Part shown: one piece after another, positions 1 to 64,000 of the stretch
How the letters are laid out: each line of letters begins with the position of its first letter
How positions within the stretch are numbered: the stretch's first letter is position 1
NCBI RefSeq assembly: GCF_024055725.1
Contig: NZ_JAMXMX010000009.1
Coordinates: 62,001-126,000, forward strand
Length of the DNA stretch: 64,000 bases
Direction: 5' to 3'
DNA from: Actinoallomurus spadix
GTDB lineage: Bacteria > Actinomycetota > Actinomycetes > Streptosporangiales > Streptosporangiaceae
The notes under the pieces: generated by a model
The model's database searches: none
Seen by the model: only the letters and a program-made list of their open reading frames with translations
What the model was told of the DNA's origin: nothing
Translations under genes and position numbers: made by a program

Positions 1-63
1 GGGCGAGGTCACACCGTCGATTGTCCCGTATTCCGCGCCGGACTCCGACAAGGGCGCAGACGA

Positions 64-393
64 TCAGTCCGTCAGCACGGTCCGTACCGTGCCGTCGAGG
101 CCCGCGACGAGCACCGGTGCCTTGGCGGCGAGGTCACGAACCGCCGCGACATCCGGGGCGTCGTCCTCGGTGACGACCGCGGCCGCCTCCAGGCTCTCCG
201 CGCCGCTGGACACGGCCATCGCCACGGCCACCTGCAGCGCCGTCAGCCGCAGTGACGGCAGCTCCACCGTCGCCGCAGCGTACGTGCGGCCGGTCTCGTC
301 GCGGACCGCGGCGCCCTCCGCCGACCCCGCACGGGCCCGCGTGGACCGGGCCAAGGTGATGATCTTCGCGTCTTCCGGATCGAGCTCGCTCAC
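64..393 (-). CDS. cytidine deaminase-like protein lacking the zinc site
   Basis: A 109-residue protein with a GTG start. It resembles the small cytidine-deaminase-like proteins that follow the CBS/CorC gene and precede era in actinobacteria. The fold-type segments are present (residues about 8-50, including the ETGRTYAAATVEL strand and the LTALQVAVAMAVSSG helix), but the family's metal ligands are absent: there is no His/Cys-Ala-Glu motif and no Pro-Cys-x-x-Cys motif; the protein has no cysteine. Catalytic deamination of cytidine is therefore unlikely, and a structural or regulatory role is inferred. It lies 37 bases after the CorC-type gene on the same strand, so it is probably the distal part of the phoH-ybeY-corC transcript. 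Confidence 0.6.
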   Translation of the reverse strand: MSELDPEDAKIITLARSTRARAGSAEGAAVRDETGRTYAAATVELPSLRLTALQVAVAMAVSSGAESLEAAAVVTEDDAPDVAAVRDLAAKAPVLVAGLDGTVRTVLTD

Positions 394-430
394 GCGCTTC
401 AGCGTACTTCCCGCCCCCGGCGGGCCGCGA

Positions 431-1741
431 TCAGGCGTCGGCGTTCTCGCGCTCCTCCTCGGCCACGGGCTGCTTCTCCGGGATCCGCTCGACGAGGACC
501 GTGCCGATCCGGTTGCGGCGGCCCGCCAGGCTCTCGGCGGTCAGCCGCAGCCCCGCCACGGTCGCCTGCGACCCGGCGATCGGCACCCGGCCCAGCGCGT
601 GCGCCAGCAGGCCGCCGACCGTCTCGACCTCGTCCACCTCGAGCTCCACGTCGAACAGCTCCGCCAGGTCCTCCACCGGAAGCCGCGCCGTCACCCGCGC
701 GGAGCCGTCCGGCAGCTCCTCGACGCGGGGCAGCTCCTGGTCGTACTCGTCGGTTATCTCCCCGACGATCTCCTCGAGGATGTCCTCGATCGTGACCAGC
801 CCCGCCGTCCCGCCGTACTCGTCGATGACGATGGCACAGTGGATCTGCCGGGCCTGCATCTCGCGGAGCAGCTCGTCGATGGGCTTGCTATCCGGGACGT
901 ACGTCGCCGGCCGCATGATCGACTCGACCCGCTCCACCGACTCGCCCTCGCGGAACTCGTGGCTACGGCGGACGATGTCCTTCAGGTACGCGATGCCGAT
1001 CACGTCGTCCTCGTTCTCCCCGACCACCGGGATCCGGGAGAACCCGCTGCGCAGCGCGAGCGACAGCGCCTGCCGCAGTGTCTTGTCGCGCTCGATGAAG
1101 ACGATGTCGGTACGCGGCACCATCACCTCACGCACGAGCGTGTCACCCAGCTCGAACACCGAGTGGATCATCTGCCGCTCGTCCGGCTCGATGAGCTGCC
1201 GCTGCTCGGCCAGGTCGACGAGGTCCCGCAGCTCGGCCTCTGAGGCGAACGGCCCCTCACGGAACCCCCGGCCGGGAGTGAGGGCGTTGCCCAGCAGGAT
1301 CAGCAGCCGCGGCAGCGGCCCCAGCACCCGAGCCAGCGGATGGATCACCGCCGCGCCGACCAGCGCCACCCGGGCGACATGCTGGCGGCCGAGCGTCCGC
1401 GGCGTGACGCCGATCGCGATGTAACTGATGACGATCATCACGGCCGCGGCGGTGAGGTACGCGCGCCAGTTCGCCTCCAGCCAGGTGATGCACAGGTCCG
1501 CGACGAGCACCGTCGCGCCCAGCTCACAGCTCACCCGCAGCAACAGCAGCAGGTTGAGGTAGCGCGGCGGGTCGGCGACGACCTCGGCGAGCTGCCGGCT
1601 CCCCCGCCGCTCCTCGCGCCCCAGCTCCTCGACCCGGACCCGGGAGATCCGGGCGAGCGCCGTCTCGGCGCCCGCGAACAGACCGGCCACCGCCACGAGC
1701 ACGGCGGCACCGACGATCAACCAACCCTGAACAGCGGTCAT
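431..1741 (-). CDS. CorC/HlyC-type CBS-domain membrane protein
   Basis: A 436-residue protein of the DUF21-CBS-CorC_HlyC family, whose members are linked to Mg2+/Co2+ transport or efflux. From the N terminus: hydrophobic DUF21 segment (about residues 1-180), a CBS pair (about 205-330) and a C-terminal transporter-associated domain (about 345-420). The start is the ATG at 1741, which overlaps the ybeY stop as ATGA, so translation is coupled to ybeY. The reading frame stays open further upstream, but that part is antisense-like and low-complexity. Gene order phoH-ybeY-this gene is conserved in actinobacteria, which supports the call; the ion handled cannot be told from sequence. Confidence 0.88.
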
Positions 1742-2220
1742 GAGGAGGGCCGGGCACGCGCCGCCCGCCATGAGGCGAGCAGCTCGGCCTGCAGGCCGAA
1801 CATCTCCTTGTGCTCTTCGGGCTCGGCGTGGTCGTAGCCGAGCAGGTGCAGGATGCCGTGAGTGCACAGCAGGTGCAGCTCGTCCTCGGCGCTGTGCCCG
1901 GCCTTCTTGGCCTGCCGCACCGCGACGGTCGGGCACAGCACGACGTCACCGAGCAGCGCCGGGTCCGGCGGCGCGTCCTCGGCACCGCCGGACACGTGGC
2001 CCGGCCGCAGCTCGTCCATCGGGAAGGACAGCACGTCGGTCGGCCCGGGCTCCCCCATCCACTTCTCGTGCAGCTCGCTCATCGCGTCCTCGTCGACGAG
2101 GACGATCGACAGCTCGGCGAGCGGGTGGACCCGCAGCTTCTCCAGCACGTGCGCCGACAGCGCCGACAGCGCGGTCTCATCGACCTCCGCGCCGGACTCG
2201 TTCAGAACCTCGATGCTCAT
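1738..2220 (-). CDS. ybeY: endoribonuclease YbeY
   Basis: A 160-residue single-strand-specific zinc endoribonuclease needed for 16S rRNA 3'-end maturation and 70S quality control. The diagnostic [11 protein letters not shown] motif (HxxxHxxGxDH) is at residues 121-131, giving zinc ligands His121, His125 and His131. The chosen ATG (2220) gives the family-typical MSIEVLNE beginning. An AGG-containing Shine-Dalgarno lies in the last codons of phoH, 7 bases away. An upstream in-frame start at 2256 would add 12 residues inside phoH and is less likely. It is translated between phoH and the CBS protein, with tight spacing on both sides, so the three form one operon. Confidence 0.95.
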
Positions 2221-2227
2221 TACAGGC

Positions 2228-4357
2228 CTAATGTCCCCGTGGCTTACGCGGGCCACGGCCGGACGCGCCCTGCTTGATGTGGTCGGGCTGCGCGTCGTAC
2301 CGGCTGTACGCGTCGACGATGGCGCTCACCAGCTTGTGGCGGACGACGTCCTTGCTGGTCAGCGTGCAGAAGCTGATGTCGTCGAGCCCTTCGAGGATGT
2401 CCTGGACGACCCGCAGGCCGCTCAGCTGCCCGGACGGCAGGTCGACCTGGGTCACGTCACCGGTGATGACGACCTTCGATCCGAACCCGAGCCGGGTCAG
2501 GAACATCTTCATCTGCTCCGGCGAGGTGTTCTGCGCCTCGTCGAGGATGATGAAGGAGTCATTGAGGGTGTTGTGCGTCAGCAGGTAGTCCTGGGTGACG
2601 TACAACGAGTCCTCGGCCGCCACCTGGATGCACACGCACTCCTCGCGGCCCGCCGGCTCGATCTCGTCGATGAAGCGCATCGGCCGCCCGCCGCCCCCGG
2701 CCGCGTGGTACTTCTCGGCCTTGCGGGCGAGGCGGAAGGGCTCGATGCCCTCGGGCAGGCGGATGTCGACGATGTGTGCGTCACTCCGGTAGCCGACGTC
2801 ACGGCCTTTCGCCCGGCCGGGCCTGCGGCCCTCGGCCACGCGCCGCCGCGTGTAGGCCACCCCGCCCAGCGACCGGACGAGCGCGATGACGTCGTCGCGG
2901 AGCAGGATCGACGTCGTCGTGAACTGGATGCGGCAGGTACGGCCGGCCTGGGTGACCGGCCCGCCGTCGCTGTCCAGCAGCCCCTGCAGCAGGGCGAGCC
3001 TGACCTCGGCGCTGTTGTGGAGGTACGCCTCCGGAACGAACCTCGTCGCCGACCGGGTGCCGCAGAGCCCGAGTTCGCGTGCGGCCGCGGTCACCGGGTT
3101 CGCGATGGTGATGACCTGGCCGGGCTCGGCGACGCGGTTCAGCACGTAGTCGACACCGCCCCTGTGGCGGACCTCGACGCCGGGCAGGAGCTCCTCCAGC
3201 GCGACGGCGAGCCCGGGGTCGTTCGTGGCGAAGGACGGCGTCGTGGAACCGGTCAGGCGACCGTCACCGAGCAGCAGACCCAGGGCGTACGGGTCCAGGG
3301 GGACCTCCCGCTCCGGGTACTGCACCGGGGCGGTGAGCAGCGGCAGCTCGTAGCGCCGGGCGTGCGCCGCGCGCAGGTTGCCGATCATCTCCCGGGTCTC
3401 CAGGACCCGCCACGGCTTGCCGCGGCGCTTGTCGGACGCCGTACGGACCGTCCACAGGTGCTCGCCGCAGCACAGCGTCCAGGCACCGTCCTGGGCGGAG
3501 ACGCGGTAGATGTCCTTCTCACCCTGCGGGTAGACGCCGAGGACCGGGGTCGGCTCGCCGTTCGATCCGACGACGAGGTCGCCCACCTTCAGGTCGCCGA
3601 TGGGGCGCCAGCCATCAGGCGTCAAAACCGGCATAAAGGTCGGCTGCGCCCGACCGCGCATGTATGCGAGAGGAGCGACCTCGATCGTGCCGGCGGCCAT
3701 GAGGCGGGGGATGGAGTCGGGGTCGACCATGTCGTGCAGCGCGTCGTACAGCGGGCGGAGGTACGGGTCGATCTTCTCGTACAGCGTGCCCGGCAGGAAG
3801 CCCAGCCGCTCGCCGGCCTCGACGGCCGGGCGGGTCAGGATGATGCGGTTGACCTGCTTGGCCTGCAGGGCCTTCACGGCCTTGGCCATGGCCAGGTAGG
3901 TCTTCCCGGTGCCCGCGGGTCCGATGCCGAACACGATCGTGTGCTTGTCGATCGCGTCGACATAGTGCTTCTGGTTGAGCGTCTTGGGGCGGATGGTGCG
4001 GCCCCGCGACGACAGGATGTCGAGGGTGAGGACCTCGGCCGGTCGCTCGGCGGTCTCGGCACGCAGCATGGCGATGCTGCGCTCGATCGCGTCGGGCGTG
4101 ATGGGCGTGCCGCTCTTCAGCAGATCGAGCAGTTCCTCGAAGAGCTTGGCGGCGAGGTCGGTCTCTTCCGGTCGACCCGTGATCGTGATCTCGTTGCCCC
4201 GGACGTGGACGTCGCTGTCGAAGGCTCGCTCCACGACCTCGAGGAGTTCGTCACGGGAGCCGAGCAGGGCGACCATCGAGTGGTCGTCCGGGATCACGAT
4301 CTTGATCTGCGTGGGCGCGCCGTCGGGCGCAGCCCCGGTCTGAGTTGATTCGGCCAT
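2228..4357 (-). CDS. phoH: PhoH-family ATPase interrupted by an intein
   Basis: A 709-residue precursor; after removal of a 360-residue intein the ATPase is 349 residues, normal for PhoH. PhoH-family proteins are cytoplasmic P-loop NTPases of the helicase superfamily, often encoded next to ybeY and implicated in RNA metabolism. Walker A (GPAGTGKT) is at residues 146-153. Walker B (FIILDEAQN) lies just after the intein, which splits the conserved sequence between AYMRGR and TLNDSF. Start: the ATG at 4357 (MAESTQ...) has AAGG about 8 bases upstream; ATGs or GTGs up to 4444 are in frame but lack a clear ribosome site. The gene is first in the phoH-ybeY-corC cluster. Confidence 0.95.
2570..3649 (-). 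mobile_element. class 3-type intein with LAGLIDADG endonuclease in PhoH
   Basis: In-frame insertion of 360 codons. It starts with Ala ([14 protein letters not shown]), not Cys or Ser, and ends LLTHN, followed by +1 Thr of the extein. Intein-numbered features: block A 1-13, block B with His64 and Trp66 (GEHLW), block F Cys340 (CVCIQV) and block G Thr358-His359-Asn360. Trp after the block B His, Cys at block F position 4 and Thr at block G position 5 are the WCT signature of class 3 inteins, which splice through the block F Cys rather than residue 1. Two dodecapeptide motifs ([10 protein letters not shown] at 121-130, [11 protein letters not shown] at 220-230) mark a LAGLIDADG homing endonuclease domain. 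Both retain the acidic residue, so activity is possible. Confidence 0.93.
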
Positions 4358-4484
4358 AGCGCGGCCTTGCGGCCTTTTCGCCCCTACCTTCCGGTCACGT
4401 CGGGTCTTCGGCTGCGTATCACCCATGGTACCGGCCCGGACCACTCAATTTCCGGCCGCGCGGAGGCGGCGGCTCATCGTCGGC

Positions 4485-4835
4485 TCATCCCGGCGGCCAG
4501 CCCAGCCCACGGCCGCCGAGCACGTGCGCGTGCACGTGGAAGACGGTCTGGCCCGCCCCGGGGCCGGTGTTGAAGACGACGCGGTACCCGGTCTCCTCGA
4601 TGCCTTCCGCGACCGCGACCTGATGCGCCTCACGGACGACCTCCGCGAGGAGATCGCCGTCCTGGGCGGCGAGCGCCGCGGCGGTCGGGTGGTGGTCCAC
4701 CGGAATGACGAGCACGTGCGTCGGCGCCTGCGGGTTGATGTCCCGGAACGCGAGCGTCCGATCCGTCCGGCGAATCACGTCCGCGGGCACCTCCCCCGCC
4801 ACGATCTTGCAGAACAAACAGTCCTGTTCCGTCAA
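4485..4835 (-). CDS. HIT family nucleotide hydrolase/transferase
   Basis: A 116-residue histidine-triad protein; members hydrolyse purine nucleoside phosphoramidates or dinucleoside polyphosphates. The HxHxHxx triad (HVHAHVL) is at residues 100-106. Cys6 and Cys9 match the N-terminal CxxC of zinc-binding HIT proteins of the Hint type. The start is decided by the ribosome site: AAGGAG lies 6 bases before a TTG at 4835 that gives MTEQDCLFCK; the ATG at 4865 has no such site and would only add ten residues. The gene lies 127 bases upstream of phoH on the same strand, as is common in actinobacteria. Confidence 0.9.
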   Translation of the reverse strand: MTEQDCLFCKIVAGEVPADVIRRTDRTLAFRDINPQAPTHVLVIPVDHHPTAAALAAQDGDLLAEVVREAHQVAVAEGIEETGYRVVFNTGPGAGQTVFHVHAHVLGGRGLGWPPG

Positions 4836-5103
4836 TGTGGTCTCCTTCACCAAGGATCTGCGCATGTTATCGCGCCACGGGGCGTCACAGCCGTCTGCGA
4901 ATCGTTACGGCCGCAGGCGTGTAACTGTGGGCAAGACACTCCCTCGTCTGGTTATCGTTACCTTCACGCGAACCCCCAGCGCGGGATCCTTCGGCAAATC
5001 CGAGGCCGGGTGACGTTCGCACGAACCAGCCGGGTCAAGGCGTTCGTCTGAACAAGACGACGGCCGACGACGGCACCGACGGGCGGATAAGGCGAGACGA
5101 GGA

Positions 5104-5688
5104 ATGCCCTTTCGTAAACCTGACCGCGAGGGCACGCGTCCTACTGATGTGACCGAGACCCTCGTGGCCAGAGCGACGACGGGCGCTGTAACCGTGGCCT
5201 GGGATGCTGACCAGGCGGTTACCGCGCTTTACAGCGCTCATTACCGTTCGCTGGTGCGCCTCAGCGCTCTCCTGGTACGCGACTCGGCGACGGCGGAGGA
5301 AGTGGTGCAGGACGCGTTCGTCGCGATGCACGGGGCCTGGCGACGACTGCGCGATCCGGAGAAGGCGCTCTCCTACCTCCGGCAGTCGGTGGTCAACCGG
5401 TCGCGATCCGTACTGCGCCACCGGGCCGTCGTCGAGAAGTACGCCCCCAAGGGCCTGCCCGACGCGCCGAGCGCAGAGAACGGCGCGATCACCGAGCTCG
5501 AGCGTTCGGCCGTGGTCAAGGCCCTGGGCGGGCTGCCGACCCGACAGCGCGAGGCACTGGTGCTGCGCTACTACGGTGATCTGTCAGAGGCGGAGATCGC
5601 CCACACGATGGGCATCAGCCGGGGAGCCGTCAAGAGCCACACCGCGCGCGGGATGGCCGCGCTACGCAGCGTTCTGGAGAAGTTTTAA
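5104..5688 (+). CDS. ECF RNA polymerase sigma factor (SigE-like family)
   Basis: A 194-residue sigma-70 family factor with only region 2 (about residues 45-110, LYSAHYRSLVRLS ... EEVVQDAFVAMHGAW) and region 4 (about 130-185, LPTRQREALVLRYYGDLSEAEIA with a helix-turn-helix ending GISRGAVKSHTARG). An N-terminal tail of about 40 residues precedes region 2. The stop overlaps the next start (TAATG), coupling it to a membrane protein that may control it. No ECF-type GGAAC/CGTT promoter is evident upstream, so autoregulation is not visible. A GTG at 5149 is an alternative start that would remove 15 residues. Confidence 0.9.
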   Translation: MPFRKPDREGTRPTDVTETLVARATTGAVTVAWDADQAVTALYSAHYRSLVRLSALLVRDSATAEEVVQDAFVAMHGAWRRLRDPEKALSYLRQSVVNRSRSVLRHRAVVEKYAPKGLPDAPSAENGAITELERSAVVKALGGLPTRQREALVLRYYGDLSEAEIAHTMGISRGAVKSHTARGMAALRSVLEKF

Positions 5689-6332
5689 TGACCGAACCCT
5701 TCGACGAGTACGGCGAGCGTCTGCGCCGTGTCTTGCACGCGGAAGCGGAAGCGGTCACGCCCTCTCCAGAGGGGCTTGAGCAGATCCGCGGCAAGATAGC
5801 CGAGAAGCAGGAGCGGCGCTTCGGCGCGTGGTTCACGATCCCGTGGCTGCGCCCCCTGGCGGCGGTGGCGGCCGCGCTCGTGATCGCGGGGGTCGCGGTG
5901 TCGACGACGCCGGCGCTCAAGACCTTCGTGCAGACGGGCCGTTTCAGCCCCGAGGACGGGCAGAACCACAGCGGGTCCGTGAGCGGCGGCCAGCAGGTGT
6001 ACACCGCCTCCCCCCCGGCGAATCCGCCGCGTTCGGCGGGGAGCGCGGCGCCCCACCCGTCGTCGCCCAGGACCGGCCCGTCCGGCACTCATGTCATCCC
6101 GGGTCGCAAGTGCCCGCCGGGTGAGAACCCGATCCGGCCGTCGGCCGGTTCGGCCGGTGGCTCGACGGCCACTCCGGCTCCCCGGCCGCAGGTGACGTGC
6201 GGCCCGGACACCGCGACGCCGGCGCCGCCGACGGACCCCGTGTCCTCCCCGCCCGCCACACCTCCGACGCCGCCGGCGACGAGCGAGGCACCGCCCGACG
6301 GCGTGCAGCCGTCGGCCCAGGCGTCTCCGTGA
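5688..6332 (+). CDS. single-pass membrane protein coupled to ECF sigma, Pro-rich tail
   Basis: A 214-residue protein with an N-terminal cytoplasmic helical part (1-50), one transmembrane helix (about 54-74) and a long extracytoplasmic Pro/Ser/Thr/Gly-rich tail (about 85-214). Its position directly after an ECF sigma gene with a TAATG overlap suggests an anti-sigma factor or sigma-associated membrane protein. The usual zinc anti-sigma motif (HxxxCxxC) is absent, so if it is an anti-sigma it is of another type. The tail looks disordered and could span the wall. The coding end is followed by direct repeats that include its stop codon. Confidence 0.6.
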   Translation: MTEPFDEYGERLRRVLHAEAEAVTPSPEGLEQIRGKIAEKQERRFGAWFTIPWLRPLAAVAAALVIAGVAVSTTPALKTFVQTGRFSPEDGQNHSGSVSGGQQVYTASPPANPPRSAGSAAPHPSSPRTGPSGTHVIPGRKCPPGENPIRPSAGSAGGSTATPAPRPQVTCGPDTATPAPPTDPVSSPPATPPTPPATSEAPPDGVQPSAQASP

Positions 6333-6420
6333 CCGCCGGCCCGGTCTCGTCCGCCGCCGGTACCGGCTGACCGCCGCCCCGGCTTCGCTGACCGCCGGCC
6401 CGGTCCCGTCCGCCGCCGGT
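6330..6420 (+). repeat. 32-bp direct repeat spanning a stop codon
   Basis: Two 32-base copies (6330-6361 and 6389-6420) differ at a single position, with a shorter partial copy at 6368-6377. The first copy begins with the TGA that ends the preceding membrane-protein gene. The copies lie 59 bases apart in an otherwise gene-free stretch before rsmE. Confidence 0.8.
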
Positions 6421-6506
6421 GCCCGCCGGCCGCCGGCCCGGGTCCGTCCGTCTTCGGCCCGGTCGTCTTCGTGACGGCCGGGCCGTTCGTCTCCGTACGC
6501 CGAGGG

Positions 6507-7238
6507 CTACCAGCGGCCCACGCGGCTGAGGAGGACGGCGGCCGCGGCCACTCCCGCGGTGGAGGTGCGCAGGACGGTGGGGCCGAGGAGCACCGTCGTG
6601 CCGCCCGCGTCCTCGAACGCGGCGACCTCGTCGTCGGTGAGCCCGCCCTCCGGACCCACGACGACGACGATGTCGCCGGTGTCCGGGACGTCGACGCGGC
6701 TGAGCGGCCGCTCGGCCTCTTCGTGCAGGACGACGGCGAGCGCGGCGCCGCGGACGCGCTCGGCGGCGGTGGCCGTGTCGGCCGGTTCGGTCACCTCGGG
6801 CAGCCAGGCGCGCCGGCTCTGCTTGGCCGCCTCGCGTGCGGTGCCGCGCCACCGGTTGAGGGCCTTGGCGCGGCGTTCGCCGCGCCACTGGGTGACGCAG
6901 CGGGCGGCCGTCCAGGGGACGATGACGTCGACGCCCACCTCGGTCATCGTCTCCACCGCCAGTTCGCCGCGGTCGCCCTTGGGCAGGGCCTGGACCACCA
7001 CGATCCGGGGGTCCGGGCGGGGAACGCTCCGGCGGTCGCGGGCCTCGAGGTGGAGCCTGTCGCGCTCGGCGGCCGTGACGACGCACTCGACGAGCCGGCC
7101 CTCTCCGTCGCTCAGGTCGACCCGCTCGCCCTGCCGCAGCCGGCGTACGGCGGCCGCGTGGCGTCCCTCGGGGCCGTCGAGGACGATCCGGTCGGACTCG
7201 AGGCGGGCGGGGTCGCTGAGGAAGAGGGGCGGGCTCAT
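6507..7238 (-). CDS. rsmE: 16S rRNA (uracil1498-N3)-methyltransferase RsmE
   Basis: A 243-residue SPOUT methyltransferase that methylates U1498 of 16S rRNA in the assembled 30S subunit. The N-terminal PUA-like part covers about residues 1-70. The C-terminal trefoil-knot domain carries VVVGPEGGLTDDEV (about 190-203) and LGPTVLRTSTA (about 218-228), the two SAM-binding loops; the usual LRxETA is LRTSTA here. It follows dnaJ on the same strand, as in other actinobacteria, but two strong hairpins separate it from dnaJ, so it probably has its own promoter or depends on readthrough. Confidence 0.95.
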   Translation of the reverse strand: MSPPLFLSDPARLESDRIVLDGPEGRHAAAVRRLRQGERVDLSDGEGRLVECVVTAAERDRLHLEARDRRSVPRPDPRIVVVQALPKGDRGELAVETMTEVGVDVIVPWTAARCVTQWRGERRAKALNRWRGTAREAAKQSRRAWLPEVTEPADTATAAERVRGAALAVVLHEEAERPLSRVDVPDTGDIVVVVGPEGGLTDDEVAAFEDAGGTTVLLGPTVLRTSTAGVAAAAVLLSRVGRW

Positions 7239-7266
7239 GGCACGAATCGTAGGCGTACGGCGGGGC

Positions 7267-7288
7267 GGTACGGCCTGCGGGCCGTACC
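7267..7288 (-). terminator. 9-bp hairpin between dnaJ and rsmE
   Basis: A perfect 9-base-pair stem (7267-7275 with 7280-7288) with a four-base loop. It lies just beyond the larger terminator at 7301-7342 in the dnaJ direction, forming a tandem pair. It lacks a T-run. It could also act in the 5' leader of rsmE. Confidence 0.5.
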
Positions 7289-7300
7289 GGCGGACGCGTG

Positions 7301-7342
7301 AACGAGGCCCCCGCTCCCTGGTGCGGGAGCGGGGGCCTCGTT
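7301..7342 (-). terminator. terminator of hrcA-dnaJ
   Basis: A perfect 18-base-pair stem (7301-7318 with 7325-7342) and a six-base loop, starting 8 bases after the dnaJ stop codon. There is no T-run, as usual for high-GC actinobacterial terminators. Confidence 0.85.
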
Positions 7343-7350
7343 CGTCGGGC

Positions 7351-8481
7351 TCAGCGGCCGTTGAAGGCGTCGCGGAGGCGGGAGAAGAAGCCCTGCTGGC
7401 CTGGGGCGAACTTGCCGGGCGGGCGCTCCTCGCCGCGCAGGCTCGCGAGCTTGCGCAGCAGCTCCTCCTGCTCCTCGTCGAGCTTGGTCGGCGTCTCGAT
7501 GTTCACGTGGATCATCAGGTCGCCGCGGCCGTTCTCGTTGAGGTGCTTGACGCCCCGGCCGTACATCGGGATGACCTGGCCGGACTGGGTGCCGGGCCGG
7601 ATGTCGATCTCCTCCGGGCCGTCCAGGGTCTCGACGGTCAGCGACGTGCCGAGCGCGGCCGCCGTCATCGGGACCTGGACGGTGCAGTGCAGGTCGTCGC
7701 CCTCCCGCTCGAAGATCGCGTGCGGGCGTTCCACGATTTCGAGGAACAGGTCGCCGGCCGGGCCGCCGCCGGGGCCGACCTCGCCTTCTCCGGCGAGCTG
7801 GATGTGGGTGCCGTTCTCCACCCCGGCGGGGATGCGGACCTTGATCGTGCGACGGGTGCGGACCCGCCCGTCGCCGGAGCACTCCGTGCAGGGCGTGCGG
7901 ATCGTGGTGCCGTAACCGCCGCACTGCGGGCAGGCGCGCGAGGTCATCACCTGGCCGAGGAACGACCGGGTGACCTGCTGGACCTCGCCGCGGCCGTGGC
8001 ACATGTCGCACGTCTCGGGGTGCGTGCCGGGGGCGGTGCCGGAGCCCGAGCAGGTGTTGCAGACGACGGCCGTGTCGACCGTGAGCTCGCGTGTGGTGCC
8101 GAACGCCGTCTCGGACAGGTCGAGTTCGACGCGGACGGTGCCGTTGCGGCCGCGCCGGGCGCGGCTGCGCGGCCCGCGCTGGGTCGCGGTGCCGAAGAAG
8201 GCGTCCATGATGTCGCTGAAGGGGAACCCGGCGCCGAAGCCGCCCGCTCCCGCCCCGGCGCCGCCGGCGAACGGATCGGCGCCCAGGTCGTACATCTCGC
8301 GCTTCTTCGGGTCGGAGAGCACCTCGTACGCCTGGGTGATCTCCTTGAACTTCTCCTGGGTGGCCGGGTCCGGGTTCACGTCCGGATGCAGCTCCCGGGC
8401 GAGCCTGCGGTACGCCTTCTTGATCTCGTCAGCGCTGGCGTCACGGCGCACCCCGAGGGTCGCGTAGTAGTCGTTCGCCAC
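7351..8481 (-). CDS. dnaJ: chaperone DnaJ
   Basis: A 376-residue type I Hsp40 co-chaperone of DnaK. In order: J domain with HPD at residues 32-34; Gly/Phe-rich linker (about 75-100); zinc-finger domain with four CxxCxGxG-type repeats ([32 protein letters not shown], about 140-210); and the C-terminal peptide-binding domain. The GTG start directly abuts the hrcA stop (TAAGTG), so hrcA and dnaJ are one transcript under CIRCE control. This is the hrcA-linked DnaJ copy; actinobacteria usually have another with dnaK-grpE. Confidence 0.96.
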
Positions 8482-9495
8482 TTACGACCCCGCCAGTATC
8501 TGACCGACGTAACGTGCCACTGCGCGTACTGCTCCCATCGTCCCGGGGTAGTCCATCCGCGTCGGACCGAGCACGCCGAGCCTGGCCACGGCCTGGTCGC
8601 CGGCGCCGTAGCCGGTGGCGACCACCGAGGTCGTGCGCAGGCTCTCATGCGGGTTCTCGGTGCCGATCCGCACGGTGAGGCTGGAGGGGTCCCCCACCTC
8701 GCCGAGCAGCCGCATCAGGACGACCTGTTCTTCCAGGGCCTCCAGCACGTCGCGGAGGCTCTGGGACAAGTCGGCGCGGGCGAGGTTCGCCGCGCCGCCG
8801 ATGATTATCTTCTCTTCGTGCTTCTCCACGAGGCTCTCGAGGAGGACCGACAGCACCGTGGTGGCCAGGGCCCGCTCGTCGGCGGAGACCTGTTCGGGCA
8901 GGTCGGCGAGGGCGTCGGGCACGTCGGTGAGCCAGCACCCGTCCAGGCGCGCGTTGAGCAGGGCCCGCAGGTGCGCGATGGCCTCGTCGGAGACGGGCTC
9001 GTGCGTCTCGATCGCCCGCTGCTCGACCCGGCCGGTGTTGGTGATCACGACGAGCAGGAGCCGCTCGGACGCGATCGGCACCAGCTCGACGTGCCGGACC
9101 GACGACCGCGTCAGCGAAGGGTACTGCACGACCGCGACCTGCCGGGTCAGCTGCGCGAGCAGCCGGACGGTGCGGCTGACGACGTCGTCGAGGTCGTAGG
9201 CGTTGGCGAGGAACGTCTCGATCGCGCGCCGCTCGGCTCCGGACAGCGGTTTGATCGTCGACAGCCGGTCGACGAACAGCCGGTATCCCTTGTCGGTCGG
9301 CACGCGCCCCGCGCTCGTGTGGGGCTGGGCGATGTATCCCTGCTCCTCCAGCACGGCCATGTCGTTGCGGATCGTGGCCGGCGAGACGCCGAGGTTGTGC
9401 CGATCGACCAGCGCCTTCGAGCCCACCGGCTCATGGGTGGACACGTAATCTTCGACGATGGCTCGCAGCACCGCCAGCTTCCGGTCGTCGAGCAC
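8482..9495 (-). CDS. hrcA: heat-inducible transcription repressor HrcA
   Basis: A 337-residue repressor that binds CIRCE and controls heat-shock genes. An N-terminal winged helix (about residues 1-75, with [18 protein letters not shown]) precedes the GAF-like and dimerisation domains. The start is the GTG at 9495 because GGGAGGTGA lies 5 bases upstream; an ATG-type start at 9516 would precede that site. A perfect CIRCE element sits 33 bases upstream, so the gene is autoregulated and co-regulates dnaJ. Confidence 0.96.
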
Positions 9496-9527
9496 GCACT
9501 CACCTCCCGTGTCCACAGCCCTTCAAT

Positions 9528-9554
9528 TTGGCACTCTTCTCCTCTGAGTGCCAA
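9528..9554 (-). promoter_or_regulatory. CIRCE operator
   Basis: A perfect inverted repeat TTGGCACTC-N9-GAGTGCCAA, matching the CIRCE consensus apart from a symmetric A-to-G/T-to-C change in each arm. It lies between hrcA (minus) and the metallo-beta-lactamase-fold gene (plus), close enough to affect both starts. Confidence 0.95.
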
Positions 9555-9630
9555 GTGTACGGCCCGGTGGCACGCGGAAGGAGCCGCCGGTGGATCACGT
9601 TCTCGCGTCGGACGTGGCAGAGTCACTCGT

Positions 9631-10449
9631 GTGACCTGGCACGAGATTGCCGAACGCTGTTTCCAGCGTCGTTATTCCGACTTCGACGTGACCGTGGGGG
9701 TCGTCATCGGGTCCGCCGGCGCCGTCGTCGTCGACACTCGCGCGAGTGTGGCACAGGGCGTGCGCCTGCGCGACGACCTTCACGCCCTCGGTGTGCACGA
9801 CCCGGCGATCGTGAACACCCATGGTCACTTCGACCACTGCTTCGGCAACGCGGCGTTCACCACCGGGCCGCGCTGGGGTCACGCGTCGCTGCCCCGCTAC
9901 CTGGCCGAGACGGCGCGGCCCATGCTGGCGCGCGAGTTCCCCGGCTGGGCGGAGAAGGTCGAGACCGACCTCCTGCTCGCCCCGGACCGGCTCGTCACCG
10001 GCCGCGCCGAACTCGACCTGGGCGACCGCGTCGCCGAGCTGCGGTACTTCGGCCCGGGGCACACCGACGGCGACCTGGTCGTCTGGGTGCCCGACGCGCG
10101 GTGCGCCTTCACCGGCGACCTGATCGAGCAGTCCGGCCCGCCGTCGTACGGGGCCGACTCGTTCCCGCTGGAGTGGCCGGCGACCCTGACGGCGCTGCTG
10201 GAGACCGTCGACGGCGTGCTCGTGCCCGGCCACGGCGCGCCGGTGGATCACGCGTTCGCGGCCCGGCAGCGGGCGGAGATCGACCTGGTGGCCCGCCGGG
10301 TGCGCGAGACGCACGCGGAGGGGCTGGACGTCGAGGAGGCCCTGGCGGCGGGCGGCTGGCCGTACCCCGCCGAGACGCTCCGGGAGGCGGTCCGGCGCGG
10401 CCACGACCATCTGGGCCGGCGCTCCGGCCCCGGACGGCCGCCCGGCTGA
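9631..10449 (+). CDS. metallo-beta-lactamase-fold hydrolase
   Basis: A 272-residue protein with the MBL-fold metal site: THGHFDH with His64, His66, Asp68 and His69, followed by GPGHTDGD, FTGDLIE and VPGHGAPV supplying the remaining ligands. Such proteins hydrolyse thioesters, lactones, phosphodiesters or beta-lactams; the substrate here is unknown. The GTG at 9631 is the first start after the hrcA divergent region; the open frame upstream is antisense to hrcA-dnaJ and is not expected to be coding. Its promoter region contains the CIRCE element, so heat-shock repression by HrcA is possible but unproven. Confidence 0.85.
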   Translation: MTWHEIAERCFQRRYSDFDVTVGVVIGSAGAVVVDTRASVAQGVRLRDDLHALGVHDPAIVNTHGHFDHCFGNAAFTTGPRWGHASLPRYLAETARPMLAREFPGWAEKVETDLLLAPDRLVTGRAELDLGDRVAELRYFGPGHTDGDLVVWVPDARCAFTGDLIEQSGPPSYGADSFPLEWPATLTALLETVDGVLVPGHGAPVDHAFAARQRAEIDLVARRVRETHAEGLDVEEALAAGGWPYPAETLREAVRRGHDHLGRRSGPGRPPG

Positions 10450-10473
10450 CCCGCTCGTGTCCGGACCGGTACG

Positions 10474-11304
10474 GTGCGACGCGTGCGGAGTAGAGACTAT
10501 GGACGCGATGTCCTGTCCGGTGACTGGCGGCGGCCGCGGAAGGGACAGATCCCGGAGGTCGCCGCCGAGCCGGGCCTGGTCGCCGAGGACCCCGCGAGCG
10601 GGTTCTGCGGCGCGGTCGTCGCCTGTGAGAAGGACGCCGTGACCCTCGAGGACCGCTTCGGCAAGCGCCGGGTCTTTCCGCTGGCGAAGGCCGGCTTCCT
10701 CATCGACGGCAGGCCCGTCACGCTCGTCCGTCCCGTACGGGCGGCGGGCCCGGCCCGGTCGGCGTCGGGTTCGATCGCCGTGCCGAACCTCCGGGCGCGG
10801 GTCGCCCGGGAGAGCCGGATCTACGTCGAGGGCCGCCACGACGCGGAGCTCGTCGAGAAGATCTGGGGGCACGACCTGCGGGTCGAGGGCGTCGTCGTGG
10901 AGTACCTCGAGGGCGTCGACCACCTCCCGGACATCGTCGCGGAGTTCGGCCCGGGGCCGGAACGCCGGCTGGGCGTGCTCGTCGACCATCTCGTGGCCGG
11001 ATCCAAGGAGAGCCGGATCGCCGACCAGGTCTCCTCGCCGTACGTCCTGGTCACCGGGCATCCCTTCATCGACATCTGGGAGGCCGTCAAGCCCGCGACG
11101 CTCGGCATCCCCGCGTGGCCGCGGGTGCCGCGCGGGATCTCCTGGAAGGAGGGCGTGATCGCCGCGCTCGGGTGGAAGGGCGAGCCGGGCGAGGTGTGGC
11201 AGACGATCCTCGGGCGGGTCCGCGCGTACACCGACCTGGAGCCCGCGCTGCTCGGGCGGGTGGAGGAGCTCATCGACTTCGTCACCGTTCCGCAGACGGA
11301 CTGA
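10474..11304 (+). CDS. DUF3097 family protein
   Basis: A 276-residue cytoplasmic protein of the DUF3097 family, an actinobacterial family usually encoded next to hemW. Residues about 116-130 (IYVEGRHDAELVEKI) look like the start of a Toprim-type nucleotidyl fold, with Glu119 and a later Asp (GVLVDHLVAGSKE). The biochemical role is not established. It starts 24 bases after the MBL-fold gene and is likely cotranscribed with it. A second GTG nine bases downstream (giving VRSRDYG) is an equally possible start. Confidence 0.85.
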   Translation: MRRVRSRDYGRDVLSGDWRRPRKGQIPEVAAEPGLVAEDPASGFCGAVVACEKDAVTLEDRFGKRRVFPLAKAGFLIDGRPVTLVRPVRAAGPARSASGSIAVPNLRARVARESRIYVEGRHDAELVEKIWGHDLRVEGVVVEYLEGVDHLPDIVAEFGPGPERRLGVLVDHLVAGSKESRIADQVSSPYVLVTGHPFIDIWEAVKPATLGIPAWPRVPRGISWKEGVIAALGWKGEPGEVWQTILGRVRAYTDLEPALLGRVEELIDFVTVPQTD

Positions 11305-11399
11305 AGGTCCTGCAGAACCATCCGGCGCCGCCGCGCGTCTCATAAACTGCGCGTTCGCATCGACACGTCTCACGTTCCGCCGGAAGGGGCATCAGGGAC

Positions 11400-12074
11400 A
11401 TGACCTATGGTCGGCAACCGGTCCACGGAGGTCCGGGCTTCGGCGGACCGGGCCCGCACGCCGGTCCCGGCGCCCAGGCGTACGGTCCCGGGTACGGAGG
11501 CCATGGGCACGCCCCCTACCCGCAGCCGGGCAATCCTCAGGCCGGTCACGGCCAGGGCGGATACGGGCAGGGCGGATACGGGCAGGGCGGATACGGGCAG
11601 GGCGGATACGGGCAGGGCGGCCACCCGGGGGGATACCCTCCGCAGCCGTACGGCGCGCCGCCCGTGCAGCACCCCGCGCCCGGGTACGCCCCGCCGGCGC
11701 CCGCGAAGCGCCGCCGGGAGCCGATGGTCCCCGGCGGGCCGGTGACCGACGAGGACGAGCGGTGGGCCGTGCCCGCCTACGTCGGGATGTTCGTCGTCGG
11801 GTTCGTCGCCCCGGCCATCGTCTACCTGGCCAAGGGCCGTGCCTCGCGATTCGCGCGGTTCCACGCGGTCCAGGCGCTGAACCTGTCGATCGCGATGATC
11901 GTGTGCGACCTTCTCGCGTTCGCGGCGATGTACTTCTTCGGCATGCCCGGGCTCCTGATCGCGCTGGCGGTCGTGGCCGTCGAGTTCTTCTGCGTCGTCA
12001 AGGCCGCGATCGGCGCCAACCGCTGCGAGTGGTACCGCCTGCCGTCGGTCGCCGCCTGGCCGATCTTCCGTTAG
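11400..12074 (+). CDS. DUF4870 membrane protein with Gly/Tyr/Gln repeats
   Basis: A 224-residue protein. Residues 1-110 are low-complexity, with GYGQG pentapeptide repeats and a Pro-rich stretch. Residues about 120-224 form the DUF4870 (Tic20-like) domain with two or three hydrophobic helices (VGMFVVGFVAPAIVYLAKG, then AMIVCDLLAFAAMYFFG and LLIALAVVAVEFFCVV). The function is unknown. The hydrophilic repeat tail probably lies in the cytoplasm. It is encoded between DUF3097 and convergent hemW. Confidence 0.8.
   Translation: MTYGRQPVHGGPGFGGPGPHAGPGAQAYGPGYGGHGHAPYPQPGNPQAGHGQGGYGQGGYGQGGYGQGGYGQGGHPGGYPPQPYGAPPVQHPAPGYAPPAPAKRRREPMVPGGPVTDEDERWAVPAYVGMFVVGFVAPAIVYLAKGRASRFARFHAVQALNLSIAMIVCDLLAFAAMYFFGMPGLLIALAVVAVEFFCVVKAAIGANRCEWYRLPSVAAWPIFR
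11553..11620 (+). repeat. 15-bp tandem repeat inside the DUF4870 gene
   Basis: Four perfect 15-base units (11553-11612) plus a partial fifth, each encoding one GYGQG pentapeptide. Perfect identity of the units suggests recent expansion and possible copy-number variation between strains. Confidence 0.9.
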
Positions 12075-12096
12075 GGGCCCGTCCTCCCGGCCCGTC

Positions 12097-13305
12097 TCAG
12101 GGAGTCAGGTCGCGGACGACCGCGTCGGCCAGCAGCCGCCCGCGCAGGGTGAGCACCGCCCGGCCCGCGTCGTACGCCTCCGAGACGAGGAGTCCGTCGG
12201 CGACCGCGCGGCGGACGGCGGCGTCGTCGAGCAGGTCCAGCGGGCAGCCCTCGGCGAGCCGCAGCTCCAGCATGACGCGCTCGAAGCGCCGGTCGGCGGC
12301 CTCCAGGATCTCGCGGGCGTGCGCCGGCGTGGTGCCGGACGCGAGGCGGTCGGCGTACGCGGCGGGGTGCTTGACGTTCCACCAGCGGGTGCCGCCGACG
12401 TGGCTGTGCGCGCCCGGGCCGATGCCCCACCAGTCGCCGCCGGTCCAGTACAGGAGGTTGTGGCGGCAGCGGGCGTCGTCGTCCGCCGCCCAGTTGGAGA
12501 TCTCGTACCAGTGCAGGCCGGCCGCGCTCAGCGTCCGTTCCGTGGCGAGGTAACGGTCCGCCATTGCGTCGTCGTCCGGCGCGGCCACCTGCCCTCGGCG
12601 GACCTGGGCGGCCAGCCGGGTGCCCTCCTCGACGATGAGGGCGTAGGCCGAGACGTGATCGGGACCGGCCTCCAGGGCCGCGTCCAGGCTGGCCTGCCAG
12701 TCTTTGTCGCTCTCCCCCGGCGCGCCGTAGATGAGGTCGAGGTTGACGTGCTCGAAGCCGGCCTCCCGCGCCCACCGGACGCACTGCTGCGGCCTGCCGG
12801 GCGTGTGCGTACGGTCCAGGACGGCCAGCACGTGCTCGCGTGCGCTCTGCATCCCGAACGACATCCGCGTGAATCCCGCCTCGCGCAGACGCGCGAGGTA
12901 GCCGGGGTCGACGGTCTCGGGATTGGCCTCGGTCGTCACCTCGGCGGCCGCCGCCAGGCCGAACTCCTTGTCGATCGCGTCGAGGATCCGCCCGAGGTCA
13001 CCGGCGGGGAGCAGGGTGGGCGTGCCCCCTCCCACGAAGACCGTCTGGACGGGCAGGTCGGCGTCGCCGAGCACGCGGCGGGCCAGCCGGATCTCCGCGA
13101 TGGCCGTGTCGGCGTACGCCTCGCGGGACGCGCCGCGCAGCTCGGGCGCGGTATAGGTGTTGAAGTCGCAGTAGCCGCAGCGGGTCACGCAGAAGGGCAC
13201 GTGCACGTAGAAGCCGAAGGGACGGTCACCGAGGCCGTCCAGGGCACTGGCGGGCAACGCGCCGTCGTTCGGGACCGGGTCTCCGTCGGGCAGGGTCGAG
13301 GGCAC
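12097..13305 (-). CDS. hemW: heme chaperone HemW (radical SAM)
   Basis: A 402-residue member of the coproporphyrinogen-III-oxidase-like radical SAM family; HemW binds heme and inserts it into target proteins and is not the oxidase itself. The radical-SAM cysteines CxxxCxxC are Cys39, Cys43 and Cys46 (CVTRCGYC), preceded by FYVHVPFC. The extra N-terminal Cys of true HemN is absent. The C-terminal winged-helix-like HemN_C region ends the protein. It starts at a GTG and lies in the usual actinobacterial lepA-hemW-hrcA order, with two genes inserted before lepA. Confidence 0.93.
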   Translation of the reverse strand: MPSTLPDGDPVPNDGALPASALDGLGDRPFGFYVHVPFCVTRCGYCDFNTYTAPELRGASREAYADTAIAEIRLARRVLGDADLPVQTVFVGGGTPTLLPAGDLGRILDAIDKEFGLAAAAEVTTEANPETVDPGYLARLREAGFTRMSFGMQSAREHVLAVLDRTHTPGRPQQCVRWAREAGFEHVNLDLIYGAPGESDKDWQASLDAALEAGPDHVSAYALIVEEGTRLAAQVRRGQVAAPDDDAMADRYLATERTLSAAGLHWYEISNWAADDDARCRHNLLYWTGGDWWGIGPGAHSHVGGTRWWNVKHPAAYADRLASGTTPAHAREILEAADRRFERVMLELRLAEGCPLDLLDDAAVRRAVADGLLVSEAYDAGRAVLTLRGRLLADAVVRDLTP

Positions 13306-13350
13306 GCCTCAAGTCTGCCGTCACCGCGGGGATGCCTTCGACACCGGTCG

Positions 13351-13815
13351 TCAGTACGAGAACTCCGCCCACACCGTGGTCCGGTCGGTGCTCCGCGTCA
13401 CGCCCCACCGGTCCGCGACGGTGTCGATGAGGACCAGTCCCCGGCCGTGCTCGGCGTCCACCTCCGGGCGCTCCGGGAGTCGTGGCTCCGGGCCGGTGGC
13501 GCCGTCGTTGACGACCTCGGCGCGGACGGCGTTGTCGGCGGTGGCGAGCCTGATGGTGATCTGGCCGCCCGAGCCGCTCGGCGTGTGCTTGACCGCGTTG
13601 GTGGCGAGTTCGCTGACGCTGAGCCGTACCGCGTCCGCCGCGGGGTGCCCCCGGCCGAGCGTGTCCCGGACGAAGCGGCGCCCGTCGGCCACCGAGCGCT
13701 CCGTGCCCGGGAGGGTGATCGCCCCGACGACGTTCATCTCGGGCGTCTCACTGCGGTCCTGCCCCTGCGGGGTGCCGCCGCTCGCCTCCGGCCCTGCCAT
13801 GGCCGCCGTGTCCAC
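13351..13815 (-). CDS. anti-sigma-type ATP-binding protein (HATPase_c_2)
   Basis: A 154-residue protein with a single GHKL ATPase domain of the RsbW/SpoIIAB type. The N box is LSVSELATNAVKHT (about residues 64-77) and the G2-like box EHGRGLVLID is at about 121-130. There is no histidine-phosphotransfer domain. Such stand-alone ATPases in actinobacteria act as serine kinases or anti-sigma/anti-anti-sigma partners. The GTG start is supported by GGGAGGA four bases upstream. No cognate sigma or antagonist lies next to it, so the partner is unknown. Confidence 0.82.
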   Translation of the reverse strand: MDTAAMAGPEASGGTPQGQDRSETPEMNVVGAITLPGTERSVADGRRFVRDTLGRGHPAADAVRLSVSELATNAVKHTPSGSGGQITIRLATADNAVRAEVVNDGATGPEPRLPERPEVDAEHGRGLVLIDTVADRWGVTRSTDRTTVWAEFSY

Positions 13816-14051
13816 TGATCCTCCCTAGGTCATCACGGACACGACCCATTCCCCTTATCGGGTGGTGCAACCAGGATCGACATAAGCCGGGAATTCCGGA
13901 CAGCGACTCCGGGCCGTCCGGAATGCCCGTCACCACGGCCGCCGCGGTCTCCGGCCGGCCACCCCGTGAGTTCGCTCACGTACGGCCGCGCGCCCGCCTG
14001 GGCGACCGGCTGGTCCCGCTCGGCCCCGCGAGCCGGCCCGGATCTGACGGG

Positions 14052-14906
14052 TCAGCGCAGGCCGAGCCCCGCGGCGAGCTCCCGCCACTCCGCGCGGGGC
14101 AGCCCGCCCCGGTCCCCGGTGAGGACCTGGAGGGCGGCGTGGTCCGCGCCCGCGTCTTGATGGGCGGTGACGCGCCGCCGTACCGCCTCGACGTCGCCCC
14201 ACGCGACGACCGCGTCGACGAGCCGGTCACTGCCGCCGTCGGCGAAGTCGTCCTCGGTGAAGCCGAACCGCAGCAGGTTGTTGGTGTAGTTGGGCAGCCC
14301 CATGTAGAAGCCCAGATGCGCGCGGGCGGTGGCGCGGGCCCGTTCCGGATCGGTGTCGAGCACCACCTTGACCTCCGGGGCGAGGAGACGATCCGGGCCG
14401 AGGGCCTCCCGGGCCCGTGCCGTGTGTTCCGGGGTCACGAGGTACGGATGGGCGCCCGCCGTACGATCGCGGGCCAGCTCCAGCATGCGCGGGCCGAGCG
14501 CGGCCAGCACCCGCTCCGAGGACGGCACGCCGGCGGCGTCGAGGCCGTCGAGGTACCGCACCATGGCGGAGTACGGCTTGTCGTACGCCTTGACCGCGGC
14601 GGCGTGACTCGCGCCCAGGCCGAGCAGGAACCGGCCCGGGTGCTCGGCGGACACGCTCTTGTGCCGGTCCGCGACGTCGGCCGCGTCATGCTCCCAGATG
14701 TTGAGGATCCCGGTCGCCACGACGATGCGGGAGGTCACCTCCAGCAGGGGCACGGCGTGCCGCACGCCGGGACTGCCGCCCAGCCAGATCGCGCCGTACC
14801 CGAGCTCCTCCAGCTCGGCCGCCGCCTCGCGGAGCTCCTCCGCGGCGCCCGGCTCGTCGCTCCGGAGCCCGATGCTCCAGATCCCCACCCGGCCGACGTC
14901 CACCAT
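14052..14906 (-). CDS. LLM-class F420-dependent oxidoreductase
   Basis: A 284-residue luciferase-like (TIM-barrel) oxidoreductase of the F420-dependent type found in actinobacteria. Family features are the N-terminal VGIWSIGL strand, LGYGAIWLGG (about residues 35-44), VATGILNIW (about 62-70) and GRFLLGLGASH (about 90-100). The substrate is unknown. The ATG follows GGAGGGAACG. It is encoded between lepA and the HATPase gene, a position where lepA-hemW are often adjacent in relatives, so it may be an insertion. Confidence 0.83.
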   Translation of the reverse strand: MVDVGRVGIWSIGLRSDEPGAAEELREAAAELEELGYGAIWLGGSPGVRHAVPLLEVTSRIVVATGILNIWEHDAADVADRHKSVSAEHPGRFLLGLGASHAAAVKAYDKPYSAMVRYLDGLDAAGVPSSERVLAALGPRMLELARDRTAGAHPYLVTPEHTARAREALGPDRLLAPEVKVVLDTDPERARATARAHLGFYMGLPNYTNNLLRFGFTEDDFADGGSDRLVDAVVAWGDVEAVRRRVTAHQDAGADHAALQVLTGDRGGLPRAEWRELAAGLGLR

Positions 14907-14972
14907 CGTTCCCTCCAGAATCTCGGCTGAACTTCAGGTCCAGCCTGCCCCAGAGGAGACGGATCGAGTCGC

Positions 14973-16793
14973 CTACTTCTTCTTTTCCGCGGCCGCGCCG
15001 GTCGACAGTGCCGCGACGAAGGCCTCCTGCGGGACGTCGACCCGGCCGATCGTCTTCATCCGCTTCTTGCCCTCCTTCTGCTTCTCCAGCAGCTTGCGCT
15101 TACGGGAGATGTCGCCGCCGTAGCACTTGGCCAGGACGTCCTTGCGGATGGCGCGGATGTTCTCCCGGGCGATGACGCGCGCGCCGATCGCCGCCTGGAT
15201 CGGCACCTCGAACTGCTGGCGCGGGATGAGCTCCTTGAGCTTGGCCGTCATCATCAGGCCGTACTCGCGGGCCTTGTCCTTGTGCACGATCTGGCTGAAG
15301 GCGTCCACCGACTCACCCTGCAGCAGGATGTCGACCTTGACCAGGTCCGACTCCTGCTCCCCGCTCGGCTCGTAGTCGAGCGAGGCGTACCCGCGGGTCC
15401 GCGACTTCAGCTGGTCGAAGAAGTCGAAGATGATCTCCGCGAGCGGCAGCGTGTAGCGGATCTCGACGCGGTCCTCCGACAGGTAGTCCATGCCGAGCAG
15501 GACGCCGCGCCTGCCCTGGCACAGCTCCATGATCGCGCCGATGTGGTCGCTCGGCGACAGGATCGTCGCCTTGACGATCGGCTCGTACACCTCGCCGATC
15601 TTGCCTTCGGGGAACTCGCTCGGGTTGGTGACCCGGTGCTCGTCGCCGTTCTCCATGACCACGCGGTAGACGACGTTCGGCGCGGTGGAGATGAGCGACA
15701 GGTCGAACTCCCGCTCCAGCCGCTCGCGCACGATCTCCATGTGGAGCAGGCCGAGGAAGCCGCAGCGGAACCCGAAGCCCAGCGCCAGCGACGTCTCCGG
15801 CTCGTAGATCAGCGCGGCGTCGTTCAGGCGCAGCTTGTCGAGGGCGTCGCGCAGCTCGGGGTAGTCGTCGCCGTCCACCGGATACAGGCCGGAGAACACC
15901 ATCGGCTTCGGATCCTGGTAGCCGCCGAGCGGCTCCGCCGCCGGCTGGGACGCGATCGTCACGGTGTCGCCCACGCGTGCCTGGCGAACGTCCTTCACTC
16001 CGGTGATGAGGTAGCCGACCTCGCCGACGCCGAGGCCGGTGACCGGCTTGGGCTCCGGCGAGATCACGCCCACCTCGAGGGTGTCGTGCGCCGCCTTCGT
16101 CGACATCATCAGGCTCTTCTCGCGCCGCGACAGGTGCCCGTCGATCACCCGGACGTAGGTGACGACGCCGCGGTAGGTGTCGTACACCGAGTCGAAGATC
16201 ATCGCACGGGCCGGGCCGTCCGGGTCGCCCACGGGCGCCGGGACGGTCGCGACGATGTTGTCGAGCAGCTCGGCGACGCCCTCCCCGGTCTTGCCCGACA
16301 CGCGCAGCACCTCGGAGGGGTCACAGCCGATGATGCCGGCCAGCTCCGCGGCGTACTTGTCCGGCTGCGCGGCGGGCAGGTCGATCTTGTTGAGCACCGG
16401 GATGATGTGCAGGTCCGCCTCGAGCGCGAGGTAGAGGTTGGCCAGCGTCTGCGCCTCGATGCCCTGCGCGGCGTCGACGAGCAGCACGGCCCCCTCGCAC
16501 GCGGCCAGCGACCGTGACACCTCGTAGGAGAAGTCGACGTGCCCAGGCGTGTCGATCAGGTTGAGGACGTGGTCCTTCCACGGCAGGCGCACGGCCTGGC
16601 TCTTGATGGTGATGCCGCGCTCGCGCTCGATGTCCATCCGGTCGAGATACTGGGCGCGCATCTGACGCTCCTCGACCACGCCGGTGAGCTGCAGCATGCG
16701 GTCGGCGAGGGTCGACTTGCCGTGGTCGATATGCGCGATGATGCAGAAGTTGCGGATCACCGCGGGATCGGTCTGGTTCGGTACGGGCGGCAC
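14973..16793 (-). CDS. lepA: elongation factor 4 (LepA)
   Basis: A 606-residue translational GTPase that back-translocates or remodels stalled ribosomes. G1 is AHIDHGKS at residues 20-27, G3 DTPGHVDF, G4 NKIDLP, and the protein ends in the LepA-specific C-terminal domain with a Lys-rich tail. I chose the GTG at 16793, which has GAGGA 6-7 bases upstream; a TTG at 16805 overlaps that site. It is divergent from rpsT, a conserved arrangement. Confidence 0.97.
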
Positions 16794-16904
16794 CGGGTTC
16801 CTCAAGGAGTGACGGATCTAGCGTCTTCCATGGTCCCATGTCTCATGCCATGCTCTCGCCGCGCGGCCCGTCCGCTCGGCACCGGTGGCCGCCGGGCCGT
16901 CGTG

Positions 16905-16933
16905 TTGGGGCCTCTGGGAAAGCTTGGTAAGCT
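16905..16933 (+). promoter_or_regulatory. candidate rpsT promoter
   Basis: TTGGGG (16905-16910), a 17-base spacer and TAAGCT (16928-16933) fit a vegetative sigma-70 promoter about 70 bases before the rpsT start. No expression evidence is available. Confidence 0.45.
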
Positions 16934-16947
16934 GTTCCACTGCGTGT

Positions 16948-16969
16948 GGGCGCGACAGGTCCCGCGCCC
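16948..16969 (+). promoter_or_regulatory. hairpin in the rpsT 5' leader
   Basis: A 7-base-pair GC stem (16948-16954 with 16963-16969) falls in the presumed rpsT leader between promoter and start. S20 is known to autoregulate translation in E. coli; whether this hairpin does so here is inference. Confidence 0.35.
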
Positions 16970-17003
16970 CCATCCCATCGACTTAAGACCTGAGGCTTCT
17001 TTC

Positions 17004-17273
17004 GTGGCGAACATCAAGTCCCAGATCAAGCGGAACAAGCAGAACGAGAAGGCTCGCCTGCGCAACAAGGCGGTCAAGTCGGAGCTGAAGACCGCGATCC
17101 GCAAGTTCCGTGAGGCCGCCGAGGCCGGCGACGTCGAGGCCACCCTCGCCGAGCTGCGTCACGCTACGCGCAAGCTCGACAAGGCCGTGAGCAAGGGCGT
17201 CATCCACAAGAACCAGGCGGCCAACCGCAAGTCGGCGATCGCCAAGCGCGCCGCCGCGCTGCAGGCCAAGTAA
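17004..17273 (+). CDS. rpsT: 30S ribosomal protein S20
   Basis: An 89-residue basic protein of the 30S body that binds 16S rRNA helices 9 and 44. It begins [20 protein letters not shown], the family signature, and ends in a Lys/Ala-rich helix. The GTG start has TGAGG about 10 bases upstream. A long GTG/ATG-started frame further upstream is antisense to lepA and is not coding. Confidence 0.97.
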
Positions 17274-17291
17274 GGCCGACCGACGCGTCAG

Positions 17292-17325
17292 CGACGCCGT
17301 GCCCGCATGTCCGGGCGCGGCGTCG
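17292..17325 (+). terminator. rpsT terminator
   Basis: A 14-base-pair stem with one G-T pair (17292-17305 with 17312-17325) and six-base loop, 18 bases after the rpsT stop. Confidence 0.75.
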
Positions 17326-17361
17326 TGGTGCTTGCCCCGCTTGAGGCACAGGGAGTCTTCG

Positions 17362-18009
17362 GTGGCCGTGCTACAGCCCCGCGACTACGATCGATTCTTC
17401 GTGGCCGGCACCGTCTTTCACGACGGCGGGCGCCACTGCACGATTCAGCTGGACCGTGGCCGGTTGTCACTGTCCAGTGGTCGTGTCGCGGCGTCCGAGC
17501 CGGGATTCCCCATTGAGGCGTTCACCCAGACGGTGTCGCCGGGTCGGTACCCGGTCGTGCTCGCCGTCGTGGAGTTCCGGGACACCGCCGACGGCGACGT
17601 CGTCGACGAGCGTGTCGCCGCCGCGCGGGTGGTTATCCGCGATGAGCCGGTCGCCTCCTGGGAACTGGCCCTCTGGCCCGGTCGGGACGCCACCGATCTC
17701 GTCGGCGAGGACCGCTACTACGGGTACCCGGTGGACGGCGGCCTGGCGTCCTTCGCGGACGCCGACGCCGTGCAGGCACTCCAGGAGGAACCCGACTTCG
17801 AGTGGTGGGAAGAGCTCCGCCTGGACGTGTCGGACCGCCCCACCTCGCCCACCGAGGCCGAGGGTCCCGACGGTGAGCCGGTCCTGGTCGCGTTCACCAG
17901 TGGCTTCGGCGACGGCATCTACCCGACCTGGGTCGGCCGTACGCCCGATGGCGAGGTGGCGTGCTTCGTCACCGACTTCTTCGTCGTGCCCGAAGAAGAA
18001 GTCGGTTGA
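17362..18009 (+). CDS. DUF4241 domain protein
   Basis: A 215-residue soluble protein. The C-terminal half (GEPVLVAFTSGFGDGIYPTW, GEVACFVTDFFVV) matches the DUF4241 pattern, and the N-terminal half holds VDGGLASFADADA (about residues 128-140). DUF4241 proteins are of unknown function and occur in actinobacteria and near polymorphic-toxin immunity genes. The GTG at 17362 is supported by GGGAG 7 bases upstream. It follows the rpsT terminator as a separate unit. Confidence 0.7.
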   Translation: MAVLQPRDYDRFFVAGTVFHDGGRHCTIQLDRGRLSLSSGRVAASEPGFPIEAFTQTVSPGRYPVVLAVVEFRDTADGDVVDERVAAARVVIRDEPVASWELALWPGRDATDLVGEDRYYGYPVDGGLASFADADAVQALQEEPDFEWWEELRLDVSDRPTSPTEAEGPDGEPVLVAFTSGFGDGIYPTWVGRTPDGEVACFVTDFFVVPEEEVG

Positions 18010-18039
18010 GGATCCACCCCGGTGCGGTGGCCCACGGGA

Positions 18040-18543
18040 TCAAGTGGTCCCGTCGATGAGCGCCTCCGCGTCCGCCCAGGTCGCGGCGTGCCGCACCCAG
18101 CCTGGCGGTTCGGCCGGCTGCGGGCCGAACAGGATGAGGTGGGGCACGAGGCCGCGCAGCGCCGCGTGCACCGCCAGCCGGTCGTCGATCATGTGCGTGA
18201 TGCCGAGCTCGGCGCAGTGCCCGGCCTTGTCCGCGCGCCGGCGGCAGAAGCGCACATTCCCGGGCGGGATTCCGGTGCGCCGGTAGAAGTCGTGGTGATC
18301 GAGCCACTGCAGCGTCCGCTGCCGGACCTGCTCACCACACTTCGAGATCACCCATGCCCGTCCGCCGAAGCGGGCGACGAGCCGGGGTAGCGCCTCGAAG
18401 GTCCCCGGCGTGGCCGGCGTCCGCATCGCCTGCTCCGTCCCTCCGCCGAGGAAGGTCGTGTCCTCCTCCCCCGCCTCCATCACGCCTCCCTGGATCACCC
18501 GGCCGAAGTCGACACCGAGGCGCGGTTCCCCGAGAGCGTTCAT
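18040..18543 (-). CDS. HAD-like protein of unknown function
   Basis: A 167-residue protein. Residues about 8-13 (GVDFGRVI) align with HAD motif I but the second Asp is replaced by Gly. AWVISKCGE (about 62-70) resembles motif II, RADKAGHC contains a possible Lys motif III, and MIDDRLAVHAAL resembles motif IV. Phosphatase activity is doubtful given the motif I change. An upstream ATG at 18561 would add six residues; neither start has a clear ribosome site. It is convergent with the DUF4241 gene. Confidence 0.6.
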   Translation of the reverse strand: MNALGEPRLGVDFGRVIQGGVMEAGEEDTTFLGGGTEQAMRTPATPGTFEALPRLVARFGGRAWVISKCGEQVRQRTLQWLDHHDFYRRTGIPPGNVRFCRRRADKAGHCAELGITHMIDDRLAVHAALRGLVPHLILFGPQPAEPPGWVRHAATWADAEALIDGTT

Positions 18544-18618
18544 GAAGCAAGCGTGAGGCATCGACGAAGGGGATCAAACCGATTTACCGCCTCGCCGGAA
18601 GGACCGGCCGCGGGCAGC

Positions 18619-18701
18619 GTCAGCGGCGGTACGCGCGAATCAGCGACCGGCGCACGCAAGTCAGCGGCCGGCGCGGGCAGGTCAGCGGCCGGCGCGGGCG
18701 G
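18619..18701 (-). repeat. 21-bp tandem repeats running through the holA stop codon
   Basis: Two near-identical 21-base copies (18660-18680 and 18681-18701, one mismatch) and two more degraded copies (18639-18659 and about 18619-18638). The 18681-18701 copy contains the last codons and stop of holA. The array extends downstream of the gene, so the stop region has been multiplied outward. Confidence 0.8.
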
Positions 18702-19641
18702 CGACGATCTGGGCGATCGCCTTCTCCAGCGCGTACGCCGGATCGGCACCACCGCCCTTGACCTGGGCGTCGGTCTCGGCCACGCCCTGCAGCGCCCGCG
18801 CGACCCCCGCCGGCTCCCATCCGCGCAGCTGCGCGCGGACCCGGTCGATCTTCCAGGGCGGCATGCCGAGCTCCTTGGCCAGCCCGGCGCCCCGCAGCCC
18901 TCGCGGCGCGCCACCGACCTTGGCGAGCGACCGTACGCCCTGCGCCAGCGCGCTGGTGATGAGGACCGGCGCGACGCCCGTCGCCAGCGCCCAGCGCAGC
19001 TGTTCCAGCGCCTCCGCGAGCCTGCCCTCCACCGCCCGGTCGGCGACGGTGAACCCACTGACCTCCGCGCGGCCCCGGTGATACCGCGCGACCGCCTCGT
19101 CGGAGATCTTCCCGCCGGTGTCGGCGACGAGCTGACTGCACGCGCTGGCCAGCTCCCGCAGATCGGTGCCGACGGCGTCGAGGAGAGTACGCGCCGCGTC
19201 CTCCCCGATGCTCCCGCCCGCCCGGCGCACCTCCGCGCGGACGAACGCGACGCGATCACCCGGCCGTGTGATCTTCTGGCAGGTGACCTTGCGGGCGCCC
19301 GCCTTGGTCAGCGCGTCGAGCAGCGCCTTGCCCTTGGCGCCGCCCGCGTGCACGACGACGAAGTCGATGTCGTCGGCCGGGTTCGCGGCGTACCGGCCGA
19401 TCTCGGCGGCCAGGTCCTTGCCACAGTCCTGGGCCGAACGCAGGACGACCACGCGCCCGCCGCCGAACAGCGACGGTGAGGTCAGCTCCGCGAGGGCGGC
19501 CGGCGCGAGCGAGGCGGGGGTCAGCTCATGGACCTCGACCTCGTCCTCACGGGCGCGGGCCGCGGCGACGACGTCGCCGATCGCCCGGTCGACGAGCAAC
19601 TCCTCGTCGCCGACGACGAGAGTGAGACGTTCGGAAGACAC
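18682..19641 (-). CDS. holA: DNA polymerase III delta subunit
   Basis: A 319-residue clamp-loader delta subunit. The N-terminal AAA-like domain lacks a Walker A motif, as in HolA: LTLVVGDEELLVDRAI (residues about 6-21), then LFGGGRVVVLRSAQD (about 57-71). Domain III holds ALEQLRWALATGVAPVLITSALAQGVRSL. In relatives the gene lies directly downstream of comEC; here an LLM oxidoreductase, a tautomerase and a DUF385 protein lie between. The C-terminal stop region is tandemly repeated. Confidence 0.92.
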   Translation of the reverse strand: MSSERLTLVVGDEELLVDRAIGDVVAAARAREDEVEVHELTPASLAPAALAELTSPSLFGGGRVVVLRSAQDCGKDLAAEIGRYAANPADDIDFVVVHAGGAKGKALLDALTKAGARKVTCQKITRPGDRVAFVRAEVRRAGGSIGEDAARTLLDAVGTDLRELASACSQLVADTGGKISDEAVARYHRGRAEVSGFTVADRAVEGRLAEALEQLRWALATGVAPVLITSALAQGVRSLAKVGGAPRGLRGAGLAKELGMPPWKIDRVRAQLRGWEPAGVARALQGVAETDAQVKGGGADPAYALEKAIAQIVAARAGR

Positions 19642-19689
19642 GCATGCAGCATGCCACGCTCCAGCGCCCGGCTCGGCCGGAAGCCCGTG

Positions 19690-20166
19690 TCAGAACCGGC
19701 CTGGGCGAAAGGCCACCGCGCGCATGTCACCGAGGTCGTCGTTCTTGGGGTCCTTCGGCAGCCCCAGCAGGCGCGCGATGGTCGACCAGGCCAGCGGATG
19801 CGCCTCCTTGTAGGCGACCAGCACGGCGCGGCGCTCCTCGTCCGGCAGGAACCGATGCTCCGGCTCCAGGAGCCGAAGATGCCCGATCCGGACCTCCAGC
19901 GCCCGCCCCGCCCGGAGGTTCTTCACCCAGTCGGCACGGTTACCCCACCCCGAGAACACGATGACCTCGCCGGCCTCGTGGTCGAGCCGTACCACCTCCA
20001 GGACGGTCTCGCGGCGCAGGCCACTGAGTCGTCCCTGATGGGCCAGGTAGAGGAAGCGTTTGCCGAGGAGGAAGCCGAGGTCCCGGTGATAGATCCAAAG
20101 GGGGGCGCGGACCACACGGCGCAGGAACCCGTGCGGTCGGGGGGCACTGGAGATTCCTCGGGGCAT
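19690..20166 (-). CDS. DUF385/nitroreductase-family deazaflavin-dependent protein
   Basis: A 158-residue split-barrel protein of the nitroreductase/quinone-reductase (Ddn-like, F420H2-dependent) family. It has LTYLAHQGRLSG-like sequence (LYLAHQGRLSGLRRETVLEV, about residues 39-58), VIVFSGWGNRADWVKNL (about 68-84) and a conserved C-terminal region with ALVYA/VLVAYKEAHP. The substrate is unknown. The ATG at 20166 is the first that gives a plausible N terminus; the open frame upstream is antisense to the LLM gene. It lies 48 bases upstream of holA and may be cotranscribed. Confidence 0.75.
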   Translation of the reverse strand: MPRGISSAPRPHGFLRRVVRAPLWIYHRDLGFLLGKRFLYLAHQGRLSGLRRETVLEVVRLDHEAGEVIVFSGWGNRADWVKNLRAGRALEVRIGHLRLLEPEHRFLPDEERRAVLVAYKEAHPLAWSTIARLLGLPKDPKNDDLGDMRAVAFRPGRF

Positions 20167-20293
20167 TGTCCAATGATGCCGGTGAACAGCGGATCCCCGC
20201 ACCTCGAGCGGCCTCGCCGACGGAGATCGACCCGCCGCCCTGTGATCCGGACCGCACCGGGAATCCCCGCTTTCCGCTTCAGGTTGTTCGAAG

Positions 20294-21289
20294 GTGCCCG
20301 AACTTCGTGAACTGCCGCTCTCCGTGCTCGACCTCGTCCCCGTGAGCTCGGATACGACGCCCGGGGCCGCGCTGCGCGCCAGCATCGACCTGGCCCGGGC
20401 CGTCGAACGCCTGGGATACCACCGGCTGTGGGTCGCCGAGCACCACAACATGCCCGGTATCGCCAGCTCCTCACCCCCCGTGCTGATCGCGCATCTGGCG
20501 GAGGCGACGTCGACCCTGCGGGTCGGCTCGGGCGGAGTGATGCTGCCCAACCACGCGCCGCTGGTCGTCGCCGAGCAGTTCGGCATGCTGGAGGCCCTGC
20601 ACCCCGGGCGGATCGACCTCGGCATCGGCCGGGCGCCCGGAACCGACCAGGCCACCGCGTACGCGCTGCGGCGGAGCGCCGACCTGAACGTCGAGGACTT
20701 CCCGCGCCACCTCGCCGAACTGCGGGCGTTCCTCGGCGGTTCGTCGCTCGGGATCCGGGCGGTCCCGGCGGCCGAGAACCCTCCGGAGGTCTGGCTGCTG
20801 GGTTCCAGCGGCTACAGCGCGCAGCTCGCGGGGGCGCTGGGTTTGCCGTTCGCGTTCGCGCACCACTTCAGCGCGCGGTTCACCGAGCCCGCCCTGGAGC
20901 TGTACCGGTCGACGTTCCAGCCGTCGGAGGTGCTGTCCCGGCCGCATGCCATGGTCACCGCGGCCGTCGTCTGCGCCGACACGGACGAGGAGGCGGAACG
21001 GCTGGCCGCGCCCATGGGCCTTTCCATGCTGCGGCTACGGTCCGGGAAGCCCGGGCTGCTTCCGACGCCGGAAGAGGCGGAGGCGTATCCGTACACGCCT
21101 CAGGAGCGGGAGGCCATCGGCACGATCACCGAGTCGCACGTCGTGGGCGGCCCGGAGACCGTACGCAAGGGGCTGCTCGACCTGATCGACCGCACGCAAC
21201 CCGACGAGCTGATGATTTCGACGAACGTCGGTGATCCCGCCGCCCGCCTGCGCTCGTACGAGCTGGTCAAGGAGGTCCTCCGCGCGTAA
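20294..21289 (+). CDS. LLM-class flavin-dependent oxidoreductase
   Basis: A 331-residue luciferase-like monooxygenase of the single-component group often annotated as alkanal monooxygenase-like. It has LSVLDLVPV at the N terminus, YHRLWVAEHHNMPGIASSSP (about residues 42-61), VGSGGVMLPNHAPLVVAEQFGMLEAL and GRIDLGIGRAPGTD (about 105-118). The E-H-H pair matches the flavin/substrate pocket of the family. The start is a GTG. Divergent from the DUF385 gene, so the two may share regulation; the physiological substrate is not evident. Confidence 0.85.
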   Translation: MPELRELPLSVLDLVPVSSDTTPGAALRASIDLARAVERLGYHRLWVAEHHNMPGIASSSPPVLIAHLAEATSTLRVGSGGVMLPNHAPLVVAEQFGMLEALHPGRIDLGIGRAPGTDQATAYALRRSADLNVEDFPRHLAELRAFLGGSSLGIRAVPAAENPPEVWLLGSSGYSAQLAGALGLPFAFAHHFSARFTEPALELYRSTFQPSEVLSRPHAMVTAAVVCADTDEEAERLAAPMGLSMLRLRSGKPGLLPTPEEAEAYPYTPQEREAIGTITESHVVGGPETVRKGLLDLIDRTQPDELMISTNVGDPAARLRSYELVKEVLRA

Positions 21290-21364
21290 CGCCGCTGAGC
21301 GTCCCATACCGGTCGCCCGGCTGTTTCAAGGGCGGCCGGCCCGCTCTCGTGGACATCGATGGCC

Positions 21365-21398
21365 TCTCAAAGTACCTTTGGCTTCAAAATCTTTGAGA
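21365..21398 (+). promoter_or_regulatory. inverted repeat upstream of the tautomerase gene
   Basis: TCTCAAAG (21365-21372) and CTTTGAGA (21391-21398) form 8-base arms 18 bases apart within an unusually A+T-rich 50 bases just before the tautomerase start. A dimeric repressor site is plausible; no regulator gene lies adjacent. Confidence 0.4.
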
Positions 21399-21421
21399 AC
21401 AAAGAGAACTTGGGGTCGACC

Positions 21422-21802
21422 ATGCCGCATCTGACCGTCCATCTTCCGGAGAACAGGCTGACGGGCCGGGAATCGGAGCTCATCTCTGCCCTGACCGCGG
21501 CGATCGTGGACGTCTACGGCGAATGGGCCCGCAAACACGTGCTCATCCGCCTGGCAGGGGCTCCCACAGGCCGCCTTGCGCGGGGCGGCGAGGCCGTGGA
21601 CACCACTGCCCTGCTGAGCCTGGGCGTTCGCGCCAGCGTCTTCGATCGCCCCGACGCCCCTGAGATCACGGCCCGTCTCGGCGCCGCCCTCACCGATGCG
21701 ATCACCCGCATCCTCGGTACGGATTTTCGCGCCGGCACCATGGTCGAACTCGTGGCGTCCCCTCAGGAACGCACCTTCGTCGGCGGCGCCCTCGCCGTGT
21801 GA
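21422..21802 (+). CDS. 4-oxalocrotonate tautomerase-like protein
   Basis: A 126-residue tautomerase-superfamily protein. With the ATG at 21422 the mature protein starts with Pro (MPHLTVHLPEN), the catalytic base of this family; an upstream ATG would bury that Pro and is rejected. At about twice the 62-residue 4-OT monomer it may be a fused-monomer type. The segment KHVLIRLAG (about 38-46) and FVGGALAV at the end fit the family. An inverted repeat lies immediately upstream, suggesting regulated expression. Confidence 0.7.
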   Translation: MPHLTVHLPENRLTGRESELISALTAAIVDVYGEWARKHVLIRLAGAPTGRLARGGEAVDTTALLSLGVRASVFDRPDAPEITARLGAALTDAITRILGTDFRAGTMVELVASPQERTFVGGALAV

Positions 21803-21928
21803 CGGCGCGTCTTCGCGGGTGCGGCCGGAGCGATGGCCGGCTGCGGGCTCCGGGCTCCGGGCTCCGGGGAGCGTCGTGCACCCGTACGAGTGGGCTGCGG
21901 TCGGCCCTGCTGCTGGGCCCCGGGCCGG

Positions 21929-24433
21929 TCAGCGAGGGCCCGCGCGCCGGGTGACCACGGCGGGGCCGTCGCCGGAGCGGATGACGGCGATGTCTCCGTC
22001 GTGGTCGGTCCGGTAGCCGCGCAGGCGCAGCCGCGCGAGCAGGGCCATCGTCGACGGGGCCGGGTGCCCGTAGTCGTTGTCCGCGCCGACCGAGGTCACC
22101 GCGATCCGCGCGTGGACGGCGGCCAGGAAGTCCGGGTCCTGGTGCGCCGAGCCGTGGTGCGGGACCTTGAGGACGTCGGCGTGTGGCGGTCCGGCGGCCA
22201 GCAGCAGCCGCTGGGCCTCCGTCTCGACGTCTCCGCCGAGGAGTGCCGTCAGCCCCGGCCACTGCGCGAACAGCACCACGCTGGCGTTGTTCACCTCGGT
22301 GCCTGGGTCGCGGGTCGACACGGGCAGGGTGCCGAGCGGGCCGAGCACGCGCAGGGTCAGCGGCCCCGCGGACCAGACGTCACCGACGCCCGCGGCGAGG
22401 ACGTGCCGCCCCGTGAGCAGGCGCCGCTCCTCCCCTTCGCTGTCTGGACTGATCAGGACGGTCCCGACGGCGCGCCCCCGCAGGACGCCGGGCACCCCGC
22501 CGACGTGGTCGGCGTGCGGGTGGGTCAGCACGAGCAGCGGCACGGACCGGACCCGGAGCGCGCGCAGGCAGCGGTCGATGAAGCGGGGGTCGGGGCCGGC
22601 GTCGACGACCACGGCACTGCCGGGCCCGGCGGCGAGGACGAGCCCGTCGCCCTGGCCGACGTCGCAGGCCACGAACCGCCAGCCGCGCGGCGGCCACCCC
22701 GGGGCGCAGGCGTGCCCGCCGATCGCCACCAGGGCCGTACCGGTGACGGCGGCCGCGGCGACGCGGCGCGCCCCCGGCCGGCGCAGCACCAGCACGCCGG
22801 CGACGAACACGGCCGTCAGCAGTGCCGCCCCGGCGGCGCCCGCCGGCCAGCCGACCGCCGCGTACGGCACGCGGGCGCCCAGCCGGGCCACTCCGGCGAT
22901 CCACCCGACGGCCAGCCCGGCCGGTACGACGATCAGCCGGGCGAGCGGCAGGGAGATCGGCGCGACGGCCGCGGCCAGCACCCCGAGGAGCGTCGCGGGC
23001 CCCACCGCGGGGGCGGCGAGAAGGTTCGCGGGCACGGCGACGAGGCTCACCTCGCCGTCGAGCAGGACGAGGAGTGGAGCGCACGCGACGTGGGCCGCCG
23101 CCGCCACCGCGAGCGGCTCGGCGAGCGCGCCGGCCAGCCGGCGGAGCGGCCGTCCCGGTGTCCGCTGCGGCAGGCAGCGGGTCAGGCCCCGTCGCCAGGG
23201 CGGTCCGAGCACGAGGATGCCGGCGGTCGCCAGCGCCGACAGCGCGAAGCCGTACGACCGGGCGAGCGCCGGGTCCAGGAGGACCAGCACGAGGACCGCC
23301 GCGCACAGCGCGGGCATCCCGCGGCGCTCCCGGCCCGTGACGACCGCGAGCAGCGCGACGGAACCCATGACGGCGGCGCGCAGGACACTCGGCGACGGAC
23401 GCGCCACCAGCACGAAGCCGAAGACCGTCAGCCCGGCGAGCACGGGCACCGCGCGGCGGCCGAGGCCGGTGAAGCGGCCGGCCATCAGCACCGCGCCGAT
23501 CAACAGGGAGAGGTTCTCGCCGCTCACCGCCATCAGGTGCGTGAGCCCCGCCGCGTCGAACGCGTCGGCGAGCTCCGGGTCGAGCAGCGACGTGTCGCCG
23601 TCCACCAGCCCGGGCAGGACGCCGCGCTGGTCGGCCGGCAGGCCGGACGCCGCCGCCCGCAGGCGGGACCGGATGACGCCCGCCCACCGCTGCGGGGCCG
23701 GCGGCCGGCCCACGAGCGCGGGCGGCCCCCGCACCAGGCCGACCGCCGCGAGCAGCTCACCGTGGCGTGGCGGGGCGAGCCGCGCGGTGAGGCGAACGCG
23801 CTGGCCCGGGAGCAGTGGTCGCCACGCGGGGTCGTCCGCGAGCAGGAGCACCGGCACGCGCACCCGCCGCCGCCCCGTCCCGGGCGCGGAGTCCACCTCT
23901 TCCACCCGCGCCGGGACGAGGACGGTGTCGCGCCGGCGCGCCGGCCCGGCCTTCAGCACGACCGGGTCTCCGGCGACCACCGCGCCGAGCCCTGCCGTGA
24001 CGCCCCGGACCGCGAGCGCTCGCACCGGCCCGGACCCGGCCGCCGTGAGCCGGAACCCGACACCGGCGGCCGAGGCCGCGACGCACACCAGCGCGCCCGC
24101 GGCCACGCGCGACGGCACCGGCAGCCGCTCCCGTGCCGCGCCGGCCGCCAGGAGCACCGCCCCGGTCGCCGACACGACGGCGGTCACGTAGGCGGCCTCC
24201 GGCCCCAGACCGAGGAGCACCAGCGCGGACAGCCAAGCGCCCACCGCCGGTGGCCCCAGCCGCAGGTCGTACCCGCCGCCCGGAGGCCCATCGACGGGAC
24301 CGTCACCGGGCGCTTCGTCCGTCGTGCCGCCGTCCACGCTCACTCGGTCACCCGGCGCCTCATCCGTCATGCCGGCGTCCGCGCTCACCCGGTCAGCCGG
24401 CGCCTCATCCGCCGTGCTCGCGTCCGCGCTCAC
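21929..24433 (-). CDS. comEC: DNA uptake channel protein ComEC/Rec2
   Basis: An 834-residue polytopic protein that forms the DNA-translocation channel of natural transformation. An N-terminal repeat region (residues 1-46) is followed by two or three helices, an OB-like extracellular region, the competence domain of about seven helices (roughly 270-560), and a C-terminal MBL-fold nuclease-like domain with THPHADH. The GTG start overlaps the comEA stop as GTGA. Residues 2-46 are three 15-residue repeats produced by a duplication of the comEA/comEC junction, an odd extension. Whether this organism is transformable is not known. Confidence 0.92.
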
Positions 24434-24441
24434 ACGGTCAC
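24297..24441 (-). repeat. three 45-bp repeats across the comEA/comEC junction
   Basis: Three diverged 45-base copies read through the end of comEA and the start of comEC. Each carries a GTGA(G/C)CG core equivalent to the comEA stop/comEC start overlap. In comEC they encode three 15-residue units of the type S-x-D-x-x-x-x-D-E-A-P-x-D-x-x. Confidence 0.75.
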
Positions 24442-25221
24442 CAGGTTCTTGAGGTCACCGAACTTGGCGGCGCCGATGCCGGAGACCTGCCGCAGCTCTT
24501 CGACGGACCGGAAGGCGCCGTGCCGGGTGCGGTAGTCGACGATGCGCTGGGCCAGCACCGGGCCGACGCCCGGCAGCCGATCGAGCTGGGCGGCGTCGGC
24601 GGTGTTCAGGTCGAGCGGCGCGGCCCCGGGTGCCGTGGCGCCCGGTGTCGCGCCCGGAGCGAGGGCGGGCGCGGGCGTCGCGTCGACCCCCACGAGGATC
24701 TGCTCACCGTCCACCACCCGCCGCGCCAGGTTGAGGGCGCCGGTCCGGGCCCCGGGCCGGACTCCCCCGGCCGCCTTGATCGCGTCGATGACCCGTGCCC
24801 CGGCCGGCAGGCTCACCACGCCGGGACGCCGCACCTTCCCGCCGACGTCGACCAGCACCGCAGATGCGGACCCGGTCGGCGGGGCCGGGACCGCGGGCGG
24901 GCCGGGCGCGGGCGAGGACGCGCCCGCGGGAGCGGCCCGGTGCGCCGCGGGGCTCACGGCCGCCGCGGGCGCGGGCTGCGCCTCCGGGCGTGACCACCAC
25001 AGGAGGACGCCCGCCAGGAGTGCCGCCAGAACACCGACGGTCGCCAGCACGCGAAGGCCGGGAACGCGAGGATCGAGCCGTATCTGCCCGCCCGGGTCTT
25101 GGGGCGAGGAACGTAACGCCGCCCCCGGCGGCCGAGGGCCCAAGTCGTCGGGCCCGAACGGCCGCGGTGGCCGGAACACGTCGCGGAGCCGGTCGAAGGC
25201 GGCGGAATCAGAGCTGGGCAT
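24430..25221 (-). CDS. comEA: competence DNA receptor ComEA
   Basis: A 263-residue membrane-anchored DNA receptor. It has one transmembrane helix at about residues 58-76 ([19 protein letters not shown]), a Pro/Ala linker, an SLBB domain (about 118-170, [20 protein letters not shown]) and a C-terminal helix-hairpin-helix pair (about 198-263, [20 protein letters not shown]). The SLBB-HhH layout is the actinobacterial/Gram-positive ComEA type. The ATG at 25221 precedes the cytoplasmic tail. Translation is coupled to comEC. Confidence 0.92.
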
Positions 25222-25282
25222 GCCGCCGACGCTAACCGGCCGTTCACCGTCCGCGATGACGCCGGCGCGGATTGTGGATAAC

Positions 25283-26134
25283 TCACGGCTCCCGGCGGGA
25301 TACGGCGACGCCGAGCATCCCGGGCCCGACGTGCGCGCCGACGACCGGCCCGACCTCTCCGACGTACAGGTCGTGCAGGCCCGGGACCCGTTCGCGCAGG
25401 TGGCCCGCCAGCGCGGCGGCCCGTACGGGAGCGGCCAGGTGCTGAACGGCGATGTCCACGGCCCGGTCACCGGCCAGCTCGACGGCCAGTTCCTCCAACC
25501 TGGCCAGCGCGCGGGAGGTCGTGCGGACCTTCTCCAGCGGCGCGATGCGGCCGTCGGCGATGCGCAGCAACGGTTTGATCATCAGGGCCGACCCCAGCAG
25601 CGTCGCCGCCGCGCCGATCCGGCCGCCCCTGCGCAGGTGTTCCAGCGTGTCGACGTAGAAGAGGGAGCGGGTCGCGCGGATGCGCCGGACCGCGGCATCG
25701 GCCACGGCGTCGAGATCGCCGCCGCCCGCCGCCGTACGGGCCGCGGCGAGCACCGAGAATCCGAGTGCCATCCCGAGGGAACGGCTGTCCACGACACGAA
25801 CCGGGATGGGCGCCTCTTTCGCGGCGAGCCGGGCCGACTCGACGGTCCCCGACATCTCCGCGGACAGATGGACCGACACCACTCCGATGGCCCCCGCCTC
25901 GGCCGCGTGCCGGTACGCGGCGGCGAAGCTCCCCGGCGATGGGCGGGACGTCGTGACCGGGCGCCAGTCGCGGAACCCTTCACCTGCTTCGGCCGCCGTA
26001 CGCTCCCGGCCCTCCTCGAACGTCTCCCCGCCGACCCCGACCTGCAGCGGCACCACCGTGACGCCGTGCGCCGAGACGAGTTCGTCCGGCAGGTAGGCGG
26101 TGGAATCAGTGACGACCGCGACGGGTGCTGTCAT
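25283..26134 (-). CDS. DegV family fatty-acid-binding protein
   Basis: A 283-residue protein of the DegV/FakB family, which bind a fatty acid and present it to a kinase in some bacteria. Typical features are [12 protein letters not shown] (residues 5-16), [16 protein letters not shown] (about 62-77), [20 protein letters not shown] (about 85-104) and [13 protein letters not shown]. The TSxPSP and SGT motifs hold the lipid carboxylate. It lies 61 bases upstream of comEA on the same strand, its usual place in actinobacteria. Confidence 0.92.
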
Positions 26135-26218
26135 ACCGGGAGTTTAGGTCGACATGTCCCATCAACCTCGTAACCCGGCCGCGACGCGGCAAGCGTACGG
26201 CGCGTCCCGCCGGCGGAC

Positions 26219-27430
26219 TCAGGCCTGCACGGGGACGCCGCCGCGCCAGACGCGGAGTGCGCGGAGCCCGAACGCCCAGGCGAACGCGCCCTCGTGGTCG
26301 GCGTCCCACAGGACCATGTCGGCGTACATCCCCGGGACGAGCGCGCCGCGGTCGGACACGCGGAGGGCGGCCGCGCCGCCGAGCGTGGCCGCGCGGAGCG
26401 CCTCGTTCACGCTGAGGCCGAACATCGCGACCGCCAGCCCGATCACCAGCGGCATCGAGGTGATGCCGCACTGGCCGGGGTTGTGGTCGGTGCCGAGCGC
26501 CAGCGTGACGCCGCGGTCGAGCATGGCCCGGACCGGCGGGGTGCGGCCGTTGTGCAGGGCGCTGCCGGGGCAGACCGTCGCGGCGACGCCGCCGTGGTGC
26601 AGCGCCTTGATGTCGTCGTCGTTGGCCTCGGTGAGCAGGTCCGCGGAGGCGCAGCCGACCTCCGCCGCGACCTGGGCGGCACCGACCCGCTCGTTGGCGC
26701 AGGCGTGCAGCCGGGCCTTCAGGCCGACGCGCTGGCCGGTCATGAGCAGGACGCGGGCCTCGTCGGGCGTGAAGTGGCCCTCGTCGCAGTAGACGTCGAT
26801 GCTGTCGGCGCCCGCGGCGGCGGCGTCACCGGCCCACAGCCGGACCGCCTCGATGTAGTCGCGGCGGCGGCCGAAGTACTCCGGCGGCAGCATGTGCGCG
26901 GCGAGGAATGTCGCGTGGATGCGCGGCATCGAGGGCTCTTCCTCGAGCGAGCGCAGCATCCGGACGTCGGCCAGCTCGCCGTCGCGGGTCAGGTGGTACC
27001 CGGTCTTCGCCTCGACCGTCGTCGTGCCGGCGCAGATCCACTGCCGGAGGCGCTCACGGACGTTGTTGCACAGGGTCCAGGGGTCGGTGCCGCGGGTCAC
27101 GGTGACGGTGGAGGCCACGCCACCGCCCGCGGCGACGATCTCGTTGTTGGTCGACCCGCTCGTGCGCATGGCCAACTCGGCCCAGCGGTTGCCGGCGTAC
27201 ACCGGATGGGAGTGGGCGTCGATCAGGCCCGGGGTGACGAGGCCGCCACCGAGGTTCTCGACGTGGTCGACATCGACGATGTCGTCGATGACACCGGGGA
27301 CGCTCTGCGGAAGGTCCGAGGCGGGACCGGCCCATACGATCCGGTCATCGTGCACGAGAATGGCGGCGTTGCTGCACACGTCGGTGCCGGTCCACAGCCG
27401 GCCGATGTTCGTCAGCAAACGCACGGTCAT
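26219..27430 (-). CDS. hutI: imidazolonepropionase
   Basis: A 403-residue amidohydrolase that opens 4-imidazolone-5-propionate to N-formimino-L-glutamate, the third step of histidine catabolism. The metal-binding HSH is at residues 73-75 (DAHSHPVYAGNR). Later elements include the YHL segment (KTGYHLTRDGE), DVYCDEGHFTPDEA and LGTDHNPGQCG near the C terminus. No hutH or hutU lies in the window, so the pathway is split, or those genes lie elsewhere. Confidence 0.92.
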   Translation of the reverse strand: MTVRLLTNIGRLWTGTDVCSNAAILVHDDRIVWAGPASDLPQSVPGVIDDIVDVDHVENLGGGLVTPGLIDAHSHPVYAGNRWAELAMRTSGSTNNEIVAAGGGVASTVTVTRGTDPWTLCNNVRERLRQWICAGTTTVEAKTGYHLTRDGELADVRMLRSLEEEPSMPRIHATFLAAHMLPPEYFGRRRDYIEAVRLWAGDAAAAGADSIDVYCDEGHFTPDEARVLLMTGQRVGLKARLHACANERVGAAQVAAEVGCASADLLTEANDDDIKALHHGGVAATVCPGSALHNGRTPPVRAMLDRGVTLALGTDHNPGQCGITSMPLVIGLAVAMFGLSVNEALRAATLGGAAALRVSDRGALVPGMYADMVLWDADHEGAFAWAFGLRALRVWRGGVPVQA

Positions 27431-27899
27431 CGCGTCACCGCCCCGTTCTGCGGTCGCGCGCCGGTGAAGGGTGTCCGGACGCCATGCAGCGGGTCACCTG
27501 CTCTCGCTCGATTACGCCGGCGGCACTGCCGGCGGACCCAAGTCGGAATTAGGGGTGATCAGCCGACCACCTGGAGCACTGAGCCCGGGAATATCGGTTT
27601 CGTCACCGTAGTGCACGTAAGGCCACGCTGTACAGCCTCACGCGACATACCGCTCCTAAACCGCCCCAGCGGCCGACTGCTACAGGTGCATAGACGATAC
27701 CGCACCTCGGACCCCCGCCATGCCGAACAACGGAATGCCCCATCTTCGGCGCAGTGCGGGGACATGTCCGGCCACGCCCGGAGAGCAATAGCGCAATTCG
27801 GGTTCGGCCGTGCCGTACGAAAGAAAAACACCAGGTCACGGCATATGACGAACGGCGGGATCCGGAATGCGGACCCCGCCGTTCGGCCGGTTCGTTCGA
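27431..27899. other. gene-free stretch upstream of hutI
   Basis: About 470 bases without a convincing gene. The hflX terminator hairpin occupies 27851-27885. The middle part (about 27590-27850) is visibly poorer in G+C than its surroundings and may hold the hutI promoter, or be the remnant of a lost gene. A 7-base-pair hairpin lies at 27515-27534. The short open frames present (for example minus 27559-27831) show no family features. Confidence 0.5.
27851..27885 (-). terminator. hflX terminator
   Basis: A 10-base-pair stem (27851-27860 with 27876-27885) with an extra inner TCCG/CGGA pairing, beginning 15 bases after the hflX stop codon. No T-run. Confidence 0.8.
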
Positions 27900-29312
27900 T
27901 CAGGCGTGCGCGGTGACGTACGGCTCGAGTTCGCCGGCCACGCGGGCCGGCACGCGGGCGTGCAGTGCCGTACCGTCCGCGGTGTGCTCCTGGGAGAGCA
28001 CCTCCCCGAGGTCGTGCACCCGGGCGACCAGGTCGCCGCGCTCGTACGGCACCAGGGCGTGGACCTCGTGATCGCCGCGCGGGAGGTTCTCCTCGATCGC
28101 GTCGAGCAGGGCGGCCACGCCCTCGCCGGTGCGCGCCGAGACCACGACGCTGTGCGGCTCGCGACGGCGGAGCCGGGCGAGGGAGATCTCGTCGGCCACG
28201 TCGGCCTTGTTGATCACGATGAGCTCGGGCACGCCGTCCGCGCCGAGCTCGCGCAGCACCTCACGGACCGCGGCGATCTGCGCCTCGGGGTCCGCGTCGG
28301 AGCCGTCCACGACGTGGAGGATCAGGTCGGCGTCGGCGACCTCCTCCAGCGTCGAGCGGAAGGCCTCGACGAGCTGGTGCGGCAGGTGACGCACGAACCC
28401 GACCGTGTCGGCGATCGTGAACGCCCGGCCGTTCGGCGTGCTCGCCCGCCGGACCGTGGGATCCAGGGTGGCGAACAGCGCGTTCTCGACGAGGACGCCG
28501 GCGCCGGTCACGCGGTTGAGCAGGCTGGACTTGCCGGCGTTGGTGTATCCGGCGATCGCGACCGAGGGGACCTGGCGGTTGCGCCGCCGGGACCGCTTGG
28601 TGTCGCGCGCCTTGCCCATCGCGTCGATCTGGCGGCGCAGGCGGGCCATGCGGGACCGGATCCGGCGCCGGTCCAGCTCGATCTTCGTCTCACCGGGTCC
28701 GCGGCCGCCGATGCCGACACCGCCGGCGGCGCGACCGCCGACCTGCCGGGACAGGTTGCCACCCCAGCCGCGCAGGCGGGGCAGGAGGTACTCGAGCTGG
28801 GCCAGCTCGACCTGCGCCTTGCCCTCACGGCTGCTGGCGTGCTGGGCGAAGATGTCGAGGATGAGGGCCGTCCGGTCGATCACCTTGACCTGGACGATCT
28901 CCTCCAGCTGACGGAGCTGGCTCGGGGTCAGCTCACCGTCGCAGATCACGGTGTCGGCGCCCGTGGAGATGACGACGTCGCGCAGCTCCTCCGCCTTGCC
29001 GGAACCGATGTAGGTCGCCGGGTCGGGCTTGGAACGCCGCTGGACCATCCCCTCCAGGACGTCGGATCCGGCGGTCTCGGCGAGGAGCGCGAGTTCGCGC
29101 AGGGAGTTCTCGGCCTGGGCCTCGTCGCCGTCGGTCCAGACGCCGATGAGGACGACGCGCTCCAGGCGCAGGGCTCGGTATTCGACCTCGGTGACGTCCC
29201 GGAGCTCCGTGGACAGGCCGGCCACGCGCCGCAGCGCCTGCCGGTCCTCCAGGTCGAGCTCACCGGTCAGCGGGGTCCGCTCTGGGTCTTCTTCGAAAGG
29301 AAAGTTCGTCAT
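27900..29312 (-). CDS. hflX: GTPase HflX
   Basis: A 470-residue ribosome-splitting GTPase that rescues stalled ribosomes under stress. The N-terminal nucleotide-binding domain includes DPATYIGSGKAEEL (about residues 97-110). A coiled-coil linker and GGRGPGETKIELDRRRIR (about 213-230) follow, then the G domain with G1 GYTNAGKSSLLN and G3 DTVGFVRHLP. The ATG at 29312 follows GGGGGAAC. In actinobacteria hflX is a monocistronic gene near dapF-miaA; here it is about 27 kb away. Confidence 0.95.
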   Translation of the reverse strand: MTNFPFEEDPERTPLTGELDLEDRQALRRVAGLSTELRDVTEVEYRALRLERVVLIGVWTDGDEAQAENSLRELALLAETAGSDVLEGMVQRRSKPDPATYIGSGKAEELRDVVISTGADTVICDGELTPSQLRQLEEIVQVKVIDRTALILDIFAQHASSREGKAQVELAQLEYLLPRLRGWGGNLSRQVGGRAAGGVGIGGRGPGETKIELDRRRIRSRMARLRRQIDAMGKARDTKRSRRRNRQVPSVAIAGYTNAGKSSLLNRVTGAGVLVENALFATLDPTVRRASTPNGRAFTIADTVGFVRHLPHQLVEAFRSTLEEVADADLILHVVDGSDADPEAQIAAVREVLRELGADGVPELIVINKADVADEISLARLRRREPHSVVVSARTGEGVAALLDAIEENLPRGDHEVHALVPYERGDLVARVHDLGEVLSQEHTADGTALHARVPARVAGELEPYVTAHA

Positions 29313-29471
29313 GTTCCCCCATGTCAACGCCGGAACGTCGCCGGATCTTCCCTGATGCTCCCATGACCAGGCCGGGAACACACCTCCTTATTCCGGACCG
29401 GCCGGTGCCCGGCTCGCGTGCGGGCCTTCCTGAAGGGGAGGGATACCCAGAGCCCGTTGACCGAGCTGCGG

Positions 29472-29510
29472 CGATCTTAATATCGTTTCCAGTAGGCAGA
29501 AGAATAATTT
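29472..29510 (+). promoter_or_regulatory. candidate promoter of the glycolate operon
   Basis: A strikingly A+T-rich stretch before aceB. AATAAT (29503-29508) matches the -10 consensus at five of six positions, and a CGAT-N6-ATCG dyad (29472-29485) sits at the -35 position, which otherwise lacks a good TTGACA match. Such an arrangement would suit an activator-dependent promoter. Confidence 0.35.
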
Positions 29511-29532
29511 CACTGTGCGAAAGGTGGCCTCG

Positions 29533-31134
29533 ATGTCCGAACCTCAAGGCGTGGAGCTGACCGGCCCGGTCCACGAGCGTTACGACGAGATCCTCACGCC
29601 CGAGGCGCTCGGCTTCCTCGCCGCTCTGCAGCGTGAGTTCGGCGGCCGCCGGAACGAGCTGCTGCGCAAGCGCGCCGAACGGCAGGAGGAGCTGGCCCGG
29701 GGCGGCACGCTGGACTTCCTGCCGGACACGGCGAGCGTCCGCCATGACGGCTCCTGGCGGGTCGCCAAGCCCGCGCCGGGCCTCGAGGACCGCCGCGTGG
29801 AGATCACCGGTCCGACCGACCGGAAGATGACCATCAACGCGCTGAACTCCGGCGCCAAGGTGTGGCTCGCCGACTTCGAGGACGCCAACACGCCGCTGTG
29901 GGAGAACATGGTCGGCGGCCAGCTCAACCTCCGCGACGCCCTCGACCGCACGATCGACTTCGAGACGGGCGGCAAGTCCTACCGGCTCAAGCCGGACGAG
30001 GAGCTGGCGACGATCGTCGTCCGGCCGCGCGGCTGGCACCTCGACGAGAAGCACGTCCTCGTCGACGGCGAGCGGATGTCGGGCTCGCTGTTCGACTTCG
30101 GGCTGTACTTCTTCCACTGCGCGCGGCGGCAGCTCGACAAGGGCAAGGGACCGTACTTCTACCTGCCGAAGATGGAGAGCCACCTGGAGGCGCGCCTCTG
30201 GAACGACGTCTTCAACCTCGCCCAGGACCTCCTGGAGATCCCGCGCGGCACGATCCGGGCCACGGTCCTGATCGAGACCATCCCGGCGGCGTTCGAGATG
30301 GAGGAGATCCTCTACGAGCTGCGCGACCACTCCGCGGGGCTGAACGCGGGCCGCTGGGACTACCTGTTCTCCGTCATCAAGAAGTTCCGCGCCCGGGGCC
30401 GGCAGTTCCTGCTGCCGGAGCGCAACGCGATCACGATGACGGCGCCGTTCATGCGGGCGTACACCGAGCTGCTGGTCCGCACGTGTCACAAGCGTGGCGC
30501 GCACGCGATCGGCGGCATGGCCGCGTTCATCCCGTCGCGCCGCGACGAGGAGGTCAACAAGGCCGCCTTCGAGAAGGTGCGGGCGGACAAGACCCGCGAG
30601 AGCGGCGACGGCTTCGACGGCTCCTGGGTCGCCCACCCCGACCTGGTGCCGCTCTGCCGGGAGATCTTCGACGGCGTGCTCGGTGAGAGGCCGAACCAGC
30701 TCGACCGGCTGCGCGAGGAGGTCTCCGTCGCCGCGTCGGACCTGCTGGCCGTGGACAAGACCCCGGGCGAGATCACCGAGGCGGGGCTGCGCAACAACAT
30801 CAGCGTCGGCCTGCAGTACATCGCCACGTGGCTCGGCGGCAACGGCGCGGTCGCCATCTTCAACCTGATGGAGGACGCCGCGACCGCCGAGATCTCCCGC
30901 TCCCAGATCTGGCAGTGGATCCACAACGACGTGAACCTCGCCGAAGGCCCCAAGATCACGAAGGACCTCGTGGAGCGGACCATCGACGAGGAGCTGGCCA
31001 AGATCCGCGAGTCGTACGGCGACGCGTTCGACGAGGAGCGGTTCGCCGACGCGCGGGCGCTGTTCACGGAGGTGGCGCTCGCCGACGACTACGCCGACTT
31101 CCTCACCCTCCCGGCGTACGAACGGATGCCGTGA
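29533..31134 (+). CDS. aceB: malate synthase A
   Basis: A 533-residue enzyme condensing glyoxylate with acetyl-CoA to malate. Signatures: LWLADFED-type [17 protein letters not shown] (about residues 114-130), [13 protein letters not shown] (about 166-178), the [19 protein letters not shown] segment (about 256-274) with the Mg2+ ligand Glu, and the C-terminal [20 protein letters not shown]. Size and sequence are of the A (AceB) type, not G (GlcB). The ATG at 29533 has AAGGTGG 5 bases upstream. It heads a five-gene operon with glcDEF and a permease, so here malate synthase probably serves glycolate use rather than only the glyoxylate shunt. Confidence 0.95.
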
Positions 31135-31164
31135 CTCTCGCCGATCAACGAAAAAAGGGCGAGG

Positions 31165-32616
31165 ATGTCTGGTATGGCACTGCTTGACGGGCTCGCGGCA
31201 CGGCTCAGGGAGATCGTCGGCGCGGAGAGTGTCATCACCGACCCGGCGGAGCTGGCCACGTACGACTGTGACGGGCTGACCTACCACCGGGCCACGCCGG
31301 GCGTCGTGGTGCTGCCGGACACCACCGAGCAGATCGCGGCGATCGTCCGGGCCTGCGCGGGCGCCGGCGTGCCGTACGTCGCGCGCGGCTCGGGGACGGG
31401 ACTGTCCGGCGGCGCCCTCCCCCGTACGGACGGCGTGCTGATCGTGACCTCCAGGATGCGCCGCGTCCTGGAGGTCGACGCCGCGAACCAGCGGGCGGTC
31501 GTCGAGCCCGGGGTCATCAACCTCGACGTCACCCGGGCCGCGCGGCCGTACGGCTACTACTTCGCGCCCGACCCGTCGAGCCAGCAGGTCTGCTCGATCG
31601 GCGGGAACGTCGCGGAGAACTCCGGCGGCGCGCACTGCCTGAAGTACGGCTTCACCGTGAACCACGTCCTGGCCTGCGAGGTCGTCACACCGGACGGGGA
31701 GATCGTCGAGCTGACCGAGGGTCCCGGGTACGACCTGCTGGGCGCGTTCGTCGGCTCGGAGGGCACGCTCGGCATCACCACCAAGGTCACCGTACGGCTG
31801 ACGCGCCTGCCGGAGAGCGTGCGCACGCTGCTGGCGGGATTCGACTCGATGGAGCGCGCCGGCGCCGCCGTGTCGGCCATCATCGCCGACGGGGTGGTGC
31901 CCGCCGCGATCGAGATGATGGACGCCCTGTCCATCGAGGCGGCGGAGGCCGCGGTGAGCTGCGGGTACCCGCCCGGCGCGGGCGCGGTCCTCATCGTCGA
32001 GCTGGACGGCCCCGCGCCGGAGGTCGACGTGCAGTTCGAGCGGGTGAAGGAGCTGTGCGCGGAGGCGTTCGAGCTGCGGGTCGCCGCCGACGACGTCGAA
32101 CGCGGGCTGATCTGGCGCGGCCGCAAGTCGGCGTTCGCCGCGGTCGGCCGGATCAGCCCCGACTACATCGTGCAGGACGGCGTCATCCCCCGGACGACGC
32201 TGCCGCAGGTCCTGGCCCGCATCGACGCGATCTCCCGGGAGCACGGCGTGCGCGTCGCGAATGTCTTCCACGCCGGCGACGGCAACCTCCACCCGCTCGT
32301 GCTGTTCGACGGCGCGGAGGCGGGCGCGGGCGAGCGCGCCGAGGAGGTGTCCGGGCGGATCCTCGACCTGTGCATCGAGCACGGCGGGTCGATCACCGGC
32401 GAGCACGGCGTGGGGATCGACAAGGCCCGGCACATGCCGCGGATGTTCACCGGCGAGGACCTGGACACGATGCAGATGGTGCGGTGCGCGTTCGACCCGG
32501 CGGGGCTGTGCAACCCGGGAAAGATCTACCCGACGCCCCGGCTGTGCGGCGAGGCGCCGGGCCGGCGCAAGGGCGTGCATCCGCTGGTCGGGAGCGGAAA
32601 GGCGGACCTCTTCTGA
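31165..32616 (+). CDS. glcD: glycolate oxidase FAD subunit GlcD
   Basis: A 483-residue FAD-linked oxidase that oxidises glycolate (or D-lactate) to the 2-oxo acid. The FAD-binding domain shows VARGSGTGLSGGAL (about residues 74-87), QQVCSIGGNVAENSGG (about 139-154) and GSEGTLGITT. The C-terminal cap has HAGDGNLHP and ITGEHGVGIDKA. It starts 30 bases after aceB with AAGGG before the ATG. Its last codons (KADLF stop) are duplicated just downstream, creating mini-ORFs before glcE. Confidence 0.93.
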   Translation: MSGMALLDGLAARLREIVGAESVITDPAELATYDCDGLTYHRATPGVVVLPDTTEQIAAIVRACAGAGVPYVARGSGTGLSGGALPRTDGVLIVTSRMRRVLEVDAANQRAVVEPGVINLDVTRAARPYGYYFAPDPSSQQVCSIGGNVAENSGGAHCLKYGFTVNHVLACEVVTPDGEIVELTEGPGYDLLGAFVGSEGTLGITTKVTVRLTRLPESVRTLLAGFDSMERAGAAVSAIIADGVVPAAIEMMDALSIEAAEAAVSCGYPPGAGAVLIVELDGPAPEVDVQFERVKELCAEAFELRVAADDVERGLIWRGRKSAFAAVGRISPDYIVQDGVIPRTTLPQVLARIDAISREHGVRVANVFHAGDGNLHPLVLFDGAEAGAGERAEEVSGRILDLCIEHGGSITGEHGVGIDKARHMPRMFTGEDLDTMQMVRCAFDPAGLCNPGKIYPTPRLCGEAPGRRKGVHPLVGSGKADLF

Positions 32617-32657
32617 TGACGACGGACCTGCCGCCGATGAAGGCGGACCTGTTCTGA
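32616..32657 (+). CDS. 13-codon mini-ORF linking glcD to glcE
   Basis: ATG overlapping the glcD stop as TGATG encodes MTTDLPPMKADLF and stops. The last five residues equal the GlcD C terminus, so it arose by duplication of the glcD end. It ends in another TGATG that starts the next mini-ORF. A peptide function is doubtful; a role in passing reinitiating ribosomes to glcE is more plausible. Confidence 0.4.
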   Translation: MTTDLPPMKADLF

Positions 32658-32674
32658 TGGCGGTGCTGTGCTGA
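32657..32674 (+). CDS. 5-codon mini-ORF before glcE
   Basis: ATG GCG GTG CTG TGC TGA, overlapping both neighbours by TGATG. Its first four codons equal those of glcE, so it is a duplicate of the glcE start that is closed by a stop after five codons. Confidence 0.35.
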   Translation: MAVLC

Positions 32675-33837
32675 TGGCGGTGCTGGACGATCTCGGCAAG
32701 GCGTGCGAGGTCCGGCCGGGCGAGGACGGCGACGCCGTCCAGGGCGTCACGCCGTCGTACGTCGCCGCGCCCGCGTCGGTCGCGGAGGCCGCCGACCTGA
32801 TGCGGGCGGCCGCCGCGCACGGGCTCACGGTGGTCCCGCGCGGCGCGGGGACGAAGACGCACTGGGGCGCGCCGCCGGACGGCTGCGACCTGCTCGTGGA
32901 CACCCGCCGGCTGCGCCGGATCGTCGAGCACGCCGCCGGGGACCTCGTCGTCAAGACCGAGGCCGGACTGCCCCTGGACGACCTGCGCGAGGCGCTCGCC
33001 GGGTCGCGGCAGCAGCTCGCCCTCGACCCGCCGCCGCCGGGCGGGACCGTCGGCGGGGTCCTGGCGACCGGGACCGCCGGGCCGCGCCGGCTGTTGTACG
33101 GCTCGGCGCGCGACCTGCTGATCGGCATCACCGTCGTCCGCGCCGACGGCGTCGTCGCGCACGCGGGCGGCAAGGTCGTCAAGAACGTCGCCGGGTACGA
33201 CCTCGGCAAGCTGTTCACCGGCTCGTACGGGACGCTGGGCCTGATCGTCGAGGCGGCGTTCCGGCTGCATCCGCTGCCGCGCGCCACGGCGTACGTCTCC
33301 GCCACCGCCTCCGACGCCGGACAGGCCCTCGCCATGGCCCAGGCGCTGCTGCACTCGGCGCTGGTGCCGGCCGCGATCGAGGTGGACGGGCCCGGCCCGA
33401 TCACCGTCGCGGCGCTGTTCGAAGGTGTGCCCGCCGGGGTCGTGCCCCGGGCCGAGGCGGCGTGCGGGCTCATCGGCGGCCGGACGGGCGAGGGCCCGCC
33501 CGGCTGGTGGGGCCGGCTCCCCGATGGGGAGGTGCTGGCCGAGGTACACGCCCTGCCGACCGCCCTTCCGGCCCTGTTCGCCGAGCTGGACGGCGCGGCG
33601 CGAATCCGGGGCTCGGCCGGGCGCGGCGTGTGGCACGTGGCCCTGCCCGCCGACGGCGCGGACGACGCTCTCGCGCGGCTGCGCCGCCACGGCACGGCGG
33701 TCGCGCTCACCGCGCCGGCGGGCGTACGGCTCGACCGGTGGGGGCCGAGTCCGGTGCTGCCGCTGATGCGCCGGGTCAAGGACCAGTTCGATCCCGAGCA
33801 CCGGATGGCGCCGGGCCGCTTCGCCGGAGGCATCTAG
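32674..33837 (+). CDS. glcE: glycolate oxidase subunit GlcE
   Basis: A 387-residue second FAD-binding subunit of glycolate oxidase. It has an FAD domain of the same family as GlcD: VPRGAGTKTHWGAPP (about residues 54-68), DPPPPGGTVGGVLATGTAGPRR (split over about 117-138) and KVVKNVAGYDLGKLFTGSYGTLG (about 168-190). The ATG at 32674 is the third TGATG stop-start in a row after glcD. The stop overlaps the glcF start as TAGTG. GlcE is required with GlcD and GlcF for the active membrane complex. Confidence 0.9.
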   Translation: MAVLDDLGKACEVRPGEDGDAVQGVTPSYVAAPASVAEAADLMRAAAAHGLTVVPRGAGTKTHWGAPPDGCDLLVDTRRLRRIVEHAAGDLVVKTEAGLPLDDLREALAGSRQQLALDPPPPGGTVGGVLATGTAGPRRLLYGSARDLLIGITVVRADGVVAHAGGKVVKNVAGYDLGKLFTGSYGTLGLIVEAAFRLHPLPRATAYVSATASDAGQALAMAQALLHSALVPAAIEVDGPGPITVAALFEGVPAGVVPRAEAACGLIGGRTGEGPPGWWGRLPDGEVLAEVHALPTALPALFAELDGAARIRGSAGRGVWHVALPADGADDALARLRRHGTAVALTAPAGVRLDRWGPSPVLPLMRRVKDQFDPEHRMAPGRFAGGI

Positions 33838-35099
33838 TGGAGGAGTTCCGGGAGCTGCTCGACGACTGCGTGCACTGCGGGTTCTGCCTGCCGACCTGCC
33901 CGACGTACGTGCTGTGGGGCGAGGAGATGGACTCGCCGCGCGGCCGCATCCACCTCATGGACCAGCTGGAACACGGCGGGCCGCTGACCGACTCGACCGT
34001 CGAGCACGTGGACCGCTGCCTCGGCTGCATGGCGTGCGTGACCGCGTGCCCGTCCGGGGTCCGCTACGACCGGCTCATCGAGCTGACGCGGGCGCGGATC
34101 GAGGAGGACCATCCGCGGTCGCGCGGGGAGCGGCTGCTGCGTGAGCTGATCTTCGCCGTTTTCCCGTACCCGCGGCGGCTGCGGGCGCTGCGCGGGCCGC
34201 TGCGGGCGTACCGCCGGCTGCACCTGGACCTCGGACCGCTCCTGGAGCGGGTCTCCCCCACCCTGGCGGCGATGGAGCGTCTCACGCCGCCACCGGCCCG
34301 GCACGTACGGCTGCCGGAGCGCGTCCCCGCCCACGGGGAGCGCCGGGCCGTCGTGGGGATGCTGACCGGGTGCGTGCAGCGCGAGTTCTTCCCCGGCGTG
34401 AACGCCGCGACCGCCCGCGTGCTGGCCATGGAGGGCTGCGACGTCGTCATCCCGAAGGGGCAGGGCTGCTGCGGGGCGCTGTCGCTGCACAGCGGCCGGG
34501 CCGGGGAGGCGAAGGCGTTCGCGCGCGCGGTCATCGAGGCGTTCGCGGACGTGGACGTGGTCGTCGTGAACGCGGCCGGGTGCGGGTCCGCGATGAAGGA
34601 CTACGGTGCCGTGCTGGCCGGCGACCCCGAGTGGGCCGGGCGGGCGGCCGCGCTGTCCGCGAAGACGCGTGACCTCGCGGAGTTCCTGGCCGAGCTGGGG
34701 CCGCGCGCCACCCGGCATCCCCTGGACCTGACGGTCGCGTACCACGACGCGTGTCACCTCGGGCACGCCCAGGGGGTGCGCGCGCAGCCCCGGCGGCTGC
34801 TCGCCGGCATCCCCGGGCTGCGGGTCAGGGAGGTCGCCGAGCCGGAGATCTGCTGCGGGTCCGCCGGGGTGTACAACCTGCTGCGGCCGGAGGCGGCGGG
34901 CGAGCTCGGCGAACGCAAGGCGGAGAACGTCGCGGCGACCGGCGCGGACCTGCTCGTCGCCGCGAACCCCGGCTGCACCCTGCAGATCACCACCGCCCTG
35001 CGCCGCCGCGGGCGGGAACTGCCGGTGGCCCACACGGCAGAGGTCCTGGACGCGTCCATTCGGGGGATCGGCAAGGAGTCGTTTCTGTCCCGGAGGTGA
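33837..35099 (+). CDS. glcF: glycolate oxidase iron-sulfur subunit GlcF
   Basis: A 420-residue electron-transfer subunit. It has two N-terminal 4Fe-4S ferredoxin motifs (CVHCGFCLPTCP and CLGCMACVTACP, about residues 11-75) and two CCG cysteine-rich domains (GCCGALSLHSG and EICCGSAGVYN). It passes electrons from GlcD/E flavins to the quinone pool at the membrane. The GTG start has GGAGG 7 bases upstream and overlaps the glcE stop. The permease gene follows two bases later. Confidence 0.93.
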   Translation: MEEFRELLDDCVHCGFCLPTCPTYVLWGEEMDSPRGRIHLMDQLEHGGPLTDSTVEHVDRCLGCMACVTACPSGVRYDRLIELTRARIEEDHPRSRGERLLRELIFAVFPYPRRLRALRGPLRAYRRLHLDLGPLLERVSPTLAAMERLTPPPARHVRLPERVPAHGERRAVVGMLTGCVQREFFPGVNAATARVLAMEGCDVVIPKGQGCCGALSLHSGRAGEAKAFARAVIEAFADVDVVVVNAAGCGSAMKDYGAVLAGDPEWAGRAAALSAKTRDLAEFLAELGPRATRHPLDLTVAYHDACHLGHAQGVRAQPRRLLAGIPGLRVREVAEPEICCGSAGVYNLLRPEAAGELGERKAENVAATGADLLVAANPGCTLQITTALRRRGRELPVAHTAEVLDASIRGIGKESFLSRR

Positions 35100-35101
35100 G
35101 C

Positions 35102-36733
35102 GTGTTCCGCCAGGTGCTCGATCCCGTCGCCCATTCCCTCGCCTGGAGTTCGCTGGTCGCCGCGCTGCCGCTGCTGACGCTGTTCGTGCTGCTCGGCGGC
35201 CTGCGCATGCGGGCTTGGACCGCTTCGCTGGTCGCCCTCGCCGTCGCGCTGGCCGTGGCGGTCTGGGCGTACGGGATGCCGGCCGGCCAGGCGGCCCTGG
35301 CCGGGACGGAGGGGGCGGCGTTCGGGTTCTTCCCGATCCTGTGGATCGTGATCAACGCGATCTGGGTCTACACGATGACGGTGGAGACCGGGCACTTCGA
35401 CGTGCTGCGGCGCTCGTTCGCGCGGGTCAGCGACGACCAGCGGATTCAGGCGATCATCATCGCGTTCTCGTTCGGGGCGCTGCTGGAGGCTCTCGCGGGG
35501 TTCGGCACGCCGGTGGCGGTCACCTCGGTCATGCTGATCGCGCTGGGCTTCCGGCCGCTCAAGGCCGCGGTGCTGGCGCTGACCGCGAACACCGCGCCGG
35601 TGGCCTTCGGCGCGATGGCCACCCCCATCCTCACGCTCGGCAAGGTGACGTCGCAGTCGAGCGACACCCTCGGGGCGATGGTCGGGCGGCAGACGCCGAT
35701 CCTCGCGCTGTTCGTGCCGCTGGTGCTCGTCGGCATCGTCGACGGGCGCCGCGGCCTGCGGGAGACCTGGGCACCCGCGCTCGGCTGCGGGGTGGCCTTC
35801 GCGGCCGCGCAGTACGCCACGTCGAACTTCGTGTCGGTTCCGCTGGCGGACGTGGTGGCGTCGCTGGTGTCGGTCGCCGCGGTGGTGGCGATGGTACGGG
35901 CGCGGCCGCGCCCGAGCGGCCACGTGGTCGTGGCGGGCGGCGCGGCGGACGAGCCGACGCCGGAGTTCGCCGAGCGGGTCGCCCACCCGGACGACCGCCG
36001 GGAGGTCCTGCGGGCCTACCTGCCGTACGCGACGATCATCGTGGTGTTCGTCGTCTGCCAGATAACGGCGATCAAGAACGCGCTCGGCGAGGCGACGCGG
36101 ACGGTGCGCTGGCCGGGTCTTCACCTGGAGAACGCCGCGGGCAGACCGCTCTCCCTGCCGGCCTTCACGGTGAACTACCTGACGTCCCCGGGCACCCAGA
36201 TGCTGGCCGCCGGACTGCTCACCATGATCATTTTGCGCATTCCGGTCGGCGGCGCACTACGGGCCTATCGCGACACGCTGGTACAGCTGCGCTGGGCGAT
36301 TCTCACCGTCATGCTCGTTCTCGCGCTGGCCTTCGTGATGAACGCGTCGGGACAAACGATCACTTTGGGCACCTGGATGGCGGGGGCCGGGGGATTCTTC
36401 GCGTTCCTCTCCCCCATCCTCGGCTGGCTCGGCACGGCGGTGACCGGCTCCGACACCTCCTCGAACTCCCTGTTCGGCGCCCTGCAGGTGGCCGCCGCGG
36501 GCCGGGCCGACCTGTCGCCGGTGCTCCTGGCCGCCGCCAACAGTTCCGGCGGAGTGCTCGGCAAGATGGTGTCCCCGCAGAATCTGGCGATCGCCGCCGC
36601 GGCGGTCGGACTGGACGGCCGGGAGGGCGACATCCTCCGCCGGGTGATCATTTGGAGTCTCGTGTTCCTGGCCGGCATGTGCGTGCTGGTCCTTTTGCAG
36701 GCCGGTGCCATTCTCGCGTGGATGGTGCCCTGA
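35102..36733 (+). CDS. L-lactate/glycolate permease (LctP/GlcA family)
   Basis: A 543-residue permease with about 13 hydrophobic helices. Family segments: FFPILWIVINAIWVYTMTVE (about residues 78-97), ALLEALAGFGTPVAVTSVML (about 125-144), GWLGTAVTGSDTSSNSLFG (about 441-459) and GKMVSPQNLAIA. Members carry lactate and glycolate with protons. Context with glcDEF and aceB favours glycolate. The GTG at 35102 is preceded by GGAGGTGAGC, which overlaps the glcF end, so it is the last gene of the operon. Confidence 0.9.
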   Translation: MFRQVLDPVAHSLAWSSLVAALPLLTLFVLLGGLRMRAWTASLVALAVALAVAVWAYGMPAGQAALAGTEGAAFGFFPILWIVINAIWVYTMTVETGHFDVLRRSFARVSDDQRIQAIIIAFSFGALLEALAGFGTPVAVTSVMLIALGFRPLKAAVLALTANTAPVAFGAMATPILTLGKVTSQSSDTLGAMVGRQTPILALFVPLVLVGIVDGRRGLRETWAPALGCGVAFAAAQYATSNFVSVPLADVVASLVSVAAVVAMVRARPRPSGHVVVAGGAADEPTPEFAERVAHPDDRREVLRAYLPYATIIVVFVVCQITAIKNALGEATRTVRWPGLHLENAAGRPLSLPAFTVNYLTSPGTQMLAAGLLTMIILRIPVGGALRAYRDTLVQLRWAILTVMLVLALAFVMNASGQTITLGTWMAGAGGFFAFLSPILGWLGTAVTGSDTSSNSLFGALQVAAAGRADLSPVLLAAANSSGGVLGKMVSPQNLAIAAAAVGLDGREGDILRRVIIWSLVFLAGMCVLVLLQAGAILAWMVP

Positions 36734-36852
36734 CGAACGGTCATCTCCGCGGTAATTCTGAATTTCGACCTACTTTGCTATCTTTTGTCCTCTCCAAACC
36801 ATCGGGCAAGGCTCCGACCTGCCCGCACGCGGCCATCGAACCGGGATGATCA

Positions 36853-37596
36853 ATGCCAGCGAGCCACCGCTCACATCGACGAAAGAAAGCCGGGAACGCC
36901 GCCCGCCTCGGCATCGCGGGCGCCGTCACCGGCGTCGTCGGGGTGGCCGCCCTCGCCGGAGCGATCTACGCCATCCGGACCCACGAGACCGACGGCCGGC
37001 CCGATCCGGGCACCGTCGCGGCGGCCAAGACGGACGCCGCCGCGGCCGGGACCTCCCACGGGCGGACCCTCGCCAAGCTCAAGGCCGGCCCGAAGCTCGA
37101 CCTCACCACCCCGGACGGCTACACCTACGCGATCGCCGCGGTGGAGTCCGGCACCGCCGACAAGCCGCTTCCCGGGACACGCACACCGCCGCCGGACGGC
37201 GCGACCCTCGCCTACATCGACTACGTCATCACCAACACCGGCACCCGGCCCGCCCTGCTCGACTTCCCGGCCGACCTGTTCGTCAAGCGCTCCGCCCTGC
37301 CGGCGAGCGTCGCGGGCTCGGGCCGGTGCATGCCCCAGCCCGGCGCCCCCTCGGGCATGTGCACCCTGCCCGACACCACTCAGGTCATCGACACGCTCGG
37401 GTTCCCGGCACCCCGGTCCGAGGACGGCGACCAGTTCATCCCCGCCGGGGCGAGCTACCTGCTCCGGGTCGCCACCGACATGGGCGTGAACAAGGACGTG
37501 CGGCGGGACGACGTCGGACTGTACGTCTGGAACCCGCGCTTCGTCACCGACCGGCAGGCCGTCGAGGCCGAGTTCCCGCCGGCCAACGGTTCCTGA
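36853..37596 (+). CDS. membrane-anchored extracytoplasmic protein, unknown
   Basis: A 247-residue protein with a basic N terminus (HRSHRRKK), one hydrophobic helix at about residues 18-41 and an extracellular domain. Residues about 110-130 (ATLAYIDYVITNTGTRPALLD) have the pattern of an immunoglobulin-like DUF4352-type fold, and two Cys (about 157 and 171) could form a disulfide. No catalytic motif is seen. A short A+T-rich promoter-like segment precedes it, so it is a separate unit from the permease. Confidence 0.6.
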   Translation: MPASHRSHRRKKAGNAARLGIAGAVTGVVGVAALAGAIYAIRTHETDGRPDPGTVAAAKTDAAAAGTSHGRTLAKLKAGPKLDLTTPDGYTYAIAAVESGTADKPLPGTRTPPPDGATLAYIDYVITNTGTRPALLDFPADLFVKRSALPASVAGSGRCMPQPGAPSGMCTLPDTTQVIDTLGFPAPRSEDGDQFIPAGASYLLRVATDMGVNKDVRRDDVGLYVWNPRFVTDRQAVEAEFPPANGS

Positions 37597-37603
37597 CGGG
37601 GTC

Positions 37604-37658
37604 GCGCACTCATCGCGTCAGGCCGGGCGCACTCACCGCGTCAGGCCGGGCGCGCTCA
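37604..37658 (-). repeat. 23-bp tandem repeat at the aldo/keto reductase stop codon
   Basis: Two 23-base copies (37604-37626 and 37627-37649, one mismatch) and a partial third (37650-37660) that carries the stop codon of the minus-strand gene. They fill the whole gap between the two convergent genes. Confidence 0.8.
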
Positions 37659-38648
37659 CCAGGCGTACGCCTCGGGCGCGGGCCTGGCCCCGTTGGGCGC
37701 GGGCGGCGGGAAGATCGCGTCCAGCTCGGCGAGCGTTCCGGCGTCGAGTGTGATCCGCAGGGCGCGCAGTGCGCCGTCGAGCTGCTCGGCCGTCCGCGGC
37801 CCGATGATCGGCCCGGTCACCCCGTCCTGCGCGAGCAGCCACGCGAGGCCGACGTGGGCCGGGTCCTCGCCGAGCTCGGCGCACAGCTTCTCGTACGCCT
37901 CGACGGAGTCCCGGTGCTCGTCGAACGCAGCGGCCCAGAGTCCCGACCCGCTGCGGACGGCGCTGCCCTCGCGCTGCTTGCGCAGGACGCCGCTGAGCAC
38001 GCCGCCGTGCAGCGGCGAATACGGGATCAGACCGACCCCGTAGTGCCGGGCGGCGGGCAGCACCTCCAACTCGACCCAGCGGTTCATCAGGTTGTAGATC
38101 GACTGCTCGGAGACCAGGCCGAGGAAGTGCCGGGACCGCGCGGCCTCCTGTGCCTGCGCGAGGTGCCAGCCCGCGAAGTTGGACGAGCCGTAATAGAGGA
38201 CCTTCCCCTGCTGGCGGAGGACGCTGAACGCCTCCCAGATCTCCTCCCACGGCGTGTCCCGGTCGATGTGGTGCATCTGGTACAGGTCGATGTGGTCGGT
38301 CTGCAGGCGTTTGAGTGAGGCGTCGACCGCGCGGCGGATGTGCAGCGCGGACAGGCCGCTCTCGTTGGGCCGGTCCCCCATCGGCAGGTACACCTTGGTG
38401 GCGAGGACGGTCCGGTCGCGCCGGCCGCCGCCCTGGGCGAACCACCGGCCGATGATCGCCTCGGTGCCGCCCTCACCCTGCTGCGCGCCGTACACGTCGG
38501 CCGTGTCGAAGAAGTTGATGCCATGGTCGTGCGCCCGGTCCATGATCGCGTGACTGTCCTCTTCGGACGTGCGCGATCCGAAATTCATGGTGCCGAGGAC
38601 GAGCCGGGAGACGGAAAGGCCGCTGCGGCCCAGGCGGGTGTACTCCAC
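37656..38648 (-). CDS. aldo/keto reductase
   Basis: A 330-residue NADPH-dependent reductase of the AKR superfamily, YghZ/Tas-like subgroup. The catalytic tetrad is visible: Asp and Tyr in FFDTADVYG (about residues 48-56), Lys in ATKVYL (about 83-88) and His in YQMHHID (about 122-128). The C-terminal NADPH-binding segment is GPIIGPRTAEQLDGAL. The GTG at 38648 (VEYTRLGRSG) fits the family's N terminus. The substrate is unknown. Confidence 0.88.
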   Translation of the reverse strand: MEYTRLGRSGLSVSRLVLGTMNFGSRTSEEDSHAIMDRAHDHGINFFDTADVYGAQQGEGGTEAIIGRWFAQGGGRRDRTVLATKVYLPMGDRPNESGLSALHIRRAVDASLKRLQTDHIDLYQMHHIDRDTPWEEIWEAFSVLRQQGKVLYYGSSNFAGWHLAQAQEAARSRHFLGLVSEQSIYNLMNRWVELEVLPAARHYGVGLIPYSPLHGGVLSGVLRKQREGSAVRSGSGLWAAAFDEHRDSVEAYEKLCAELGEDPAHVGLAWLLAQDGVTGPIIGPRTAEQLDGALRALRITLDAGTLAELDAIFPPPAPNGARPAPEAYAW

Positions 38649-38871
38649 GTTCTTCAGCCTTTCGAGAGAACCGGTAGTCGCGTCAAGCCGGACGCGATGA
38701 ACGTACAACTCGCAACATAGATGATGCAAGTTGCAGTTCAACGGCCACAGTGGCGACCAGCATTGGGCAGGTCCACCCACGGGCGGTGAAGAAGCTGAGA
38801 GTTACGTGAGAAAGCGCCTGGTGACCGTCCGCGCCGGTTCTCCCAGGTCGGGGCGCCGGTAACGTCGGATC

Positions 38872-39552
38872 GTGCGCATTCTGGTCGTGGACGACGAACC
38901 CGCCGTCCGAGAGTCACTCGCCAGCAGTCTCGCCTTCGAGGACTACGAGGTGGAGACCGCGGTGGACGGGCTGGAGGCTCTGGAGAAGCTGGACGCCGTC
39001 AAACCCGACCTCGTCCTGCTCGACATCCTCATGCCCCGCCTCGACGGACTGACCACCTGCCGCCGGCTGCGCGCCCACGGGGAGACCGTGCCGGTCCTCA
39101 TGCTCACCGCGCGGGACACCATCGGCGACCGGGTGACGGGCCTGGACTCCGGCGCCGACGACTACCTCGTCAAGCCGTTCGAGCTCGACGAACTGCTGGC
39201 CCGGGTCCGCGCGCTGCTCCGTCGCAGCGCGCTCGCCTCCCGGCCGGCGGAGGAGCCCGGAGACGTTCTGGAATACGCCGGCGTGCGGATGAACACGCTG
39301 ACCCGAGAGGTCACCCGCGACGACCGCGCGCTCGGCCTGACCCGCACGGAGTACACCCTGCTGGAGATGTTCCTGGCACACCCGCGTCAGGTGCTCACCC
39401 GCGAGCAGATCCTCGAGACGGTGTGGGGCTTCGACTTCGAACCCGCCTCGAACTCCCTCGACGTCTACGTGATGTACCTGCGGCGCAAGATGGGCGAGCC
39501 CCGGCTCATCCACACCGTGCGCGGTGTCGGCTACGTCCTGCGCGAAGCATGA
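38872..39552 (+). CDS. OmpR-type response regulator
   Basis: A 226-residue regulator. The receiver domain (1-115) has the acidic pair Asp7-Asp8, phospho-acceptor Asp51 ([12 protein letters not shown]) and Lys in DYLVKPF. The C-terminal winged helix (about 130-226) ends [12 protein letters not shown]. It resembles the MprA/TcrX group of actinobacteria. The GTG start opens a four-gene plus-strand set. The stop overlaps the kinase start as ATGA. Confidence 0.93.
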
Positions 39553-41063
39553 TCACCCGGCTGTCGCTGCGGACCCGGCTCGCCGTGCTGACGAGCCTGG
39601 CGGTGGCCGTCGCGGTCGCGGCCTGCGCCATCGGCTGCTGGTTCATCGTCCGCCGCCAGCTCGTCGAGCAGCTCGACCAGTCGCTGTCGAGCCCGAAGGC
39701 CGGGTTCGGCGGCAGGCCGATGGGCGGCGGCAAGGGCGGTCCGCCGCCACCCCAGGACGCCGACCCCGTCGCCGACATCTGCGGGCAGCAGGCGCGCGGC
39801 GGCAACGAACGGTTCCGCGACTTCCTGCCCACCATGCAGGTCGTGCGGGCGGACGGCACCTCCTGCGACCCGAAGGACACCACCGATCCGCTCGTGCCGA
39901 CGGCCGGGGACGTGGACGTCGCCAAGGGCCTGCGCGACCTCGTCCGCCGCGACGGCCGCACCAAGAGCGGCACCCCGATGCGGGTCTTCACCCACCGAGA
40001 CCCGGTCACCGGGGTCGCGGTGTCGATCGCCAAGCCCCTCGACCCGGTCAACGAGAAGCTCGACAGCCTCGCCGTGCTCCTGGTCGTCGTCTCCGCCGTC
40101 GGGGTCGTCGGCGCGGCCACCGCCGGCCTGTTCATCGCCCGTGCCGCGCTGCGCCCCGTCCACCGGCTCACCGCCGCCGTCGAGCACATCGCCCGCACCG
40201 AGGACCTGGCCACGACCATCCCGGCCGACGGCCACGACGAGATCGCGCGGCTGAGCCGGTCGTTCAACAGCATGACCCGCGCCCTGGCCAGCGCGCGCGA
40301 ACGCCAGCAGCAGCTGATCGTCGACGCGGGCCACGAGCTGCGCACCCCGCTGACCAGCCTGCGCACGAACGTCGACCTCATGCTGCGCAGCGAGGCGACC
40401 GGCCGGCCACTGCCCGCCGGGCACAAGCAAAAGCTCCTCGGCAACGTCAAGGCGCAGCTGGTCGAGCTCACCCACCTCGTCGGCGACCTGCTCGACCTGT
40501 CCCGGCCCCAGCCCGCCGCCGGCGCGCGCATCGAGGAGGACGTCGCCCTGCACGAGGCCGTCGGCAACGCCCTGCGCCGGGCGCGGCTGCGCGGCCCCGG
40601 CCTGCGCATCGACGCGGACGTCGCGCCCTGGTACGTACGCGGCGACGCGGCGTCCCTCGAACGGGCGGTGGTGAACCTCCTCGACAACGCCGTGAAGTTC
40701 AGCCCGCCGGACGGAACCGTCGCCGTGCGGCTGGCCGGCGGCGAGCTGACCGTACGCGACCATGGGCCGGGCATCCCGCCCGAGGACCTGCCGTACGTCT
40801 TCGACCGGTTCTGGCGTTCTCCGTCCGCCCGCGGCCTGCCCGGGTCAGGGCTGGGCCTGGCGATCGTCGCTCGTACCGTGGCGGACGCGGGCGGCGAGGT
40901 CCGCCTCGGGCCCGCCGAGGGCGGCGGCACGGTGGCGTGGCTCCGCCTGCCGGGGTCGGCCACGCCGCCACAGGGCGCGGAGCTGGGCCGCGACGAGTCG
41001 CGGGTCGGCGTCGTCGACGCAGGCGGCGGCGCCGGCGGCGAAGACACCGACGACCGGGGCTAG
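39549..41063 (+). CDS. HAMP-domain sensor histidine kinase
   Basis: A 504-residue kinase paired with the preceding regulator. TM1 is at about residues 11-34 and TM2 at about 173-198. The extracytoplasmic sensor between them begins with a Gly/Pro-rich stretch ([17 protein letters not shown], about 52-68) and has two cysteines (about 78 and 106). HAMP is about 199-250, the H box HELRTPLTS holds His262, and the N (LLDNAVKF), G1 (DHGPGIP) and G2 (GSGLGLAI) boxes follow. The glycosyltransferase genes downstream are probable targets. Confidence 0.93.
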
Positions 41064-41219
41064 CGACGCGACGACCTTCAGCAACGCGCCGGGATGACCG
41101 GCCCCCACGCGGCGTACCCGCTCGCCGTCGGCGTGCCCGAGAACGACGCGTCCGGGTCGGCGACGCTCGCCGAGACCTCGATCGGCGCGGGCGTCAGCGC
41201 GGCGAGCCGTATTGCGGCC

Positions 41220-41252
41220 GATGAGAGACGGATGAGAGGGGGTTTCTCATCC
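41220..41252 (+). promoter_or_regulatory. repeat/dyad in front of the glycosyltransferase operon
   Basis: GATGAGAG occurs twice 11 bases apart (41220-41227 and 41231-41238), a helical-turn spacing typical of OmpR-type regulator sites. The second copy also pairs with TCTCATCC (41245-41252) across seven bases. It may be a binding site for the adjacent regulator, or a weak hairpin terminator of the kinase gene. Confidence 0.45.
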
Positions 41253-41306
41253 CCGCTTCACAGACGGCTCAGGCGGCTCCCACGATGGGTGGCGACCTTG
41301 GTCCCC

Positions 41307-42620
41307 ATGACCGAGCCGACGATCTCCGTGGCGCCCCCGAGGTCCGGGCCGGCGCACGGCTCAGCCGTGCGTTCCCGGCTCAGCCTCCTGGGGCGTCCCC
41401 CGGGGACGACCGAGGAAGACCCCCGCGACCCGCTCGTCGAGGTCGCCATTCCCGTCTACAACGAACAGCACGTCCTGGCGGCCAGCGTGCGCCGCCTGCA
41501 CGCCTACCTTCGCACGACCTTCCCGTACCGCTTCGTGATCACGATCGCGGACAACGCCAGCACCGACGGCACCTGGAAGGTCGCGCAGCGGCTGGCGCTG
41601 GAGATCCCCGAGGTCGACGCGGTGCACCTGGACCGCAAGGGCCGCGGGCGGGCGCTCCGGCACGTGTGGAGCACCAGCGTCGCCGACGTGGTCGCCTACA
41701 TGGACGTGGACCTGTCCACCGACCTGCACGCGTTCCTTCCGCTGATCGCGCCGCTGGTGTCCGGCCACAGCGACCTGGCGATCGGAACCCGGCTGTCGCG
41801 CGGCTCCGCCGTCGTCCGCGGGCCGAAGCGGGAGTTCATCTCCCGCACCTACAACCTGCTGCTGCGGACGGCGCTCGCCGCGCACTTCTCCGACGCCCAG
41901 TGCGGGTTCAAGGCCGGCCGCACCGAGATCGTGCGGGCCCTGCTGCCCGCCGTCGAGGACGAGGCCTGGTTCTTCGACACCGAGCTGCTGCTGCTCGCCG
42001 AGCGCAACGGCCTGCGCATCCACGAGGTGCCGGTGGACTGGGTCGACGACCCCGACAGCCGCGTCGACGTCGTCCGTACGGCGGTCGACGACCTGCGCGG
42101 CATGGCACGGGTGACCCGGCGCGTACTGTCCGGCGCCTTCCGCGTGCCGGTCCCGGCCCGCGCGCGGGAGGCCCGGCTGCCGACCGGGATGAAGCGGCAG
42201 CTACCGAGCTTCGCCGTCATCGGCGTGATCAGCACCGTCGCCCAGCTCGTGCTCTACGCGCTGCTGCGCCTCCTCATGCCGGTGGTCGCCGCGAACGTCG
42301 TGTCGTACTTCCTCGCCGCGATCGCCAACACCGCGGCGAACCGCCGGTTCACCTTCGGCGTCCGTGGCCGCCGGCGTGCCGTACGGCACCAGCTGGAGGG
42401 CGGCGTCGCCTTCCTCGTCGGCCTCGCCATCAGCACCGCCGGGCTGGCCGCCCTGAACGCCGCCTCCCCGGGCGCGTCCCGCCTCGCCGAGGTCGGCGCG
42501 CTGTTCGCCCTCAACCTGTTCGCCGCCGTCGTACGCTTCGTCCTGCTGCGCGCCTGGGTGTTCCACCCGCGCCGCGCCGCCGAGGGATCGGAGCCCGTCC
42601 TCCAGGAGCAGTCCCGTTGA
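41307..42620 (+). CDS. bifunctional GT2 glycosyltransferase/GtrA protein
   Basis: A 437-residue fusion. Residues about 45-280 form a GT2 domain like dolichyl-phosphate/polyprenyl-phosphate sugar transferases: VEVAIPVYNEQHVL, DNASTDGT, and YMDVDLSTDL (DxD-type). Residues about 300-430 form a four-helix GtrA domain (ANVVSYFLAAIANTAANRRFTF). It probably makes and flips a polyprenyl-phosphate-sugar. Together with the next gene, an ArnT-like transferase that would use such a donor, it forms a lipid-linked glycosylation pair, as in the Bacillus YkcC/YkcB arrangement. The ATG at 41307 is the first with a fitting N terminus. Confidence 0.9.
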   Translation: MTEPTISVAPPRSGPAHGSAVRSRLSLLGRPPGTTEEDPRDPLVEVAIPVYNEQHVLAASVRRLHAYLRTTFPYRFVITIADNASTDGTWKVAQRLALEIPEVDAVHLDRKGRGRALRHVWSTSVADVVAYMDVDLSTDLHAFLPLIAPLVSGHSDLAIGTRLSRGSAVVRGPKREFISRTYNLLLRTALAAHFSDAQCGFKAGRTEIVRALLPAVEDEAWFFDTELLLLAERNGLRIHEVPVDWVDDPDSRVDVVRTAVDDLRGMARVTRRVLSGAFRVPVPARAREARLPTGMKRQLPSFAVIGVISTVAQLVLYALLRLLMPVVAANVVSYFLAAIANTAANRRFTFGVRGRRRAVRHQLEGGVAFLVGLAISTAGLAALNAASPGASRLAEVGALFALNLFAAVVRFVLLRAWVFHPRRAAEGSEPVLQEQSR

Positions 42621-44749
42621 CCACCCAGCTGTCCGAACCCGTCGGCGCCTGGCAGGCGCCGCCCGAGAGCCGGCTCAGACGCCTCGCGCTCGGCCCCGCC
42701 GAAGACCCCCGCTGGACCCGGCCCGCGCTGTGGGCCGTCCTCGCGCTGGCCACCGCCCTGTACGCCTGGGGCCTGTCCGGAGGCGGTTACGCGAACGACT
42801 TCTACTCCGCCGCCGTCAAGAGCGGTACCCAGAGCTGGAAGGCGTTCTTCTTCGGCTCCCTGGACGCCGGGTCCTTCATCACGGTGGACAAGCCGCCGAT
42901 GGCCCTGTGGGTCCAGGAGATCCCCGGCCGGATCATGGGCTTCGGCACGTGGAGCCTGCTGCTGCCCGAGGTCGTCATGGGCGTCGCGGCGATCGCCGTC
43001 GTGTACGCGACGGTCCGGCGGGCCTTCGGGCCGGTCGCGGGCGTCATCGCCGCGCTCGTCATGACGCTCACGCCGATCACCGTGGCGATCAACCGGGACA
43101 ACAACCCCGACACGCTGCTCGTGCTGCTGCTGGCCCTGGCCGCGTGGGCGTGCCAGCGGGCGCTGGAGTCCGGGCGGCCGCGCTGGCTGCTCGCCTCGGC
43201 GTTCTTCGTCGGCTGCGGGTTCAACACCAAGATGCTGCAGGCGTACATCCTGCTGCCGGCGCTGGCTCTCACCTATCTGCTGTTCGCCCGCGGCGGCCTG
43301 GTCCGCCGGATCGGGCACCTGCTGGCCGCCGGAGTCGTCCTCGCGGTGTCGAGCCTCTGGTGGCTGGTGATCGTCGACCTGATCCCGGCGGGCAAGCGGC
43401 CCTATATCGGCGGCAGCACGGACGGCACCGCCTGGAACCTCGTCATCGGCTACAACGGCATCGGCCGCATCACCGGCAACGAGAGCGGCGGCCCGGGCGG
43501 TGGCCGTGGCGGGCCCGGGGGCGGCGGGGGCTTCTCCGGCACGTCGGGCCTCGGGCGGATGTTCAACGACGTCCTCGGCGGCCAGATCTCCTGGCTGCTG
43601 CCGATGGCCGCGATCGCGCTCGTGGCGGGCCTGGTCCTCTACTGGAGGCGGCCGCGCACCGACCCGGCGCGGGCGGCGCTGGTCATGTGGGGCGGCTGGC
43701 TGGCCCTGCACTTCGTGGTGTTCAGCTTCGCGAGCGGCATCATGCACCCCTACTACACGACGGCCATGGCCCCGGCGATCGCCGCCCTGACCGGCATCGG
43801 CGCGGTCGAGCTGACCCGCGCCCGCCGTCGCGGCGGCGCCTGGCCCTGGATCCTGCCCGTCGGCGTCGCGGTGACCGGCACCTGGGCCTTCGTCCTCCTG
43901 GGCCGTACCCCGGACTGGAACCCGTGGCTGGCCTGGGTGGTCGCGGGCCTCACCGTGGTCGCGGTGGTCGGCCTGCTGGCCACGCGTCTCGGCCCCGCCT
44001 CCCTCGCCCGCTTCGGCGTCCTGGCGGCCGGCGTCGGCCTCGTGGCCGGCCTCGCCGGGCCTGCGGCCTTCGCGGTCTCGGCCGCCGGCAGCCACGTGAA
44101 CGGCAGCAACCCCACGGCCGGCCCCGGCTCCGGCGGCATGGGCTTCCCAGGCGGCATGCGCGGCGGGATGCCGGGCGGCGGCCGGCTGCCCGCCGCCATC
44201 AGGGAGCGGATCGAGGAGAACGGCGGATTCCGGGGCGGCTTCCCGGGCGGCGGCCTCCCCGGCGGTGGAGCGCCGGGCGGTGACGCGGCCGGCGGTGACG
44301 CGGCCGGCGGCCGCGCGCCGAGCGGCCCTGGCGGCCAGGGCGGTGGTCCCGGCATGGGTGGTGGTCCGGGCATGGGCGGACAGGTGAGCTCGCAGATGAT
44401 CTCCTATCTGGAGAAGAACCAGGGCGGCGCGACCTGGCTCGTCGCGGTCGGTGACTCCCAGAGCGCGGCGTCGCTCATCCTGCAGACCGGCAAGCCCGTG
44501 ATCTCCATGTTCGGCTTCGGCGGCAGCGACAAGGCGATGACGGCGCAGAGGCTCCAGGAGCTGGTCAAGGCCGGCAAGCTGCACTACGTGATGACCGGCG
44601 GCGGCTTCGGCGGCCGTGGCGGCCCCGACGGCGGCGGCAGCTCCGACGTGACCACCTGGGTCACCAAGAACTGCACCGCCGTGAAGGCCTCGGAGTACGG
44701 CGCCGCCACGACGCAGAGCAGCGGTTCCTCCCTCTACCGCTGCGGCTGA
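42617..44749 (+). CDS. ArnT/PMT-like membrane glycosyltransferase with Gly-rich loops
   Basis: A 710-residue GT-C enzyme. The first extracytoplasmic loop has FITVDKPPMALWVQ with the catalytic-type acidic residue, and INRDNNPDTLLVLLLALAAW follows; about 11-13 helices run to about residue 490. Gly-rich stretches occur in an extracytoplasmic loop (about 292-315) and in a long segment at about 495-590, ahead of a C-terminal soluble domain (about 590-710; WLVAVGDSQSAASLIL, LHYVMTGGGFGG). The TTG start overlaps the upstream stop as TTGA, with AGGAG nearby. It likely transfers a sugar from the lipid carrier made by the previous gene to a wall or protein acceptor. Confidence 0.87.
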   Translation: MTTQLSEPVGAWQAPPESRLRRLALGPAEDPRWTRPALWAVLALATALYAWGLSGGGYANDFYSAAVKSGTQSWKAFFFGSLDAGSFITVDKPPMALWVQEIPGRIMGFGTWSLLLPEVVMGVAAIAVVYATVRRAFGPVAGVIAALVMTLTPITVAINRDNNPDTLLVLLLALAAWACQRALESGRPRWLLASAFFVGCGFNTKMLQAYILLPALALTYLLFARGGLVRRIGHLLAAGVVLAVSSLWWLVIVDLIPAGKRPYIGGSTDGTAWNLVIGYNGIGRITGNESGGPGGGRGGPGGGGGFSGTSGLGRMFNDVLGGQISWLLPMAAIALVAGLVLYWRRPRTDPARAALVMWGGWLALHFVVFSFASGIMHPYYTTAMAPAIAALTGIGAVELTRARRRGGAWPWILPVGVAVTGTWAFVLLGRTPDWNPWLAWVVAGLTVVAVVGLLATRLGPASLARFGVLAAGVGLVAGLAGPAAFAVSAAGSHVNGSNPTAGPGSGGMGFPGGMRGGMPGGGRLPAAIRERIEENGGFRGGFPGGGLPGGGAPGGDAAGGDAAGGRAPSGPGGQGGGPGMGGGPGMGGQVSSQMISYLEKNQGGATWLVAVGDSQSAASLILQTGKPVISMFGFGGSDKAMTAQRLQELVKAGKLHYVMTGGGFGGRGGPDGGGSSDVTTWVTKNCTAVKASEYGAATTQSSGSSLYRCG

Positions 44750-44756
44750 CGGCCAC

Positions 44757-44790
44757 CGCGGGCCCGGTGCCCTCCAGCACCGGGCCCGCG
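44757..44790 (+). terminator. terminator of the glycosyltransferase operon
   Basis: A perfect 14-base-pair GC stem (44757-44770 with 44777-44790) and six-base loop, seven bases after the stop codon. Confidence 0.85.
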
Positions 44791-44914
44791 ATTCGCGCCC
44801 CCGCCTGTCGCCGCTCAGCGACTACCGCTCGGCCATACGCCGGCTGGTGCGTTCGCGAGTCGGCTCGGGATGGAAAACTGAGGACGTTCCCTCAACCAGA
44901 ACATGGGGTACCGG

Positions 44915-45043
44915 ATGAGCGAATCGCCCGTCGAGGATGCATGGCTCAATGCACTCGCCGACGAAGCCGAGTCGGAGGGCACAGACGGCTCCGTCTCGAT
45001 CGAAGAGATGCATGCCATGCTGGCGGCGCCACGAGCCTTGTGA
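44915..45043 (+). CDS. small acidic protein, 42 residues
   Basis: Encodes MSESPVEDAWLNALADEAES... ending MLAAPRAL, strongly acidic and helical in outlook. GGGG lies about six bases before the ATG; an in-frame ATG twelve bases upstream is also possible. It could be an antitoxin-like or regulatory peptide, but no partner toxin with a recognisable fold follows. I do not recognise a family. Confidence 0.4.
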   Translation: MSESPVEDAWLNALADEAESEGTDGSVSIEEMHAMLAAPRAL

Positions 45044-45179
45044 CCGCCCTACGGGTGCGGGGCCGAGTCGATCAAGGTTTCGACTCGGCCGGTCGGAATG
45101 GATCAGCCGCATCGACGCCGCCATTGACGCGCCGGCCCCGGCGAATCGGCCATCCATCCGTCAACCTCAGCGGCAAGGC

Positions 45180-45222
45180 GGCCCCGGCGGCGAAGCCGCC
45201 CCAAGAGGCCGGCACCGGGGCC
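45180..45222. terminator. structured convergent terminator region
   Basis: GGCCCCGG (45180-45187) pairs with CCGGGGCC (45215-45222), enclosing an inner GGCGGC/GCCGCC hairpin. It lies just after the substrate-binding-protein gene (minus) and after the small acidic ORF (plus). Confidence 0.4.
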
Positions 45223-45227
45223 TTGGC

Positions 45228-46886
45228 TCACTTGCGGAAGCCGATGTCGGTCCAGACCGGGTCGCTCAGGCCGAAGGCGCCCCAGTTGGCGAGAGACGAC
45301 CGGACCGGGACGATCTGCGGGCGCTGGTAGAGCGGTAGCGAATGCATCTCCTGCCAGATCATCCGGTCCGCCGCGTTCGCCGCGCGCCGGGCCCGGACCG
45401 GGTCGAGTTCGCCGACGGCCTCGGCGAGCCTCCGGTCCAGCCGTGCGGTGCCGACGCGGGCGAGGTTCTGCAACACGGCACCGCCACGCGGCCGGGCGTA
45501 CACCGACTCCAGGTTCGAGATCGGGTACGGCGTGCCGTGCCAGGTGAACGGGGCGAGGTCGAAGGCGCCCGGCACGAGGTACCGGTCGAAGAGGTCACCG
45601 TCGGGCACCGGATGGAGCAGCAGGCGAACCCCTACCCGGCGCAGCATCGCCTGGATAAGCTCTCCGCTCTGCCCGCTGACCGTCGCGCTCTCCGGATAGA
45701 CGAAGCGCAGGGTCAGTGCCCGGCCGCCCTTCCGGCGTACGCCCCCTGCCTGGGACCAGCCCGCTTGGTCGAGCAGCCGGCCGGCCTCGGCCGGGTCGTA
45801 GGCTCCGGTTCCGCCGGCGTTGTCCTGGTAGCCGCGCTGGGTGTTGACGTACACGTGGTCGTTCATGACCTCGGCCCGTCCCGGCAGTCCGTGCAGGGCC
45901 GACCGGGCGACGGCCGGGCGGTCGATGGCGATCGCGACGGCCCGGCGCACGTCCGGGTCGGCCAGGATCGGACCGGCGCCGTTGAAGGTGAGCTGGGTGA
46001 AGTCCGGTCCGGCCGCCCGGCGCACCGTGATCCCGGCGGTCCTCTGGAGACGTGCGTACGCGGCGGGGTCCGGGCCGGCGTCGAAGCCGTCGATCTCACC
46101 GCCGAGCAGCGCGCCGGGCATGGCGTCGCGGGCGAGGTACCGAAAGACGATCCGGTCGAGCTTCGGGCGGGTCCCCCACCAGGCGGGATCGCGGGCGAGC
46201 GAGACGGTCTGGGCGGTCCGGTCGATCCGTTCGAGCCGGAACGGGCCCGCGGTGACGGGGAGCCGGTTAAGCCACGCGTGGTCCCAGCGGTCCGGCGTGC
46301 CGATGGTCTTGGCCGGATACAGCGGACTGAACAGCTCGGGCCACTCGCCGAACGGCCGGGCGAACGTGACGACGACCTGCCGGTCCCCGGTGCCGCGCCG
46401 GACGCTGCGGATGCGGTCGTACCCGGTGGACGCGGCGATCGCGTACGCGGGGTTCCGGCCCCGGGCCGCCCGCCAGAGGGCCTGGAAGTCGTGGTACCCG
46501 ATCGGCGTGCCGTCGGACCAGCGGGCCCGCGGATCGATGTCGTACACGACGACCTGGCGCGGTCTGGTGCGGGCGAGCCTGACGCGGGCGAGGTAGTCCG
46601 GGTTCGGCCGCACCGATCCGGTGGCGTCGGCGCGGAACAGCCAGGGCATCGTCGTGCGCAGGACCGCGACGGCGTCGAGGTTCGGCCCGCCGAGGTGCCA
46701 GTAGTTCCACTGGGTGCGGAACTCCCCGGCCGCGAGCCGCAGCGTTCCGCCGTCCCGGACCGTGGCGCGCGGCGCGGGGCCGATGTCGTACGACACGAGG
46801 GCGGACGGCGTGCCGGGCGGGGTGCCGCCACAGCCGACTGAGACGCTCACGATGAGCGCGCTCAGCACGGCTTTCACCAGAGTCAT
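45228..46886 (-). CDS. ABC transporter family 5 substrate-binding protein
   Basis: A 552-residue extracytoplasmic solute-binding protein of the oligopeptide/nickel (SBP_bac_5) family. Residues 1-20 form a signal peptide ending SVGC, a weak lipobox, so it is probably a lipoprotein. Family features: RARWSDGTPIGYHDF (about residues 120-134), TAGPFRLERID (about 213-223) and a run of PDVRRAVAIAIDRPAV (about 313-328). The ATG overlaps the stop of the upstream permease (TAATGA). No ATPase gene is adjacent. The substrate is unknown. Confidence 0.85.
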   Translation of the reverse strand: MTLVKAVLSALIVSVSVGCGGTPPGTPSALVSYDIGPAPRATVRDGGTLRLAAGEFRTQWNYWHLGGPNLDAVAVLRTTMPWLFRADATGSVRPNPDYLARVRLARTRPRQVVVYDIDPRARWSDGTPIGYHDFQALWRAARGRNPAYAIAASTGYDRIRSVRRGTGDRQVVVTFARPFGEWPELFSPLYPAKTIGTPDRWDHAWLNRLPVTAGPFRLERIDRTAQTVSLARDPAWWGTRPKLDRIVFRYLARDAMPGALLGGEIDGFDAGPDPAAYARLQRTAGITVRRAAGPDFTQLTFNGAGPILADPDVRRAVAIAIDRPAVARSALHGLPGRAEVMNDHVYVNTQRGYQDNAGGTGAYDPAEAGRLLDQAGWSQAGGVRRKGGRALTLRFVYPESATVSGQSGELIQAMLRRVGVRLLLHPVPDGDLFDRYLVPGAFDLAPFTWHGTPYPISNLESVYARPRGGAVLQNLARVGTARLDRRLAEAVGELDPVRARRAANAADRMIWQEMHSLPLYQRPQIVPVRSSLANWGAFGLSDPVWTDIGFRK

Positions 46887-47686
46887 TAGCGCTCCCGGGG
46901 CGATGGGCGGCCCGGCAGGCCGGCACCGGCCAGGTCGACGGCGAGCAGGACGAGGACCAGCAGGAGCACCGGGGGCAGGAACAGCCACGGGAAGACCGTC
47001 GCGGCGGGGGCCCCGTCGGCGATGAGCGTGCCGAGTGAGACGTCGGGCGGGCGGACGCCGAAGCCGAAGTAGGACAGGCCGGACTCCGCGACGATGGCCG
47101 CGCCGGTGTTCAGGGTGGCGTCGGCGAGCAGCAGCGGCGCCAGACTCGGCAGGACATGCCGCCGGATGATCGCCCAGGCGGGGGCGCCCAGTTGGCGTGC
47201 CGCCAGGACGTACCCCTCCTCGCGCAGGGAGCGCGTCGCGACCCGGACCGCCCGTGCGGTGACCGGCCACAGGAGGACGGTGAGCAGGAGGGCGGTCCCC
47301 GCCGTGCCGGTGATCTTCTGTGACGCCACCGCGGCGATCAGGAACGGCGGGAGGATCAGGAGCAGGTCGGTGACCGACCGCAGGAGGCGGTCCGCCCACC
47401 CGCCGAGGTGGCCCGCCGCCGCGCCGGTCACGGCCGCCAGGCCCGTCGCCCCGGACGCCACGAGCAGGCCGACCGCGAGGGACCGGCGCAGAGCCCGTAG
47501 CGTGATCGCGTACATGTCGCGGCCGGCCGGGGTCGTGCCGAGCCAGTGGCGCGGCGACGGCGGATCGCCGAACGCGGTGACGTCGACGCCCGCCCAGTTC
47601 CATCGGGTGAGGTACGGGCCGAGGCAGGCGGCCGCGCCGAGCACGGCGAGCAGCGCCAGACCCGCGGGCCGCCGTCCGCGGCTCAC
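46886..47686 (-). CDS. ABC peptide transporter permease (DppC-like)
   Basis: A 266-residue inner-membrane permease. It has an N-terminal helix, HWLGTTPAGRDMYAITLRALR (about residues 47-67; the OppC-type signature), several helices and the EAA-like loop YVLAARQLGAPAWAIIRRHVLP (about 155-176). The GTG overlaps the previous permease's stop as GTGA. It forms a heterodimeric pore with the DppB-like gene. Confidence 0.87.
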   Translation of the reverse strand: MSRGRRPAGLALLAVLGAAACLGPYLTRWNWAGVDVTAFGDPPSPRHWLGTTPAGRDMYAITLRALRRSLAVGLLVASGATGLAAVTGAAAGHLGGWADRLLRSVTDLLLILPPFLIAAVASQKITGTAGTALLLTVLLWPVTARAVRVATRSLREEGYVLAARQLGAPAWAIIRRHVLPSLAPLLLADATLNTGAAIVAESGLSYFGFGVRPPDVSLGTLIADGAPAATVFPWLFLPPVLLLVLVLLAVDLAGAGLPGRPSPRER

Positions 47687-48663
47687 GTACGGGCCCGCGG
47701 GTCGAGCGCCGTGACGACCAGGTCGGACAGCAGGCCCGCGGCGACGACCACGACGGCGGCGAAGCAGCAGTACGCGGCGACCGCGTTGACGTCGCCGCGG
47801 TGGATGGAGTCGATCAGCCACTCGCCCATCCCGTGCCAGCCGAACACCTTCTCGGCGCAGGCCGCGCCGGCGAGGAGGGTCGCGCACCCGTACGCCGAGA
47901 GCGGGACCACCGGGATCACCGCGACGCGCAGCGCGTGCCGGATCAGCGCCCGGCGGCGTGTCAGGCCCTTGGCGACGGCGGCTCGTACGAAGGTGGCGCC
48001 GGCCGTGTCGCGCAGGGTGCCGCGAAGGTAGTGGGTGAGGACGGCCGCCCGGCCGAGGGCGAGGGTCAGCGCCGGCAGCAGGAGGTGACGCACGCGCTCG
48101 GTGATCGCGTTCAGGGATCCGTCCGCCCGGCCGGGGGTGTACTCCCCGGTCCAGGCGAGAATCCTCGTTCCGGTCAGGGATTCGACCGACTGCGCCGCGA
48201 CCTCGGCCACGGTGGCCAGGACCACCATGGGGACGGCGAGGACCGTGAGGCCGCCGGCCGCGATGAGGCGGTCGAGGAGCACGGACCGGCGTGCCACGGC
48301 GGCGAGCCCGAGCACGACTCCAAGGGCGTCGCCCAGCAGCATGCCGGCCAGGAGCAGGCGGAGGCTCACGCCGGCCCGCCGGCCCATCTCCTCCGCCGCG
48401 GGGGTGTCGTCCAGGGTGCGGCCGAAGTCGCCGCGTACGACGCCGGACGCCCAGGTGAGGTAGCGCGCGCTCAGCGGTTCCCGGTCGTCGGCGTTCAGCC
48501 GGGCGAGCCGGGCCTCGATCGCGGCGCGGGGCGGTCGTGGATCGCGCGCCTCGAGCTCCGCCCGCGGATCGAGGGCCACGGCGGCGAGGAGGTAGGCGAG
48601 ACTGACCGCGACGGCGAGGAGGAACACCTGACCGGCCGGCCCGCGCAGCAGGACGCCCGCCAA
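47683..48663 (-). CDS. ABC peptide transporter permease (DppB-like)
   Basis: A 326-residue permease of the OppB type. The N-terminal helix is followed by the soluble loop (DREPLSARYLTWASGVVRGDFG, split over about 60-81), then helices and the EAA loop TFVRAAVAKGLTRRRALIRHALR (about 225-247). The start is set by AGGAGG six bases before the TTG at 48663; the upstream ATG at 48702 would include this ribosome site in the coding region. First gene of a three-gene operon that lacks the ATP-binding subunits. Confidence 0.85.
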   Translation of the reverse strand: MAGVLLRGPAGQVFLLAVAVSLAYLLAAVALDPRAELEARDPRPPRAAIEARLARLNADDREPLSARYLTWASGVVRGDFGRTLDDTPAAEEMGRRAGVSLRLLLAGMLLGDALGVVLGLAAVARRSVLLDRLIAAGGLTVLAVPMVVLATVAEVAAQSVESLTGTRILAWTGEYTPGRADGSLNAITERVRHLLLPALTLALGRAAVLTHYLRGTLRDTAGATFVRAAVAKGLTRRRALIRHALRVAVIPVVPLSAYGCATLLAGAACAEKVFGWHGMGEWLIDSIHRGDVNAVAAYCCFAAVVVVAAGLLSDLVVTALDPRART

Positions 48664-48816
48664 CGCACACCTCCTCCGCGCATGCCGGATCGAGTCGACC
48701 ACGTGACGTTATCGACCGGTCACCGTTCGCGCAGAGGATCGGCGAGATGTCCGCGACGCCGGATCCGGGAGGAGTGTCACCGAAGCGGCGGGGCGGCGAC
48801 CCGCTCCGCCGCCGCC

Positions 48817-48978
48817 TCAGCTCCTACGGTCGCCGTCGTGTGACGCGGCGGCGCACCCCACCGCGATGCGGTCACCGCCGTTCGCAGTGCCGCGAGCGGG
48901 CCCACGCCAGGTCGCGACCTCGACACACGCACCGCCGTTGCCGCTGCTCCGCGTCGACTTGCGCCAGTTCATTTCCAT
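48817..48978 (-). CDS. shortened DUF397 protein
   Basis: A 53-residue protein beginning MEMNWRKSTRSSGNGGACVEVA, the DUF397 signature. DUF397 proteins usually continue with a VAVRDSKDPxGP core; here the sequence ends differently (GDRIAVGCAAASHDGD), so the second half is degenerate. It overlaps the end of the XRE regulator by 10 bases (second ATG at 48972 would give an ATGA overlap). DUF397 genes pair with XRE-DUF5753 regulators of the WhiJ type and are thought to act as small partners. Confidence 0.65.
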   Translation of the reverse strand: MEMNWRKSTRSSGNGGACVEVATWRGPARGTANGGDRIAVGCAAASHDGDRRS

Positions 48979-49781
48979 TCTTCGGCCACTTTCTTGATCA
49001 GGTTGAGTGATGCCTGACGCGGGAGCGCCTCGGCGCGAAGCGACTCCCACATCCGTTTCACGATCGCCAGGTCGTCCGCGCTCTCCGCCACCTGGCCGTA
49101 GAGCGCGGTGTCGAGGTAGACGAACTCATCGCCGTCCATGGTCGCGATGACGAAGGGACCGGCCAGGCCGGCGTACGCGCCGGTGTCCCTCGGGATCACC
49201 TGCACGACGATGTCCGAACGCGCCTCGCACAGCGCGGCCAGGTGCAGGAGCTGATCCCGCATGACCCTCGGCCCGCCGATGGCCCGGTGGAGGACCCCCT
49301 CGTCGACCACCGCAACGAACATCGGCGCCTCGTCGCGTTCGAGGATCTGCTGCCGCTCGACCCGGGTGCGCACCTGCGCCTCGATGTCCTGCGAGGCGGG
49401 CTGGCCGCTCTTCTCGAACACCGCGCGCGCGTAGTCCGGCGTTTGCAGCAGCCCCGGGACGAGGAGCGCCTCGAACCAGTTCAGGGCCGTCGCCTGCTCT
49501 TCGATGATCCGCCACCGGTCGAGCCAGTCCGGGATCAACTCGCGTTCGACGAGCTCCTTCAGCAGCCGCCGGAGCGCTCCACCGGTCTCCAGAGCGTCAT
49601 CGCAGCGCTTGACGAAGTCGACCTTCGGTTTGCGCCGCGCGGTCTCGACCATCCCGACGGCGGACTCCGAGTAATTGATCGCCTTGGCCAGCTGCAGTTG
49701 ACTCATCTTCCGATACTCACGCCATGACCGTAACTCAGCGGCGAAGTACTCCAGCCAGGTACGACCGTCATTGAACCTCAC
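48969..49781 (-). CDS. XRE-family regulator with DUF5753 (WhiJ-like)
   Basis: A 270-residue regulator. The N-terminal helix-turn-helix (about residues 12-65; MSQLQLAKAINYSESAVGMVE) precedes a DUF5753 domain (about 85-265; NWFEALLVPGLLQTPDYARAVF and DEGVLHRAIGGPRVMRDQL). Such XRE-DUF5753 proteins are very abundant in Streptomyces and relatives and include WhiJ, a developmental repressor. The divergent ATP-binding protein gene and the coupled DUF397 gene complete the usual trio. GTG start. Confidence 0.88.
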   Translation of the reverse strand: MRFNDGRTWLEYFAAELRSWREYRKMSQLQLAKAINYSESAVGMVETARRKPKVDFVKRCDDALETGGALRRLLKELVERELIPDWLDRWRIIEEQATALNWFEALLVPGLLQTPDYARAVFEKSGQPASQDIEAQVRTRVERQQILERDEAPMFVAVVDEGVLHRAIGGPRVMRDQLLHLAALCEARSDIVVQVIPRDTGAYAGLAGPFVIATMDGDEFVYLDTALYGQVAESADDLAIVKRMWESLRAEALPRQASLNLIKKVAEEWK

Positions 49782-49907
49782 AGCTCCCTCACAACCGTTT
49801 CACAGATCGGGCTCACACGCTCACGGTAACGGGTTCTTCGTTTCGAGAGTACGTCCCGCCAGGTAGACGTGGGAGGTAAATCGCGCACCGTCAGGAAGCC
49901 ATAAGAG

Positions 49908-50339
49908 ATGCGAACTTCACCGCGTTCGAGCTGCATGCTGATCGCCGCCCTCCCGACCGCCGCGGGCCGGGCCCGCGCCTATACACGCTCGGCCCTTCAC
50001 GACTGGCGGCTCGACGTGCTGATCGACACCGCCGAGCTGCTGGTCAGCGAGCTGGTGACGAACGCGATGAAGGCGACGGGAGCCGTGACCTGCCCGGTTC
50101 GCGCCGGCCGGCGGGACAAGGAGCAGCCGATCTATCTCTGCCTTTCGGCATTCACCGAAAGCCTGCTGATCGAGGTCTGGGACACAAGTGACGATCCGCC
50201 GCTTCGGCGAACCGCGTCGGACGACGACGAGAACGGCCGCGGACTGCTCCTCGTTCAGACCCTCTCAAAGAACTGGGGATATGAATCATTACACTCGGGT
50301 GGAAAAATCGTATGGTGCGAGTGCCCGATCCTCGAGTGA
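49908..50339 (+). CDS. ATP-binding anti-sigma-type protein beside the WhiJ-like pair
   Basis: A 143-residue protein with a GHKL ATPase domain: N box LLVSELVTNAMKAT (about residues 44-57) and G2-like ENGRGLLLVQTL (about 108-119). No kinase phosphotransfer domain. It is divergent from the XRE-DUF397 pair, an arrangement repeated many times in streptomycete genomes, where the three proteins are believed to function together in development or antibiotic control. The ATG at 49908 is the first start in frame. Confidence 0.82.
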   Translation: MRTSPRSSCMLIAALPTAAGRARAYTRSALHDWRLDVLIDTAELLVSELVTNAMKATGAVTCPVRAGRRDKEQPIYLCLSAFTESLLIEVWDTSDDPPLRRTASDDDENGRGLLLVQTLSKNWGYESLHSGGKIVWCECPILE

Positions 50340-50423
50340 GCCCACAGAAAGGGCATACGCGAATCAGTCAGCAAATGTCCTGACTTGGGCGGACGTTTCG
50401 AACGGCGGGCACGCGGAATGAGT

Positions 50424-50463
50424 GCGGCCGGGGAGTGCCCCGCAGTGGGCATTCCCCGGCCGC
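50424..50463. terminator. bidirectional terminator
   Basis: A 17-base-pair stem with one G-T pair (50424-50440 with 50447-50463) and six-base loop, between the convergent ATP-binding and acyl-CoA dehydrogenase genes. Confidence 0.8.
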
Positions 50464-50482
50464 TCGTCACGCGGGCCGCGCC

Positions 50483-51517
50483 TCAGTCGAGGAGGAAGGC
50501 GGCGACCTCGGCGCGCTGGTCGCGGGCGGGGCCGTCGAAGGCCGCCAGCCACTGGGCGCGCTTGTAGTAGCGGTGCAGCACGTGCTCCCAGGTGAAGCCG
50601 ATTCCGCCGTGCCCCTGGATCGCGTTCTCGCAGGCGAAGACCGCCGCCTCGCCCGCGTGGGCCTTGGCGGCGAGGCATGCCTGGCGCGCCATCGGGTCGT
50701 CCTCGGCGACGCACCAGGCGGCCCAGTAGGCCAGCGAACGCGCCTCCTGGAGCCGTACGTAGACGTCCGACGCCTTGTGCGACACGGCCTGGTAGACGCC
50801 GATCGGCTTGCCGAACTGCTCGCGCTCCTTGGCGTAGGCGACGAGCAGGTCCAGCGCGCGCTGCGCCACGCCGACCGCCTCCAGAGCGACCGCGGCGTAC
50901 GCGCGGTCCCGGATCCGGCCGAGCAGGGCGGCGGCCGCCTCCCCGGTCACCAGCGGACGCGCCGGCGCGCCCTCGAACCGGACGCTCGCCAGGCGCCGCG
51001 TGCCGTCCAGCCCGCCGTGCGCCGTGACGACGGCGTCGGAGGCGTTCACGGCGTACAGCCCGTCGGCGGCCGTCACGACGAACAGGTCGACCGCCGCGCC
51101 GTCCGGGACGAGGACCTTCTGGCCCGTGAGCCGCCCGTCGGAGACCGACGCGCCGGCCGGGTCCAGCAGGCCCTGGCGCATGCCCGGCTCCGCCCAGGCG
51201 AGAGTCGCCGTCAGCCGGCCGTCCGCCACCTGCTCGGCCGTCTCGTCGTCCAGGGCGGGCGCGGCCAGGACGGTCGTGGAGAAGTACGGCGCGGCGAGTG
51301 GCCGGTGGCCGGTCTCCTCCAGCAGCACGGCCTGGTCGAGGAAGGTGAGCTCGGCGTCGAGCCAGCCCAGCTCGGCGAGCTTCGGCCAGACTTCGGCGTC
51401 GACACCGGTCTCGGAATCGGCGAGCTCCGCGAGGCGGACGTCGTCATACCGGTCGGCGAGGAACTCGCGAGCGAAGCCCCGCAGCTGCTCCTGCTCTTCG
51501 GAGAACGCGAAGTCCAT
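50483..51517 (-). CDS. acyl-CoA dehydrogenase, short subunit
   Basis: A 344-residue member of the acyl-CoA dehydrogenase superfamily (MDFAFSEEQEQLRGFAREFL). The N-terminal helical domain is normal but the middle beta domain is abbreviated compared with the 380-390-residue norm. The C-terminal helical domain (FGKPIGVYQAVSHKASDVYV and AIQGHGGIGFTWEH) is typical. It follows a full-length dehydrogenase gene by two bases. This long-short pairing matches the heteromeric FadE pairs of actinobacteria acting on sterol side chains or unusual acyl chains; the substrate is inferred only. Confidence 0.85.
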   Translation of the reverse strand: MDFAFSEEQEQLRGFAREFLADRYDDVRLAELADSETGVDAEVWPKLAELGWLDAELTFLDQAVLLEETGHRPLAAPYFSTTVLAAPALDDETAEQVADGRLTATLAWAEPGMRQGLLDPAGASVSDGRLTGQKVLVPDGAAVDLFVVTAADGLYAVNASDAVVTAHGGLDGTRRLASVRFEGAPARPLVTGEAAAALLGRIRDRAYAAVALEAVGVAQRALDLLVAYAKEREQFGKPIGVYQAVSHKASDVYVRLQEARSLAYWAAWCVAEDDPMARQACLAAKAHAGEAAVFACENAIQGHGGIGFTWEHVLHRYYKRAQWLAAFDGPARDQRAEVAAFLLD

Positions 51518-51519
51518 GG

Positions 51520-52689
51520 TCAACGTCCCTTCGGCAGGCCGAGGACGCGCTCGGCGATGATGTTGCGGAGGATCTCCGAGGTGCCGGCCTCGATCGTGTT
51601 GCCCCGGGACCGCAGCTGCCAGTACTGCCAGAACCCGTTCCACGGCGCGTCCTCACCCGTCACCTGGGCGTGCAGGCCGTACACCGACTGGGCGAGCGAG
51701 GTGAGGCGCTGGTTGGCCTCGCTCCAGGCGAGCTTGACGCCCGAGCCCTCCGGGCCGGGGATGCCGGTCTCCAGCAGCGTGGTCAGGGCCCGGTAGTTGG
51801 TGAAGCGCAGCGACTGCATCTCGATCCACTCGCGGGCGACGGCGTCGCGGATCAGCGGGTCGTCGGCGGGCCGGCGGCCGTCCGGCCCCTCTTCCCGTAC
51901 GAGGTCGACCAGGTGGTTCACCATGCGCTCGAGCTCGGCGGACAGCGCGAAGCCCAGCGTGCCGCGCTCGTGCAGCAGGGTGGTCATGGCGACCTTCCAG
52001 CCGTCACCGGGGCGGCCGAGGATCGACTCGCGCGGCACCCGCACGTCGTCGAAGAAGATCTCGTTGAACTCCGGGTCGCCGGTGATCTGGCGCAGCGGGC
52101 GCACGGTCACCCCGGGCGCGTGCATGTCGACGATGAGGTAGGACAGACCGGCGTGCTTGGGCGCGTCCGGGTCGGTCCGGACGACGAGGATGCACCAGTC
52201 GGCCTTGTGCGCGTAGGACGACCAGACCTTCTGCCCGTTCACCACCCAGTGGTCGCCGTCGAGGACGGCGCTCGTACGGCCGGCGGCCAGGTCCGAGCCG
52301 GAACCGGGCTCGGAGAACCCCTGGCACCAGATCTCCTCGCCGGACAGCAGCGGCTTGAGGTACCGCTGCTTCTGCTCGTCGGTGCCCCAGGCGATGATCG
52401 TGGGACCGGCCATGTTCAGGCCGATGACCCCCGGGTGATTGGGCGCGTCGGCGCGGGACGCCTCCTCCAGATAGATCGCCTGGTACGTCGGGGACAGGCC
52501 CCGCCCGCCGTACTCCTCCGGCCAGGTGATCCCGACATAGCCGGCGTCGTAGAGCCGCCCGCCCCACGCGCGCAGCGCCTCGAAGTCGCCGCGGCCTCCC
52601 TCGACCGCGCGCTGCGGCGCGTTCTCCTGCAGCCACGAGCGGAGCTCCGCGCGGAACGCGGCCTCCTCGGGTGTGTCGCGAAAGTCCAC
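51520..52689 (-). CDS. acyl-CoA dehydrogenase, long subunit
   Basis: A 389-residue acyl-CoA dehydrogenase. Features: WPEEYGGRGLSPTYQAI (about residues 55-71), the FAD-binding region WCQGFSEPGSGSDLAAGRTS (about 120-139), HWVVNGQKVWSSYAHKADWC, and the C-terminal TIEAGTSEILRNIIAERVLGLP (flavin adenine pocket; split across about 364-385). The GTG has AGGAGG four bases upstream. It is the middle gene of a TetR-FadE-FadE operon. Confidence 0.9.
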   Translation of the reverse strand: MDFRDTPEEAAFRAELRSWLQENAPQRAVEGGRGDFEALRAWGGRLYDAGYVGITWPEEYGGRGLSPTYQAIYLEEASRADAPNHPGVIGLNMAGPTIIAWGTDEQKQRYLKPLLSGEEIWCQGFSEPGSGSDLAAGRTSAVLDGDHWVVNGQKVWSSYAHKADWCILVVRTDPDAPKHAGLSYLIVDMHAPGVTVRPLRQITGDPEFNEIFFDDVRVPRESILGRPGDGWKVAMTTLLHERGTLGFALSAELERMVNHLVDLVREEGPDGRRPADDPLIRDAVAREWIEMQSLRFTNYRALTTLLETGIPGPEGSGVKLAWSEANQRLTSLAQSVYGLHAQVTGEDAPWNGFWQYWQLRSRGNTIEAGTSEILRNIIAERVLGLPKGR

Positions 52690-52697
52690 GCTGCCTC

Positions 52698-53300
52698 CTA
52701 CAGGCCGATCGCCCGGCAGTAGAGCCGGGTGAGCTGTTCGACGTCGCCGTCGTCGTGGGGACGGCCGAGGACGTACCAGGTGTACGCCGTCCGGCCGATC
52801 ATCGTCGCGAGCGCGACCGCCGCCGTGCGCGGGTCGACGTCGCCGGGAACGACCCCGGCCCGCTGCCACTCGCGGATGGCGCGCTCCTGACGGTCGTAGA
52901 AGACCCCCCAGGCCCGCAGATAGGTCTCGCGCATCGCGGGCGAGAACGTCGCGACCTGCTCGAACACCGCCATCAGCGGAGCGTTCTCCCGGTACGCGCG
53001 GAGGTAGGCGCGGTTGGCGCTCGCGATGCGCGCGGCCGGGCCGTCCCCGTTGAGGGGCTCGGCCCGCATCACGGCGAGCAGGCCGGCCAGCATCTCGTCG
53101 ATCAGCTCGGCGAAGATCGCGTCCTTGTCGGCGAAGTGGGTGTAGAAGCTGCCGTACGCGACGCCGGCCCGCTCACAGATCTCACTGATCTTGGCGTCGA
53201 GAAAACCGCGCTCCTCGAACACCTGCCGGGCGGCGGTCAGCAACGCCGCCCGGGTGCGCTCGGCCCGAGCCTGGCGCTTCACGGGGGTCATGGCGGCCAT
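52698..53300 (-). CDS. TetR-family regulator of the acyl-CoA dehydrogenase operon
   Basis: A 200-residue repressor. The N-terminal helix-turn-helix is typical (AARQVFEERGFLDAKISEIC and AGVAYGSFYTHFADKDAIFAE, about residues 23-65). The ligand-binding domain has TWYVLG near the C terminus. It is the first gene before the two dehydrogenases, with 8 bases to the next start, and a 22-base inverted repeat sits 13 bases upstream, so it likely represses its own operon and responds to an acyl-CoA. Confidence 0.88.
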   Translation of the reverse strand: MAAMTPVKRQARAERTRAALLTAARQVFEERGFLDAKISEICERAGVAYGSFYTHFADKDAIFAELIDEMLAGLLAVMRAEPLNGDGPAARIASANRAYLRAYRENAPLMAVFEQVATFSPAMRETYLRAWGVFYDRQERAIREWQRAGVVPGDVDPRTAAVALATMIGRTAYTWYVLGRPHDDGDVEQLTRLYCRAIGL

Positions 53301-53312
53301 CGTAACCGAAAC

Positions 53313-53334
53313 CGATTCGGCAATCGACGAATCG
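53313..53334 (-). promoter_or_regulatory. candidate TetR operator
   Basis: CGATTCG-N8-CGAATCG, perfect 7-base arms, 13 bases upstream of the TetR start. A second overlapping dyad CCGAA-N5-TTCGG lies at 53306-53320. Confidence 0.6.
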
Positions 53335-53345
53335 CCTTTTCCCCT

Positions 53346-54347
53346 TCATCGCCGCTCGGGCACCGGCGTCCCCGGTGCGGACACATCGCTTCGGGCGACG
53401 TCGTGGAGACCGGCCCGCCGAGCCCGCGAAGCGCCCAGGCCGAGCAGCAACAACCCGATCCCGGCCCACGCGATCAGGACGATGAGCGGCCCGCCCGCCC
53501 GCGCGCCGTCGAAGAACGCGACCGAGCGCAGCAGCGTGCCGCCCGCTCCCGCCGGCATTCCCTGGCCGATCGATCCCCACGGCCGGGGCAGCAGCTCCGG
53601 AGCCGAGGTCACGCCCGACAACGGGTTGGCCAGGAGCATCATCACGGCTCCGCCGACGCCGAGCCCGCGCCCGCCGATGGCCGCCCCCAGGCCGACGACG
53701 GTGCCGGACACGGCGAGCACGGTCAGGCCGAGGACCCCCGCGATGGCGAGATACGCCCCGGGCACGATCGACAGCCAGCCGCCGACGATGACGGCCGTGA
53801 CGGCTCCGCCACCGGCGGCGAACAGCAACAGCCCGGCCGGCCGCTCCCACGCCGCCCCGATCAAAAGCGTGAGGAGGACGCCGCCCACGAGGCTCGACAT
53901 GACCAGTGGCAGCACGAGTGCCCCGAAGGCGGCGCCGCGCGGATCGTCGGCGTCCGCCGGCACGACATCCTGTGGGGCCTGCACTGGCCGCCCGGACATC
54001 CGCTGCGACAGTTGCGTCAGCAACTGGGCCACCGCCGGGCTCGCGGCCGACGCGACGAGCACGCGCGGACCGGCCGGGCCGGCGACGATCGCGCCGTACG
54101 CCTCGCGGTCGGCGAGGGCCCGGCGGGCGGCCGCCTCGTCCGGCCGCCGCCGTACCTCGAACGCCCCATGCCGCTCGGCGTCGAGCCGCCGCGCGACCGC
54201 GGCGGCCGCAGGTCCGGGACCCGCGACGACGATCGGGACGTGCCGGGGCGCGACACGCGCGGCAGGCCACGTGAACGCCGTCACCATGACGGCCTGCACG
54301 CCCACCGCCAGCAGGGCCAGCAACACCGTACGGAGCTGGATCCTCAT
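53346..54347 (-). CDS. polytopic membrane protein, ABC-2/YhgE-like
   Basis: A 333-residue protein with an N-terminal helix (about residues 5-27), an extracytoplasmic domain of about 110 residues, then five hydrophobic helices (about 143-310) and a short tail. The architecture matches YhgE/Pip or ABC-2 permease-like export proteins. No ATPase gene is adjacent. GGAG with a six-base spacer supports the ATG at 54347. It is divergent from a TetR gene with an operator-like palindrome between, suggesting an inducible export system. Confidence 0.65.
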   Translation of the reverse strand: MRIQLRTVLLALLAVGVQAVMVTAFTWPAARVAPRHVPIVVAGPGPAAAAVARRLDAERHGAFEVRRRPDEAAARRALADREAYGAIVAGPAGPRVLVASAASPAVAQLLTQLSQRMSGRPVQAPQDVVPADADDPRGAAFGALVLPLVMSSLVGGVLLTLLIGAAWERPAGLLLFAAGGGAVTAVIVGGWLSIVPGAYLAIAGVLGLTVLAVSGTVVGLGAAIGGRGLGVGGAVMMLLANPLSGVTSAPELLPRPWGSIGQGMPAGAGGTLLRSVAFFDGARAGGPLIVLIAWAGIGLLLLGLGASRARRAGLHDVARSDVSAPGTPVPERR

Positions 54348-54418
54348 CGACCACTCCAAAAAAGCGAATGTCCGTTCTCTTTCATGTCACGCTGGCACCG
54401 GCGCTCTGGATTGTCAAG

Positions 54419-54432
54419 AACGAGCGTTCGTT
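54419..54432. promoter_or_regulatory. TetR operator between divergent genes
   Basis: AACGA-N4-TCGTT palindrome in the intergenic region between the membrane protein and the second TetR gene. A related half-site GAAN6TTC occurs at 54366-54377. Confidence 0.55.
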
Positions 54433-54446
54433 TTATTGTGAGCCTC

Positions 54447-55034
54447 ATGCCCAAGGTCAGCGAGGAGCACCTCGAACAGCGTCGGCGGCAGATCCTTGAC
54501 GCCGCTCGGCGGTGCTTCGACCGCAAGGGGTTCCACCAGACGTCCATGCAGGACGTCTTCACGGAGTCGGGGCTGTCGGCCGGTGCCGTCTACCGCTACT
54601 TCAGGAGCAAAGAGGACATCGTCCGCGCCATCGGGGTGGAGAACCAGCGCATCGTCACCGGACTGTTGGAGGAGATGCTCAACGAGGACACCCTCCCCAA
54701 ACTGGAGGACGTGATCGGCCGGTTCGCCGAGCGCGTCGAGTCCCTGCTCGGGAGCGACGGCCCGCTCCGGCTCGCCCCCGCCGGCTGGGTGGAGGCGATG
54801 TACAACCCGGCGCTCGGACCGACCGTCCGGGACCTGTTCACCGACACCCGCACCTGGTGGACCAAACTCGCCGAGCGGATGCGCGACGTGGGCCGCCTGC
54901 CCGCCGACGCCGACCCCCGGGCCGTCGGCGCCACCCTGTTCTGCCTCGTGCCCGGCTTCGTCATCCAGAGGCTCCTCCTCCAGGACGTCGACGCCGCCAC
55001 CCTCCGCGCCGGAATCCGCGCCCTGACCAACTGA
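54447..55034 (+). CDS. TetR-family regulator divergent from the membrane protein
   Basis: A 195-residue regulator: MPKVSEEHLEQRRRQILDAA, HTH (about residues 22-60, QTSMQDVFTESGLSAGAVYR) and a C-terminal ligand-binding domain with RLAPAGWVEAM (about 108-118). The sequence resembles the many TetR repressors that control drug-export genes. It is divergent from the polytopic membrane protein, sharing the palindrome. A GTG nine bases upstream is a minor alternative start. Confidence 0.85.
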   Translation: MPKVSEEHLEQRRRQILDAARRCFDRKGFHQTSMQDVFTESGLSAGAVYRYFRSKEDIVRAIGVENQRIVTGLLEEMLNEDTLPKLEDVIGRFAERVESLLGSDGPLRLAPAGWVEAMYNPALGPTVRDLFTDTRTWWTKLAERMRDVGRLPADADPRAVGATLFCLVPGFVIQRLLLQDVDAATLRAGIRALTN

Positions 55035-55152
55035 CGAGCCCCTCCCCGACTGGACCACCAAGATTTCCGCTGACCCGCCCACCCCGCCGCCGCCCCTGCC
55101 ACATCACCGTCTGAACATAGGCGAGGTGACGCTCTCAGGCATGCCCCGTATC

Positions 55153-55250
55153 GAACCGGCCCGAGGCCGGAAACGGCAATACGGCCAGGGCGCCGTGGGG
55201 CGGTCGAGGTGGACTCGGCCTTCGGCGAGCCGCGCTGCACTCGACCGCGC
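55153..55250 (-). pseudogene. decayed copy of the dapF 3' end
   Basis: About 77 bases (55153-55229) align with 56288-56363 at the dapF end with ten mismatches and one gap; a further GACCGCGC block at 55243-55250 extends the similarity. The first 30 bases correspond to sequence downstream of dapF and the rest to its last codons: LAEGRVHLDR here versus [10 protein letters not shown] in DapF. The stop codon is mutated. The copy is in the same orientation as dapF. Confidence 0.7.
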
Positions 55251-55272
55251 CCTGACCGACGCGGCGCGCCGG

Positions 55273-55323
55273 CCCTGAGCCGGGGCCCTGAGCCGGGGCC
55301 CTGAGCCGGGGCCCTGAGCCAGG
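55273..55323. repeat. 13-bp tandem repeat
   Basis: Three perfect 13-base units (CCCTGAGCCGGGG) and a partial fourth. Non-coding; it lies between the dapF fragment and the secreted protein gene. Confidence 0.9.
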
Positions 55324-55468
55324 AGGCCGCGGATTCCGGGCCCGATCGCGCTCGGCCATGATCGGGTGGCAGATCGTCAACGGTTCCGGCAAGGGCCGTC
55401 AGGCGCGGCCGCAGGGCGGCGTGGATGTGATGGCGTCGATCTCTGAGACGAACCCACAAGGAGCTCAG

Positions 55469-56227
55469 ATGATCAGATTGACCGGCCGGGGCGCCGCCGC
55501 GGTCACGACGGCGGTTCTCGCGGTCAGTGGCCTCGGGGCCGCAGGGCAGACGTCCGCACGGGCGCAGACGAACCCGCGGGCCGCCACGCTGTCCGCCGAC
55601 CTCACCTGCAACATCGGCGACCTCGGGCAGACGGCCGCCGTTCTCGACGGCTGGCTGACCCCGCCCGGGAACAGCTACGACGCGCCGGCACGCTTCTGGC
55701 TGCACATCTCGAACCTGAACCTGCAGGCGCCCTTCCCGATCGACTCCTGGAACGGCACCGCCTGGGTCGACGTCAGCGGCACCGAGAACACGACCTTCCA
55801 GGTGAGCGGCTCCGGGGGCGCGGTCCCGGAGCAGGGGGCGCTCACCGGCGACCTGGCCGGCGACTGGGCGCCGGCCGTGGCCGGGACGCACTTCCTGAGG
55901 GTCGGCGGTATCGAGGTCACCGTCAACAGCGCGCAGGCCGGCACCGTCGTCGTGCAGTGCGTGCCGAACGGCAGACCGAGGGCCGAGGTCCTCCAGGTCG
56001 CCGCTCCGTACCGGGGATCATGGGCCCGCCCACCGGTTCGGGGCTTCCGTCCCGGACCGTGGTACCGCCCGGGCATGATCCTCCATCGTCCCGTGTGGGA
56101 TCGGCCGGGCTGGCAGCGTCCCGGCTGGCATCGTCCCGGCTGGCACAGCCCGCCGGTGTACCACCGGCCGGTCGGCCCGGGAGGCGGCTGGCATCGCCCC
56201 GGCTTCCCGATTCACCACGGCGGCTGA
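55469..56227 (+). CDS. secreted protein with Trp/His/Pro-rich C-terminal repeats
   Basis: A 252-residue protein. Residues 1-32 form a signal peptide (MIRLTGRGAAAVTTAVLAVSG). A globular domain (about 40-165) has two Cys at its ends (NIGD preceded by TC, and VVQC) and aromatic-rich strands (FWLHISNLNL). The C-terminal part (about 180-252) is built of Arg/Pro/Gly/Trp/His repeats (RPGW-type units: DRPGWQRPGWHRPGWH). AAGGAG lies 5 bases before the ATG. The repeats could bind metals or wall polymers. No family recognised with certainty. It lies within a segment bracketed by a dapF-tail duplication. Confidence 0.75.
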   Translation: MIRLTGRGAAAVTTAVLAVSGLGAAGQTSARAQTNPRAATLSADLTCNIGDLGQTAAVLDGWLTPPGNSYDAPARFWLHISNLNLQAPFPIDSWNGTAWVDVSGTENTTFQVSGSGGAVPEQGALTGDLAGDWAPAVAGTHFLRVGGIEVTVNSAQAGTVVVQCVPNGRPRAEVLQVAAPYRGSWARPPVRGFRPGPWYRPGMILHRPVWDRPGWQRPGWHRPGWHSPPVYHRPVGPGGGWHRPGFPIHHGG

Positions 56228-56287
56228 TCGCGCCACCCTGAGGGTTCAGAGCCCCGCCGTCCGCATGCGCGGCCGGCGGAGGCTTTG

Positions 56288-56382
56288 GAACGGGCCCGAG
56301 GCCGGAACGGCGATACGGTCAGCGCGCGATGAGGCGGTCGAGGTGGACGTCGCCTTCGGCGAGGAGGACGGCGGGACCGCGC
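56288..56382 (-). repeat. dapF 3' end, partner of the decayed copy
   Basis: The intact member of the direct repeat with 55153-55250. It includes the dapF stop codon (56319-56321), about 60 coding bases and about 30 bases downstream. The two copies are 1.1 kb apart with the secreted protein gene between. Confidence 0.7.
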
Positions 56383-57134
56383 AGGAAGCTGGTCGTGCCG
56401 TCCAGGATGACGGTGAGGACGCCGCCCGGGACGGCGACCTCCCAGGTGCCGGTCGTGCGGCCTTCGGCGTGGGCGGCGGCGACGGCCGTGGCGACCGTGC
56501 CCGTACCGCAGGAGCGCGTCTCGCCCACTCCCCGCTCGTGGACCCGCATCTCCACCCGGCCGTCGCCGACCGGCCGGAAAAGCTCGACGTTGACGCCGTC
56601 GGGGAAGGCCGCCGCGTCGACGTCGGGGGCGTGCTCCAGGTCGAGGCCGGCGACCGGCTCGTCGATCAGGCAGGCCAGGTGCGGGTTGCCCATGGAGACG
56701 CGCAGGCCGGCGTACGACCGGCCGGACAGCGCCGCGTGTCCCTCCCCCAGGATCCGCGGAGCGCCCATGTCCACCGACACGTCGCCGGTCGCGCCCAGGC
56801 TCACCGCGCGCACGCCCGACCTGGTCCCGATCGTGAAGTCGCCGGGTGCGGCGAGGCCGGCGTCGACGAGGTAGCGGGCGAAGACCCGGACGCCGTTGCC
56901 GCACATCTCCGCGACGCTGCCGTCGGCGTTGCGGTAGTCCATGAACCACTCGGCGCCGAGGTCGTCGTGGCCCAGCGCCTTGGCGCGCACGACGCGCAGC
57001 ACGCCGTCGGCGCCGATGCCGGCGCGCCGGTCGCAGAGGGCGGCGACCAGGGACGGGGTCAGGTCGAGGGAGCCGTCGGGGTCCGGCACGATCACGAAGT
57101 CGTTCTCGGTGCCGTGTCCCTTCACGAAGCGCAT
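56319..57134 (-). CDS. dapF: diaminopimelate epimerase
   Basis: A 271-residue epimerase converting LL- to meso-diaminopimelate for lysine and peptidoglycan. The two catalytic cysteines are Cys78 (EMCGNG) and Cys209 (TRSCGTG). The ATG at 57134 lies inside the end of miaA (13-base overlap), so they are coupled. The last residues [14 protein letters not shown] are the part that is duplicated at 55.2 kb. Confidence 0.96.
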
Positions 57135-58021
57135 GGGCCGATCGTATCGAGCGCGGTCTCCACGGGCGCGTCGTAGGGGATCCATCGCACGCGGGGGTCG
57201 CGGCGGAACCAGGACTCCTGGCGGCGGGCGAACCGCCGGGTGGCCCGGATCGTCTCCTGCTTCGCCTCCTCCTCGGTCCACTCCCCCGCCAGGAAGCGGA
57301 GCACCTGGGCGTAGCCGAGTGCGCGGCTGGCCGTGAGCCCGTCGCGCAGCCCGTACGGCTCCAGCCCGCGGACCTCGTCGACGAACCCGGCCTTCCACAT
57401 CCGCTCGACGCGTACGGCGATGCGCTCGTCGAGCTCGGGACGGGGGACGGTGAGTCCCAGCTGTACCGAGTCGCCGGTGTCGGCGTAGGACGGCATGGAG
57501 GCGGTGAAGGGCCGGCCCGTCATCTCGATCACTTCGAGCGCCCGGACGATCCGGCGGCCGTTGCTGGGCAGGATCGAGGCGGCGGCGGCCGGGTCGAGGC
57601 CGGCCAGACGGGCGTGCAGCGCGGCGGTCCCGTGCTCGGCGAGCTCGCCCTCCAGCCGTGCCCGCAGCTCCGGGTCCGTGCCGGGGAACTCCAGGTCGTC
57701 CAGGACCGCGCGGACGTACAGGCCGGACCCGCCGACCAGCAGCGGCGTCCGCCCGCGGCCGCGGACCTCCGCGACGGTGCGGCGGGCCAGTTCCTGGTAC
57801 TCGGCGACGCTGGCCGTGCGGGTGACGTCCCACACGTCGAGCAGGTGGTGCGGTACGCCGCGCCACTCCGGCTCGGCGAGCTTGGCGGTGCCGATGTCCA
57901 TGCCCCGGTAGAGCTGCATCGAGTCGGCGTTGACGACCTCACCGCCGAGACGCAGGGCGAGTTCGACCGCGAGATCGGACTTGCCCGCGGCGGTCGGGCC
58001 CACGACGGCGATCACCTTCAT
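57122..58021 (-). CDS. miaA: tRNA dimethylallyltransferase MiaA
   Basis: A 299-residue enzyme adding the isopentenyl group to A37 of tRNAs reading UNN codons. P-loop GPTAAGKS at residues 8-15; [16 protein letters not shown] (about 33-48) and the catalytic Asp/Thr region follow; [13 protein letters not shown] is at about 98-110. The ATG at 58021 has a GGTGGGGG just upstream; a GTG nine bases earlier is possible. It acts before MiaB, whose gene lies 1.1 kb upstream, so the i6A and ms2i6A steps are encoded close together. Confidence 0.95.
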
Positions 58022-58192
58022 TTCCCCCACCGGTCAATTCTGCCGTTTCCCCCGAGGTGCCGCCGCCACTCGCCCGCTCCGGCCGGGCGCGAGGCCGGGC
58101 GGGGTACGCACGAGCGGGTTTTCCCGCCGGAAACGGGGCAGAGGGCCGGTAGAGGGTGCCGGCGGACGGCATCCCCGTATGAGGAGGCGCGG

Positions 58193-58423
58193 ATGTCCTT
58201 CAAGGACAAGGTCAAGGATCTGCTGGGCCAGCACGGCGACAAGGTCGACAAGGTCATCGAGAAGGCCGGCGACATGGTCGACCGCAAGACCGGCGGGAAG
58301 TACGAGCGTCAGGTCGACACGGCGCAGGAGCAGGCCCGCAAGTACGCGGAGCGGGCCGGTGGCGAACACGAGCCCGAGACGCGTGAGGGAGGCGCCGATC
58401 CCCAGGGCGGCCGGCCGTCATAG
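58193..58423 (+). CDS. MT0933-type small antitoxin-like protein
   Basis: A 76-residue Lys/Glu-rich helical protein (MSFKDKVKDLLGQHGDKVDKVIEKAG) of the MT0933/Rv0909-like antitoxin family, common in actinobacteria. AGGAGG stands before the ATG. No toxin gene (Rv0910-like) follows; instead it ends overlapping by six bases a gene on the opposite strand. It may be an orphan or a stress-related protein. Confidence 0.7.
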   Translation: MSFKDKVKDLLGQHGDKVDKVIEKAGDMVDRKTGGKYERQVDTAQEQARKYAERAGGEHEPETREGGADPQGGRPS

Positions 58424-59095
58424 CGCGCGGCGGGTCCAGCTCGCGACGAGGTACCCGACGCCGTACGGCGCCGTGTCGGCCAGCAGTTCGGCGTCGTAGG
58501 CCGCGTCTCCCGCCGCTCCGGCCAGCACCTGCCACGGCGCGCGCCCGGCCGCCCGCAGTTCGGCGGCGAGGCCGGGGGCGAGTCCCGCGAGTGCGGCACG
58601 GTTCGCGCCGGCCAGCGCGGCGGCCACCGCCGCGTCGAAGCCGGCGGCCCGCGGATCGAGGTAGCCGGGAGCCGCCGCCGTACGGCACGCCGACCCGTCG
58701 CCCATCACCAGCAGCGCGACCGCGGGGGCCAGGTCCGCCAGGTCGGCGCCCAGCCGGAGGCAGGCGGCGGGCGAGGCGTCCTCCGCGACGCCCTGGAACA
58801 GCGCCGGCCGGTCGCCGATCAGCCACCGTCCGATCGTCAGGGACAGGGGCAGCACCGGCTCACCCTGCCCCAGAGTCAGGTCGACGCCGTACGGCCGCAG
58901 GCTCCCCGCCGCGCCGGGCCCGAAGTCGCGGGTGGCCGACCCGGAGCCGACCACGATCAGCAGGTCGGCGGGAGCGAGCCGGCGTACGGCGGCGTCGCAG
59001 GCCGCCCGCACCGCGTCGAGTTCGGCGGCCGCGCCGCTCGCGACCTCCGGCACCAGCAGCGGCGGGTGCGGGCACACCGCCGCGGCGGTCAGCAC
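58418..59095 (-). CDS. class III extradiol dioxygenase-like protein
   Basis: A 225-residue protein of the LigB-like fold (LTAAAVCPHPPLLVPEVASG, residues 2-21, with metal-type His/Pro; LLVMGDGSACRTAA at about 127-140). Members of this subgroup, encoded between miaB and miaA in actinobacteria, lack a demonstrated substrate. The stop codon overlaps the end of the convergent small protein. Dioxygenase activity cannot be inferred from the fold alone. Confidence 0.75.
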   Translation of the reverse strand: MLTAAAVCPHPPLLVPEVASGAAAELDAVRAACDAAVRRLAPADLLIVVGSGSATRDFGPGAAGSLRPYGVDLTLGQGEPVLPLSLTIGRWLIGDRPALFQGVAEDASPAACLRLGADLADLAPAVALLVMGDGSACRTAAAPGYLDPRAAGFDAAVAAALAGANRAALAGLAPGLAAELRAAGRAPWQVLAGAAGDAAYDAELLADTAPYGVGYLVASWTRRAL

Positions 59096-59117
59096 GCCGC
59101 CGCCCCGGACGGTGCGG

Positions 59118-60614
59118 TCACGGGCAGGAGGAGACCGGGGGCGCCGCGGGCCGGCCGATGCCCGGCATGCCCAGCGAGACGCCCTTCTGCGCGGGCGCGG
59201 CCGTGCGCCGCTCCCAGGCGTCGCCCGCCCGGGTGCGCCGGAGATCGCGGACCGGTCCGTCCGCGACCAGGTGGTGCGGCGCGGCGTAGGTGACCTCGAC
59301 GGTGACCATGTCGCCCGGCCGGGGGACCTTCGCGTCGTCCTCGCCGAGAGCGAAGTGGACGAGCCGGTTGTCGGGCGCCCGCCCGGACAGGCGGTGCGTG
59401 CGCTGGTCCTTGCGGCCCTCGCCCTCGGCGACGAGGACTTCGAGGGTGCGGCCGAGCTGCTTCTTGTTCTCCGCCCAGGAGATCTCCTCCTGCAGGGCGA
59501 TCAGCCGTTCGTACCGCTCCTGCACGACCTCCTTGGGCACCTGGTCGGCCATGTCCGCCGCCGGTGTGCCGGGCCGCTTGGAGTACTGGAAGGTGAAGGC
59601 CCCGGAGAAGCGCGCCTCGCGGACCACGTGCAGCGTCTGCTCGAAGTCCTCCTCGGTCTCCCCCGGGAAGCCCACGATGATGTCCGTGGTGATCGCGGCG
59701 TCCGGGATCGCGGCGCGGACCCGCTCGATGATGCCGAGGTAGCGCTCCTGCCGGTAGGAGCGCCGCATGGCCTTCAGCACCCGGTCGGAACCGGACTGCA
59801 GCGGCATGTGGAGTGAGGGCATGACGTTCGGCGTCTCGGCCATCGCGGCGATGACGTCGTCGGTGAAGTCGCGCGGGTGCGGCGAGGTGAACCGGACCCG
59901 CTCCAGCCCGTCGATCTCCCCGCAGGAGCGCAGCAGCTTGGCGAACGCGCCGCGGTCGCCGAACTCGGCGCCGTAGGAGTTGACGTTCTGCCCCAGGAGG
60001 GTGATCTCACAGACGCCCTCGGCGACCAGCGTCTCGACCTCGGCGAGGATCTCACCGGGGCGGCGGTCCTTCTCCTTGCCACGCAGCGACGGCACGATGC
60101 AGAACGTGCACGTGTTGTTGCACCCGACCGAGATCGACACCCACGCGGCGTACGGGGACTCGCGGCGGGTCGGCAGCGTGCTCGGGAACGTCTCGAGCGC
60201 TTCCTTGATCTCGACCTGCGCCTCATCCTGGACGCGGGCGCGCTCGAGCAGGACCGGCAGCGAGCCGATGTTGTGGGTGCCGAAGACGACGTCGACCCAG
60301 GGCGCCCGCTTGACGATCGTGTCGCGGTCCTTCTGCGCCAGGCAGCCGCCGACCGCGATCTGCATGCCGGCGTGGCCCTCCTTCACCGGCCGCAGGTGGC
60401 CGAGGTTGCCGTACAGCCGGTTGTCGGCGTTCTCCCGTACGGCGCACGTGTTGAACACGACGACGTCGGGCGTCGCGCCGTCGTCGGCGCGGGCGTAGCC
60501 GGCGTCCTCCAGCAGCCCGGCGAGCCGCTCGGAGTCGTGCACGTTCATCTGGCAGCCGTACGTGCGGATCTCGTACGTGCGGGGCCGGTCGTCGAATGTC
60601 GTGGGCGCGCTCAT
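59118..60614 (-). CDS. miaB: tRNA-2-methylthio-N6-dimethylallyladenosine synthase MiaB
   Basis: A 498-residue radical SAM methylthiotransferase. The UPF0004 domain has three cluster Cys ([22 protein letters not shown]). The radical-SAM site CNNTCTFC lies at about residues 165-172. A TRAM domain occupies about 380-445, with a C-terminal tail beyond it. It adds the methylthio group after MiaA. The gene is separated from the divergent gluA by about 190 bases. Confidence 0.96.
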
Positions 60615-60716
60615 CTCAGACGTAAGAGTACGCGCGCCGCGCGCCGGACGAGGACTCCGCGCCGAGCGCGCCGGTCAACGGGCACAAGATCGACTTCCCG
60701 GAGTGGCACCGCTCCA

Positions 60717-60738
60717 GCGGCGGGCAAGTGCCCGCCGC
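60717..60738. promoter_or_regulatory. hairpin in the miaB-gluA intergenic region
   Basis: A perfect 9-base-pair GC stem (60717-60725 with 60730-60738) and four-base loop, 66 bases before gluA. It may sit in the gluA leader. Confidence 0.35.
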
Positions 60739-60803
60739 AACGTGACCGGATCGGTACCTCATCTCGGCTTTCTCTCCAGAGTGTTGACGTACGCTTTGCG
60801 CAC

Positions 60804-61583
60804 ATGACGGACGGCAAGGAGGCCCGGGAGGCCGAGGTGAGTGGCGGCGGACCTCTCGTCGTGCTCGAGAACGTGAACAAGTTCTACGGCGACCACCATG
60901 TCCTCAAGGACATCGACCTCACGATCCATCGGGGCGAGGTCGTGGTCGTGATCGGCCCGTCGGGCGGCGGCAAGTCGACGCTGTGCCGCACGATCAACCG
61001 GCTGGAGCCCATCGACGGCGGCACCATCCGCATCGACGGCAAGCCCCTGCCCGAGGAGGGCAAGGCGCTCGCGCAGCTGCGCGCCGACGTGGGGATGGTC
61101 TTCCAGTCGTTCAACCTGTTCGCCCACAAGACGATCCTGCAGAACGTCACGCTCGGCCCGATCAAGGTCCGCAAGGCGGACAAGACCGAGGCGGAGCAGC
61201 GCGCGATGGAGCTCCTCGAGCGGGTGGGCATCGCCTCGCAAGCCGAGAAGTACCCCGCGCAGCTGTCCGGCGGGCAGCAGCAGCGCGCCGCGATCGCCCG
61301 GGCGCTCGCGATGCGTCCCAAGGTGATGCTGTTCGACGAGCCGACCTCGGCCCTCGACCCGGAGATGGTCAAGGAGGTCCTCGACGTCATGATCAACCTG
61401 GCGGCCGAGGGCATGACGATGGTCGTGGTGACCCACGAGATGGGGTTCGCCCGCGCGTCGGCCAACAAGGTGGTGTTCATGGCGGACGGCCAGATCGTCG
61501 AGGAGAACACCCCCGGAGAGTTCTTCACCAACGCGCGGAGCGACCGCGCCAAGGACTTCCTGTCCAAGATCCTTACGCACTGA
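60804..61583 (+). CDS. gluA: glutamate ABC transporter ATP-binding protein
   Basis: A 259-residue ATPase energising uptake of polar amino acids. Walker [10 protein letters not shown] is at residues 51-59, the Q loop FQSFNLF near 97-103, the ABC signature LSGGQQQ at about 154-160 and Walker [13 protein letters not shown] (about 174-185). It heads the gluABCD operon that lies beside miaB in many actinobacteria, which supports glutamate as substrate. Confidence 0.93.
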
Positions 61584-61657
61584 CCGTGACCGGTCCGGCG
61601 TTTCAAGGTTCAGCCGAACCGAGGAACCGCGGCGCGCGGTCCTCCACGACACAGGGG

Positions 61658-62521
61658 ATGAAAAGGATGCGAGTACGTCATTTCGGGGTCGTCGCCGCCG
61701 CGCTCGCGGTGGCCGGGATGGGCATCTCCGGGTGTGCCGCCAAGAAGAACACGACGGTGGCCGACAAGGCCAAGGACGGCAAGAAGATCGTCATCGGCGT
61801 GAAGTACGACCAGCCCGCGCTCGGCATGAAGACCGGCAGCGGGGTCGAGGGCTTCGACATCGACGTCGCCAAGTACATCGCCAAGAAGCTCGGCGTGAAG
61901 GACGACAGCAAGATCGAGTTCAAGGAGGCCCGGTCGGCCAACCGGGAGACCTTCCTGCAGAACGGCACGGTCGACATGGTGATCGCCACGTACTCGATCA
62001 CCGACGCCCGTAAGCCGAAGGTCACCTTCGGCGGCCCGTACGTCGTCACCCACCAGGACCTGATGGTCCGGGCGAACGACAACTCGATCACGAGCCTGCA
62101 GTCGCTCAAGGGAAAGAAGCTGTGCGCGGTGTCCGGGTCGAACTCCTGGAAGAACATCACCGAGGGCACCAATAAGCTGAACGCCAAGGTCGCCGCGGTC
62201 ACCGTCCCGGCCCAGGGCTACGAGGAGTGCATCACCAAGCTCAAGGGCGGCTCGGTCGACGCGGTCTCCACCGACGCGACCATCCTCGGCGGCTTCGCCG
62301 TCCGTGAAGGCTCCCCGGTCAAGGTCGTCAACGCGCCGTTCACCGACGAGAAGTACGGCGTCGGCCTGAAGAAGGGCGACACCAAGACCTGCAACGCCGT
62401 GAACGACGCCATCAAGTCGATGTACTCCGACGGCACCGCCAAGCAGCTGTGGGAGAAGTGGTTCGCCAAGGCGAACCTCCCGTTCGACGCGACCGCCCCC
62501 GCCCCGGAAGGCTGCAGCTGA
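61658..62521 (+). CDS. gluB: glutamate ABC transporter substrate-binding lipoprotein
   Basis: A 287-residue solute-binding protein of family 3. The signal peptide ends in lipobox ISGC with lipidated Cys26. The binding domain has GVEGFDIDVAKYIAKKLGVK (about residues 64-83) and VDMVIATYSIT. Two ATGs nine bases apart are possible; the first gives a basic MKRMRV N terminus. It is 74 bases after gluA. The hairpin after its stop may lower expression of the permeases relative to the binding protein. Confidence 0.93.
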   Translation: MKRMRVRHFGVVAAALAVAGMGISGCAAKKNTTVADKAKDGKKIVIGVKYDQPALGMKTGSGVEGFDIDVAKYIAKKLGVKDDSKIEFKEARSANRETFLQNGTVDMVIATYSITDARKPKVTFGGPYVVTHQDLMVRANDNSITSLQSLKGKKLCAVSGSNSWKNITEGTNKLNAKVAAVTVPAQGYEECITKLKGGSVDAVSTDATILGGFAVREGSPVKVVNAPFTDEKYGVGLKKGDTKTCNAVNDAIKSMYSDGTAKQLWEKWFAKANLPFDATAPAPEGCS

Positions 62522-62537
62522 GCCGCAGGTACGGGAC

Positions 62538-62571
62538 CGGCGCCGGTGAGCCGCACGGCTCGCCGGCGCCG
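62538..62571 (+). promoter_or_regulatory. intercistronic hairpin between gluB and gluC
   Basis: A 16-base-pair stem with one G-T pair (62538-62553 with 62556-62571) lying 17 bases after the gluB stop and 22 before the gluC start. It may act as an attenuator or mRNA stabiliser that raises the ratio of binding protein to permease. Confidence 0.6.
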
Positions 62572-62593
62572 CTCGTAAGAGCGTAGGAGTGAG

Positions 62594-63283
62594 ATGAACT
62601 GGAACGTACTCCTCGACTTCAGCCCGTTGGCGGACAACAGCGACAAGCTGCTCTCGGCGTTCTGGGCGAACATCCGGATCTCCGTGACGGTCGGCATCCT
62701 GTCCCTGGTGCTCGGCACGCTGATCACCGCGATGCGCGTCTCGCCCGTCCGGGTGCTGCGGGTGGCCGGCGCGTTTTACGTCAACACGCTGCGGAACACC
62801 CCGCTCACGCTGGTGCTGCTGTTCTGCAGCCTGGGGCTCAGTGACACGCTGAAGTTCAGGATCTCCCACACGCCGAGCATCAACTTCTTCTGGCTGGCGG
62901 TCCTCGGCATGTCGGTCTACACGGCGGCCTTCGTGGCCGAGTCCCTGCGGGCCGGCATCAACACGGTGCCGATGGGGCAGGCGGAGGCGGCGCGGGCGAT
63001 CGGGCTCACCTTCACCCAGTCGCTGCGCATGGTGATCATGCCGCAGGCGTTCCGCGCCGTCATCGCGCCGCTCGGCAGCGTCATGATCGCGATGATCAAG
63101 AACACGACGGTGGTCCTGGTCGCCAGCTACTACGAGGCGGCGTCGCTGATGAAGGACATGTTCGAGCAGTACGGCGCGACCCTGCCGATCTTCATCGGTT
63201 TCGCGGTCGGCTTCATGTGCCTCACCCTGCCGACGGGCTTCTTCTTCAACTGGCTGGCCAAGCGGATGGCGGTGGTTCGATGA
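62594..63283 (+). CDS. gluC: glutamate ABC transporter permease GluC
   Basis: A 229-residue permease of the HisMQ family. Helices begin at about residues 25, 60, 95, 150 and 190. The EAA loop is GQAEAARAIGLTFTQSLRMVIMP (about residues 133-155). TAGGAGTGAG precedes the ATG. The stop overlaps the gluD start as ATGA. Confidence 0.93.
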   Translation: MNWNVLLDFSPLADNSDKLLSAFWANIRISVTVGILSLVLGTLITAMRVSPVRVLRVAGAFYVNTLRNTPLTLVLLFCSLGLSDTLKFRISHTPSINFFWLAVLGMSVYTAAFVAESLRAGINTVPMGQAEAARAIGLTFTQSLRMVIMPQAFRAVIAPLGSVMIAMIKNTTVVLVASYYEAASLMKDMFEQYGATLPIFIGFAVGFMCLTLPTGFFFNWLAKRMAVVR

Positions 63284-64000
63284 GCACCGTGACGGAGACC
63301 AAGCCGGCGCCCCCGCGCGCCGCGAAGCGGCAGGCGTCCGTCCTGTTCGACGCGCCGGGTCCCAAGGCTCGGATGCGGCACAACATCCTGACGCTGATCT
63401 CGGCGATCGTCATCCTCGCGATCATCTACGTCGTCGTCGCGCGGTTCGACAAGGAGGGCCAGCTCCAGGGCAAGCTGTGGAAGCCGTTCATCGAGGTATC
63501 GACCTGGTCGGACTACATCCTCCCCGGCATCGGCGGCACGCTGAAGGCGGCGCTCGCCGGCGCCGTCCTGGCACTGCTCTTCGGAGTGCTGTTCGGGCTC
63601 GGGCGCATGTCCGACCACCGGTGGATCAGGATCCCGGCCGGCGCGGTCGTCGAGTTCTTCCGCGCCATCCCGCTGCTGATCCTCATCTTCTTCGTCTTCA
63701 GCGGCCCGCCCACGATCGCCAACGCGCTGAACCGCGAGTTCCCCGAGGTGACCGCCTTCACCGCGCTGGTCATCTCGCTGATGCTCTACAACGGCTCCGT
63801 GCTGGCGGAGATCTTCCGGGCGGGCATCAACGCGGTGCCCCGCGGCCAGTCGGAGGCGGCCTACGCGATCGGCCTGCGCAAGAGCGGCGTGATGCGGCTC
63901 ATCCTCATCCCGCAGGCCACGACCGCGATGATGCCCGCGATCGTCAGCCAGCTCGTCGTCCTGCTGAAGGACTCGGCGCTGGGCTGGATCATCTCCTATG
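63280..64000 (+). CDS. gluD: glutamate ABC transporter permease GluD (partial, runs off the window)
   Basis: The first 240 residues of the second HisMQ-type permease. It has an N-terminal cytoplasmic extension of about 35 residues, a helix at about 36-53, further helices, and the EAA loop (GQSEAAYAIGLRKSGVMRLI, about residues 188-207). It forms a heterodimer with GluC. The C-terminal part lies beyond base 64000. Confidence 0.92.
   Translation, partial: MSTVTETKPAPPRAAKRQASVLFDAPGPKARMRHNILTLISAIVILAIIYVVVARFDKEGQLQGKLWKPFIEVSTWSDYILPGIGGTLKAALAGAVLALLFGVLFGLGRMSDHRWIRIPAGAVVEFFRAIPLLILIFFVFSGPPTIANALNREFPEVTAFTALVISLMLYNGSVLAEIFRAGINAVPRGQSEAAYAIGLRKSGVMRLILIPQATTAMMPAIVSQLVVLLKDSALGWIISY

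Follow-up and report, generated by a model that had tools for sequence, protein, structure and literature searches.

Class 3 inteins are defined by Trp at B:12, Cys at F:4 and Thr at G:5 (excerpts of PMC3196547 and PMC5050341). Inteins in PhoH have been placed in this class for Mycobacterium fortuitum and M. xenopi (excerpts of PMC6195587), and M. smegmatis is described as having one intein in PhoH (excerpts of PMC7360933). In M. smegmatis, splicing of the DnaB intein, another member of the class, responds to H2O2 (disulfide Cys48–Cys118) and to zinc (excerpts of PMC6195587 and PMC7360933). The exact phrase ‘PhoH intein’ was found in no paper of the literature searched, so far as its excerpts extend; PMC6195587 and PMC7360933 describe such inteins in other words. 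Since class 3 PhoH inteins of mycobacteria are already in print, the intein analysed here belongs to a known kind and is a further copy of it.

The DNA that we analysed, referred to below as the window, is a stretch of 64,000 nucleotides from Actinoallomurus spadix; the features of its phoH gene are collected in Table 1. The insert corresponds to residues 266–625 of the precursor frame, with AYMRGR ending at position 3650 and TLNDSF starting at 2569, and its sequence begins AQPTF and finishes LTHN. Pfam matches the PhoH family (PF02562, E = 2.3e-90) in two stretches that flank the insert. On re-reading, the 360-codon in-frame insert and its borders lie exactly where the original prediction had placed them (2570–3649), and the first residue Ala, the THN end, the +1 Thr and the two LAGLIDADG motifs were all borne out. 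The host is a PhoH domain that has both Walker A and Walker B, and the insert separates the two as had been claimed. A mature PhoH of 349 residues (236 + 113) presupposes the ATG at 4357, and the frame has earlier start codons too.

Table 1. Features of the phoH locus (coordinates in the window)
Feature	Coordinates	Strand	Basis
phoH precursor gene, 738-aa frame	2228..4444	(-)	Frame read and Pfam; likely start ATG at 4357, the choice of start being inferred
N-extein, 236 residues counted from the ATG, C-terminal end AYMRGR	3650..4357	(-)	Junction reading
Walker A GPAGTGKT, inside the N-extein, before the insert	3899-3922	(-)	Motif placement
Class 3-type intein, 360 residues	2570..3649	(-)	Residues, junctions, conservation, predicted fold
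Hint splicing domain, N-terminal part, residues ~1-112: Ala1, block B His64 and Trp66 (GEHLW, 3452-3466)	3314..3649	(-)	Boundary approximate
LAGLIDADG homing endonuclease domain, residues ~113-300	2750..3313	(-)	Pfam, PI-SceI alignment, fold; boundary approximate
LAGLIDADG motif 1, 10 residues (121-130)	3260-3289	(-)	Motif placement
LAGLIDADG motif 2, 11 residues (220-230)	2960-2992	(-)	Motif placement
Hint domain, C-terminal part: block F CVCIQV (2621-2638, Cys340), block G Thr358-His359-Asn360 (2570-2578)	2570..2698	(-)	
C-extein, first residue +1 Thr (TLNDSF)	2228..2569	(-)	Junction reading
Walker B FIILDEAQN, in the C-extein, after the insert	2528-2554	(-)	Motif placement
Proposed homing footprint, core: the 25 extein nt just 5' of the insertion	3650..3674	(-)	8 bases differ from the empty G004 allele
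Other side of the proposed footprint, C-extein nt 1-12	2558..2569	(-)	In occupied alleles, uncorrelated with extein distance

The residues that define class 3 are readily identified in the insert: Trp66 lies two positions past His64, Cys340 is in block F and Thr358 immediately precedes His359 and Asn360, with Ala at position 1 and Thr at +1. Across 115 distinct PhoH inteins (the window copy and 114 others), His64, Trp66, Cys340, Thr358, His359 and Asn360 are invariant, so that the predicted WCT signature (Trp66, Cys340, Thr358) is a constant feature of the whole set. Residue 1 varies in the same set (Ala in 103, Ser in 11 and Cys in 1). An invariant internal Cys together with a free residue 1 is as class 3 splicing predicts, and a nucleophile at residue 1 would appear to be dispensable, given Ala1 here and Ala in 103 of the 115 copies. 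Three PhoH inteins are shorter (L169 and L170, 331 residues each, and L110, 345 residues) and retain the class 3 residues.

The predicted fold contains both a splicing and an endonuclease domain. LAGLIDADG_3 (PF14528) matches at 32.8 bits against a cut-off of 22.5, and two further Pfam profiles stay below threshold (Hom_end, 20.3 bits versus 21.1; Hom_end_hint, 16.6 versus 32.1). In Foldseek comparisons of an AlphaFold2 model of the intein (pLDDT 90.8), the best matches are PI-SceI (E = 2.9e-18 for the whole model) and other full-length inteins, followed by the class 3 DnaB inteins 6rix and 6bs8 (E = 3.1e-6 and 5.0e-6 for the best chains). The domain arrangement is shared with PI-SceI only roughly, as judged from an rmsd of 5.7 across 466 columns and 17% identity. 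When a profile built from 41 sequences was searched against the PDB, both endonuclease motifs aligned with PI-SceI, the N-terminal splicing region aligned to 6rix and 6bs8, including the block B His and Trp, and Trp66 and Cys340 aligned to the Trp and Cys of an engineered class 3-like gp41-1 intein (6riz), where the C-terminal block alignment is weak when taken alone (9.0 bits, i-Evalue 6.1). No alignment of block F or block G to 6bs8 or 6rix was seen in the profile or fold output. The model and the PDB matches, which include class 3 structures, are those of a Hint splicing fold. The two LAGLIDADG motifs provide the catalytic residues Asp129 and Asp228, both present in the window copy and retained in 112/115 and 114/115 PhoH inteins, respectively. 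A rough NG86 estimate for the endonuclease part, window versus G001, puts dN (0.100) well below dS (0.504).

Sequence, predicted fold and conservation all back the earlier proposal that the insert is a class 3-type intein and that its endonuclease is of the LAGLIDADG family. We are highly confident of a full-length intein of this type, with a PI-SceI-like endonuclease and located in PhoH after Walker A and before Walker B, for which splicing, cutting, homing and co-conversion are the activities that we infer. In the translated precursor, the block F Cys340 would attack the Arg(-1)–Ala1 bond to form a branched thioester, the acyl group would move to Thr+1, and cyclization of Asn360 would be accompanied by joining of the exteins to give an intact PhoH. 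The unspliced precursor would presumably be inactive, and control of PhoH through splicing is conceivable. The endonuclease would cut intein-free phoH at the codons of the RGR–T junction, and repair would copy the intein together with a short stretch of flanking DNA. Co-conversion of flanking residues upon invasion has been published (excerpts of PMC10643990).

Two questions that bear on this model are (i) whether the insert is a regular part of PhoH and (ii) how widely the site is occupied. We examined 154 loci with an intein match (some genomes twice), of which 146 are legible at both junctions; eight partial loci were dropped. The PhoH site accounts for 125 of the 146, with RGR ahead of the insert, THN at its end and Thr (124) or Ser (1) following, and the remaining 21 are in other proteins. 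The position of the insert is identical in all 125 PhoH loci. In the genus of the window, four of eight genomes are occupied, three have an empty PhoH and one (G005) has no PhoH match at 1e-50. Given intein-free PhoH in the same genus and a constant position in 125/125 loci, the insert is not a matter of chance; the comparison of relatives for presence and absence, a check that had been proposed, turned up empty sites and excludes the insertion as a normal part of PhoH.

Sampling of the bacterial class gave a PhoH-type intein match in 17 of 197 genomes (E <= 2.3e-77), and RGR is found at the junction in every one of them, the window and 16 other carriers. A sample of the family gave matches in 44 of 297 genomes (E <= 3.4e-98); among 30 carriers taken from it, the window and 28 of the 29 others are legible at both junctions, all with RGR before the insert and Thr after it, and L047 is partial. 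The original prediction had called class 3 inteins less common. This may hold for class 3 as a whole, but an intein in PhoH, present in 17/197 genomes, is not rare in the bacterial class sampled. A long open phoH frame was also considered as a sign of some other insert, but all 27 chosen loci without an intein match had an empty site, and a long frame is therefore no evidence of an insert. At one locus (G288:C86), the intein match is spread over two reading frames (residues 1–60 and 55–360), reflecting a frameshift or a sequencing error.

A phage origin, invoked in the original prediction, is a published hypothesis for class 3 inteins (excerpts of PMC5050341 and PMC3196547). By record title, the copies nearest to the window intein among the best 80 of 106 loci are chromosomal and actinobacterial (actinobacterial in all 80), with 66–85% identity in the best segment. 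Phage copies are far lower: identity is at most 38.9% among the matches listed, all 544 records lie under 60%, and a second viral search reached 41%. Phage carriers of a PhoH intein were sought among 18 viral loci, and the 12 that are legible at both junctions all have their insert in other proteins (four are partial and two below the limit). One candidate, a protein of phage MK557849.1 annotated as PhoH (QBQ74860.1, L321:517-3339), has just Hint and LAGLIDADG matches and no PhoH domain at E 0.01 in Pfam; its label probably derives from intein similarity. We also note a plasmid-collection record, NZ_LT559118.1 from Nonomuraea, that has a PhoH-type intein (69%); at 11.85 Mb, its size looks chromosomal. 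Two further inteins lie on the contig of the window: L210 (G000:C71), ~43 kb ahead of it, interrupts the DnaG primase zinc finger and ends in Gly-Asn, and L211, ~8 kb beyond it, interrupts RecA and ends in Val-His-Asn before Cys. The contig thus has three inteins, in DnaG, PhoH and RecA, inside about 116 kb.

Comparison of alleles within the genus argues for mobility. G004 has an empty site and an extein that is 99.3% identical to that of the window across 300 residues, and the exteins of the other carriers in the genus are only 90.7–92.3% identical. The window intein is up to 83.9% identical to Streptomyces copies and 79.4% identical to that of its congener L027, whose extein is at 92.3%. With 44 taxa that we chose from 112 (L074 omitted), the intein and extein trees are mutually rejected (p-AU 3.8e-44 and 5.7e-84). 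These sequence comparisons suggest that the endonuclease is probably mobile, and the element as a whole is a class 3-type intein with a probably mobile endonuclease.

The DNA around the insertion site may itself bear a record of this mobility. Between the window and G004, 8 of 25 nt differ just upstream of the insertion, versus 25 of 695 farther upstream (Fisher 5e-6, with the 25-nt limit chosen after the data had been seen). When these differences were shuffled, 0 of 20000 trials were as high at the junction and 8 of 20000 were as high in any 25-nt stretch. We then measured the entropy of synonymous codons, with a correction for the amino acid, over codons −7 to +2 and ranked the 9-codon window at the site, initially in a scan of 113 occupied and 30 empty alleles and subsequently in a larger set with controls. 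Occupied alleles have an excess of +0.44 (n = 113, rank 1/202) and empty alleles from the own family one of +0.19 (n = 74, rank 4/217). For empty alleles from other carrier families (n = 14, a single family contributing 12) it is +0.40 (rank 1/258); controls, from families in which the class sample revealed no carrier, are at −0.09 (n = 48, rank 138/201). L189–L192 count among the controls, as no carrier of their families occurs in that sample; placing these four with the other carrier families instead gives +0.23 there (n = 18, rank 8/230) and −0.09 for the remaining controls (n = 44, rank 152/198). With the four so moved, median ranks in equal-size subsamples are 1 for occupied alleles, 14 and 21 for own-family empty alleles, and 152 and 161 for controls. 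Occupied alleles have G or C at a fraction of 0.79 of third positions near the site versus 0.945 elsewhere; in controls the two values are 0.936 and 0.951. L163 and L165 are too short for the codon counts, which leaves 113 of the 115 inteins; the site motif is missing from L214 and L306. The L074 extein barely aligns (46.9%) and was kept in the codon counts, the 36-nt flank correlations and the tree-signal test but left out of the comparison of intein and extein trees and of the sliding test; without it the occupied excess is +0.45 (rank 1/206).

In the 113 occupied alleles, the 36-nt flank tracks intein distance (partial correlation 0.17, matched in 0/500 shuffles) and not extein distance (−0.005), whereas two control blocks track the extein (0.40 and 0.285) and not the intein (−0.15 and 0.07). 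In sliding blocks of 12 nt, the partial correlation with the intein at the site is modest and patchy (0.20, 0.03 and 0.16), and three blocks farther out reach 0.25, 0.21 and 0.16 as well. We also looked for the footprint as a loss of tree signal. In occupied alleles, the site block has the weakest tie to the remainder of phoH (rho 0.09; none of the 25 other blocks is as low), but in the controls it is again the lowest (rho 0.44 versus at least 0.46 for the others at n = 44; 0.33 versus at least 0.43 at n = 48; 0/25 each), and in empty alleles 11/25 (own family) and 13/25 (other carrier families) of the other blocks are as low. This test thus fails to separate the groups, and only the size of the drop differs.

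Synonymous codon diversity therefore peaks at the site where the intein circulates and not in families without a sampled carrier, with a weaker peak in the own family; such control families may still hold a carrier outside the sample, and one Micromonosporaceae record (L117) has the intein. We read the peak as a homing footprint. For occupied alleles the best fit is co-conversion; the empty ones would call for either earlier occupancy or an escape from cleavage. Our tentative proposal, about which we retain considerable doubt, is that the endonuclease leaves a readable scar, ~36 nt around the site losing the codon bias of the gene wherever the intein circulates, through repeated co-conversion in occupied alleles and through past occupancy or escape in empty ones. 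If so, formerly invaded genomes that now have no intein might be recognized by the scar, and the cycle of invasion and loss would be legible from sequence alone. A synonymous peak at intein sites was not found in the literature searched, as represented by its excerpts.

Could the peak instead be an intrinsic feature of phoH, imposed by constraint on codons or RNA, or have arisen by chance from the choice of clades? The low tree signal of the site block in controls would suit such an origin, as would a synonymous signal carried by only about nine codons. The excess is absent, however, from the 48 PhoH genes of families with no sampled carrier and from two sub-groups of the n = 44 control set, and it tracks the distribution of the intein, so that we regard an intrinsic or sampling origin as rather improbable. 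A decaying class 3 intein, which still splices but has a dead endonuclease, is now inherited vertically and has at most an old footprint, is a more serious alternative, though an unlikely one. Arg131, directly after motif 1 (3257–3259), is found in 1/115 PhoH inteins, 108/115 having Cys at that position; this unusual residue could mean that the endonuclease of the window copy is weakened. Loss of Asp129 in 3/115 and of Asp228 in 1/115, and inserts shortened to 331 and 345 residues, also point to decay within the set. Decay of the window copy is at odds with its two catalytic Asp residues and an entirely open frame, and with the empty site of G004, its nearest extein relative (99.3%), which differs from the window most at the junction.

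The remaining alternatives concern the splicing of the intein. It might act as a conditional switch, in which oxidation or metal at Cys340 holds splicing back and PhoH is turned on by conditions, as has been described for the M. smegmatis DnaB intein, also of class 3; Cys60, Cys61 and Cys338 of the window copy lie near the active-site blocks. These cysteines are found in 81/115, 80/115 and 40/115 PhoH inteins, respectively, and hence are not conserved, which rules out a redox Cys pair beside the nucleophile (Cys338 neighbours Cys340) as a general feature; we consider a switch quite unlikely. Class 1-like splicing, with the N-terminal residue used and Cys340 merely structural, could be imagined from Ser1 and Cys1 in a minority of relatives (11/115 and 1/115). 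Tori and Perler reportedly described class 3 inteins having Ser1 or Cys1 in 2011. Ala1, present here and in 103/115, is incapable of acting as a nucleophile and Cys340 is invariant, making a class 1-like route extremely improbable. The class 3-type intein with its homing endonuclease thus remains our preferred reading.

Among described systems, the PhoH inteins of M. fortuitum and M. xenopi are like the window intein in class, in host protein and, by a figure legend, in the WCT triplet (excerpts of PMC6195587); they differ in their mycobacterial hosts, a comparison made from the published description. The PhoH intein of M. kyorinense (L119) is at the same site and 71% identical. Related inteins in other proteins (L204, L171–L173, L137, L142 and others) are 32–41% identical and share Ala1 (21/21) and the THN end (20/21), but 18 of the 21 follow Gly-Lys, that is, a Walker A-like loop, rather than preceding Walker B. 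One of these, L207, ends in Thr-Tyr-Asn in place of Thr-His-Asn. PI-SceI, the yeast VMA intein, is a class 1 intein with Cys1. As the best fold match it has the same combination of a Hint domain and a two-motif LAGLIDADG endonuclease, but in a longer chain and with low identity in the best match (17%). Two class 3 inteins of mycobacterial DnaB1, 6bs8 from M. smegmatis and 6rix from M. chimaera, share the block F Cys, block B Trp and block G Thr (excerpts of PMC6195587). M. smegmatis DnaBi1 differs in having no endonuclease, in its host protein and in Asp as the first residue of the block B DxxH, where the window intein has Cys61 (excerpts of PMC6195587). The codon footprint, should it hold at other sites, would be a sequence-only record of past invasions. 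As an intein, the window copy is ordinary; its value is as a system, with one site occupied in many actinobacteria and near-identical occupied and empty alleles in one genus, which would permit direct tests of class 3 splicing with an endonuclease present, of the wait of PhoH for splicing and of the effect of homing on its target.
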